Shown: positions 1 to 39,696 of the stretch, in pieces
Position numbering within the stretch: position 1 is the stretch's first letter
How the letters are laid out: the number at the start of each line of letters is the position of its first letter
DNA from: Clostridia bacterium
GTDB lineage: Bacteria > Bacillota > Clostridia > Christensenellales > Pumilibacteraceae
Length of the DNA stretch: 39,696 nt
NCBI GenBank assembly: GCA_017623455.1
Contig: JAGAPA010000039.1
Location: 1 to 39,696 of the forward strand
Direction of reading: 5' to 3'
Position numbers and translations under genes: made by a program
The notes under the pieces: generated by a model
What the model saw: the letters and a program-made list of their open reading frames with translations, nothing else
Databases searched by the model: none
Told to the model about the DNA's origin: nothing

Positions 1-90
1 CAAGTGAAGTTAAGTTTGCCCATCACTTTGCCGTCAGGCGAAACTTCACTATCGAAGATAACTTCACTTGCCCAAAGGGCAAACTTAGTT
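1..90. repeat. Tandem small-hairpin repeat element (edge of window)
   Basis: The word AACTTCACT occurs at 42-50 and 60-68, and a variant (ATCACTTT) near 22-29. Between and after these words sit short perfect hairpins: GCC-GTCA-GGC (30-39), ATC-GAA-GAT (51-59) and GCCC-AAA-GGGC (70-80). The whole block also folds back on itself: positions 1-11 pair with 60-70, and 12-21 pair with 77-86. This alternation of a fixed word and variable mini-hairpins is a dispersed non-coding repeat type that I recall from Clostridia genomes. It lies just downstream of the leftward sialidase-like gene. The left end of the element is outside the window. Confidence 0.55.
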
Positions 91-120
91 AGCGTGATAC
101 TCCGTTAAGAGTATCACGCT
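91..120. terminator. Perfect 12-bp hairpin downstream of the sialidase-like gene
   Basis: AGCGTGATACTC (91-102) and GAGTATCACGCT (109-120) are perfect inverted copies around a 6-nt loop. The hairpin lies about 55 bp beyond the leftward gene. No U-run follows it in the leftward direction; rightward there is only a diffuse T-rich stretch. It may be a terminator or a 3' stabilising hairpin, or part of the adjoining repeat. Confidence 0.4.
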
Positions 121-173
121 ATAACTCACTCTGTTTTATTTTTAATGTATACGTGTGCGTTTAAATCGGTATT

Positions 174-1286
174 TTATAAATCTTCTTTTAATATTTTTCT
201 TATTCTAAGACGTGTTAAGCATCCGCCCTTATCGTTTTCACTGCCTGCACAGTACCCGAGCAGTATTGCGTCGTCTGTTTCGTGCAAAGCGCAGTAGCAA
301 AATCCTGCACGTTCGTCACTTTCGATAGCTCTCGGGTTTACAAGCGGTTGCATATTTCCGTCCGCAATTTCCAATACGTACGGTGTTCTTGCTCCCGTCC
401 AGTTTCCGTTAAATACCGTTTGTCTGCCAAAAAAGTAAGGTATGGGATTGTAGCCGACAAGAATATTCCCGTTTCTAAGTCTAAGTGTGTTCATTGGCGA
501 GGGCGGAGCAGTGAAGCGCGATGGCTCTATTGCCGACCAAGTATAACCGCCGTCGTAAGAGTACGACTGAAGCTGTCTGCCCGTGTTGTTTCTGAAATAC
601 ATATAAAGCGCGCCGTCGTCAAGCTCTACCACTCCCGGCTCTTGAAGTCCGATATCCGAGCCCTTGCACATCTCCTTAAAGGGCGGATTGAGAACGGTGG
701 TTCTGCTCCAAGTTTGTCCGTCATTACTCGATACGTATACGGCAACTCTTCCTGCAGGCCACGGAAAACCATGATAGTTGTGATTGGAAAAAGCCTCTGT
801 CATTTCCACTACCGTAGTATCGGTATATCCTGCAACGATAACGAGGTTTCCGTTCTTCTGCCTGATTATACGTTGGTTGTTAACGGTGTAGTAGCCCGGC
901 TCTTCAAAACAGCTAATTTCATCCGAAAAACTTTCAAAGTCCACGGTTTTCCTAAGAAACATTTTGCATTGCATTCCTGCATATTTTTTAAGATAGAATA
1001 CACCTACCGTGCCGTCCTGCATTGTAAGAAGAGAAACGGACATAAGGTTGAATCCGTTACATTCGGTAGGCGTCAAAAATATACGTTCCTTGCTCCAGCT
1101 TTCACCTCCGTCAGACGAAAACGATACTGCAAGATCGCACCTTGAGCCGTCTTCCGATCCACCACTAAATCTGCTGTAAGCAAACGCCATTCTTCCGTCA
1201 GGAAGCTTGATAAAATCGCCTTCGCTGTTGCGAGGGTTTTCTTGCGTGGGCGGAAATTCTTTTACAATATAACCGGGAAATCCCAT
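174..1286 (-). CDS. Sialidase-like BNR/Asp-box protein (exo-alpha-sialidase family)
   Basis: This 370-residue protein is probably a six-bladed beta-propeller glycosidase of the sialidase superfamily. Three Asp-boxes are visible: SSDGGESWS near residue 57, SSNDGQTWS near 186 and SYSYDGGYTW near 241. The stretch LQEPGVVEL near 214 and the N-terminal NPRNSEGDFIKLPDGRM are also typical of this group. No signal peptide is visible, so it probably acts in the cytoplasm on imported oligosaccharides. The exact substrate (sialic acid or another sugar) cannot be told. I chose the ATG at 1286 because AAGGAG lies 9 nt upstream; the ATG at 1292 would leave only 3 nt. It is transcribed alone, divergent from the arginine operon. 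Confidence 0.8.
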   Translation of the reverse strand: MGFPGYIVKEFPPTQENPRNSEGDFIKLPDGRMAFAYSRFSGGSEDGSRCDLAVSFSSDGGESWSKERIFLTPTECNGFNLMSVSLLTMQDGTVGVFYLKKYAGMQCKMFLRKTVDFESFSDEISCFEEPGYYTVNNQRIIRQKNGNLVIVAGYTDTTVVEMTEAFSNHNYHGFPWPAGRVAVYVSSNDGQTWSRTTVLNPPFKEMCKGSDIGLQEPGVVELDDGALYMYFRNNTGRQLQSYSYDGGYTWSAIEPSRFTAPPSPMNTLRLRNGNILVGYNPIPYFFGRQTVFNGNWTGARTPYVLEIADGNMQPLVNPRAIESDERAGFCYCALHETDDAILLGYCAGSENDKGGCLTRLRIRKILKEDL

Positions 1287-1322
1287 AACCATTTTCTCCT
1301 TGTATCTGCTGTTGGTAACTTT

Positions 1323-1351
1323 ATTGTATTATATATTTTTCGAATTGTCAA
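1323..1351 (-). promoter_or_regulatory. Sigma-A promoter of the sialidase-like gene
   Basis: On the minus strand TTGACA (1351-1346) is followed after 17 bp by TACAAT (1328-1323). The predicted start lies about 30 nt before the ribosome binding site. No operator is obvious. Confidence 0.7.
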
Positions 1352-1480
1352 CACTGAATTGTTTTATTTTTTTAATATTTTGTTTGCTTTTTCATATAAG
1401 TAACCGCTTGAAAAATTTTCGTAATCGGTTATCTTAATCGTGCCTTTCTATATTTTAATAAACGCCTAATAATGCTGTTA

Positions 1481-1536
1481 TGCATAAAATTCTGCATAAA
1501 ATGAATAATTATGCACTACTTGCAAATAATTATGCA
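1481..1536. promoter_or_regulatory. Three ArgR-type ARG boxes upstream of argC
   Basis: Three near-palindromes match the ARG box pattern TGMAT-W-rich-ATKCA known for ArgR/AhrC: TGCATAAAATTCTGCA (1481-1496), TGAATAATTATGCA (1502-1515) and TGCAAATAATTATGCA (1521-1536). Their centres are exactly 20 bp apart, so all three lie on about the same face of the helix, as expected for a hexameric repressor. They sit 41-96 bp upstream of the argC -35 box. I infer arginine-dependent repression of the operon. Confidence 0.75.
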
Positions 1537-1576
1537 AAATTTTTTAAATTAAACACATTTTCTATATATAGATTGC

Positions 1577-1605
1577 TTGACTAAAATTTAGTTAGGTTGT
1601 ATAAT
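1577..1605 (+). promoter_or_regulatory. Sigma-A promoter of the arginine operon
   Basis: TTGACT (1577-1582), a 17-bp spacer, then TATAAT (1600-1605). Transcription should start near 1612. That makes the ATG at 1619 almost leaderless and supports the GTG at 1649 as the argC start. Confidence 0.85.
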
Positions 1606-1648
1606 TACTGCATAAAAAATGGAGATACGCAAAAGAGAGGATAAAATC

Positions 1649-2572
1649 GTGGCGAAAGTATTTATAGACGGTAGTGCAGGAACTACCGGACTTAGAATAA
1701 GAGAACGACTTGAAAAAAGAAAAGATATACAGCTTATTCTTCTTCCTGAGGAAAAACGAAAGGACGTAGAAGCAAGGCGAGAGGCGTTAAATAGCGCGGA
1801 TATAGTTTTCTTATGTTTACCGGACGATGCGTCAAGAGAAGCTGTGTCAATGATAACCAATCCAAACGTAGCAGTTATCGATACGTCTACTGCGCATAGA
1901 ACGAATCCCGAATGGGTATACGGCTTTTCGGAGATTGTGGGTAAAGAGAAGATATCTCAAAGCAAGAGAATAGCAAATCCCGGTTGTCACGCAAGCGGAT
2001 TTATCGCGCTTGTTGAGCCTCTTGTAAAAGCAGGAATATTACCTAAAGACGCAAAGCTTTCCTGTTTTTCGCTCACGGGATATTCGGGCGGTGGAAAAAA
2101 GATGATATCCGAGTACGAAGATTTGGAGCTTGAATATCTTTACAATGCGCCTCGTGCTTACGGACTTACGCAAAATCATAAGCACCTTAAGGAAATGAAG
2201 GCTGTTTGCGGTCTTGATTTCGATCCCGTGTTCGTACCGGTCGTTTGCGATTTTTATAGCGGAATGCAGGTAACAGTTCCTATTCACGCAAGCGAGATTA
2301 ACGGAACTATTGAAGACGTTAAGAACGCATACAAGAATACCTACGGTGATAAAATCTTAGTAACGTATGAGGAAAGCCCCGACGAAAACGGATTTATGTC
2401 AGCTTTGGCGTTAGAGTATATGGATACCATGCAGGTTAGCGTTCACGGAAACTCGGATAGGTTTACGCTTGTTGCAAGATACGATAACTTAGGCAAGGGA
2501 GCGAGTGGCTCTGCTATACAAAATATGAACGTTTTACTTAACGCCCAAGAAGATTTAGGGCTTGAAAAATAA
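1649..2572 (+). CDS. argC: N-acetyl-gamma-glutamyl-phosphate reductase (type 2 ArgC)
   Basis: It reduces N-acetylglutamyl phosphate to the semialdehyde with NADPH, the third step from glutamate to ornithine. The N-terminus VFIDGSAGTTGLRIRERL is the type 2 (short) ArgC signature, and NPGCHASGFIALVEPL holds the catalytic cysteine. At 307 residues it has the usual length of the short family. I chose the GTG start at 1649 because AAAGAGAGG lies just upstream and homologues begin at MAKVFIDG. An in-frame ATG at 1619 lies only about 7 nt after the predicted transcription start. It is the first gene of argCJBDF. Confidence 0.95.
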   Translation: MAKVFIDGSAGTTGLRIRERLEKRKDIQLILLPEEKRKDVEARREALNSADIVFLCLPDDASREAVSMITNPNVAVIDTSTAHRTNPEWVYGFSEIVGKEKISQSKRIANPGCHASGFIALVEPLVKAGILPKDAKLSCFSLTGYSGGGKKMISEYEDLELEYLYNAPRAYGLTQNHKHLKEMKAVCGLDFDPVFVPVVCDFYSGMQVTVPIHASEINGTIEDVKNAYKNTYGDKILVTYEESPDENGFMSALALEYMDTMQVSVHGNSDRFTLVARYDNLGKGASGSAIQNMNVLLNAQEDLGLEK

Positions 2573-2582
2573 GGAGAAATTT

Positions 2583-3797
2583 ATGAAATTACTGAACGCA
2601 AGCGTGTGCGCGGCAAAAGGATTTACGGCAAGCGGGGTACACTGCGGAATAAGAAAGAACAGAACTAAAAAAGACCTTGCGCTTATTTATAGCGAAGTAC
2701 CTGCAACGTGTTGCGCGGTTTATACCACCAACCTTGTAAAGGGCGCGCCTCTTACGGTTACTAAAAACCATATTGCAAACGGCATTGCTCAAGCTGTTAT
2801 TTGCAACAGCGGTAATGCTAATACCTGCAACGCAAACGGGGTTGAGATTGCCGAGCAAACGTGTGAGCTTTTGGCAAAAGAACTTAATATAAACGCAGAC
2901 GATATCGTAGTAGCTTCTACGGGCGTTATCGGTCAGCCTCTTGATATTACACCTATAGCAAACGGTATTCCTTCGCTTGTAAGCGCGCTTAGCGAAAATA
3001 ACGAGCACGACGCTTCCGAGGGTATTATGACTACGGACACCGTTGCAAAAGAGGTTGCGGTGGAGTTTGAGATAGATGGTAAGATCTGTCGTATCGGCGG
3101 TATTGCTAAGGGTAGTGGAATGATTCATCCCAATATGGCAACCATGCTCGTATTTATCACTTCCGACGTTGCTATTAGTCAGGCTATGCTTCAAAAGGCG
3201 CTTTCTTCGGATATCGAGAACACGTTTAATATGGTTAGCGTGGACGGAGATACTTCCACGAACGATATGGTTACCGTACTTGCAAACGGAATGGCAGGCA
3301 ACAAGCTTATCGATAGCGAGGGCGAGGACTTTGAAATATTTATGAAAGCGCTCAATACCGTAACCGTTCACCTTTGCAAAATGATTGCTGGCGACGGCGA
3401 GGGTGCAACCAAGCTTTTAGAGTGTTCGGTAAGCGGAGCAAAAGACCTTAAAACTGCAAAAACGGTAGCAAAAAGCGTTATTTGCTCGTCTTTATTAAAG
3501 GCTGCGATGTTCGGTGCTGACGCAAACTGGGGCAGAGTGCTTTGCGCAATCGGATATAGCGGTGCGGACGTGGACGTAAATACTATTGACGTATCGTTTA
3601 AGAGCAACAAGGGAACAATCGACGTGTGCAAAAACGGCGCAGGCGTAGATTTTTCGGAAGAAAAGGCAAAAGAAATTTTGCTTGAAAAGGAAATTGAAAT
3701 AATAGTAAAAGTGGGCGAGGGCGACTGTTCTTCCAAGGCTTGGGGATGCGATCTTACCTACGACTACGTAAAAATAAACGGTGATTACCGTACTTAA
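2583..3797 (+). CDS. argJ: Glutamate N-acetyltransferase / ornithine acetyltransferase
   Basis: ArgJ moves the acetyl group from N-acetylornithine to glutamate, recycling acetate in the pathway; bifunctional forms can also use acetyl-CoA. The family self-cleaves between Ala and Thr, and the motif HPNMATMLVF is present with the nucleophile threonine at residue 187. Length is 404 residues, normal for ArgJ. The ATG at 2583 has AAGGAG 6 nt upstream, overlapping the argC stop codon, so the two genes are tightly coupled. With ArgJ present no dedicated ornithine deacetylase is needed, and none is seen here. Confidence 0.96.
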   Translation: MKLLNASVCAAKGFTASGVHCGIRKNRTKKDLALIYSEVPATCCAVYTTNLVKGAPLTVTKNHIANGIAQAVICNSGNANTCNANGVEIAEQTCELLAKELNINADDIVVASTGVIGQPLDITPIANGIPSLVSALSENNEHDASEGIMTTDTVAKEVAVEFEIDGKICRIGGIAKGSGMIHPNMATMLVFITSDVAISQAMLQKALSSDIENTFNMVSVDGDTSTNDMVTVLANGMAGNKLIDSEGEDFEIFMKALNTVTVHLCKMIAGDGEGATKLLECSVSGAKDLKTAKTVAKSVICSSLLKAAMFGADANWGRVLCAIGYSGADVDVNTIDVSFKSNKGTIDVCKNGAGVDFSEEKAKEILLEKEIEIIVKVGEGDCSSKAWGCDLTYDYVKINGDYRT

Positions 3798-3814
3798 GAA
3801 AACGGAGAAGAAAA

Positions 3815-4684
3815 ATGGACGAGATTTTTTCTAACGCGCAAAGAGCTGAGGTGCTAACCCAAGCTCTTCCCAATATCAGACATTATAACGGCAAGATTGT
3901 TGTTGTCAAGTACGGCGGAAACGCTATGATAAACCCTATGCTTAAAGAGCAGGTCATGGAAGATATGGTGCTTTTGCATCTTATCGGCGTAAAGGTTGTG
4001 CTTGTTCACGGCGGTGGTCCGGAGATAAGCGAACTTATGGCAAAAATGGGCAAAAAGCCCGTGTTTGTAGACGGCTTAAGAGTTACGGATAAGGAAACCG
4101 TAGACATCGTTCAGATGGTACTTGCAGGAAAAGTTAACAAAACGCTTGTAAACCTTTTGGAAAAGAAGGGTGGCAAGGCAATGGGAATTTCGGGTATGGA
4201 CGGCCGTCTTATCGAGGCAAAGATCAAGGACGAAAGACTTGGCTTTGTGGGCAAGATAACCAACATCAACATTGATCCCGTTTTGGATCTTTTGGAAAAG
4301 GGTTATATACCCGTTGTTTCTACTCTCGGCTGTGATGCGGACGGTAACGCGTATAATATCAACGGCGATACCGCAGCAGCATATATTGCAGGCGCGCTGA
4401 ATGCAGAGCGTCTTATTATGATGACCGATATTGCAGGCGTTATGAAAGACATCGACAATCCCGATTCGCTTATTTCCAAGATAAGCGTAAAGGAAGCTGA
4501 GGTTCTTAAAACGGACGGAATTATTTCAGGCGGTATGATTCCTAAAATTGATTGCTGTATCGAAGCGATAAAGAAGGGCGTTAAAAACGTTGTTATTATG
4601 GACGGACGTGTTCCTCACTCCATACTTATGGAGCTTCTTACCGACGAGGGCGCAGGTACTATGGTTACGGGTGATAACGAATGA
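3815..4684 (+). CDS. argB: Acetylglutamate kinase, probably arginine-sensitive
   Basis: It phosphorylates N-acetylglutamate with ATP. The amino acid kinase fold is clear from VVKYGGNAM (phosphate loop lysine) and VLVHGGGPEISELM. About 20 residues precede the first strand, an N-terminal helix that in arginine-inhibited hexameric enzymes interlinks the dimers. The C-terminal HSILMELLTDEGAGTMV matches the arginine-site signature of sensitive enzymes. Feedback inhibition by arginine is therefore likely, as expected for the cyclic ArgJ pathway. It is 289 residues long and its TGA overlaps the argD ATG by 4 bp. Confidence 0.96.
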   Translation: MDEIFSNAQRAEVLTQALPNIRHYNGKIVVVKYGGNAMINPMLKEQVMEDMVLLHLIGVKVVLVHGGGPEISELMAKMGKKPVFVDGLRVTDKETVDIVQMVLAGKVNKTLVNLLEKKGGKAMGISGMDGRLIEAKIKDERLGFVGKITNINIDPVLDLLEKGYIPVVSTLGCDADGNAYNINGDTAAAYIAGALNAERLIMMTDIAGVMKDIDNPDSLISKISVKEAEVLKTDGIISGGMIPKIDCCIEAIKKGVKNVVIMDGRVPHSILMELLTDEGAGTMVTGDNE

Positions 4685-5850
4685 GTATAATTGAACAAGA
4701 CAAAACGTATATCGCTAATACGTATGCGAGATTTCCGGTACATATCGTAAGTGGAAAAGGCGCAGTAGCGGTGGACGAAAACGGCAAAGAATATATAGAT
4801 TTAGGTTCGGGAATAGGTGTTACAGCGTTTGGATATTGCGACGACGAATGGGTAAAGGCGGTAACCGAACAGCTTAATAAAGTTCAGCACACCTCTAACC
4901 TCTATTACACTACTCCCGGAGCAGATCTTGCAAAAACCTTGTGTGAAAGAACGGGAATGAAAAAAGTGTTCTTTTCAAACTCCGGCGCGGAAGCTAACGA
5001 GTGTGCTATCAAGGTTGCAAGAAAGTACGCCACAGAGAAAAAGGGTGAGGAGTATTACACAATTCTCACGCTTGTAAACAGCTTTCACGGCAGAACTCTT
5101 ACCACGCTTTCGGCAACGGGGCAGGAGCACTTTCACAAGCTGTTTAATCCTCTTACCCCCGGTTTTATTTCCACTCCGGCAAACGACGTTGAAGCGTTTG
5201 AAGAGTGTGTAAAAAACAACAAGCTTGCAGGCGTTATGATTGAAACCGTGCAAGGCGAGGGCGGAGTAAATCCGTTGGATGAAAAATTCGTAAAAGCCGT
5301 TTATGATATTTGCAAAAAGGAAGATATCATTCTTATTGTAGACGAAGTGCAGACGGGTAACGGCAGATGCGGAAAATTATACTCCTATCAAAACTACGGT
5401 ATATCCCCCGACGTCGTGTCCACGGCAAAGGGCTTGGGCGGAGGACTTCCCATTGGAGCAACGTTGATGAGCGAGAAAGTTCAGTCTGTTCTATCGTTTG
5501 GCGATCACGGCTCTACGTATGGAGCAAACCCCGTAGCGTGCGCAGGAGCAAAGAGCGTAATAGACAGACTTACCGACGAATTTTTGGCGGAAGTTAACGA
5601 AAAAAGCGCATACGTATTCGACAAACTGAGTAAAATGAAGGGTGTTGTATCGGTAAGCGGAAAGGGACTTATGATAGGAATAAAGACCGAGCGCAATGCA
5701 AAAGAAGTGGTTTTGGAGTGCTTGGAAAACGGCGTAATGTGTCTTACGGCAAAGGATAAGGTAAGGCTTTTGCCACCCCTTAACATTTCTTACGAATTGC
5801 TCGATAAGGCGCTTGCGGTTATAGAAAAAGCGTTGAAACAAGGAGAATAA
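4681..5850 (+). CDS. argD: Acetylornithine aminotransferase
   Basis: This PLP-dependent class III aminotransferase converts N-acetylglutamate semialdehyde plus glutamate to N-acetylornithine. The motif STAKGLGGGLPIGA carries the Schiff-base lysine at residue 250, and ILIVDEVQTGNGRCGKL contains the cofactor-binding aspartate. Length is 389 residues, typical of ArgD. Its start overlaps argB (ATGA), and its last codons contain the argF ribosome binding site. Class III enzymes are hard to separate by sequence alone, but the operon makes this assignment firm. Confidence 0.96.
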   Translation: MSIIEQDKTYIANTYARFPVHIVSGKGAVAVDENGKEYIDLGSGIGVTAFGYCDDEWVKAVTEQLNKVQHTSNLYYTTPGADLAKTLCERTGMKKVFFSNSGAEANECAIKVARKYATEKKGEEYYTILTLVNSFHGRTLTTLSATGQEHFHKLFNPLTPGFISTPANDVEAFEECVKNNKLAGVMIETVQGEGGVNPLDEKFVKAVYDICKKEDIILIVDEVQTGNGRCGKLYSYQNYGISPDVVSTAKGLGGGLPIGATLMSEKVQSVLSFGDHGSTYGANPVACAGAKSVIDRLTDEFLAEVNEKSAYVFDKLSKMKGVVSVSGKGLMIGIKTERNAKEVVLECLENGVMCLTAKDKVRLLPPLNISYELLDKALAVIEKALKQGE

Positions 5851-5851
5851 T

Positions 5852-6868
5852 ATGAGTTTGTATAAAAAGAGTTTTCTCAAACTTTTGGATTTTACGCCAC
5901 AAGAGATAGAAAAAATGTTGGAACTTGCCTCAACACTTAAGGCATATAAAAAGAAAGGCATAGCACACAAGCTTTGCGAGGGCAAGAGCGTGGCGCTCGT
6001 GTTTGAAAAGACGAGTACGCGTACCAGATGCGCGTTTGAAGTGGCGTGCAACGACCTTGGCATGCATCCCGTGTACCTCGATCCCAAAAGCTCGCAAATG
6101 GGTAAAAAGGAAAGTATTGCGGATACGGCAAGAGTGCTTGGCAGAATGTTTGACGGCATAGAGTACAGAGGTTTTGGACAAACGATTGTAGAAGAGCTTG
6201 CGGATAAATCGGGAGTTCCCGTGTGGAACGGTCTTACCGACGAGTTTCATCCCACTCAAATCTTGGCAGACTTTCTGACTATTCAGGAACATTTCGGTAC
6301 ACTTAAGGGCAAAAAGCTTGTGTATATGGGTGATGCACGATATAATATGGGTAATTCGCTTATGGTAGGCTGTGCAAAAATGGGTATGCATTTCGTGGCT
6401 TGCACCAACAAAAAATACTTCCCAAACAGCGAGCTTATCGCACAGTGCGAAGAAGTTGCGTGCGCTACGGGCGCAAAGCTTGAGTTTGTTGAAGATGTAG
6501 AAAAAGCTACCAAAAACGCAGACGTTATCTATACCGACGTGTGGGTTTCTATGGGCGAAGATGCAAGCGTTTGGCAAGAACGTATTGCCGATCTTACGCC
6601 ATACAGGGTTACCGAGGCGGTTATGAAGAACGCAGGAGAGCAGTGCAGATTTATGCATTGTCTGCCCGCATTCCACGATCTTAATACCGAAGTAGGCAAA
6701 GAGATATACGAAAAGTTTGGCATCGACTGTATGGAAGTTACTGACGGAGTTTTTGAGAGCAAGCAGTCAATAGTGTTTGACGAGGCGGAAAACCGTTTGC
6801 ATACCATAAAGGCAGTTATGGCAATCACGCTTTGTGATGAGGAAAAGATTGCGTCGCTTAAAAAATAG
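5852..6868 (+). CDS. argF: Ornithine carbamoyltransferase
   Basis: It joins ornithine and carbamoyl phosphate to give citrulline. The carbamoyl phosphate motif STRT is at residues 55-58, followed by FHPTQ in the middle, and the ornithine-site HCLP motif is at residues 269-272. At 338 residues it has the normal length. It could in principle be catabolic (ArcB), but its place at the end of argCJBD argues for biosynthesis. The operon ends here: argG, argH and carAB are not in the window, so the last steps must be encoded elsewhere. Confidence 0.96.
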   Translation: MSLYKKSFLKLLDFTPQEIEKMLELASTLKAYKKKGIAHKLCEGKSVALVFEKTSTRTRCAFEVACNDLGMHPVYLDPKSSQMGKKESIADTARVLGRMFDGIEYRGFGQTIVEELADKSGVPVWNGLTDEFHPTQILADFLTIQEHFGTLKGKKLVYMGDARYNMGNSLMVGCAKMGMHFVACTNKKYFPNSELIAQCEEVACATGAKLEFVEDVEKATKNADVIYTDVWVSMGEDASVWQERIADLTPYRVTEAVMKNAGEQCRFMHCLPAFHDLNTEVGKEIYEKFGIDCMEVTDGVFESKQSIVFDEAENRLHTIKAVMAITLCDEEKIASLKK

Positions 6869-6895
6869 GCTCAGTCGCAACAGTAGGTTGATATT

Positions 6896-6912
6896 TCAAG
6901 CGTAACGCTTGA
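6896..6912. other. Short hairpin after argF
   Basis: TCAAGCG-TAA-CGCTTGA forms a 7-bp stem with a 3-nt loop 28 bp after the argF stop. No T-run follows, so it is not a standard terminator. No better terminator is visible in 6869-7087, which also contains an imperfect TTGTGAC/GTCACAA inverted pair (6989-6995 and 7032-7038) of unknown meaning. Confidence 0.35.
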
Positions 6913-7087
6913 CCTAAAACAGTATTGCAGAACAAAGAAAAGTACAAACTTTAGTGGGTTATTGAATTTTGATATGACTTATCATTTGTTGTGACATAGC
7001 CAAAAAATAATACCTATAAGGTTTATATATAGTCACAAAAGATATTGTAAAAAATTAATATAAAAATTAAAGGTTGGTAATAAAATT

Positions 7088-7603
7088 ATGACAAAATCAA
7101 ATAAGTTTATTTCGGCGATTATTATGATAGTAATCGGCGCACTCCTTATTTTCCTTAAGGGTGCAATAATCGGTTATCTTCTTACCGCTCTCGGTGTTGC
7201 GCTTATTGTTATGGGGATACTCGACGCGGTACAAAAGAAAGATATCCCGGCTTGCGTTATCAAATGCGTTATCGGTGCGCTGATAATAGTGGGCGGATGG
7301 GTGTTTGTAGCAGTTATTCTCTATATCTTGGGCGCGTTGCTCGTTGTTGTTGGTGTTCTCGGCATCATTAAGCTCGTTCAGCGCCATACCAAGGGCGAAA
7401 ACCTTCTTGCAACAGTAACCGCATATCTCGTTCCCTCGCTTTACATTCTTATCGGTATTTGCCTGTTTTTCAACCAGAGCGCAATTATGGATATAATGTT
7501 CATTATCGTGGGAGTGATCGTGCTTGTAGACGGAATTGTTCAGCTTGTAAACGCGGTAAAGGACGACAACGGAAGCTCCAAATCTAAAAAGAGCGGTAAA
7601 TAA
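7088..7603 (+). CDS. DUF308 (HdeD-like) multi-pass membrane protein
   Basis: A 171-residue, very hydrophobic protein with about six predicted membrane segments, glycine-rich helices (IGALLIFLKG, IIVGGWVFV, ILGALLVVVGVLGI, IIVGVIVLVDGIVQLVNA) and a short basic serine/lysine tail. This layout fits the DUF308/HdeD family, whose role in Firmicutes is unknown. The ribosome binding site is weak (AAAGG about 13 nt upstream). It is followed by a strong terminator and looks monocistronic. Confidence 0.7.
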   Translation: MTKSNKFISAIIMIVIGALLIFLKGAIIGYLLTALGVALIVMGILDAVQKKDIPACVIKCVIGALIIVGGWVFVAVILYILGALLVVVGVLGIIKLVQRHTKGENLLATVTAYLVPSLYILIGICLFFNQSAIMDIMFIIVGVIVLVDGIVQLVNAVKDDNGSSKSKKSGK

Positions 7604-7618
7604 TAAAAGTAAAAAGAA

Positions 7619-7673
7619 CAAAACAGAGCAAGAATAGAAGGAATTTTATCCTTTTACTCTTGCTTTGTTTTAT
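7619..7673 (+). terminator. Rho-independent terminator
   Basis: AACAGAGCAAGA and TCTTGCTTTGTT pair almost perfectly, with an inner AGAAGGA/TCCTTTT stem, and the right arm ends in a T-rich run. It lies just after the DUF308-like gene. Confidence 0.8.
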
Positions 7674-7749
7674 TAGTATAATGTTTTCTGCCTTAGCCCT
7701 TTTTGTTGAAAATAAAAACTCAACTCGAGCATTGTTTTATCGAATTTGC

Positions 7750-7779
7750 TTGCAAAGAAAGGGAAGAGTGTGCTAAAAT
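7750..7779 (+). promoter_or_regulatory. Probable promoter of the nucleoside hydrolase gene
   Basis: TTGCAA (7750-7755), 18-bp spacer, TAAAAT (7774-7779). Moderate match; the position before the ribosome binding site is suitable. Confidence 0.45.
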
Positions 7780-7816
7780 AAGCGTATAAGCGGATTTAAT
7801 ACAAGGAGATAAGGCT

Positions 7817-8746
7817 ATGGAAAGAACAAAGCTTTTGATTGATACGGATATCGGCGACGATATCGACGACTTGTTTGCATTATATTTTGCATTGCGTAAA
7901 GGTGTGGAGATCGTGGGTGTAACCACTGTTTTCAAGGATACCGTTCAGCGCGCTAAAATGGTAAAAAAACTGTTTAATGAGTTTGGTGAGGGATACGAAA
8001 AAGTACCTGTGTACGCAGGCTATGGAACTCCCCTTAACGGTGTGGGTGGAGATAAAGAAAAATTATGCCAGTACACTCCCGATATTGAGCAGTTTTCTCC
8101 CGACAACGAAAGGGAAGAAGAGGCTGTGGACTTTATTATAAGCGCGTGCGAAAAGTACGGAAGCGAGCTAACTATCGTTGCTATCGGACCTTTTACTAAT
8201 ATCGCCAAAGCCATTCAAAAAAAGCCTAACGTTTTCCATAACGTAAGCTTTGTTATTATGGGCGGTGCGTTTTTCCGTCAGTATGCGGACTGGAACGTTA
8301 TGTGCGACGTAGAAAGCGCAAAAATAATGTTTGACAATGTGCCGTCTTTGGAATGTTTGGGCGCAGACGTTACGCACAAATTGGATATAACGGACAAGGA
8401 AAAGGCTGAAATTTTAGACTATAAAAATCATGGAATGAACAAAGCAGGACGATACGTTAGTGAGATTTTCGGTATTTTCACCAATTATAACCGCCCAATG
8501 TACCTGCACGATCCGCTTGCTGTTTACTTTCCCACAAACCGCGAAATATGCACTATGGAAAAGGCAAGAGTAGAGGTTTTGACGGAGGGCATTATGCGAG
8601 GTATAACCTTTAATATTGACGCGTATAACAAAGCGTATATGAATCCGTATTGTGCGGGCTATGAGAACAAAAACCGCATAAGTGTTGCAAAAGACGTTAA
8701 AAAGCAAGAGTTTACCCAAACGTTTATGGCTGTATTTAAGGATTAG
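7817..8746 (+). CDS. Inosine-uridine preferring nucleoside hydrolase family protein
   Basis: It is expected to split the N-glycosidic bond of ribonucleosides, giving ribose and free base for salvage. The N-terminal LLIDTDIGDDIDDLFAL is the calcium-binding aspartate cluster of the IUNH family, followed by VVGVTTVF-type sequence, the central TIVAIGPFTNIAKAI block and a MGGAFF motif. Length (309 residues) is normal. No signal peptide, so cytosolic. AAGGAG lies 8 nt before the ATG. Substrate preference cannot be read from the sequence. A thioesterase gene follows after 11 bp. Confidence 0.9.
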   Translation: MERTKLLIDTDIGDDIDDLFALYFALRKGVEIVGVTTVFKDTVQRAKMVKKLFNEFGEGYEKVPVYAGYGTPLNGVGGDKEKLCQYTPDIEQFSPDNEREEEAVDFIISACEKYGSELTIVAIGPFTNIAKAIQKKPNVFHNVSFVIMGGAFFRQYADWNVMCDVESAKIMFDNVPSLECLGADVTHKLDITDKEKAEILDYKNHGMNKAGRYVSEIFGIFTNYNRPMYLHDPLAVYFPTNREICTMEKARVEVLTEGIMRGITFNIDAYNKAYMNPYCAGYENKNRISVAKDVKKQEFTQTFMAVFKD

Positions 8747-8757
8747 GAGTAATAAAA

Positions 8758-9159
8758 ATGAAAACGTTGGAAGAAATAGAGGGATTTTTCAAAAAGGACA
8801 AGTTTGCACAAAACTGCAATATAAAAATTGTAAGGGCAACGGACGGCGAGGCAGAATGTGTGATGCCTATAACTGACGAACATAAAAACGCAGTTGGCGG
8901 AGTACAGGGCGGAGCAATATTTACGCTTGCAGACTATACCTTTGCAATAGCTGCAAACTTCAACTGTGACGCGTGCGTGTCTGTTTCGGCAAGTATTTCG
9001 TATATAAGGGTTGCAAAAACGGATACTCTTACCGCCGTTGCTACGCGTTTGGGTGAAAGTAAGCACGTGGCTTTTTATGAAGTTAAGGTGTCGGACGGAT
9101 TGGGAAACATAGCAATAGCCAAGATAGACGGCTATAAAATACAAGCAAAAAAGCAGTAA
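8758..9159 (+). CDS. PaaI-like hotdog-fold thioesterase
   Basis: A 133-residue hotdog protein of the PaaI/4HBT group, expected to hydrolyse an acyl- or aryl-CoA. VGGVQGGAIFTLADYTFAIAA is the typical active-site helix, with the conserved aspartate in LADY. It is cytosolic and follows the nucleoside hydrolase after 11 bp with a GGAG site, so the two are probably cotranscribed. The aryl-CoA ligases at 18082-23468 could supply a substrate, but that link is only a guess. Confidence 0.85.
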   Translation: MKTLEEIEGFFKKDKFAQNCNIKIVRATDGEAECVMPITDEHKNAVGGVQGGAIFTLADYTFAIAANFNCDACVSVSASISYIRVAKTDTLTAVATRLGESKHVAFYEVKVSDGLGNIAIAKIDGYKIQAKKQ

Positions 9160-9214
9160 AACGTTAATTTTCACAATATTTTAAACAAAATACCGAAAAA
9201 TTATCTTTTTGCGG

Positions 9215-9243
9215 TTGACAAATGCTTTAGATGTTGCTATACT
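9215..9243 (+). promoter_or_regulatory. Sigma-A promoter of the 34-residue miniprotein
   Basis: TTGACA (9215-9220), 17-bp spacer, TATACT (9238-9243), about 32 bp before the start codon. Confidence 0.8.
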
Positions 9244-9275
9244 ATTAGAAGACCAAACAGGTGGAGGATGAAAAT

Positions 9276-9380
9276 ATGTCGTTTCTTATTATCGGTTTAG
9301 TAATAATTGCTATTAACGCTGTGTATATCGGTGGTGTTTTTCTTACCGCTAAAAATGCAGGAAAGACTAAAAAGAAATAA
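9276..9380 (+). CDS. Single-pass membrane miniprotein (34 residues), unknown function
   Basis: This small ORF reads MSFLIIGLVIIAINAVYIGG then VFLTAKNAGKTKKK: one hydrophobic helix of about 20 residues followed by a strongly basic tail, suggesting an inner-membrane peptide with a cytoplasmic C-terminus. GGAGG lies 8 nt before the ATG. It has its own near-consensus promoter and a strong terminator 27 bp after the stop, so it is a complete transcription unit. It could be a regulator of a membrane enzyme or a type I toxin-like peptide, but the basic end and lack of an antisense partner give no firm clue. Confidence 0.7.
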   Translation: MSFLIIGLVIIAINAVYIGGVFLTAKNAGKTKKK

Positions 9381-9406
9381 CTAAAAACTTTATGATAAGT
9401 CGTTAT

Positions 9407-9440
9407 GCGCATAAGGACCTTTTTCCTTGTGCGCTTTTTT
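9407..9440 (+). terminator. Rho-independent terminator
   Basis: GCGCATAAGG (9407-9416) pairs with CCTTGTGCGC (9425-9434), followed by six T. It ends the miniprotein unit. Confidence 0.9.
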
Positions 9441-9445
9441 CGTTT

Positions 9446-9492
9446 AAAAAATTCTGCATTTCCCGTGTAATTTAAGGCAAATGCAGAATTTT
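9446..9492 (-). terminator. Leftward rho-independent terminator facing the invertible segment
   Basis: AAAATTCTGCATTT (9448-9461) and AAATGCAGAATTTT (9479-9492) are perfect 14-bp inverted copies around a 17-nt loop. Read leftward, the stem is followed by a run of T (9451-9446). It would stop any transcript coming left out of 9526-9694. Confidence 0.7.
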
Positions 9493-9525
9493 AATTATTG
9501 CATAACAATTATAAAAAGTTCGCGG

Positions 9526-9694
9526 AATATCTTATTCAATGAACAAATGTAGTTAAATTATATCATTATTGTATTTTCCTGTCAACGATTTAATGTCAAA
9601 ATGCAATTTTTTGTCATTTTTTTTTGCTATATTTTTGTGTATATACAAGAAAATATTGATAGCTTCTATATTTATGTTCGCTGAATAAGATATT
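9526..9694. promoter_or_regulatory. Candidate invertible promoter segment (phase switch), OFF orientation
   Basis: Two 20-bp inverted repeats, AATATCTTATTCAATGAACA (9526-9545) and TGTTCGCTGAATAAGATATT (9675-9694), match at 18 of 20 positions, with 13 bp perfect at the outer ends. They enclose 129 bp. Inside, on the minus strand, is a perfect consensus promoter: TTGACA (9585-9580), 17 bp, TATAAT (9562-9557). It points away from the large surface-protein gene and into the terminator at 9446-9492. Only weak promoter-like sequences point right. Flipping the segment would place TTGACA at 9635-9640 and TATAAT at 9658-9663, with a leader of about 70 nt to the start codon. This is the known layout of phase-variable promoters; no recombinase gene is in the window. 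Confidence 0.7.
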
Positions 9695-9742
9695 AGGTGA
9701 ACATGTGTATTACTTATTTCTATATTATAGGAGGTCATGAAA

Positions 9743-12700
9743 ATGGCGAAGAAAAAAAGCTTTAAAACAGCTTTGGTTATGGCGATTCTCTCCATCGTTG
9801 TATGCCTTTCGATGTTCGCAGGAACGACGTTTGCCTGGTTTACAGATTCTGTAACAAGCACAAACAATGTTATCCAGTCCGGAACACTTAAGATTGCAAT
9901 GCAATACGATAACGACGAGACATCCGATTGGACGGATTTCACCAGTACCACAAACGTGTTCAAACAAGACGCTCGTTGGGAGCCCGGACACGTAGAAGTA
10001 ATTAAGTTCAAGATTAAAAACGTAGGAACTCTTGATCTTAAGTATCAGCTCAAAGCATATATTGACGAAGAAATTGGCTCTACAAACGTTAACGGAGTTG
10101 ATTTCAAGCTTTCAGACTTTATTAAGTATGCAGTAATTGAGGGCGATCAAAACTACGATCGTGAAGCAGCAGTTAATGCGGCTAACCCCAATGCAGTAGA
10201 TCTTAGTGAAAATTATGTTAGCTCGTTAAAGCTTGGAGCAGGCAAAGAAAGAATTGTAACGATGGTAGTTTATATGCCCACTACCGTTGGTAACGATGCT
10301 AACGCAATGCCGGATGCACCCGTTCCCACTATCAATCTTGGAATTGCATTGAATGCAACTCAGGTTGAAGCGGAAAGCGACAGCTTTGGTTCTGATTACG
10401 ATGCAGGCGCACCTTGGATGGGTGATATAGATACCGCTTGGTATTTTGAAGATACTACGGCAGATACCTATACCATCGACAGTGCAGAAGAGCTTGCAGG
10501 TTTTGCAGCTATTGTAAACGGAACTGCGGAAGCTCCCGTAACCGGATTGTCCACCATAAGTGCTTCTACAAACGCAAATCAGGACACTTTTAAGGGTAAG
10601 ACAGTTAAATTGGGTGGAAATATCGACCTTAACGGTTTGGATTGGACTCCCATTGGAAGAATAGGAAAAACGTCTACTGACTTTGCGTATTCTTTCAAAG
10701 GAACTTTTGACGGACAGGGCTATATCGTAAGCAACCTTAACGTTTCCAATATAGGTTGGGCAGGCTTGTTTGGTATTGCTCACCAGGCTGAAATCAACAA
10801 CGTAAAGATCAACAACGTAAAACTTGAATCTTCCCGTATGACAGGTTCTGTTGTAGGTCAGCTTTACGGAAGTATCGATAACTGCCACGTTAACAACGTA
10901 AACATCACTGTTGTTCCTAACTGGGATCAAAAGAACTCTAAGTTTGATAACGGAGATAAGGTAGGCGGTATCGTAGGTTGGCTTGGTGATAACGGAAATA
11001 ATCGTCACCTTACCAATTCTTCTGCAACCAACGTAAATATCATAGGTTACCGTGATATCGGTGGTATTGTAGGCTATGTTGCATCTTCTACCACAATCAG
11101 CGGATGTAAAGTAGATACTGCAGATCTTGAGTCTGATCAGGTTACAAACCATTATGGAGATAAAGATGCTAACGTAGGCGCAATCTGGGGCAGAAAGGGA
11201 GGAGATATTATCGAATCCAATAACACCGCTGAAAATGTAACGGCTTCTTATTCGGAAGACGGTATTGAATACAAAAAGGATGGCGAAGGAAACGTTATAT
11301 TATATCTTGTACCTGCAGGCTACAACAATGATACTGTTGTTGTGTCCGAAGGCGTAACTGCTATTGGAAATTATGCATTTGCTTCTAATAATAATGTAAA
11401 AACTGTTGAACTTTCCTCCACTGTCAGAACTCTTGGTCGTGGATTTGACAGTTCTACTGTAGAAAAAGTTGTTCTTAACGAGGGCTTGGAAGTAATTGAT
11501 TCCCGTGCATTCAGAAGAACAAACAACTTAAAAGAAGTTGTTATTTCTTCTACCGTTAAAACTGTTGCAGATAATGCGTTCCAATCTTCTGCTATCAAAA
11601 ATATTGTATTCCCTGAAAATGTAACGTATGTTGGAGATTCTTGCTTTACTGCTGCAACCGTGGAAAGCGTAACCTTTATGGGTAAAAATGTAGAAATTGC
11701 TCATTATGCGTTCCGTGATTGTCCTAATCTTAAAACCGTTACGATTTTAGCAGATGCTATCACTCTTGGCGATGGTATGATTTTTACAAATTCTCAGAAT
11801 AACAATCAAGATCCCAATAATATTACTGTATATGTAAAGAATGAGGATGTAAAGAAAGCTATTGTTGATAATGGAACTTTTAAGGGCGCTATCGTTGTAA
11901 TGAGTGATGTTGTTGATGAACCGGCAGATATTGAAAATTCTTTCTCTGATAACGCTGATACCGTATACGTATCTGCAGGAACTTATACGTTCCCCTCGTC
12001 CAGCATAAGAGCAGGCGACGTTGTTATCTGTGCTGAGGGAACCGTATTTGAAGGAAATTCCAAGCTTAATATCGGTGGCGCAACCGTAAAGGGCGCAACC
12101 TTCTCTAACCCTACAGGAACTGCAGTTGACCAGACCATTAACGGAACCTTTGTAGATTGTACTTTCTACGGTTCTAACGGATTGCGTTGGTGCTATGCAG
12201 GCGAGACTGTAGTATTCGAAAACTGCGTATTCGACGGCGCTGTTTACGGTGTTCACTTCGACGGCGGTGCTAATAACGTATTGTTCAAGAATTGTACCAT
12301 CAGCGGATTTAACGCAATGGGCGGTGCTATCACCAACTTGAAAATGGAAGGATGTACTTTTAAGGCAAACGGCAGAAGCGGATACAACGGAATCAACTTG
12401 TGGGGCAACACCGAGCTTACCGATTGTACTTTCATTTTTGATGGTTCGGTAACAGAGTGGATTGATGCTTGTGGAGATAACACCACCATAACAGTTAACA
12501 ACTGTGTTGTAACCGACGGTACCAATGAAAAGGATATCAAAACTGTAATTGGTAACTACGGAACCGGCAACACCATAACTGTAGACGGAGATTATCTTGC
12601 TTGGTCTGCAAGTGAGTTTAACAGTGCAGTAGAAGCAGGTGCTACAACCGTTTATTTGCTTGGCGATGCAGAAGTTGATCTTAACGGCAATCAGAAAGAT

Positions 12701-13216
12701 GGCTTGAATATTATCGGTATTGGTGACAACGTTAAAGTTGCAAATACTACCAACTATGCAAGCGGTAAATCCGTAGGCGCAATCTGGAAGGCTATCCACC
12801 TTAAGAACGTAACCATAACTAACACCGTTTACACAATGGCAGACGGCGGAAACGCAACCTTTGAGAAAGTAAACTTTGCAGCAGGCGTAAGACAGGCATA
12901 CGGTAAGAACGTAGTGTTCACCGATTGTACCTTTGGTTCTAACTCCGAAGGCTATGCTCTCCACTTCCAGACAGACTCTGCAAGCGAGGGTGGAAACATC
13001 ACTATCGACGGATGTAAGTTTGAAGGCGGAAAGGTTCATCTTGGCGGAAAGAGAGCTTATACTTTCACAGGCTGTGACTTTGCTGCAGGAACCGATTTCC
13101 AGGTTTGGAGCAATATCACTCTCAGCGAATGCACTGTTGATGGCGTAGCAGTAACTGCAGAAAACGTTGCAACCTTGTTCCCCAATCTTGATTTGACAAA
13201 GGTTTCTTTTAATTAA
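9743..13216 (+). CDS. Large secreted surface protein: TasA/SipW-type signal, GLUG-like, BspA-like leucine-rich and beta-helix regions
   Basis: This 1157-residue protein is exported. Residues 1-31 form a signal with basic KKK, a hydrophobic core and FAGTTFAWFTDS, the cleavage context of TasA/camelysin proteins processed by the ER-type signal peptidase SipW. A camelysin-like beta domain follows (about 32-210). GLUG-like modules come next (SAEELAGFAAIVNG near 243; VGGIVGWLGDNG near 406; IGGIVGYVASS near 439), then BspA-like leucine-rich repeats (VSEGVTAIGNYAF near 530, to about 680). Residues 740-1140 form a threonine/asparagine-rich right-handed beta-helix with recurring 'F.NC.F.G' rungs. No LPXTG motif, SLH domain or C-terminal membrane segment is seen. 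The ATG at 9743 has AGGAGGT 7 nt upstream; the ATG at 9737 leaves 1 nt. Adhesin or biofilm roles are inferred. Confidence 0.85.
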   Translation: MAKKKSFKTALVMAILSIVVCLSMFAGTTFAWFTDSVTSTNNVIQSGTLKIAMQYDNDETSDWTDFTSTTNVFKQDARWEPGHVEVIKFKIKNVGTLDLKYQLKAYIDEEIGSTNVNGVDFKLSDFIKYAVIEGDQNYDREAAVNAANPNAVDLSENYVSSLKLGAGKERIVTMVVYMPTTVGNDANAMPDAPVPTINLGIALNATQVEAESDSFGSDYDAGAPWMGDIDTAWYFEDTTADTYTIDSAEELAGFAAIVNGTAEAPVTGLSTISASTNANQDTFKGKTVKLGGNIDLNGLDWTPIGRIGKTSTDFAYSFKGTFDGQGYIVSNLNVSNIGWAGLFGIAHQAEINNVKINNVKLESSRMTGSVVGQLYGSIDNCHVNNVNITVVPNWDQKNSKFDNGDKVGGIVGWLGDNGNNRHLTNSSATNVNIIGYRDIGGIVGYVASSTTISGCKVDTADLESDQVTNHYGDKDANVGAIWGRKGGDIIESNNTAENVTASYSEDGIEYKKDGEGNVILYLVPAGYNNDTVVVSEGVTAIGNYAFASNNNVKTVELSSTVRTLGRGFDSSTVEKVVLNEGLEVIDSRAFRRTNNLKEVVISSTVKTVADNAFQSSAIKNIVFPENVTYVGDSCFTAATVESVTFMGKNVEIAHYAFRDCPNLKTVTILADAITLGDGMIFTNSQNNNQDPNNITVYVKNEDVKKAIVDNGTFKGAIVVMSDVVDEPADIENSFSDNADTVYVSAGTYTFPSSSIRAGDVVICAEGTVFEGNSKLNIGGATVKGATFSNPTGTAVDQTINGTFVDCTFYGSNGLRWCYAGETVVFENCVFDGAVYGVHFDGGANNVLFKNCTISGFNAMGGAITNLKMEGCTFKANGRSGYNGINLWGNTELTDCTFIFDGSVTEWIDACGDNTTITVNNCVVTDGTNEKDIKTVIGNYGTGNTITVDGDYLAWSASEFNSAVEAGATTVYLLGDAEVDLNGNQKDGLNIIGIGDNVKVANTTNYASGKSVGAIWKAIHLKNVTITNTVYTMADGGNATFEKVNFAAGVRQAYGKNVVFTDCTFGSNSEGYALHFQTDSASEGGNITIDGCKFEGGKVHLGGKRAYTFTGCDFAAGTDFQVWSNITLSECTVDGVAVTAENVATLFPNLDLTKVSFN

Positions 13217-13241
13217 TTTTCAACTAACAACAAAAAAACTA

Positions 13242-13281
13242 AAAAAACTTCTTTAGGCTTTATTGCTTAAGGAAGTTTTTT
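13242..13281. terminator. Strong bidirectional terminator
   Basis: AAAAAACTTCTTTAGGC (13242-13258) pairs with GCTTAAGGAAGTTTTTT (13265-13281), 17 bp with two wobble pairs and a 6-nt loop, with A-run and T-run on the two sides. It serves the surface-protein gene from the left and the AraC gene from the right. Confidence 0.9.
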
Positions 13282-13290
13282 GCTTAAAAC

Positions 13291-14145
13291 TTAGTTTTTT
13301 ACGTTCTTTTTGTACTGTGTAGGCGTAACGTTTTTTATGGACTTAAAAACCTTAGTAAAATAGCTGACGTCGTTAAAACCGCAGTTTATGGCAGACTCGG
13401 TTACCGTTGCGTTCTTTACCTGCATATTATAGCAAGCTTTTTCTATTCGCAGTTCGTTGATATAAGCAATAGGCGTTTTTGACGTGTATAAGCTAAAAAG
13501 CCTGCAAAGGTATTTTTCATTCATATTAACAAGGTTAGAAAGCGTACTGAGAGAAATAGGTTCGTTGTAATGTGTATCTATATAATCTAAAAGTATGCTC
13601 ATAATTTCTCTTTGCGCGCTGTGTTTGGAAGAGGTTTTGTCTTGCACGCGTCCTTCCTTGTATAAGTTGAAGATAATCTCGTACAAAGTGCTTAGCACTG
13701 TAAGCTCGAAGTATTGTTCTCTGTTTTTAAGAGCGGTGCAAAGCTTGTCTACGGATGCGTAAAGCGAAGAGGAGTTGTTGGTAAGAAAACAGTTTATTTC
13801 CTTTTGCGCGGAAACTATGGGCGAAACGTATTTTTCCATTGCATCCTGTGTTTGCTTTCTGAGGATATTAAGATCAAGCACAATGCACTCGTACGAGCAA
13901 TTTTCGGGGACTCCTCTATGAATACAGCCTCCGTCCACAAACAGGATATCGCCCTTGTTCATAATCCTTTCCTCGTTGTCTACGTGCGCTAAAAATCTTC
14001 CCTCGTTAACCCTTATTATTTCCAGCTCGTTATGCCAATGCGCTTCCATAACGTATTGATGATAAGCAGGGGTTACGTTGTAGTAGCTTATTGGAAATCC
14101 GGGTTCGCCTCTGCGTTTTTTTTCTATGTATTCCGAATACTTCAT
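13291..14145 (-). CDS. AraC family transcriptional regulator
   Basis: A 284-residue regulator. The N-terminal cupin half contains HWHNELEIIRVNEGRF and the NKGDILFVDGGCIHRG turn, a sugar-sensing fold. The C-terminal 100 residues hold two helix-turn-helix motifs: ISLSTLSNLVNMNEKYLCRL and TVTESAINCGFNDVSYFTKV, then the family ending VTPTQYKK. It lies divergent to fucI, with a 236-bp gap, so it most likely activates fucI in response to fucose or a related sugar. That ligand is an inference from position. Confidence 0.9.
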   Translation of the reverse strand: MKYSEYIEKKRRGEPGFPISYYNVTPAYHQYVMEAHWHNELEIIRVNEGRFLAHVDNEERIMNKGDILFVDGGCIHRGVPENCSYECIVLDLNILRKQTQDAMEKYVSPIVSAQKEINCFLTNNSSSLYASVDKLCTALKNREQYFELTVLSTLYEIIFNLYKEGRVQDKTSSKHSAQREIMSILLDYIDTHYNEPISLSTLSNLVNMNEKYLCRLFSLYTSKTPIAYINELRIEKACYNMQVKNATVTESAINCGFNDVSYFTKVFKSIKNVTPTQYKKNVKN

Positions 14146-14236
14146 ATCGTGTTTAACCCTCGTTAAAAGTGACTTTTGTTATAATTTTATCATATTAAAA
14201 ATAAGTATAACACGTTTGACGCGAATTTTCAACAGA

Positions 14237-14267
14237 TTTTACTAAAATACTTTCTATCTTAGTAAAA
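14237..14267. promoter_or_regulatory. Inverted repeat in the araC-type/fucI intergenic region
   Basis: TTTTACTAA (14237-14245) and TTAGTAAAA (14259-14267) are perfect 9-bp inverted copies with centres 22 bp apart, two helical turns. The pair lies about 70 bp upstream of the fucI -10 box, a usual place for an AraC-type activator site. The assignment is a guess from position. Confidence 0.4.
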
Positions 14268-14334
14268 ATTTAAAAAAGTAACTATTGTTATAGTTTTTTC
14301 CATAATAATACAAGCATTTTCAAAAAAAGTGTGT

Positions 14335-14340
14335 TATAAT
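14335..14340 (+). promoter_or_regulatory. Probable fucI promoter (-10 box, weak -35)
   Basis: TATAAT at 14335-14340 has no good -35 box 16-18 bp upstream (AAGCAT there). A good -10 with a poor -35 is the usual sign of an activator-dependent promoter, fitting the divergent AraC gene. Confidence 0.5.
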
Positions 14341-14381
14341 AATAAATGGAAAATAAATAAAAACGTATAATGGAGGAAAAT

Positions 14382-16181
14382 ATGGCTAAAAACAGACTTA
14401 TTGGTGACTATCCCGTAATAGGAATTCGTCCTACTATTGACGGAAGACGCGGACCGCTTAAGGTTAGAGAGTCGCTTGAAGAGCAGACCATGAATATGGC
14501 TAAAAGCGCGGCTAAGCTTATTGAGGAAAACTTAAGGTATTCCAACGGCGAAAAGGTTAAGGTAATCATTGCCGACACAACTATCGGAAGAGTGGCAGAG
14601 GCTGCTATGTGCGAGGAGAAGTTCAAAAAGAACGGCGTGGATATTACGCTTACCGTAACGCCTTGCTGGTGCTACGGCTCTGAAACCATGGACATGAACC
14701 CCAACACCATAAAGGCGGTTTGGGGCTTTAACGGAACGGAAAGACCGGGCGCGGTATATCTTGCTTCTGTTCTTGCTTCCCACGCTCAAAAGGGTTTACC
14801 TGCGTTTGGAATTTACGGTAACGACGTAAAGGACTGTGACGATACTGAGATTCCCGAGGACGTAAAAGAGAAGATCTTGCGTTTTGCGCGTTCCGCTATT
14901 GCCGTTGCTACAATGCGCGGAAAGTCGTACTTGCAAATAGGTTCTATTTGTATGGGTATCGGCGGATCTATTATTGACAGTAACTTTATCGAGGACTACC
15001 TTGGCATGCGTGTTGAGAGCGTTGACGAGGTGGAGATCATCCGCAGAATGAGTGAGGGTATTTATAACGAGGAAGAGTATAAAAAGGCGCTTGCTTGGGC
15101 TAAGAAGTACTGCAAGGAAGGCTTTGACAAGAACCCCGAAAATCTTCAGAAAACGCGAGCGCAAAAGGACGAGGAGTGGGAGTTCGTTGTAAAGATGATG
15201 GTTATCATCAAAGACCTTATGAACGGAAACCCCAATCTTCCCAAGGGACGCGAGGAGGAAATGGTTGGACACAACGCTATTGCCGCAGGATTCCAAGGTC
15301 AGCGTCAGTGGACGGATTTTTATCCCAACTGCGACTTTGCAGAGGCTATGCTCAATACCTCGTTTGACTACGAAGGCGCAAGAGAGCCGTACATTCTTGC
15401 AACCGAAAACGACGTGCTTAACGGTTTGGGAATGTTGTTTATGAAACTTCTTACCAACCGTCCGCAAATGTTTGCCGATGTTAGAACGTGCTGGAACGCA
15501 GAGTCAGTTAAGCGTGTTACCGGCTATGAAATCGAGGGCAAGGCAAAGGACGCTAAGGGCTTTATTCATCTTATAAACTCGGGTGCGTGCTGTCTTGACG
15601 CAAACGGTGAAGCAAAGGACGAGAACGGAAACGCGGTAATGAAGGAATGGTACAACGTTACCGAAAAAGACATTAACGCTATTATGGAAAACAGTACTTT
15701 CAACTATGCGGATCTTGGATATTTCCGTGGCGGTGGATTTTCGTCGAGATTTGAAACTAAGGCGGAAATGCCTGTTACTATGATTCGTTTGAATTTGGTA
15801 AAAGGGCTTGGACCCGTGCTTCAGATTGCAGAGGGTTGGACTGTGCATCTGCCCGAAAAGGTGTCCGATACGCTTTGGAAGAGAACGGACTACACTTGGC
15901 CCTGTACTTGGTTTGCTCCCCGTCTTACGGGTAAAGCCCCATTTACAAGCGCGTATGACGTTATGAATAACTGGGGCGCTAATCACGGTGCAATATCTTA
16001 CGGGCATATCGGTGCGGATATTATCACAATGGCGTCTATGCTCCGTATTCCCGTTTGTATGCACAACGTAGACGACGATAAGATTTTCCGTCCTGCGTGC
16101 TGGAATGCGTTTGGAATGGATAAGGAAGGAGCGGACTACAGAGCGTGTGCTAACTTTGGACCTAACTTCAAAAAAGTATAA
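14382..16181 (+). CDS. fucI: L-fucose isomerase
   Basis: It converts L-fucose to L-fuculose, using a divalent metal; members also act on D-arabinose. The N-terminal [27 protein letters not shown] region (key residues G, R, P, T, D, G, R, R, G) and the downstream [13 protein letters not shown] block are typical of FucI. Length is 599 residues against about 591 in E. coli. I chose ATG 14382 because GGAGG lies about 5 nt upstream; the ATG at 14370 sits before that site. The gene is monocistronic, with no fuculokinase, aldolase or fucose permease next to it, so the rest of the pathway must be elsewhere. Confidence 0.93.
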
Positions 16182-16217
16182 AAATCTAAGATACGTATAA
16201 TAAAAAACGCAACAAAA

Positions 16218-16256
16218 ACACCCTTTCTTGATAACAAGAGAGGGTGTGATTTTTTA
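16218..16256. terminator. Bidirectional terminator between fucI and the AEC transporter
   Basis: ACACCCTTTCTTG (16218-16230) pairs with CAAGAGAGGGTGT (16235-16247) around ATAA, with a T-run on the right and an A-run on the left. Confidence 0.85.
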
Positions 16257-16261
16257 TGGGG

Positions 16262-17215
16262 TTATGCAAGTACTAACATAAAGAACAGCGGAATGGTTGC
16301 AAGCGAGATAATGTGAGATACGAGCGCCATACCGGCGGCAGCCGACGTATCCTTGCCGTAAGAGGCAGGAATAACGATGGAGTTTAAGCCCAAAGGCATA
16401 GCCGACACTATCATTATGCACTTAAATACTACTTCGGGAACGGGAATAAGAGAGAAGATTCCAAACATTACAAAGGGGATAATGATAAGTCTGATTACGG
16501 ATGCGATGTAGATCCCGGGCTTTTTGAATACTTCGCTGAAGTTCATTGTGCCAAACGTTATTCCGGTTATAAGCATAGCAACGGGCGACATGCAGTCGTT
16601 TCCTGCTTTTATTACTTGCGTTATAAAGAAGTTTTGAGGGAGATGTGCGTTTACGCCCGTAAGACCAAGCACCACGCCGATAATGAGAGCGATAAACATG
16701 GGGTTTACGAGGGCTTTGAGCGAGGTTAGGAGCTTGTTCTGTCCTTCACTGTCCTCGCGCTCGGTAAGCACGAACGGCACGCCCCAAACGTAGATAAGAG
16801 TCCAAAGGGGAATGGTAAAGATTACGTACTCGAGCATGATTTCAGGGAAGAGGGTTTGAACAACCGCATTGCCCATAAAGCCGAAGTTGGAAAAGCACAA
16901 GCCGTATATGTATGCGTTGCGCTCGGTAATGTTTTTTGTCAGTAGCTTGCTTATAACAAGCACGATTGGGATCATTACGAACGCGATTGCAAACGATATT
17001 ACGATAGTGAGCCAGGACGTGGAAAGTCGTTCCACCGTGAATTCCTGCATGAACTTCAGCATTACCATTGCCGGGATAAAGAAATAGCTTTCCAGTCTTG
17101 ACAATACTTTTGCACTGCCTTCGGGTAAGATTTTGGTTTTTACGAGTATAAACCCGATAAAGATCAGCAGGAACAAAAAGCCCATTTGATTGAGTGTTGC
17201 TAAAAACAGATCCAT
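16262..17215 (-). CDS. AEC (auxin efflux carrier) family transporter
   Basis: A 317-residue membrane protein with about ten hydrophobic segments, matching the AEC family of secondary carriers for organic acids and similar anions. Family features include GFILVKTKILPEGSAKVLSRLE near the N-terminus, NFGFMGNAVVQTLFPE in the middle, and the PLGLNSIVIPASYGKDT segment near the C-terminus. I chose the start at 17215 because AGAGG lies 7 nt upstream and the promoter's predicted start point (about 17240) lies after the alternative ATG at 17248. It stands alone; the substrate is unknown. Confidence 0.88.
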   Translation of the reverse strand: MDLFLATLNQMGFLFLLIFIGFILVKTKILPEGSAKVLSRLESYFFIPAMVMLKFMQEFTVERLSTSWLTIVISFAIAFVMIPIVLVISKLLTKNITERNAYIYGLCFSNFGFMGNAVVQTLFPEIMLEYVIFTIPLWTLIYVWGVPFVLTEREDSEGQNKLLTSLKALVNPMFIALIIGVVLGLTGVNAHLPQNFFITQVIKAGNDCMSPVAMLITGITFGTMNFSEVFKKPGIYIASVIRLIIIPFVMFGIFSLIPVPEVVFKCIMIVSAMPLGLNSIVIPASYGKDTSAAAGMALVSHIISLATIPLFFMLVLA

Positions 17216-17246
17216 AACGTAACCTCTTTTATATATTTTCCTACAC

Positions 17247-17275
17247 ATTATACACCTTTACACAAAAAAAGACAA
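17247..17275 (-). promoter_or_regulatory. Promoter of the AEC transporter gene
   Basis: Minus strand: TTGTCT (17275-17270), 17-bp spacer, TATAAT (17252-17247). Confidence 0.75.
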
Positions 17276-17317
17276 ACATTTCAACCACCAAATTTAAAAT
17301 AGAATATAATTCCTCGG

Positions 17318-17607
17318 CGAGGCGCCGCTGCCGATATGTGTTCTTTAACTAAGATTGGTTTATAGAGGTGGTTGGTACTTTTGTTTTTAGGAATATATAA
17401 TGTTTAAGGGGAAGCCCCCGCCGGCGATATGTGTTATTTAACTGTGGTTTATATATAGGTGTAGTTGGTACTTTGGTTTTTAGGTATATATAAGCTATAT
17501 AGGGGCAGACCCGCCGGCGATATGTGTTAATTAACGGTAGTTGATATGTAGGTGTATTGGGTACTTTTGTTTTTAGGAGTACATAATTGGAATAGGACGA
17601 GGCGCCG
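17318..17607. repeat. Non-coding tandem array: three units of 93 bp
   Basis: GATATGTG begins at 17333, 17426 and 17519, and GGTACTT at 17374, 17467 and 17560, so the period is exactly 93 bp. Each unit carries a GC-rich part (CCGCCGGCGAT or similar), then TTTAACT-like, a T/G-rich middle and TTTTTAGG with ATATATA. The ends share CGAGGCGCCG (17318-17327 and 17598-17607). Copies differ at scattered positions, so the array is not very recent. Every frame on the plus strand has stops. It lies upstream of the AEC promoter and beyond the terminator of the aryl-acid operon. Confidence 0.85.
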
Positions 17608-17626
17608 TTGTATACGCGATTTTAGT

Positions 17627-17665
17627 AAAAAAGCAGGGCTTGACGGGTAGTCGAGTCCTGCTTTT
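17627..17665 (-). terminator. Terminator of the aryl-acid operon
   Basis: AAAAGCAGGGCT (17629-17640) pairs with AGTCCTGCTTTT (17654-17665) with one wobble; read leftward, the stem ends in a T-run. Confidence 0.8.
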
Positions 17666-17681
17666 ATCGTTAAATTTTCAA

Positions 17682-18068
17682 TTACTTCAAAAGCTCTTCG
17701 GCTTTGGTGGTGTTGTTTACTTTGAGAACGACTTTTGCGTGGGGTGCGTCTTTTGCGAGGAATGCGTAGAGGTATTCTACGGCAACGTCGTTTGCACTGA
17801 GTTTTGCGATAACCGCACCGAGTCCGCCGGGGGTGTCATCGATATCGATTGCGATGACGGGCGTGTTCTTTACGATAACACCGCTTGCCTTAAGCACCTC
17901 CTCTGCCTTGAGCGTATCGTCAACGATCATTCTGAGGATGCCGTACTTTTCGGTATCAGCCATAGAAAGAGCACGGATATTGATGTTGTGCGCGGTTAGC
18001 TCGTCCAAAATCTCGGAGAGTCTGCCCGTTTTGTTTTCTACGAATACGGATAACTGTGTGATATACAT
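17682..18068 (-). CDS. Tandem ACT-domain protein
   Basis: A 128-residue protein built of two ACT domains. The first is MYITQLSVFVENKTGRLSEI to about residue 65. The second starts near VIAIDIDDTPGGLGAVIAKL. ACT domains bind amino acids and regulate partner enzymes. Free tandem ACT proteins of this kind commonly follow phenylacetate-CoA ligase and indolepyruvate oxidoreductase genes, as here (13 bp after the PaaK-type ligase). I infer sensing of an aromatic amino acid and control of the ligase or oxidoreductase. Confidence 0.88.
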   Translation of the reverse strand: MYITQLSVFVENKTGRLSEILDELTAHNINIRALSMADTEKYGILRMIVDDTLKAEEVLKASGVIVKNTPVIAIDIDDTPGGLGAVIAKLSANDVAVEYLYAFLAKDAPHAKVVLKVNNTTKAEELLK

Positions 18069-18081
18069 AATTTATTCCTCC

Positions 18082-19389
18082 TTAAATTTTTCTCTTATCG
18101 ATTACACGCTTTGCCTTGCCTTCGCTTCTGGTAATGGTGTTGGGGTTAACGAGATGAACCTTAGCGCCGATGCCGAGCATGGATCTAAGCTGTTCGGAGA
18201 TAAGCTTTTCCGTCTTTTCGATGGACTTAATCTCATCCGCAAAGAACGCCTCGCTCATTTCTACGTTTACGTCGAACGTGTCGTTATTGTTTACACGGTC
18301 TACAACGATCTGATAGTTGGGTGTAATGTTTCCGCCACTAACCTTAAGAAGAACTTCTTCAATCTGCGAGGGGAATACGTTTACGCCACGGATAATAAGC
18401 ATATCGTCCGTTCTGCCCTGAGGCTTGTTCATTCTAAGATGCGTTCTTCCGCACTTACAAGGCTCTACGTTAAGCGAGCAGATATCTCTTGTTCTGTATC
18501 GGATTACGGGGAAACCTTCCTTTGTAAGGGACGTAAATACAAGCTCGCCCTTCTCGCCGTAGGGAAGAACTTTACCCGTGTCGGGATCAATGATCTCCGC
18601 AATAAAGTTATCCTCACAAACGTGCATGCCTGCCTGTTCGGGACACTCGTAAGAAACGCCCGGTCCCAAAACTTCGGAAAGTCCGTAAATATCAAGAGCC
18701 TTAATGCCGAGCTTATCCTCGATCTGAAGACGCATTTCCTCACTCCAGGGCTCTGCTCCGAAGATGCCGACTTTAAGTTTAAGCTGATCCTTTACGCCAA
18801 GCTTTTCAACCTCTTCGCCGATATACAAAGCGTAGGAGGGAGTACAGCAGATTGCCGTTGCGCCAAAATCAATCATTGTTTGGATTTGAAGCGCGGTATT
18901 TCCCGAGGACATGGGGATAACGAGTGCTCCAACCTTTTCAGCGCCTGCGTGAAGTCCAAATCCGCCCGTAAATAAGCCGTAGCCAAAAGAAACTTGAACT
19001 ATATCGTCTTTGCCGATCCCTGCGCCCGTAAAGATTCTTGCAACACATTCGCCCCACATATCGAGGTCTTTTTCGGTGTAGCCTACAACGATTCTCTTAC
19101 CTGTAGTTCCGCTGGATGCGTGTACGCGCTTAATATCGGAAAGGGGTGTAGCAAAGAGTCCGTAGGGGTAGTAATCTCTAAGATCGCTTTTATAAGAAAA
19201 CGGCAAGCGGTGAAGATCTTCAACGCCCTTGATATCTTCGGGCTTAAGACCCATTTCGTCCATACGCTTTCTGAAACACTCTACGTTTTCATAGGTGCGC
19301 TTTACTTGCCATACGAGTCTTTCGCTTTGAAGTTTAACGAGCTCCTCGCGTGGCATCGTTTCGATTTGTTTGTCATAATACTGTGCCAT
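18082..19389 (-). CDS. Phenylacetate-CoA ligase family protein (PaaK-type)
   Basis: This 435-residue adenylating enzyme should convert an arylacetate plus CoA and ATP to aryl-acetyl-CoA, AMP and pyrophosphate. The nucleotide loop SSGTTGK is at residues 92-98. YGLSEVLGPGVSYEC and the cysteine pair in NVEPCKCGRTH are family features, and IIRGVNVFPSQIEEVLL leads into the C-terminal domain. Length matches PaaK. Its neighbours IorAB make or use aryl-acetyl-CoA, so in this anaerobe it more likely serves arylacetate salvage or aromatic amino acid turnover than the aerobic paa pathway. GGGAG precedes the ATG. Confidence 0.9.
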   Translation of the reverse strand: MAQYYDKQIETMPREELVKLQSERLVWQVKRTYENVECFRKRMDEMGLKPEDIKGVEDLHRLPFSYKSDLRDYYPYGLFATPLSDIKRVHASSGTTGKRIVVGYTEKDLDMWGECVARIFTGAGIGKDDIVQVSFGYGLFTGGFGLHAGAEKVGALVIPMSSGNTALQIQTMIDFGATAICCTPSYALYIGEEVEKLGVKDQLKLKVGIFGAEPWSEEMRLQIEDKLGIKALDIYGLSEVLGPGVSYECPEQAGMHVCEDNFIAEIIDPDTGKVLPYGEKGELVFTSLTKEGFPVIRYRTRDICSLNVEPCKCGRTHLRMNKPQGRTDDMLIIRGVNVFPSQIEEVLLKVSGGNITPNYQIVVDRVNNNDTFDVNVEMSEAFFADEIKSIEKTEKLISEQLRSMLGIGAKVHLVNPNTITRSEGKAKRVIDKRKI

Positions 19390-19508
19390 AAATTTTCTCC
19401 CTAATATGTTTTTTGGCTCAGACGGGGAAAGTTTAGCCTGTTATCAATAACGTAGTAAATTACAATAAGGGGTTAAGCGAAACCTCGCCGTAGTCAATGT
19501 TTTTTGTA
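19390..19508. other. 119-bp gap between iorB and the ligase
   Basis: This is the only long gap in the operon. It holds a small GGTT/AACC inverted pair around 19469-19486 but no convincing promoter, terminator or riboswitch. Processing or partial uncoupling of the two halves of the operon is possible. Confidence 0.3.
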
Positions 19509-20078
19509 TTAAATGTTATAACCTGCGTCGAAAGCCTTAAGGTTGACTTCCAAGAACTTTTCAGGAACGGTTGTCTTTATCGTGTCAATCCACTTCTCGT
19601 ATGCAATACCGCTGGACTTTGCCAAAACTCCGATAAGAACAACGTTAACCGCTTTCATGTTTCCCGATTGTTTTGCCAAAGAGAGTGCGTCTAATGCTAC
19701 AACGTCGCCGGCAATACTGAGAGTTGAAAGAATGTTCGTGGGATAGTCTGCCTTGCCCACGATTACGGGCATGGGGTTTATCTGCTGAGTGTTAACGATA
19801 ATTTTTCCACCCTTTTTAAGATAGGGCATTGCGCGTAAAGCTTCCAATTCTTCAAAAGCAAGAATAATATCTGCCTCGCCCTTTCCAACAATAGGAGAGT
19901 AAACCTTGTCGCCGTACTTAAGATACGTAACAACGCTTCCGCCACGCTGGCTCATTCCGTGAACCTCGCTTACCTTAACGTCATAACCTTCCTTTATTAC
20001 GCAGTTGCCCAAGATTCTGCTTGCAAGAAGCGTGCCTTGTCCGCCTACGCCTACTATCATGATATTTTTAGTACTCAT
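19509..20078 (-). CDS. iorB: Indolepyruvate ferredoxin oxidoreductase, beta subunit
   Basis: The gamma-type domain subunit (189 residues) of the 2-keto acid:ferredoxin oxidoreductase that oxidatively decarboxylates aryl pyruvates to aryl-acetyl-CoA, reducing ferredoxin. The start MIVGVGGQGTLLASRILG (after MSTKNI) is the diagnostic GxGGQG loop of this domain, and VSEVHGMSQRGGSVVTYLKYG is strongly conserved in IorB. It begins 4 bp after iorA, implying coupled translation and an IorA2B2-type complex. Confidence 0.95.
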   Translation of the reverse strand: MSTKNIMIVGVGGQGTLLASRILGNCVIKEGYDVKVSEVHGMSQRGGSVVTYLKYGDKVYSPIVGKGEADIILAFEELEALRAMPYLKKGGKIIVNTQQINPMPVIVGKADYPTNILSTLSIAGDVVALDALSLAKQSGNMKAVNVVLIGVLAKSSGIAYEKWIDTIKTTVPEKFLEVNLKAFDAGYNI

Positions 20079-20082
20079 AGTC

Positions 20083-21816
20083 TTACTCCTTTTCGATAGC
20101 CGAGAATGGGCAAACGCCTATGCAAAGTCCACAGCCGTTACACTGGCTTGCATCAATTTTTACAACGCCGTCTTTGTCAACGGAAATTGCAGGACAGCCA
20201 AGCTTCATGCAAAGCTTGCACTTTCTGCACTTGTCGGTAATTACGCATTTACCCTCGTACTTAACGGACTTAAGAAGAGCGCAGGGGCGCTGAGCAATAA
20301 TAACCGAAGGCTCGTCAGCGTTGGTTTCTTCCCTTACAACTTTTTCGAACTGTTTTACATCGAACGGATCGCAAACAACCACTCTGTCTACGCCTACGGA
20401 CTTGCAAAGAGTAATAAGGTTAACTTGCTTTGTAAGCTCGCCTCTTATAGTCTTTCCGGTTGTGGGGTTGTCCTGATGTCCCGTCATTCCCGTAATGGAG
20501 TTGTCGAGAATAATAACGGTGTTTGCGCCCTTGTTGTATACGATATCAATAAGACCTGTAATGCCCGAGTGAATAAAGGTTGAGTCGCCGATAACGGAAA
20601 CGAGCTTTTTGTTGAACTGTTCGCCTCTAACCTTTGCCATACCGTGCGCAGCGCTAACAGACGCGCCCATGCAAATAGTAGTGTCAACTGAGTCAAGAGG
20701 AGCAATCGCGCCTAAGGTGTAGCATCCGATATCGCCCGAAACGGTAAGTCCGAGTTTTTTGAGTACGTAGAACGTTGCTCTGTGCGGACAGCCGGGACAT
20801 AGTACGGGGGGACGAGCAGGAATAGGAGCGGAAAGTTCCACTCTTTCTTTTCCGTCTTCGTTCAAAACAGCTTTTGCAATCATTTCCGGCGTGTATTCGC
20901 CAAGCATGGTAAACGCTTCCTTTCCGATAACGTTTACGCCGAGTGCCTTGCAGTGCTCCTCGATAAACGGATCAAGCTCTTCTATAACGTATACCTTGTC
21001 GCACTTTGAAGCAAAGTCTTTAATAAGCTTTTCAGGAAGTGGATAAACCATAGCTAATTTGAGGTAGTTAACCTTATCCAAAAGTGCTTCTTTTGCGTAT
21101 TGATAGTCTATACCTGCGCAGATAACGCCAATCTTGCTTCCGTTGTCTTCAACCGTGTTAAGGTTACAGTTTTCTGCATACGTAACGAGCTTTTGATGAC
21201 GCTCTTCTACGTAAACGTGACGCTTAATAGCGTTTGCAGGCATCATAACGTTCTTAGAAACGTCCTTAACGTAGTCTTTTACGGGAACGTTTTCGCGCTC
21301 GCAGATTTCCACTAAACTTTGAGAGTGAGAAACACGCGTAGTAAGACGGACGAACACGGGAATATCAAACTGTTCGGAAAGCGCGAACGCTTGCTTTGTA
21401 AACTCTTTACACTCCATAGAGTCCGAAGGCTCTAACATCATCGTCTTGCTTGCTTTAGCGTAGTGACGGGAGTCTTGTTCGTTTTGAGAAGAGTGCATGC
21501 CGGGATCGTCGGCAACGGCAAAAACAAGTCCGCCGTTTGCGCCGATATAGCTTACGGTAAACACGGGGTCTGCCATAACGTTAAGACCAACGTGCTTACA
21601 ACACGACATTGCTCTTCCGCCTGCAATGGACGCGCCTATTGCAACTTCTGCCGCAACTTTTTCGTTGGGCGCCCATTCTACGAAGATTTCGGGGTATTTA
21701 ACTATATTTTCGGTAATTTCAGTGCTGGGAGTTCCGGGGTAAGAAGAAACGAGGTTTACACCTGCCTCAAACGCGCCCTGAGCTACCGCGGCATTACCAA
21801 GCATTAATTTTTTCAT
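20083..21816 (-). CDS. iorA: Indolepyruvate ferredoxin oxidoreductase, alpha subunit
   Basis: The 577-residue catalytic subunit. An N-terminal pyrimidine domain starts MLGNAAVAQGAFEAGVNLVSSYPGTPSTE (key G, N, A, P, G, T, P). Then comes CPGCPHRATFYVLKKLG, and the thiamine diphosphate site GDIGCYTLG through GDSTFIHSGITGL and NSITGMTGHQ. The C-terminus holds two [4Fe-4S] sites: cysteines 530, 533, 536, 541 and 559, 562, 565, 569. Electrons should pass to ferredoxin. The reaction is reversible in anaerobes, so with the ligases it could also carboxylate aryl-acetyl-CoA to make aromatic amino acids. No tryptophan- or phenylalanine-specific residue was identified. Confidence 0.95.
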   Translation of the reverse strand: MKKLMLGNAAVAQGAFEAGVNLVSSYPGTPSTEITENIVKYPEIFVEWAPNEKVAAEVAIGASIAGGRAMSCCKHVGLNVMADPVFTVSYIGANGGLVFAVADDPGMHSSQNEQDSRHYAKASKTMMLEPSDSMECKEFTKQAFALSEQFDIPVFVRLTTRVSHSQSLVEICERENVPVKDYVKDVSKNVMMPANAIKRHVYVEERHQKLVTYAENCNLNTVEDNGSKIGVICAGIDYQYAKEALLDKVNYLKLAMVYPLPEKLIKDFASKCDKVYVIEELDPFIEEHCKALGVNVIGKEAFTMLGEYTPEMIAKAVLNEDGKERVELSAPIPARPPVLCPGCPHRATFYVLKKLGLTVSGDIGCYTLGAIAPLDSVDTTICMGASVSAAHGMAKVRGEQFNKKLVSVIGDSTFIHSGITGLIDIVYNKGANTVIILDNSITGMTGHQDNPTTGKTIRGELTKQVNLITLCKSVGVDRVVVCDPFDVKQFEKVVREETNADEPSVIIAQRPCALLKSVKYEGKCVITDKCRKCKLCMKLGCPAISVDKDGVVKIDASQCNGCGLCIGVCPFSAIEKE

Positions 21817-21836
21817 ATTTATCTTTTTCCTTAAGG

Positions 21837-23468
21837 TTATTTTATTTGTTGAGCAACCAAGCTGTCACCGCAGTACTTTTCGCGAAGCTTGGGTTTTTCA
21901 ATCTTGCCGGTGGGATTTCTGGGAATGTCGGCAAAGATGAATTTTTTGGGACGCTTATAGCGTGGAAGAGCAAGACAGAACTCGTCAATCTCAGCCTCGG
22001 TAAGAGAGTAGCCGTCCTTTATCTCTATAATAGCGCACGCGATTTCGCCAAGACGGGTGTCGGGAAGACCGATAACCGCAACGTCTTTTACCGAGTCGTG
22101 TTTGCGGATAAAGTTTTCAATCTGTACGGGATAGAGGTTTTCTCCGCCCGTGATGATAACGTCTTTCTTTCTGTCTACAAGGAAGATAAATCCGTCCTCG
22201 TCCTCCATAGCCATATCTCCCGTTTTAAGCCAGCCCTTGTCCAAAACTTCACGGGTGGACTTTTCGTCGTTATAATAGCATTTCATAACGCCGGGGCCCT
22301 TTACGCAAAGCTCGCCGACCTCGCCTTGAGGAACGATTTCGCCGTTCTCGTTGCAAATTTTAACTTCCCAACCGTAGCCTGCTTTACCAATAGCGCCTAC
22401 CTTATGAACGTTCTTAAGTCCAAGATGTACGCATCCGGGTCCGATAGATTCGGAAAGTCCGTAGTTGGTGTCGTAGTCGTGGTGGGGGAATACGGTAAGC
22501 CAACGTTTTATAAGCGAAGGAGGAACGGGTTGTGCGCCAATGTGCATAAGACGCCAACGCGATAAGTCGTAACGGCTTAAATCAATGTGCTGATTTTCAA
22601 TTTCGTCCAAAATATCCTGTGCCCATGGAACTAAAAGCCATACGATAGAACATTTTTCTTCCGATGCAGCCTTGATAATCCACTCCGGCTTAATGCCTTT
22701 AAGAAGAACGGCTTTACCTCCTACCATAAACGAGCCGAACCAATGCATTTTTGCTCCCGTGTGATAAAGGGGCGGAATACAAAGGAATACGTCGTCGTGA
22801 GTTTGGTTATGGTGAGCCTGCTCTGTGTGCATAGCGTGCATAAGAGCGCGGTGTGAGTGAAGTATAGCTTTAGGAAAGCCCGTTGTACCCGAGGAAAAGT
22901 AGATTGCTCCGTTATCGTCGTCCGTTACGTGAATTTTGGGAGTAGAAGTGGAGCAGTATTCTATCATTTTGTCATAGCTGTCTGCAAAAGACGGACATTG
23001 TTCGCCAACGTAGAAAAGCGACGTAACGTGAGGAATACGTTCGCAAATATCCTCTATTCTTCCTATAAATTCAGGTCCGAAAACGAGCATGGAACAGTCG
23101 GCTTTGTCAAGACAGTACTTAATTTCATCCGCAGTATAACGGAAGTTGAGCGGAACTGCAACCGCGCCTGCTTTTAAGATTCCGAAATATATGGGAAGCC
23201 ATTCTATTGAGTTCATCAAAAGAATTGCAACCTTATCTCCCTTTTTGCATCCTCTCGTAAGTAGAAGGTTTGCAAAACGGTTGGCTTTTTTCTTAAAATC
23301 CAACCAGGTGATCTCGCGTCTGAAAGGTTGTCCGGGAATTGGTTGAATAAGCGAATAATCCTTCCAAGTAAGTCTGCTCTTAGGCTCGAAGCTTGGATTG
23401 ATTTCAACAAGGCTGACTTCCTCGCCGTAAAGCTCTGCGTTTTTGTCAAGTGTTTCAAATATGGGCAT
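21837..23468 (-). CDS. AMP-forming acyl-CoA synthetase (long ANL-type ligase)
   Basis: First gene of the leftward operon, 543 residues. Motifs of the ANL superfamily are all present: the P-loop YFSSGTTGFPKAI, NYGLSESIGPG, the hinge region GDMAMEDEDGFIFLVDRKKD, ITGGENLYPVQIE, and the catalytic lysine in NPTGKIEKPKL. It activates a carboxylic acid with ATP and CoA. Having a second, unrelated ligase (PaaK-type) in the same operon suggests that two acids or two chemical classes are handled. Substrate is unknown. AAGGAG precedes the ATG by 7 nt, and iorA follows after 20 bp. Confidence 0.9.
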   Translation of the reverse strand: MPIFETLDKNAELYGEEVSLVEINPSFEPKSRLTWKDYSLIQPIPGQPFRREITWLDFKKKANRFANLLLTRGCKKGDKVAILLMNSIEWLPIYFGILKAGAVAVPLNFRYTADEIKYCLDKADCSMLVFGPEFIGRIEDICERIPHVTSLFYVGEQCPSFADSYDKMIEYCSTSTPKIHVTDDDNGAIYFSSGTTGFPKAILHSHRALMHAMHTEQAHHNQTHDDVFLCIPPLYHTGAKMHWFGSFMVGGKAVLLKGIKPEWIIKAASEEKCSIVWLLVPWAQDILDEIENQHIDLSRYDLSRWRLMHIGAQPVPPSLIKRWLTVFPHHDYDTNYGLSESIGPGCVHLGLKNVHKVGAIGKAGYGWEVKICNENGEIVPQGEVGELCVKGPGVMKCYYNDEKSTREVLDKGWLKTGDMAMEDEDGFIFLVDRKKDVIITGGENLYPVQIENFIRKHDSVKDVAVIGLPDTRLGEIACAIIEIKDGYSLTEAEIDEFCLALPRYKRPKKFIFADIPRNPTGKIEKPKLREKYCGDSLVAQQIK

Positions 23469-23482
23469 AATTTTCTCCTTAG

Positions 23483-23521
23483 GGCTCTTGGTGTAAGACG
23501 TAAAAATTTAGCTTAAGAGCC
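23483..23521 (-). promoter_or_regulatory. Inverted repeat in the operon leader
   Basis: GGCTCTT (23483-23489) and AAGAGCC (23515-23521) could form a 7-bp stem with a 25-nt loop in the leftward leader. Its 3' arm ends 4 nt before the AAGGAG site. It might affect translation of the ligase; it matches no riboswitch or T-box I know. Confidence 0.3.
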
Positions 23522-23566
23522 GTTTGTGTACGTAGAAATAAATCTTATATTTAAATATACTATAAG

Positions 23567-23596
23567 ATTATAACGGACAAGGCGGTACTTTGTCAA
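23567..23596 (-). promoter_or_regulatory. Promoter of the aryl-acid operon
   Basis: Minus strand TTGACA (23596-23591), 18-bp spacer, TATAAT (23572-23567). The leader is about 90 nt. Confidence 0.8.
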
Positions 23597-23624
23597 GTTA
23601 AAGTGATAAATTTTTTAATATCTG

Positions 23625-23653
23625 TTGACTAATAAAAATAAAAAGAGTATAAT
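23625..23653 (+). promoter_or_regulatory. Promoter of the sodium:solute symporter gene
   Basis: TTGACT (23625-23630), 17-bp spacer, TATAAT (23648-23653). The two divergent -35 boxes are only 28 bp apart, so one regulator could control both units. Confidence 0.85.
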
Positions 23654-23689
23654 AACACAGAACTTTGTTACTTAAAGGAGTAAAATATT

Positions 23690-25309
23690 ATGGCAATAAA
23701 AATTATTCTTCTCGTCGTCTTTTTTGCTGTTATGTTAGTTGTCGGTATATTGTGTAGAAAATCGGCAAATTCAGTTAACGGTTTTGTATTGGGAGGAAGA
23801 AAGGTAGGACCTTGGCTTACGGCTTTTGCTTACGGAACTTCGTACTTTTCTGCGGTTATTTTTATCGGTTACGCAGGACAGTTCGGATGGAAGTTCGGTG
23901 TTTCGGCAACTTGGATAGGTATCGGTAACGCGATTATAGGTTCGCTTCTTGCTTGGTTCTTGCTTGGCAGAAGAACGCGTCTTATGACCAGACATTTAGG
24001 TGCATCCACAATGCCCGAGTTTTTTGAAAAGCGTTTTGACAGTAAGATGCTCAAGATCGTTGCTTCGCTTATCGTATTTATTTTCCTTATTCCCTATACT
24101 GCGTCGCTTTACAACGGACTTAGCCGTCTTTTTGAAATAGCGTTCGATCTTCCCTATTGGGTATGGATTGCAATAATGGCGGTACTTACCTGCGTATACG
24201 TTATCGCAGGCGGATATATGGCAACGGCGGTTAACGACTTTATTCAGGGACTTATTATGCTCGTTGGTATCGTTGTAGTAATCGTTGCGGTAATTATGAG
24301 TAACGGCGGTTTTGCAGAAGCGTTTGGAAGCTTGGCAGGCGTGTCCGACCCCACGTCAGGTCCTCTTGCTTCTGTGGACGGAATATTCGCATCCATATTT
24401 GGACCCGATCCTTTGGGACTGTTGTTTGTTGTAATCCTTACCTCGCTTGGTACTTGGGGACTTCCTCAGATGGTACAAAAGTTCTACTCCATAAAGAGCG
24501 AAGGCGATATCCGTAAGGGTATGATTATCTCCACCGTTTTTGCTATCGTTGTGGCAGGCGGATGTTATTTCCTCGGCGGATTCGGAAGATTATACCCCGA
24601 AGCCGTGGCAGGCGGTTTTGATAACATTATTCCCACCATGCTCGCTTCTCTTAATAACGACTTTATCTTAGCTCTCGTGCTTGTGCTCGTCCTTTCCGCT
24701 TCTATGTCCACGCTTTCTTCGCTCGTGCTTACCTCGTCGTCCACGCTTGTGCTTGACCTTGTAAAGGGAAATATAGTAAAGAATATGGACAACAAGAAGC
24801 AGTTATTGTGGGTACGTATCTTTATTTTGGTGTTCGTTGCAATTTCCGTAGTAATTGCGCTTGTTCAGTACTATGCGCCCTCGGGTAACGAAGGAACTGC
24901 GTTCATCGCTCAGCTTATGGGTATTTCTTGGGGAGCTTTGGCAGGAGCGTTCCTTGCGCCCTTCCTGCTCGGACTTTGCTGGAAAAAGGTTACCAAGCCT
25001 GCGGTTTTAGTTAACTTTATCTTCGCGGTTGTCGTTATGACTGTTAATATGTTCGTAGGAAAACAGCTTGCTCCCATTAACCCATTCTTCAAGTTTGTAA
25101 CCTCGCCCGTAAACCTCGGCGCAATCGTAATGATGTTTGGTTTCGTTATCGTAATCGTTATATCCCTTCTTACCAAAAAGCCCGACCAATCCGTTATCGA
25201 TAATGCCTTTGCTTGCTACAGCAAAAAGGTAACCGTTGCGGCAGGCTCCGTACTTTCCGAAGAAGAAAAGACGGAAGAGAATGAAGACGTAGCAGAAAAG
25301 AAAGAGTAA
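23690..25309 (+). CDS. Sodium:solute symporter (SSS) family transporter
   Basis: A 539-residue permease with about 13 membrane segments. FVLGGRKVGPWLTAFAYGTSYFSAV is the classic SSS first-helix region, and TSLGTWGLPQMVQKFYS and SASMSTLSSLVLTSSSTLVLDL are the conserved helix 6 and sodium-site helix 8 blocks. The tail is acidic (EEKTEENEDVAEKKE). It is divergent from the ligase/Ior operon with closely spaced promoters, so its likely cargo is a carboxylate or amino acid used by that operon, such as phenylacetate or an aromatic acid. AAGGAG lies 10 nt before the ATG. Confidence 0.92.
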   Translation: MAIKIILLVVFFAVMLVVGILCRKSANSVNGFVLGGRKVGPWLTAFAYGTSYFSAVIFIGYAGQFGWKFGVSATWIGIGNAIIGSLLAWFLLGRRTRLMTRHLGASTMPEFFEKRFDSKMLKIVASLIVFIFLIPYTASLYNGLSRLFEIAFDLPYWVWIAIMAVLTCVYVIAGGYMATAVNDFIQGLIMLVGIVVVIVAVIMSNGGFAEAFGSLAGVSDPTSGPLASVDGIFASIFGPDPLGLLFVVILTSLGTWGLPQMVQKFYSIKSEGDIRKGMIISTVFAIVVAGGCYFLGGFGRLYPEAVAGGFDNIIPTMLASLNNDFILALVLVLVLSASMSTLSSLVLTSSSTLVLDLVKGNIVKNMDNKKQLLWVRIFILVFVAISVVIALVQYYAPSGNEGTAFIAQLMGISWGALAGAFLAPFLLGLCWKKVTKPAVLVNFIFAVVVMTVNMFVGKQLAPINPFFKFVTSPVNLGAIVMMFGFVIVIVISLLTKKPDQSVIDNAFACYSKKVTVAAGSVLSEEEKTEENEDVAEKKE

Positions 25310-25329
25310 AAATTTAGCTTAATAAAAAT

Positions 25330-25380
25330 AAAATCACGTTACGAATTTCGCGTTTAGGCGATAACGTAGCGTGATTTTTT
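25330..25380. terminator. Bidirectional terminator between convergent genes
   Basis: AAAATCACGTTACG (25330-25343) pairs with CGTAGCGTGATTTT (25365-25378), 14 bp with one wobble, with T-run to the right and A-run to the left. Confidence 0.9.
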
Positions 25381-25395
25381 GTACAAAGCGCAGTT

Positions 25396-27264
25396 TTAAG
25401 CTAAGGCTTCTTCGGCTTGTTTCATATTAATATCGTTTAGTTCTTTAAGCTTATAGAAAGCTCCTTTTTTAGCCATAAGTTCGTCGTATGTTCCAATTTC
25501 CACGGCAACGCCTTGATCCATAACGACTATTCTATCGGCGTTTCGTATTGTGGAAAGTCTATGGGCAACGATGAAGGTAGTTCGTCCTTTTATAGATGAA
25601 GAAATTGCGCGTTGAACGTGGAATTCGGAAATGTTGTCGAGTGCGCTTGTAGCTTCGTCTAGTATCAAAATTTTAGGATTTCTTATAAGCGCTCTGGCAA
25701 TAGTAATGCGTTGACGCTGACCACCAGAGAGTTTATCTCCGTGCTCGCCAACTTGTGTGTCGAGTCCATCGGGAAGGTCTTTTACAAATTCGTTAAGGTT
25801 TGCCATTTCCACAACTTTTTGTAGTTGTTCTTCGGTGTATTTTTCAAGCCCGTAGGTTATATTTTCTCGTATACTTCCTGAAAAAAGTATGCTGTTTTGT
25901 GGAACTACCGAGATGTGGTGTCGGTACTGAGATAGGTTTAAGCTATCTATTGGTTTTCCGTCTATCAAGATTTCTCCCTCGGTAGCTTTCATAAAACCTA
26001 TAATAAGGTTCATTACGGTGGATTTGCCCGAGCCACTTGAGCCTACAAAAGCAACACATTCTCCCTGTTTTACGTCAAGAGTTAGTTTGTCTATTACGTT
26101 TTGGTCGCCGTCAGGATATCGGTATGAAACGTTATTAAACGTTACCGTGCCGTTAATATGTGGAACCTTGTTTTTGCCTGTTATACTTTCAACGTCGGTA
26201 GCGTTCATAATTTCCGAAATTGATGATAAGGCTTCTATACCTGTTGCAAAAGCAGGTACGGAGTTTGTAAGACTAATTACACTACTGCTGATTTGTGTAA
26301 ACATTGATTGGTATAAAACGATGTCGCCCACTTTAATAATGCCGTTTAGGGCTAAGAATGCGCAAAAAACTAAACACGCGCCCGATAAAATCATATTTAC
26401 AACCCAAACCCAAGATCCAAAGTTTGCCGTGTTCATATCCACGTTACGTCCAGATCCCGACAGGTTTATGATTTTACGGTTTATAGAGTTTATCTCTACG
26501 TTTTCAAGTCCGTGCGACTTGGTTACGGGGATCATTTCTAGCATATTATTAAGCTTAGAAGAAACGTCTTCGGTCTTGATTCTGTAATCTCTATTTACCT
26601 TACTGATTTTCTTTTTGAAGAAGTTTGTAAGAAGAACGTTTACGGGAATAACAACTAAAAAGAATAGAGCGATAAAGCCGTTGTTGTATACGGATATTAC
26701 GGTTGCGACAATTACTGTAATAACGTTAGGGATTATTCCGTGTAAAAGGTTTGACAGCAATGTGTCGACAGATTCGGTGTCCTTTATAAACTTGGAATGA
26801 ATTTTACCTGCTTGCATATCTTTATGATACGTTATTGACAGTCGTTGCAGTTTTCTTACCACAGCGCTCTTGATTCCTGCGCCTGTGCGCCTTACAATCC
26901 TGCTTACTATGCTAAATCGCAATATCGTGGCAGGAACGTTTTGCAATAGCAAAACTAAAAGAATAGATGAGTTAATTATGATATTCCATATTGCAAAATC
27001 AGTTGAACACGAGCCGTTTATAAGATCTGTAACCACGTTAATTATGTTTGCAGAGATAACAGGCATTAGCCAAAGTGGCGATGCTTGCAACAGATAAACC
27101 AAGCACGAGCAAGTGATTGCAGGCGCATTGTGTTTTAGAATCTTGCCGAAGAATCCTTTTTTCTTTTTGCGAGTAATATTTTCGTTTTGAGAGAAAAGAT
27201 GATCGTAGTCGGGAATAGCGTTATCGTTACGATTGAGTTTTTTCCGATTGTTTGGCTGGCTCAT
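25396..27264 (-). CDS. ABC exporter, fused permease and ATPase
   Basis: A 622-residue half-transporter. The first 370 residues hold about six membrane segments, with RKLQRLSITYHKDMQAGKI and later a coupling-helix region. The ATPase part has Walker A GSSGSGKST, Q-loop SVVPQNSILFSGSIRENI, signature LSGGQRQR, Walker B ILILDEATSALD and the switch histidine in VAHRLSTI. No peptidase or substrate-binding domain is present, and no partner gene is adjacent, so it probably acts as a homodimer. It may export a lipid, drug or peptide. It has its own promoter. Confidence 0.93.
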   Translation of the reverse strand: MSQPNNRKKLNRNDNAIPDYDHLFSQNENITRKKKKGFFGKILKHNAPAITCSCLVYLLQASPLWLMPVISANIINVVTDLINGSCSTDFAIWNIIINSSILLVLLLQNVPATILRFSIVSRIVRRTGAGIKSAVVRKLQRLSITYHKDMQAGKIHSKFIKDTESVDTLLSNLLHGIIPNVITVIVATVISVYNNGFIALFFLVVIPVNVLLTNFFKKKISKVNRDYRIKTEDVSSKLNNMLEMIPVTKSHGLENVEINSINRKIINLSGSGRNVDMNTANFGSWVWVVNMILSGACLVFCAFLALNGIIKVGDIVLYQSMFTQISSSVISLTNSVPAFATGIEALSSISEIMNATDVESITGKNKVPHINGTVTFNNVSYRYPDGDQNVIDKLTLDVKQGECVAFVGSSGSGKSTVMNLIIGFMKATEGEILIDGKPIDSLNLSQYRHHISVVPQNSILFSGSIRENITYGLEKYTEEQLQKVVEMANLNEFVKDLPDGLDTQVGEHGDKLSGGQRQRITIARALIRNPKILILDEATSALDNISEFHVQRAISSSIKGRTTFIVAHRLSTIRNADRIVVMDQGVAVEIGTYDELMAKKGAFYKLKELNDINMKQAEEALA

Positions 27265-27300
27265 AAAGTTCCCCTTTGATATGAAATTTACATCTAAAAT

Positions 27301-27373
27301 CGCCTAAATGTTAGCATAATAAAATTTCTTTGTCAATAGGTTTTTAAAAATAATTTAGATAAATTTTAGGCGA
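27301..27373 (-). promoter_or_regulatory. ABC exporter promoter flanked by inverted CGCCTAAA sites
   Basis: Minus strand TTGACA (27336-27331), 17-bp spacer, TAACAT (27313-27308). CGCCTAAA at 27301-27308 and its inverse TTTAGGCG at 27366-27373 bracket the promoter; the first touches the -10 box. A regulator binding both could loop out or cover the promoter. No regulator gene is adjacent. Confidence 0.5.
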
Positions 27374-27463
27374 GATTGAAATTAATTTTTGAATTATAAA
27401 TAAGTCTTATATAAGCAGGAGTAAATAGGGTAAATATTGTTTCACTTTTTTTCAAAAACAGTA

Positions 27464-27492
27464 TTGACAAATAAGCTTTGGTGTGGTATAAC
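27464..27492 (+). promoter_or_regulatory. Promoter of the GH-A glycosidase gene
   Basis: TTGACA (27464-27469), 17-bp spacer, TATAAC (27487-27492). The -10 box lies inside the small palindrome TGGTATAACCA (27485-27495). Confidence 0.8.
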
Positions 27493-27502
27493 CATAAAAG
27501 CG

Positions 27503-27517
27503 TACCACGCAGTGGTA
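27503..27517. promoter_or_regulatory. Palindromic operator candidate at the transcription start
   Basis: TACCAC-GCA-GTGGTA is a perfect 6+3+6 palindrome placed at about +5 to +19, where a bound repressor would block transcription. It shares the GGTA/TACC core with the palindrome over the -10 box. A sugar-responsive repressor is a fair guess. Confidence 0.55.
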
Positions 27518-27550
27518 AATTTAATGACGATTAATTAAGAGGGAAAAGAA

Positions 27551-29656
27551 ATGACTTTTGACGAGATTTTGCAAAAAATGAAAACCACGCCTTGGAACTG
27601 GTATTACGTGTGTGGAAACGATCCTGAAAGCTGGGAAAAGTACAGAGTAAGGCGTGAAGAGCTTGACTATATTGGCTCGGATATTAACACAATGGGGTTG
27701 CCTAATTGGTGGGTGGGTATCGACACGTACGATTTTAGCGGTGTGGACAAGTATATCGATGCATTGTTGAAAGATTATCCCAATAGATATTTAGTTCCGC
27801 GCATAAAGATGGATCCGCCTCTTGAATGGCTTAAGGCAAACCCCGAGGAGGTGTGCGTGTACTATAACGGTCCGACTACTGCTGAGGAAATACGGGAAAT
27901 GCTGGGCACGCCACAGCACGATAGAAACGGTTGGGATGACGGAAAGACACGTAATCCCTATCCCGATCAGCGCATAGCAAATCAGTCATTTTCTTCCAAA
28001 AAATGGGTGGAGGACGCAACTAAGGCGCTTTCGGCGTTTGTAGAGCATTTAGAAAATAGTCCGTACAAAGATCAAACCATAGGATATATGCCTGCGTTTG
28101 GAAACTGCGGAGAGTGTATGTGGTGGGGCGATTGGCGAAACCAAGGCGATCCGAGAAAGGGTGACTTCGGTATCAGTCACAAGCGTAATTTTTACGATTG
28201 GGCGGTAGAAAAATACGGAAGCGAGGATGCCTTAAAAAAGGCTTGGAATATGCCCACACTTACAAGAGAAAATATTCCCATGCCCACGCCAATGGAAAGA
28301 TGGAGTGAGGGCGGAAAAAATCTGCGTCAGGTCATACTTGCCGACGATCAAAGACAGGTTGATTGCAACGAGTTCCACTCTAAAGTTTGCTTTGACGCGA
28401 TAGAAGCGTTTGGTAAGGTAGTAAAGGAAAAATCAGGCAAGCCTGCAGGTTGTTTTTACGGATATTTCCAAGACGAAACGGTGGGCTACGCAGGACACCT
28501 TTCTATAGAGCGCGCACTAAACACTCCGTACGTGGATTTTTACTCTTCACCCAAAGGCTACCACTATTGTCTGGCAGGTGATCCCGGTTCTTCGCAGGCT
28601 CCTGCTCAGTCATTTGCAAGAAAGAAACTTTGGATAGAGGAAAACGACTGTCGGTCGCATTTATCCCCGGACGTTATTCGCAAATCTGACAATTTCGACG
28701 ATACGCAAACGATCTTTTGGCGTGAAATTTACCGCGCTCTTACCTTCAATCAAGGCTTTTGGTGGATGGATATAGACGGGATTGCAGACGATTGGTACGG
28801 CGATAAGGATATGGTGGAAATGTTCAGAGCCCAAGCCGATTTTTATAAAAAGCACGCGGGGCAAAACAGAAAAAATATTGCTGAAGTGCTGTTTGTAGAA
28901 GACGAGGAAAGCTGTGGTCATACCACGTATATTTCGGGCGCGCAACGTGCGCTTAGACTAAAATTAGAGCGCGAGCTTCGCCTTTGCGGTGCTGTTGTAG
29001 ACCATCTTCGCGTTGCCGATATGTTAGAAGTGGATATGAGCAAGTACAAGTTTATCGTGTTCTGCCACGCGTTCGTTATGCCTAAGGAAAAGTGGGAGAA
29101 AATACGCGATAGAATTAACCCAAGCGCCTACGTTTTGTTTAACTATTGCGCAGGAATTTTAGATCCTTCGTTTAGTTTGGAAAATCAAAAGGCGGTAACG
29201 GGATTTAATATCTATGAAACGCCTAATAGAATGGCACACAAGGATTTATATAAGCATATCTATTGGCACGAAACGAGAGCAATTCCACAAGATTATCCGC
29301 TACTTAGTATAGTAAAAGAAGACGGACAGGAAGTTTTGCAGACATCGCCCGACGGACACGTGCTTACCGCTTGCATTAAGCGTGATAACGGTAAAAATAT
29401 CTTTGCTTCCGACTTTACGTTGCGTACCGAGCTTTTGCGTGAGCTTTTGAGTGAAGCAGGAGTAAAATTCCTTGCTCCCACTTATTGTGCCGTGCTTGCC
29501 GACGAAAAACTGATAGGTTTCTTCCCAAGATACGATACGTGCATTACTCACACCTTTGAGGGAGAGTGGCAAAACGTTATAACGGGCGAAAGGTTAAGCG
29601 GAAAAGTAACGCTACCAATACGAGCAAAACGCTTTATGATTTTTGAAAAAATCTAG
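27551..29656 (+). CDS. Clan GH-A glycoside hydrolase (GH42-like beta-galactosidase fold)
   Basis: A 701-residue cytosolic enzyme (no signal peptide). The first 400 residues look like a TIM barrel: LPNWWVGIDTYDF, IGYMPAFGNCGECMWWGDW with a candidate acid/base Glu188, and KKLWIEENDCR with a candidate nucleophile Glu363 or Glu364. The region from about 440 (AEVLFVEDEESCGHT; MSKYKFIVFCHAFVMP) resembles the flavodoxin-like trimerisation domain of GH42 enzymes, and a small beta domain ends the chain. I cannot assign a defined GH family with confidence, so the substrate is open. It is monocistronic with a strong, probably repressed promoter. Confidence 0.65.
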   Translation: MTFDEILQKMKTTPWNWYYVCGNDPESWEKYRVRREELDYIGSDINTMGLPNWWVGIDTYDFSGVDKYIDALLKDYPNRYLVPRIKMDPPLEWLKANPEEVCVYYNGPTTAEEIREMLGTPQHDRNGWDDGKTRNPYPDQRIANQSFSSKKWVEDATKALSAFVEHLENSPYKDQTIGYMPAFGNCGECMWWGDWRNQGDPRKGDFGISHKRNFYDWAVEKYGSEDALKKAWNMPTLTRENIPMPTPMERWSEGGKNLRQVILADDQRQVDCNEFHSKVCFDAIEAFGKVVKEKSGKPAGCFYGYFQDETVGYAGHLSIERALNTPYVDFYSSPKGYHYCLAGDPGSSQAPAQSFARKKLWIEENDCRSHLSPDVIRKSDNFDDTQTIFWREIYRALTFNQGFWWMDIDGIADDWYGDKDMVEMFRAQADFYKKHAGQNRKNIAEVLFVEDEESCGHTTYISGAQRALRLKLERELRLCGAVVDHLRVADMLEVDMSKYKFIVFCHAFVMPKEKWEKIRDRINPSAYVLFNYCAGILDPSFSLENQKAVTGFNIYETPNRMAHKDLYKHIYWHETRAIPQDYPLLSIVKEDGQEVLQTSPDGHVLTACIKRDNGKNIFASDFTLRTELLRELLSEAGVKFLAPTYCAVLADEKLIGFFPRYDTCITHTFEGEWQNVITGERLSGKVTLPIRAKRFMIFEKI

Positions 29657-29699
29657 TTTTCTTGCATACGTATGCGTGTTTTTGCGACAAAATGCAATA

Positions 29700-29737
29700 A
29701 AAAACGGCAAATGGAGTAAAATCCAAATGCCGTTTTT
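29700..29737. terminator. Bidirectional terminator between convergent genes
   Basis: AAAAACGGCAAATGGA (29700-29715) and TCCAAATGCCGTTTTT (29722-29737) form a long stem with two central mismatches, ending in a T-run. Confidence 0.8.
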
Positions 29738-29756
29738 GTTTTTAAGCCGTCAGATA

Positions 29757-30296
29757 TTAATAGTTTTCTTCTCTGATTTCAAAGTATGCCTGAGGATGTG
29801 CGCATACGGGGCAAACTTCGGGTGCTTTAACGCCGATTGCGATGTGTCCGCAGTTTCTGCACTCCCAAACGGTAACGCCCGACTTTTCGAAAACTTTCAT
29901 CTCTTCTACGTTTTTAAGAAGAGCTCTATATCTTTCCTCGTGAGTTTTCTCTATTGCTGCAACGCCTCTGAACTGTGCTGCAAGCTCTACAAAGCCTTCT
30001 TCTTCAGCATCCTTTGCCATTCTGTCGTACATATCCGTCCACTCGTAGTTTTCACCCTCTGCAGCGTGCTTAAGGTTGGTGGGAACATCGCCAAGTTCGC
30101 CAAGCGCCTTAAACCAAAGTTTAGCGTGTTCTTTCTCGTTGTCAGCAGTCTTAAGGAAGATTGCGGCAATCTGCTCGTAGCCTGCCTTCTTTGCAACGGA
30201 TGCAAAGTAGGTGTACTTATTTCTTGCCTGAGATTCTCCTGCAAAAGCCTCCCACAAGTTCTTTTCAGTTTTTGTTCCTGCATATTTGTTAGCCAT
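29757..30296 (-). CDS. Rubrerythrin, possible internal translation start
   Basis: Inside the fusion gene, AAGGAG precedes an ATG (30296-30294) by 9 nt, and the protein from that ATG (179 residues, starting [18 protein letters not shown]) has exactly the start and length of free-standing rubrerythrins. Both the fusion and free rubrerythrin may therefore be made from one message. This may be a relic of two adjacent genes fused after loss of the stop codon. It is in the same frame as the fusion, so expression must be shown by protein data. Confidence 0.45.
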
Positions 30297-31094
30297 ATTT
30301 GTATTCTCCTTTTTTTCTGTATTTTCTGTTTTTGTTGGTTGTGTTACGATTTTTTCAAAATCCTCTTTGGGGTGTTTACAAAGCGGACAGGTAAAGCCGT
30401 CGGGTAATTCCTCGCCCTCGTATTCATATCCGCAAACGGTGCATCTCCATACCGTTTTGGGCTTTTCCTCCACGGGTACTTGCGCTACGATTTTTTCAAA
30501 ATCCGATTTCGGGTGCTTACAAAGCGGACAGGTAAAGTCGTCGGGTAATTCCTCGCCCTCGTATTCGTATCCGCAAACGGTGCAACGCCAAACCGTTTTT
30601 GCCGTAGTTTTAGGTTGAGGCTTGGGCTTGATGGAGCTTTGGTAGTATTCGTACGTGGCGCTTGGAACGTCGTCGATAACGTCCATGTCCGTAACCTCTG
30701 CCGTAAACAACACGTGCGAGCCAAGGTCGTAAGAATCGATTACCTTTCCGCAAAGGTATGCGTTTGTGCCCTCACTAATAAGGTACGTACCGTTGTCAAG
30801 ACGCTTTGCAAAGGCGTAGTCCTTAAACTTATCAACCGTTCTGCCGGATCGGAATCCGAAATGCTTAAACAAATCAAAGCTTGCCTTTTGAGAAATTACG
30901 GAAACGGTGAACACGCCCGATTTTTGTAAAAGCTCACAGGTGTAGTTTGCTTTGTTTACCGCAACGCTTATCGTGTTCGGCTCGCTTGCAACCTGAACTG
31001 CAGTGTTGATAATGCATGCGTTGTCTTTTCCGTCTGCATTTACAGACAAAACGTACAGTCCGTACGAGATTTTGAACATTGCCTTATTATTCAT
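29757..31094 (-). CDS. Flavin reductase-rubredoxin-rubredoxin-rubrerythrin fusion
   Basis: A 445-residue peroxide/oxygen defence protein in one chain. Residues 1-150 form an FMN-binding flavin reductase domain ([16 protein letters not shown]). Rubredoxin 1 has Cys171, 174, 189 and 192; rubredoxin 2 has Cys218, 221, 236 and 239. From Met267 follows a complete rubrerythrin, with di-iron residues in [23 protein letters not shown] and IEKTHEERY, and a C-terminal rubredoxin-like centre. The first part equals the 'high molecular weight rubredoxin' of anaerobes. I infer electron flow from NAD(P)H or a donor via FMN and rubredoxins to the di-iron peroxidase. A ribosome binding site lies inside the gene before Met267. 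Confidence 0.92.
30346..30607 (-). repeat. Direct repeat encoding the two rubredoxin domains
   Basis: The two rubredoxin segments are offset by exactly 141 bp (47 codons) and nearly identical in DNA; for example, an 18-bp word beginning ACGATTTTTTCAAAA occurs at 30346 and 30487. The high identity, including silent sites, points to a recent tandem duplication. Confidence 0.8.
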
Positions 31095-31143
31095 AGTTTT
31101 GTCCCTTCTGAAATAATTATACTGCGCAATTACGCTATTTATA

Positions 31144-31172
31144 AGTATACCACAAATATTTTAATTTTTCAA
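31144..31172 (-). promoter_or_regulatory. Promoter of the rubredoxin-rubrerythrin fusion
   Basis: Minus strand TTGAAA (31172-31167), 17-bp spacer, TATACT (31149-31144). No clear PerR-type box was recognised nearby. Confidence 0.75.
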
Positions 31173-31224
31173 GAGGTTTTTGAAAAAAATTTTGTTTTTT
31201 TTGCGTGAAAATTTGCCAAAATAC

Positions 31225-31254
31225 TTGAAAACATATGGAAGAATGTGGTATATT
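31225..31254 (+). promoter_or_regulatory. Promoter of the deacetylase-esterase pair
   Basis: TTGAAA (31225-31230), 18-bp spacer, TATATT (31249-31254). It lies inside the ORF that would start at 31180, arguing against that longer form. Confidence 0.65.
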
Positions 31255-31293
31255 TATCTAAGCAAGAACTTTTATGAAATACTGGAGGAAATT

Positions 31294-32124
31294 ATGAATT
31301 ATTGTTTTATGTTGTATCCGGGTTATAGGCGTAAGGCACTAACGCTAAGCTATGACGACGGCGTTATTTTTGACAAACGTCTTATTGAAATTATGGATAA
31401 ACACGGACTTAAGGGTACGTTTAATATCAATAGCGGACGCTTTGCAGAGAATGAAGGCGAAAGACGTATGACCGAAAAAACGGCGTACGAGCTTTATGCA
31501 AACTCTTGCCACGAAGTTGCAGTACACGGTGTCGAGCATCTTTCTTTGGGTGAAGTTCCGATTGCTACCGGTGCTATGGATATCGTAAACGACAGACTTA
31601 ACCTTGAAAAATTGTTCGGCAAGCAGATTAGGGGAATGGCTTACGCCAACGGATCGGTGGGAGATAACGCAGAGCAAATTCTTACCAGCGCAGGTATCAG
31701 ATATTCGCGTACAACCCATGCTACCGAAAAATTTGATATTCCGTCAAACTGGCTAAAGCTCGATCCTACGTGTCATCACAAGCATCCACGTCTTATGGAA
31801 ATGGCAAAGGAGTTTGTTGAGTTTAAGCAAAGAGATTATACGCCTGCTCACCGTTGTTTGTTGTTCTATTTGTGGGGACATAGCTATGAGTTTAACGACA
31901 ATAACAACTGGGAAATAATAGAAGAGTTTGCCGAGTTTATGGGCGGAAGAGAAGATATTTGGTACGCGACCAATATGGAAATTTACACCTACGTAAAGGC
32001 GTACGAACGCTTGGAGTGGTTTATGGATATGAGCGGTGTATACAACCCCAACGCTATTCCCGTATACGTAGAATACAAAAACAAGAACTATACAGTAAAT
32101 CCCGGCGAAACGATAAGATTTTAA
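31294..32124 (+). CDS. Polysaccharide deacetylase family protein (NodB-like)
   Basis: A 276-residue carbohydrate esterase 4-type enzyme. ALTLSYDDGVIFDKRLIEIMD gives motif 1 (catalytic and metal aspartates), EVAVHGVEHLSL gives the HxxxH metal motif 2, and RGMAYANGSVGDNAEQIL resembles motif 3. No signal peptide is visible, so it probably acts inside the cell on sugar fragments. I chose the ATG at 31294, which has GGAGG 5 nt upstream; an upstream start at 31180 would add 38 residues unlike the family and would precede the promoter. A GDSL esterase follows after 14 bp. Confidence 0.85.
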   Translation: MNYCFMLYPGYRRKALTLSYDDGVIFDKRLIEIMDKHGLKGTFNINSGRFAENEGERRMTEKTAYELYANSCHEVAVHGVEHLSLGEVPIATGAMDIVNDRLNLEKLFGKQIRGMAYANGSVGDNAEQILTSAGIRYSRTTHATEKFDIPSNWLKLDPTCHHKHPRLMEMAKEFVEFKQRDYTPAHRCLLFYLWGHSYEFNDNNNWEIIEEFAEFMGGREDIWYATNMEIYTYVKAYERLEWFMDMSGVYNPNAIPVYVEYKNKNYTVNPGETIRF

Positions 32125-32138
32125 AGGAGAATAAAGAG

Positions 32139-32810
32139 ATGGAGCTTAAAGGACTTAAGGCAGTATTTTTGGGTGATAGCATAACAGAGGGTGCAGGCGC
32201 AAGTGTTAAAGAAAACGTGTATTGGGAAGTTTTCGGACGTAACACGGGCGTAGAAGTTAAGGGTTACGGAATAGGCGGATCGAGAATTTCAAGACAAGAC
32301 CCAAACCCTCATTCCAACGAAAGATCGGACAGAGATTTTAATCTTCGTGCAAGAGAAATGGACAAAGATGCCGATATCGTATGCGTGTTTGGCGGTACAA
32401 ACGACTACGGACACGGCTTTGCGCCGATCGGTCAGTTTGGCGACGATACGGTGTGGACTTTCTATGGGGCGGTGGATTGTCTTATGAGATATCTTCGCGA
32501 AACTTACCCCGATTCGTACATTTTCTTTATGACACCTCTTCACCGTCTTAACGAAGAGCGTCTTACCGGCGACGGGTTTAGATTTCCCACACTTCCGCTA
32601 CGTGGTTACGTAGAGATTATTCGCGAAGTTGCGCAAAAGTATTCTATCCCCGTTCTCGATCTTTTCAAGGACAGCGGATTAAATCCTTGTATTCCCGTTA
32701 TTAAGGAAAAGTATATGAAAGACGGCTTGCATCCTACCGATTTAGGACACGCAAAGATCGCAGGAATGATAGAAGAGTTTCTAAAAACTCAATACTACGT
32801 AAAACAGTAA
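32139..32810 (+). CDS. SGNH/GDSL-family hydrolase (probable carbohydrate esterase)
   Basis: A 223-residue esterase. Block I is VFLGDSITEGAG with the catalytic serine, block II is GYGIGGSRI, block III is FGGTNDYGHG, and block V is DGLHPTDLGHAKIA with the catalytic aspartate and histidine. No signal peptide, so cytosolic. The start at 32139 has AAGGAG 9 nt upstream. Coupled to a deacetylase gene, it probably removes acetyl groups from plant or host sugars; the acyl group is inferred. A terminator follows. Confidence 0.9.
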   Translation: MELKGLKAVFLGDSITEGAGASVKENVYWEVFGRNTGVEVKGYGIGGSRISRQDPNPHSNERSDRDFNLRAREMDKDADIVCVFGGTNDYGHGFAPIGQFGDDTVWTFYGAVDCLMRYLRETYPDSYIFFMTPLHRLNEERLTGDGFRFPTLPLRGYVEIIREVAQKYSIPVLDLFKDSGLNPCIPVIKEKYMKDGLHPTDLGHAKIAGMIEEFLKTQYYVKQ

Positions 32811-32816
32811 AACAAG

Positions 32817-32858
32817 AAAGACGTGTTTTCCTAAACAAAAAGGACGCGTCTTTTTTTT
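32817..32858 (+). terminator. Rho-independent terminator
   Basis: AAAGACGTG (32817-32825) pairs with CGCGTCTTT (32845-32853) with one wobble, followed by eight T in total. Confidence 0.75.
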
Positions 32859-33000
32859 GCAAGGTTTTGTCTGGATATCTGTTAAAGTTTTACTTGTGTG
32901 TTCTCTTTTTTTTGACTTAACCGTAAATTTTTCTAACAACAATTTTCTAAATTAATCATTTAAAGAGATAGAGTATTTTTGTTAAATTTTCTTATAGTGG

Positions 33001-33029
33001 TTGCAAAAAGAATGAATTTGTGCTACAAT
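33001..33029 (+). promoter_or_regulatory. Promoter of the GH3-GH36 gene group
   Basis: TTGCAA (33001-33006), 17-bp spacer, TACAAT (33024-33029), with an extended -10 TG at 33021-33022. Confidence 0.65.
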
Positions 33030-33073
33030 ATAAAATGGATATATGCGATAATAATTATAATTAAGGAGAAGCT

Positions 33074-33976
33074 ATGAGTAAAATAGTTAAATTTATAATT
33101 GGATTGGTGATAACGTTAGTCCTTATTTGCGGAGTACTGGTGCTTGTAGGACATTTTGTGCTTGTAGGACTGTTTGGCGATAACGGAAGTGTGCTCAAGC
33201 TTGGCGTAAAAGGTTATACGGATGTTTTCGACGTATATACGGCGATTACCTCGCCTGCATACAAAGTTGATAGTGAGAACGTTAACAGCGCGGAAAACGG
33301 AGCAAGGCTTAACGAGGAGTTTGCAAAGCATACCGTACATAATCACATTTTCGACGACCTTACCGCAGGCGATATGATAGATTTCGGCTCGGTTAATATA
33401 AACGATCTTTCCACCGAGGAAAAAGACTACCTTTCTTTTTACGCAGGGCTCAGCGAGTACAGTGCGCCCGTTGTGTTGGACGGAGGAATGAATGCGATAA
33501 GTCTGGACTTTATTTTACAAAACGATTTTATTACGTCCAAGACGAATATGGAATTTCACGTAAAGGGCGTGGAGATAAGCTCCGAATCTTCCCAAAAGGG
33601 AGAGATCAGAGTAATATTTGAGGTAGAGCGCGAAGAGATTATAAGAGTAGCAGGGCTCGACGTTACTGCGGCAGGATTTATCAGACAGTTCCTGCACGAA
33701 AAGCTCACCCTTACTCTCGACGTGTTCCTATCTTTGCAGGACGGACAGCTTGTGCAGGACGATTTGAAGGTCGCCTTAAACAGTGCAAGCTACGCGCAAT
33801 CCATACTGCTGGTGCGCCTTGCCAACACTTATGAGGAAGGTATGTTCGAGCAGTTTGGCAATATAATAACCGAGTTTATCAATCTTCCCACGGAGTGTAA
33901 GGCAATAACGGGTGCGGACAATCGGGTTTCGGATATTTCGTTTGAAGGAAATTGCGTGGTTTACACTCACAGATAA
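33074..33976 (+). CDS. Membrane-anchored extracellular protein of unknown function
   Basis: Not recognised. The 300-residue protein starts with one hydrophobic segment (residues 5-34, IVKFIIGLVITLVLICGVLV and on). The rest is soluble, mixed alpha/beta and slightly acidic, which suggests an N-terminally anchored protein with its main part outside. No catalytic motif, repeat or cysteine pattern stands out. AAGGAG lies 5 nt before the ATG. It shares a direction with, and may be cotranscribed with, the GH3 gene 55 bp downstream, but no terminator or second promoter was found to settle this. Confidence 0.7.
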   Translation: MSKIVKFIIGLVITLVLICGVLVLVGHFVLVGLFGDNGSVLKLGVKGYTDVFDVYTAITSPAYKVDSENVNSAENGARLNEEFAKHTVHNHIFDDLTAGDMIDFGSVNINDLSTEEKDYLSFYAGLSEYSAPVVLDGGMNAISLDFILQNDFITSKTNMEFHVKGVEISSESSQKGEIRVIFEVEREEIIRVAGLDVTAAGFIRQFLHEKLTLTLDVFLSLQDGQLVQDDLKVALNSASYAQSILLVRLANTYEEGMFEQFGNIITEFINLPTECKAITGADNRVSDISFEGNCVVYTHR

Positions 33977-34031
33977 ATATTGAAACACTTTATGAAAAAA
34001 TAAAAATTGACATAAAAACGAGGTACGTATT

Positions 34032-36188
34032 ATGGATTTACAAGCATTATTAGGCAAAATGACCTTAGAGCAGAAGCTTGCTCAGATGTCACAGTTCAAC
34101 GCAGTATTTCTCTTTAGGGACGCAGGTGGAGAGATAACGGGACCTGCCAAAGCTCTTGCCCTTACTGAGGACGAGCTTAACGCAACAGGCTCCGTTCTCA
34201 ACTTTATCGGAGCTAAGCGCATGAAGGAAATACAGGACAGACACATGCAAGACGACCCCAACAAGATTCCGCTCTTGTTTATGCAGGACGTTATTCACGG
34301 ATATAGAACGATATATCCCGTTCCGCTTGGCATGGGTGCTACTTGGGAACCTGCTCTTATGGAAGAGTGTTGCAAAATGGCGGCAAAGGAAGCGGCGGTA
34401 GCAGGTGTTCAGGTAACGTTTGCGCCCATGGTGGACTTGGTTCGCGATTGCAGATGGGGAAGAGTTATGGAAAGCACGGGCGAGGATCCGTATCTTAACT
34501 GCTTATTCTCCAAAGCTCAGGTCAGAGGCTTTCAGGGCGATATGACGGGCAAGTACGATATTGCCGCTTGTGTAAAGCATTTTGCAGCGTATGGCGCAGC
34601 GGAAGGAGGCAGAGATTATAACACCGTAGATATGAGCGAGCGTTCACTCCGTCAGGACTATTTGCCTGCGTATAAAGCTGCGGTGGACGAGGGTGTAGAA
34701 ATGCTTATGACTTCGTTTAACCTCATAAACGGCGTTCCGTCCTCGGGTAATAAATGGCTTGTTGATACCGTACTCAGAAAAGAATGGGGCTTTGACAAGG
34801 TTGTAATTTCCGATTACGATGCATTTAGAGAAATGAAGAAACACGGATATTGCGAAAATGATTACGAGTGTGCGTATGCTGCGCTTGAAGCAGGTACGGA
34901 TATCGAAATGATGTCCAACTGTTACGTTAAAAACGTAAAACAGCTGATTGACGAGGGCAAGATATCTATGGCTCAGGTAGATAAAGCTGTTATGCGTATT
35001 CTTGAGCTTAAAGATAAAATGGGCTTGTTTGAAAACCCGTACGGAGCGGCAAGCGAAGAGGAAGAGATCAAGTTCAATCTTTGCCCCGAGCATCGCGCGC
35101 TTGCTAAAAAAGCAGTACTCAAGAGTGCGGTTCTTCTCAAAAACGACGGAGTGTTACCGCTTTCGGATAATATCGCCAAAGTGGCGGTTGTCGGACCTTT
35201 TGCAGACAAGGGCATGATAGGCGCTTGGTCTTGCGGAGGAAAGGAAGAAGAAGCTGTGTCCGTAGCTGACGGTATCGGTGCGCTTATTGGTAAAACCAAG
35301 GTAAAAGTTGTGCTTGGATGCGAGGGAACGGCAAAGGAAAAGCCCGATGCGAAAGAAATCGCAAAAGCTGTCCGCCTTGTAAAAAACAGCGATTACGTGG
35401 TGTTATGTTTGGGAGAAAAGCGCGAGTATTCGGGCGAAGGAAACAGCAGAGCGGACGTAACGTTGTCTGAGGCGCAAAAAACTCTTGCAAGAAGCGTGGT
35501 GGAAGCTAATCCCAACGCCGTTGCGGTGCTCTTTAATGGCAGACCGTTGGCTCTTTCGGATATTATTGACGATCTTCCTGCGGTTATGACTGTGTGGCAA
35601 CCGGGCACTGAAGGCGGTTCGGCTGTTGCGGACCTCTTGTTCGGTAAGGAGAATTTTGAAGGTAGGCTTCCCATGTCTTTCCCAAGAGAAGTTGGTCAAG
35701 CACCGCTTTATTATAACAGAATGAGAACAGGCAGACCTCCGCGTGATCCCAACGATAACAGCAGGGGCTATGAGAGCAGATACTTAGACTGTCTTAACAC
35801 TCCTCTTTTCCCGTTTGGATACGGACTGTCTTATACAACGTTCGAAATTACACCCCCCATGCTCGATAAGACCGAGATGAACAGAGGCGAGGAAATTAAG
35901 GTAAGCGTAAAGGTTAAAAATACGGGTTCGGTAGCAGGATCGACCGTTGTTCAGATGTATCTTTGCGACAGATTTGCTTCTCTCGTGCGTCCCATGCAAG
36001 AGCTTAAGGGGTTTGAAAAAGTATGGCTTTTGCCGGGCGAAGAAAAAGACGTAACCTTTATTATAACGGAAGAAACGCTTAAGTTCTATTCGGCAAACGG
36101 AAAGTTTGAAGCGGAGAGCGGAGAGTTTAATTTGTGGGTGTCGGATAGTGCGGAAAAGGGCGAATCCGTAACCTTTAAGCTTAACTGA
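34032..36188 (+). CDS. Glycoside hydrolase family 3 beta-glucosidase-like enzyme
   Basis: A 718-residue cytosolic GH3 enzyme removing beta-linked sugars from non-reducing ends. MTLEQKLAQMSQ and the IPLLFMQDVIHGYRTIYPVPL region start the barrel, KHFAAYGAAEGGRDYN is conserved, and the nucleophile is Asp261 in VISDYDAF (the usual neighbour Trp is Tyr). The alpha/beta sandwich follows (VVLCLGEKREYSGEG; LFNGRPLAL), then FPFGYGLSYTTFEI and a fibronectin type III-like end. No signal peptide. Specificity (gluco-, xylo- or galacto-) is not clear. The ribosome binding site is weak. GH36 alpha-galactosidase follows after 54 bp. Confidence 0.93.
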   Translation: MDLQALLGKMTLEQKLAQMSQFNAVFLFRDAGGEITGPAKALALTEDELNATGSVLNFIGAKRMKEIQDRHMQDDPNKIPLLFMQDVIHGYRTIYPVPLGMGATWEPALMEECCKMAAKEAAVAGVQVTFAPMVDLVRDCRWGRVMESTGEDPYLNCLFSKAQVRGFQGDMTGKYDIAACVKHFAAYGAAEGGRDYNTVDMSERSLRQDYLPAYKAAVDEGVEMLMTSFNLINGVPSSGNKWLVDTVLRKEWGFDKVVISDYDAFREMKKHGYCENDYECAYAALEAGTDIEMMSNCYVKNVKQLIDEGKISMAQVDKAVMRILELKDKMGLFENPYGAASEEEEIKFNLCPEHRALAKKAVLKSAVLLKNDGVLPLSDNIAKVAVVGPFADKGMIGAWSCGGKEEEAVSVADGIGALIGKTKVKVVLGCEGTAKEKPDAKEIAKAVRLVKNSDYVVLCLGEKREYSGEGNSRADVTLSEAQKTLARSVVEANPNAVAVLFNGRPLALSDIIDDLPAVMTVWQPGTEGGSAVADLLFGKENFEGRLPMSFPREVGQAPLYYNRMRTGRPPRDPNDNSRGYESRYLDCLNTPLFPFGYGLSYTTFEITPPMLDKTEMNRGEEIKVSVKVKNTGSVAGSTVVQMYLCDRFASLVRPMQELKGFEKVWLLPGEEKDVTFIITEETLKFYSANGKFEAESGEFNLWVSDSAEKGESVTFKLN

Positions 36189-36242
36189 AAATAATTAAAA
36201 TTGACAAAATTAAAACATACGTAATGGAGAAACAGAGAAATT

Positions 36243-38411
36243 ATGGCTATTTATTTTGATAAACAAACAAAGACTTTTTATCTTGAAAGTAAGCAAAGCA
36301 CGTACGCTTTTAGGGTGAACGAATTTGGTTTTTTGAACCATTTGTATTTTGGTAAGAAGATTGCAAGGGACGATCTCTGCTATTCGGTACACGTGCAGGA
36401 TCGCGGACAGGAAAACTTCTTGCCCGGATGCGGAAGAACTCATTCGCTCAATCAGTATTACAACGAATGTCCCACTATTGGTAGAAGCGATTACCGTGAA
36501 AGTATGATTGCGCTTTGCGACGCGCGTTATAGCAGAGTAAGCGAGCTTAAGTATGCATCTCATAAGGTGCTTTCGGCAAAGCCCGAAATAGACGGTATGC
36601 CCTCTTTGCGCGGAGGAAAAACTCTTGCCGTAACGTTGAAAGACGAGTATAATAACAGTGAAGTTATCCTTTATTATACCGTGTACGACGAACTCCCCGT
36701 AATCTTAAGACGCGCGGAGATCGTAAACAAAGGCAAGCAGGCGCTCAAGATTGACAGAGCATATTCGTTCTGTTTGGATCTCGACGATAATAACTGGGAA
36801 GCTCTCACCCTTCACGGAGCTTGGGCAAGAGAAAGATTTATCGAGCGCACTCCCCTTCATCACGGTATATTTACCATTGACAGTAAGCGTTGTTCTTCGT
36901 CGGGTCAGCTCAATCCTTTTATGGCGCTTTGTAGACCTAATGCGGACGAGAACAGCGGTGAAGTGATTGGTTTTAACCTCGTTTACAGCGGAAGTTACGC
37001 AATCAAGGCGCAGGTAAATCAGTTTGAATATTTAAGAGTAGTGGGTGGTATCAACGACTATGATTTTGAGTGGGAGTTAAAGAGCGGAGAGAAGTTCTCC
37101 ACCCCTGAAGCCGTTATGGTATACTCCGACGGCGGTATCGGCAAAATGAGCCGTACTTTCCACGATTTGTACCGTACGTATCTCATAAATCCGCGCTACG
37201 TGGATAAGCCCCGACCCATCGTTATCAACAACTGGGAGGCAACGTATTTTAACTTCGATACCAAAAAACTTTGCGATATCATCGACAGTGTAAAGGGTAC
37301 GGGCATCGATACTTTGGTGCTTGACGACGGCTGGTTTGGAGAAAGAAATAACGACAAGTGCGGACTTGGCGACTGGTTCATAAATTATAACAAGCTCCCC
37401 GACGGACTTACGCCCATTATCGAACACGCTCACAAGAACGGCATGAAGTTCGGTCTTTGGTTCGAGCCTGAAATGATCAGCGAAAACTCCGATCTTTACC
37501 GCGCTCATCCCGATTGGGCAATCCAAGTTCCCGGTATTAAGCCCTGTCCCGGACGTGATCAGCTTATTTTGGACCTTACGCGTGACGACGTTGTTAATTA
37601 CGTTATTAAGGTTGTGTCGGATATTCTTGACAATAACGATATTGACTACGTTAAGTGGGATATGAACAGAACGATGACCGAAAACTATTCCGAGCATCTC
37701 GGCAAAAACAACAAGGAAATGCACCACAGATATATCCTCGGTCTTTACAAAATCTGCGAGGCGCTCGTAAACGGCTATCCCCATATCTTCTTTGAGGGTT
37801 GTGCTTCGGGCGGATGTAGGTTTGATCCCGCAATGCTGTACTACTTCCCTCAGATTTGGACGAGTGACGATACCGACGCGTATATGCGTACCATGATTCA
37901 GTACGGTACGTCCATTGTATATCCGCTCTCCGCAATGTCTTGCCACGTGTCGGACTGCCCTAATCATCAAACTCACAGAACGACGCCTCTTGCATCGCGT
38001 GCTGACGTAGCGCACCTCGGCGCAACCGGCTACGAGCTTGACACCACAAAGTTCTCCGATGATTTCAGAGTGCAGGTAAAAGAGCAGGTGGAAGCATACA
38101 AAAAGATGGAAAACTTGGTGCTTTTCGGCGATTTATACCGTCTTGGCTGTTCTCAAAACAGCAACTATTTTGCCGAGCAGATCGTAAGTAAGGACAAAAC
38201 TTTGTCACATATTACCGTAATGCGCGCGCTTGCTTACCCCAACTTTACAATCTATCGCCTCTATCCCAAGGGACTTGACGAAAAAGCAACTTATCACGTA
38301 GAGGAGCTTGACCTTACCTTGTCGGGCTCAACGCTTATGAACGTAGGATTTATCGTTCACTTTGGCGGTGGCGACTTTATAACAAGAACGTTTACAATAA
38401 AGAAAGTATAA
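36243..38411 (+). CDS. GH36 alpha-galactosidase
   Basis: A 722-residue cytosolic enzyme that releases galactose from raffinose-type sugars and galactomannan fragments. The nucleophile is Asp473 in DYVKWDMNR and the acid/base is Asp542 in IWTSDDTDA, matching the spacing seen in characterised GH36 enzymes. FEGCASGGCRFDPAMLYYFP and the LVLDDGWFGERN substrate loop confirm the group. It ends at a strong terminator. With the GH3 enzyme it would break down plant oligosaccharides; no sugar permease is adjacent. Confidence 0.95.
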   Translation: MAIYFDKQTKTFYLESKQSTYAFRVNEFGFLNHLYFGKKIARDDLCYSVHVQDRGQENFLPGCGRTHSLNQYYNECPTIGRSDYRESMIALCDARYSRVSELKYASHKVLSAKPEIDGMPSLRGGKTLAVTLKDEYNNSEVILYYTVYDELPVILRRAEIVNKGKQALKIDRAYSFCLDLDDNNWEALTLHGAWARERFIERTPLHHGIFTIDSKRCSSSGQLNPFMALCRPNADENSGEVIGFNLVYSGSYAIKAQVNQFEYLRVVGGINDYDFEWELKSGEKFSTPEAVMVYSDGGIGKMSRTFHDLYRTYLINPRYVDKPRPIVINNWEATYFNFDTKKLCDIIDSVKGTGIDTLVLDDGWFGERNNDKCGLGDWFINYNKLPDGLTPIIEHAHKNGMKFGLWFEPEMISENSDLYRAHPDWAIQVPGIKPCPGRDQLILDLTRDDVVNYVIKVVSDILDNNDIDYVKWDMNRTMTENYSEHLGKNNKEMHHRYILGLYKICEALVNGYPHIFFEGCASGGCRFDPAMLYYFPQIWTSDDTDAYMRTMIQYGTSIVYPLSAMSCHVSDCPNHQTHRTTPLASRADVAHLGATGYELDTTKFSDDFRVQVKEQVEAYKKMENLVLFGDLYRLGCSQNSNYFAEQIVSKDKTLSHITVMRALAYPNFTIYRLYPKGLDEKATYHVEELDLTLSGSTLMNVGFIVHFGGGDFITRTFTIKKV

Positions 38412-38420
38412 AACAATAAA

Positions 38421-38455
38421 AAAAACGCAGGCTCACGAAAAGAGTCTGCGTTTTT
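38421..38455 (+). terminator. Rho-independent terminator
   Basis: AAAAACGCAGGCTC (38421-38434) pairs with GAGTCTGCGTTTTT (38442-38455) with one wobble. Confidence 0.9.
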
Positions 38456-38469
38456 GCTATAACGGCTTA

Positions 38470-38787
38470 TTATTTTAATTTCTTCATTAAATCTATAATC
38501 ATTTGTTTGCTGTCCGCCGAAAGATTGTTGTATAAGTCTAATACGTTTTTATCTTATTTGTTATAGTGATCGCCCATAAAAAAGAAATCTTGCGGTGTTA
38601 TGTCTACTATGTCAAAAAAATCAAGCAGGGTGCTGACCTTTAACTCAACACTCTTGTTTTCTATTCGCTTCATAAACTGCTCGCTATAACCAAGTCTTAA
38701 ACTTGTTTCTCTTGCTGATAAATCTGCTTTTGTTCTGAAAAATCCAACTCTGTGAATGATTTCATTGTAATCAATTTTGTTATTCAT
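38470..38787 (-). pseudogene. XRE-family regulator interrupted by one in-frame stop
   Basis: The first 77 codons encode a helix-turn-helix regulator (ADLSARETSLRLGYSEQFMKRIE, then LLDFFDIVDITPQDFFFM). A TAA at 38556-38554 ends it after HYNK. Reading on in the same frame gives 27 more codons, DKNVLDLYNNLSADSKQMII then DLMKKLK, then a real TAA (38472-38470). That tail is the normal C-terminal helix pair of this regulator type. One base change in a sense codon would explain the stop. The shortened protein keeps the DNA-binding domain and may still work, so calling it a pseudogene is provisional; readthrough or a sequencing error are alternatives. Confidence 0.65.
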
Positions 38788-38898
38788 AATTTACACCCCA
38801 ATACTTATTACTTATATTTTATCGGATTTTGCGTGTTTTAATCGTGCATACAATGACCCTAAAATTCAAAATATTACCCATTATCAAGCCTTGTATGG

Positions 38899-38927
38899 TT
38901 GACAGACGGTAATAAATGTCATATAAT
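38899..38927 (+). promoter_or_regulatory. Perfect consensus sigma-A promoter
   Basis: TTGACA (38899-38904), 17-bp spacer, TATAAT (38922-38927). Among the strongest-looking promoters in the window, yet only a 34-codon ORF lies before the terminator at 39091. Confidence 0.88.
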
Positions 38928-38964
38928 GGTGGAAAGTTAGTCATAGAGTGGAGGTTTTGGGGCT

Positions 38965-39069
38965 TTGTCAGACGTAAGTTGTTCTTTTTTTGGACATAGG
39001 GTAATTATTAGCCAAAAAGTGGAACGGCTCTTGCGTATGCATTTGCTAAACAAAAGAAAAAACATATAA
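38965..39069 (+). CDS. 34-codon ORF resembling the start of FFGHR (SLOG/DUF1273-like) proteins
   Basis: A TTG start at 38965 with GGAGG 10 nt upstream gives a peptide beginning MSDVSCSFFGHRVIISQKVE and ending LLRMHLLNKRKNI. The 'C.FFGHR' opening is characteristic of a widespread Firmicutes family with a SLOG/Rossmann-like fold, normally about 120-190 residues. Here the frame closes after 34 codons, so this is either a remnant of a truncated gene or a true micropeptide. Promoter, leader and terminator form a neat unit of about 190 nt. A small RNA is the other reading. Confidence 0.4.
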   Translation: MSDVSCSFFGHRVIISQKVERLLRMHLLNKRKNI

Positions 39070-39090
39070 CAAACGTTTGCGTTCTATAAC

Positions 39091-39123
39091 AAATAACCCG
39101 TATAGAGAGAGTACGGGTTATTT
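39091..39123 (+). terminator. Terminator-like perfect hairpin
   Basis: AAATAACCCGTA (39091-39102) and TACGGGTTATTT (39112-39123) are perfect inverted copies around a 9-nt loop, followed by T-rich sequence. Confidence 0.75.
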
Positions 39124-39150
39124 AAATTTTACACAATTGTTATTTTTTAA

Positions 39151-39180
39151 TTGCAAACCGCGTTATTTATATGCTATAAT
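39151..39180 (+). promoter_or_regulatory. Promoter of the zinc-ribbon/TIR-like gene
   Basis: TTGCAA (39151-39156), 18-bp spacer, TATAAT (39175-39180), about 36 bp before the start codon. Confidence 0.75.
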
Positions 39181-39216
39181 TATAAATAGTGACTAACAAC
39201 AAAAGGAAGAGAACGA

Positions 39217-39696
39217 ATGGAAATGTATTGTAAAAATTGCGGTGAATTACTTGTTTTTGAGGACGGGCAAAAGACCACCGTTTGTGAGCTTTGCGGAATG
39301 GAGCAAACGTTGCCCAAGATTGACGATCCTAAAAAAATCGAGCTTCTCGTAAAAGCCAACGAATACCGTATGGCTTCGCGTTTTGACGTAGCTAAAAAGC
39401 AATACGAAAGCATAATCGCACAGTATCCCGACGATAACGAGGCGTACTGGTGTAAGCTTTTATGCGTATACGGTATCGAGTACGTTGACGATTTCGTGAC
39501 CGCGCGCAAGATTCCTACTTGCCACAGAACCGTTCGCGAAAGCATTTTCAACAATACAGACTACAAGCTCATAATAAGCAGAGCAAGCATAGAAGAAAAA
39601 GCAATTTACGAAACGGAAGCAAAAGAGATAGACAGACTGCAAAAAGAGATAATCGAAAAGGCAAATAAGGAACAGCCTTACGATATTTTCATTTGC
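39217..39696 (+). CDS. Zinc-ribbon, TPR-like protein with probable TIR domain (partial, runs off the window)
   Basis: The first 160 residues are visible. Residues 4-27 form a zinc ribbon: CKNCGELLVF, then CELCGM. Next comes a TPR-like helical unit (LLVKANEYRMASRFDVAKKQ, then YESIIAQYPDDNEAYWCKLL) and a charged helix (EEKAIYETEAKEIDRLQKEI). The window ends at QPYDIFIC, which matches the first strand of TIR domains in a family of Firmicutes zinc-ribbon/TPR/TIR proteins that I recall continuing YDVFICYK. Such TIR domains may be NADases or signalling parts, some in phage defence. The TIR call rests on a few residues. AAGGAAGAG precedes the ATG. Confidence 0.6.
   Translation, partial: MEMYCKNCGELLVFEDGQKTTVCELCGMEQTLPKIDDPKKIELLVKANEYRMASRFDVAKKQYESIIAQYPDDNEAYWCKLLCVYGIEYVDDFVTARKIPTCHRTVRESIFNNTDYKLIISRASIEEKAIYETEAKEIDRLQKEIIEKANKEQPYDIFIC

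Follow-up and report, generated by a model that had tools for sequence, protein, structure and literature searches.

The Locus Upstream of the 1157-Residue Gene

The window, as we call the whole stretch of DNA analysed here (39,696 nt), is contig C65 of G000, a metagenome-assembled genome of 2.40 Mb in 96 contigs. It carries a gene for a protein of 1157 residues that is preceded by a probable invertible-promoter unit. The features of the locus are as follows, in window coordinates.

9215..9243, + strand: promoter of the upstream small gene, 11/12 match
9276..9380, + strand: small ORF of 34 aa ahead of the switch; sister species G001 retains it
9407..9434, + strand: rightward intrinsic terminator of the upstream small gene, which insulates the switch
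9448..9492, − strand: leftward hairpin and T tract that would halt leftward transcription in the OFF state
9518..9702: probable invertible-promoter unit upstream of the 1157-aa gene
9518..9544: recombination site on the left, an imperfect palindrome of 27 nt, GTTCGCGGAATATCTTATTCAATGAAC, with TCT at its centre
9545..9675: invertible segment between the sites, 131 nt
9557..9585, − strand: promoter TTGACA-17-TATAAT with TG before the −10, directed away from the gene (OFF)
9676..9702: recombination site on the right, an imperfect palindrome of 27 nt in inverted register, with AGA (TCT reverse-complemented) at its centre
9698..9726, + strand: weak promoter-like match, 9/12, overlapping the right site
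9729..9734, + strand: ribosome binding site AGGAGG, 8 nt before the ATG at 9743
9743..13216, + strand: target gene, 1157 aa

The initial annotation described a perfect promoter that lies within inverted repeats and points away from the gene. The promoter consensus scan found the same: on the minus strand, TTGACA (9585–9580) and TATAAT (9562–9557) match the consensus at 12 of 12 positions. Among 3000 first-order Markov nulls of the 131-nt segment, 3 contained such a promoter, and the whole window contains four 12/12 matches. The inverted-repeat scan returned repeats of 28 nt at 9518–9545 and 9675–9702, which are 82% complementary and spaced by 129 nt. The 20-bp repeats annotated earlier, with 18/20 matches and a spacing of 129 nt, correspond to the inner 20-mer of what are now defined as whole 27-nt sites. 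Compared as 27-mers, the two sites are identical at 22 of 27 positions, where the maximum in 60 Markov nulls of the intergenic region was 19. The arrangement by which an inverton is recognized, a promoter between inverted repeats upstream of a gene, is thus present.

The surroundings of the promoter also agree with the earlier description. The hairpin proposed as a leftward terminator has a folding energy of −19.2 kcal/mol (z −6.5), with six T behind it on the minus strand. The terminator consensus scan does not list it; the presumed reason is its 11-nt loop, since loops in that scan are limited to 8 nt. The gene has a perfect ribosome binding site, and the 9/12 match at 9698–9726 is the only rightward promoter-like match listed between the terminator at 9407–9434 and the gene. 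By arithmetic, inversion would bring the −10 to about 9658–9663, which is 79 nt ahead of the ATG and would make the leader about 73 nt long; the earlier estimates were about 80 bp and 70 nt.

The 34-aa ORF upstream of the switch has a promoter and a terminator of its own. It had no match in a Pfam search, and the segment 9175–9443 is 81% identical to that of G001.

Site Design and Copies in the Genome

The window repeats are parts of two sites with the consensus GTTCGCNGAATA-NNN-TATTCNGCGAAC, a 27-nt imperfect palindrome. A degenerate pattern of this site has 20 exact matches in G000. When up to one mismatch is allowed, 36 sites are found, versus 13 for the reversed control pattern. Two of the 16 one-mismatch matches fit by position, namely the left site of C16 and the site of C86, which score 26.3 and 30.8 bits (the 20 exact sites score 28.9–37.7 bits); the other 14 are chance-like by eye. 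At least one site is present at 13 loci of G000. Nine intact inverted pairs exist: the window pair, two on C3, one each on C16, C22, C26 and C51, and two on C83. The start-to-start distance in these pairs is 137–179 bp, and the two sites of a pair are identical at 21–24 of 27 positions. The initial annotation had raised the possibility of further repeat copies in the genome. At the level of the exact 13-mer AATATCTTATTCA this does not hold, as that sequence occurs only at the window locus; it is the site design that recurs, in the form of inverted pairs around promoters.

Incomplete or altered forms are found as well. C47 has a good right site and a left site of 26 nt. C15 and C86 have one site each and, by eye, a promoter directed toward the gene, as if locked ON. 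Upstream of the locked-ON promoter of C15 (L066), a unit of roughly 50 bp appears by eye twice in tandem, at about 5690–5800. The single site of C84 (L069, 7731–7757) joins two outer halves, left and right, that both resemble those of C51. It is without a promoter segment, a short gene remnant lies behind it, and it looks like the deletion scar of a switch. On C22 (L063) the pair is complete (6911–7095), the contig stops one base past the right site, and the target gene is missing; a contig end at this point is expected if the assembly broke at a flipping junction.

Matched Central Triplets

In all nine G000 pairs, the central triplet is identical in inverted register in the two partners, and seven forms occur across the pairs (TCT, AGA, GTA, CTA, ATG, GTA, ATA, CTA and CGT). 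The identity is not built in, since the sites were found one by one. When the triplets were permuted, nine of nine matches were obtained in 2 of 200,000 trials. Tyrosine recombinases exchange strands within a short overlap, which needs to be identical in both sites. The 27-nt sites have the corresponding organization, that is, paired inverted half-sites and an overlap identical in both partners, by which a tyrosine-recombinase system is recognized. In the window, strand exchange is expected within the shared centre, 9528–9534 and 9686–9692, and the unit is the entire 27-nt site.

The triplets also bear on a reading without any inversion, in which a regulator uses the palindromes as its operators and the promoter drives something that lies leftward. 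Operators are often imperfect palindromes, and each of the sites is one. Yet a symmetric operator has no need of triplets that match within pairs and vary between pairs. Moreover, orthologous segments are inverted relative to each other (see below), and all that lies leftward is the hairpin and the end of the convergent small gene. The pair-matched triplets and the inverted orthologues rule the operator reading out for practical purposes, and we grant it hardly any probability.

How far the triplets act as addresses is a separate matter. Two triplets occur at two G000 loci each, and the related genome G067 uses almost one triplet throughout. Both facts weaken the idea of a strict triplet address code.

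Promoter Orientation across Loci and Genomes

Consensus matching gives seven clear orientation calls in G000. The promoter is directed toward the gene at C51 and at both C83 loci and away from it in the window, at the two C3 loci (10.7 kb and 28.3 kb), and at C16. At C26 the two directions are nearly tied (9.5 away versus 9 toward), and the locus is called OFF because its segment aligns with the C3 28.3 kb segment in the same orientation. For C22 no call can be made, as its contig ends at the right site.

Comparing 11 segments with each other gave 55 comparisons, of which 4 align with z > 5. Two of the four align only when one segment is inverted: the window segment 9545..9675 with its paralogue on C51 (z 7.2 inverted, 1.8 direct), and the C16 segment with that of contig C25 in G001 (z 9.1 inverted, 0.7 direct). 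The other two, C3 28.3 kb with C26 and the two C83 segments, align only in the same orientation. All four alignments agree with the promoter calls, the C26 call being itself taken from its alignment.

C16 and G001:C25 represent one locus in two congeneric species, as seen from the genes that precede it in both, one of 257 aa (HAD-like by eye) and one that is acyltransferase-like. The alignment of the two segments shows that an inversion occurred at this locus between the species. A second orthologous pair, L097 and L104, has flanks identical at 741/899 and 343/400 aligned columns, and its segment can be aligned only inverted (89/119); the triplets are unlike between the species and matched within each pair. 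Thus, where the initial annotation looked to related genomes for the flipped orientation, the opposite orientation is found at related loci: both orientations occur at these two other loci of the window's design. That the window switch flips within one population, i.e., that it is phase-variable in the strict sense, is inferred. The positions of the promoter, the terminators, and the ribosome binding site suggest that orientation controls expression of the downstream gene.

A more static history can be proposed, in which the window locus was once a switch but has stopped inverting, or inverts only over evolutionary time, and is effectively locked OFF. G000 does contain locked-looking derivatives (the single sites of C15 and C86 and the C84 site that has no promoter segment), the evidence for inversion is all between genomes or paralogues, and the two window sites are only 22/27 identical; but an identity of 21–24/27 is found in all nine pairs, whose orientations are mixed, the centre of the window sites is perfectly matched, and the frame of 1157 codons is intact. 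We therefore regard a locked window switch as improbable and favour one that still inverts.

Target Genes

The 1157-aa protein has a SipW-type signal (TIGR04088, above cut-off) and a camelysin-like N-terminus (PF12389), along with BspA leucine-rich repeats and a right-handed beta helix. The target is known at eight of the nine G000 pairs, the ninth (C22) being at a contig edge. Camelysin-like proteins are the targets in the window, at C16, at C51, and at both C83 loci; long Ig/InlB-repeat proteins are the targets at C3 28.3 kb and C26. The target at C3 10.7 kb, and likewise at C47, is a TIR-domain protein.

Three paralogous proteins with a zinc ribbon and a TIR domain lie behind same-site promoters, on C3, C47 and C15 (L060, L065 and L066). 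PF13676 and PF19789 were matched in the two that were scanned; one of the promoters is directed away from the gene and two, by eye, toward it. Phase-variable TIR proteins would be unusual. An anti-phage role was considered, and PADLOC returned only two weak JetC matches, in one of the three proteins (E 0.003 and 0.006); we make no such claim.

In G001, a gene on contig C37 is the positional counterpart of the window gene. It has a plain promoter directed toward it (by eye), and the site scan found no recombination site near it. The gene is not taken as an orthologue, since a good match between its protein and the window protein is confined to the first 251 residues (53%). Elsewhere in G001, on C19 at about 69050–69294, a further inverted pair of the same design lies upstream of a camelysin-like gene, with the promoter by eye toward the gene.

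A Candidate Recombinase

The initial annotation had the recombinase act from elsewhere and named a serine or tyrosine enzyme to look for. The serine enzyme fell away: a profile search of G000, an assembly 77.6% complete, gave no match to PF00239, and a Mpi/Hin-like system was rejected on this ground. Two tyrosine recombinases (PF00589) were found, on C94 and C63.

The C94 recombinase matches PF00589 with E 1.4e-24. In an alignment of 15 recombinases, residues R148, H252, R255, H278 and Y288 are invariant; we take these to be the catalytic positions of a tyrosine recombinase. Its gene is free-standing and is closely followed by those for two SipW-like signal peptidases, matched below the NCBIfam cut-off for the Bacillus protein, and for a protein with a SipW-type signal. 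A site pair beside the C94 gene was looked for, and none is detectable. The C63 integrase adjoins a gene that by eye resembles a replication initiator, and no inverted pair was found beside it (L183). Against solved structures, the recombinase profile has its best match in the Int protein of 6emy, 6emz and 6en0 (best E 8.3e-28). This is presumably the integrase of transposon Tn1549 and not an invertase, and the likeness is one of enzyme family only.

Relatives of the C94 recombinase occur in 63 of 81 genomes (E ≤ 0.001), with four matches in G001. A second set of relatives was taken from genome contigs with named records, as the best 80 of at least 566 loci. In this set, 37 of the 70 relatives with enough sequence have an inverted pair in the 480 bp downstream of the match; the controls gave 3/78 upstream and 4/350 for shuffled sequence. 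About half of the relatives are thus without a downstream pair. A stricter test on the same best 80 of at least 566 loci, with a TA-NNN-TA centre imposed, gave 32/69 downstream versus 0/77. Triplets are matched in 31 of these 32 pairs, a figure that is biased because the test rewards identity. Contig ends lie within 230 bp downstream at 10/80 of these loci and within 250 bp upstream at 2/80, and an excess downstream is expected if assembly breaks at flipping sites. Among the alignable segment pairs from these recombinase-linked loci, 18 of 20 have the same orientation, some being near-duplicate records, and 2 of 20 are inverted, one of them with right flanks that hardly align (score 41 of a possible 400).

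The linkage is not one to just any integrase. As a distant control, 40 integrases whose identity to C94 does not exceed 34% were hand-picked from the matches in the searched genomes; a downstream pair was found in 2/39 and a strict-test pair in 0/38. Of the two with a downstream pair, one (L178, 34%) has site-like arms. Close relatives taken beside this control gave 9/18 and 8/18; 19 were taken, 18 had enough sequence, and L047 was kept although its recombinase motif is not in frame. The two collections of relatives overlap (L045 and L097 have the same sites), and the linkage test and the distant control are to that extent not fully independent.

The C94 recombinase, beside SipW-like export genes, is most likely the acting enzyme, and it is proposed to act on all these sites. 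The proposal that the recombinase acts from elsewhere thus has a candidate encoded elsewhere in the genome, whose relatives are physically linked to pairs. The switch could be real and be served by another recombinase, either the C63 integrase or an enzyme that the incomplete assembly lacks. That the assembly is 77.6% complete, that C94 has no adjacent pair, and that the sister genome has four matches to the recombinase lend this some weight. Yet C63 has a replication-initiator-like neighbour and no pair beside it, pairs are linked to relatives of C94 and not to the distant integrases of the searched genomes, and C94 adjoins the SipW-like genes that its targets would need. We judge another recombinase possible but distinctly the less probable choice, and retain C94 in what follows.

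Proposed Mechanism

Taken together, it is very probable that the window locus is an inverton in the OFF state, one of nine intact switches of one design, and that it is flipped by a tyrosine recombinase encoded elsewhere. The anatomy, the recurrence, the pair-matched triplets, the opposite orientations at orthologous or paralogous loci, and the linkage to a recombinase family are all shown at the level of sequence. The phase-variable switch put forward in the initial annotation is supported and was largely right.

The switch is proposed to work as follows. A tyrosine recombinase from elsewhere would bind the two half-sites of each 27-nt palindrome. Strands would be exchanged within the central TA-NNN-TA, and about 158 bp would be inverted. 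In the present orientation, the strong promoter would fire left into the terminator-like hairpin, leaving the surface-protein gene OFF. Inversion would turn the promoter rightward, giving a leader of about 73 nt and switching the gene ON.

A wider proposal, which we offer as speculation, is that one tyrosine recombinase sets the entire surface-fibre repertoire. The palindrome would be fixed, and the pair-matched triplet would serve as a polarity signal and a partial address, such that the switches flip separately without joining one another. The recombinase gene would be kept by the export machinery of the switched proteins.

Relation to Known Systems

The system is filed as a multi-locus invertible-promoter system in gut Clostridia, a type of system already known. 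By analogy, the mechanism would resemble that of the C. difficile RecV switches and that of the Tsr-type master invertases described in B. fragilis (PMC5903667, PMC4747536). Among the RecV-dependent switches Cdi1–Cdi7, the C. difficile report has only Cdi2 and Cdi5 sharing repeats, the others being unrelated, and some of the C. difficile switches require RecV while others do not (PMC5903667). As described there, the likeness is one of layout: a tyrosine recombinase away from several small inverted-repeat switches, surface and signalling genes as targets, and a host among the Clostridia. The difference is that all pairs are here of one 27-nt design.

In Bacteroides fragilis, the master invertases described are Mpi, a serine enzyme, Tsr0667 and Tsr19, of which Tsr19 inverts two promoters, one directly behind its own gene and one far away (PMC4747536). 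Its layout is the one suggested for the C94 relatives, and the general likeness lies in one recombinase acting on several dispersed invertible promoters of surface structures. On that account, the differences are in phylum, promoter type, and target proteins, and in Mpi belonging to the serine class, which was not found in G000 (PMC4747536).

A third system is inverton group 139, which is linked to tyrosine-type invertase group 35. As presented in the main text of its report, the group has a common repeat motif, with 32/33 members from Clostridia; a tyrosine recombinase is nearby in nearly all, and flipping was measured from reads (PMC11892184). The string Christensenell is absent from that main text. 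By description, the window system may be of the same kind. A literature search returned no paper joining invertons with Christensenellales. Among the matches listed, none joined camelysin with phase-variable, and SipW co-occurs with phase-variable in two.

Occurrence in Related Genomes

A family-wide form of the 27-nt pattern has 92 sites in 19 of 74 family genomes, 15 in the window's genome and 77 outside, while the reversed control pattern has no match in any of the 74. Such a pattern is specific enough for finding switches by sequence. What was a single suspected switch becomes a system that spans the genome and the family, in gut Clostridia known chiefly through metagenomes, and a recombinase family is named as a candidate for testing. 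The targets suggest stochastic switching of SipW-dependent fibre proteins, prepilin-like proteins, TIR-domain proteins, and DNA methyltransferases.

G067 has 35 sites of the family-wide pattern. Of 18 regions from G067 and G096, 16 have a complete pair, with triplets matched in 16/16; these 16 were picked because the listing showed a pair, and the other two are single sites near a contig end. In G067, five similar prepilin-like genes (L160, L161, L163, L165 and L169) each lie behind a same-site switch, four OFF and one ON by consensus. In the sister genomes, a looser pattern is not separated from chance (12 versus 16 for the control in G001, 1 versus 2 in G002); the G001 sites at C8, C19 and C25 match the design by eye. 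One scan of viral contigs for the strict site gave no match.

The switch beside the recombinase of Pumilibacter intestinalis (L081), with the 200 nt that follow, scores identical to those of two other family members, and the family with the system seems to include this species.

Ten chosen ORFs of the 46 listed behind recombinase-linked pairs were searched against Pfam. Three DNA methyltransferases are above the cut-off and a fourth below it; one ORF has a helicase match, and two have BspA repeats. At L097 and L104, downstream of the recombinase, a DNA-methyltransferase-like gene lies behind the recombinase-linked pair, which has opposite orientations in the two species. The L097 gene matches MmeI_Mtase below the Pfam cut-off, and the locus is a candidate for phase-variable DNA methylation.
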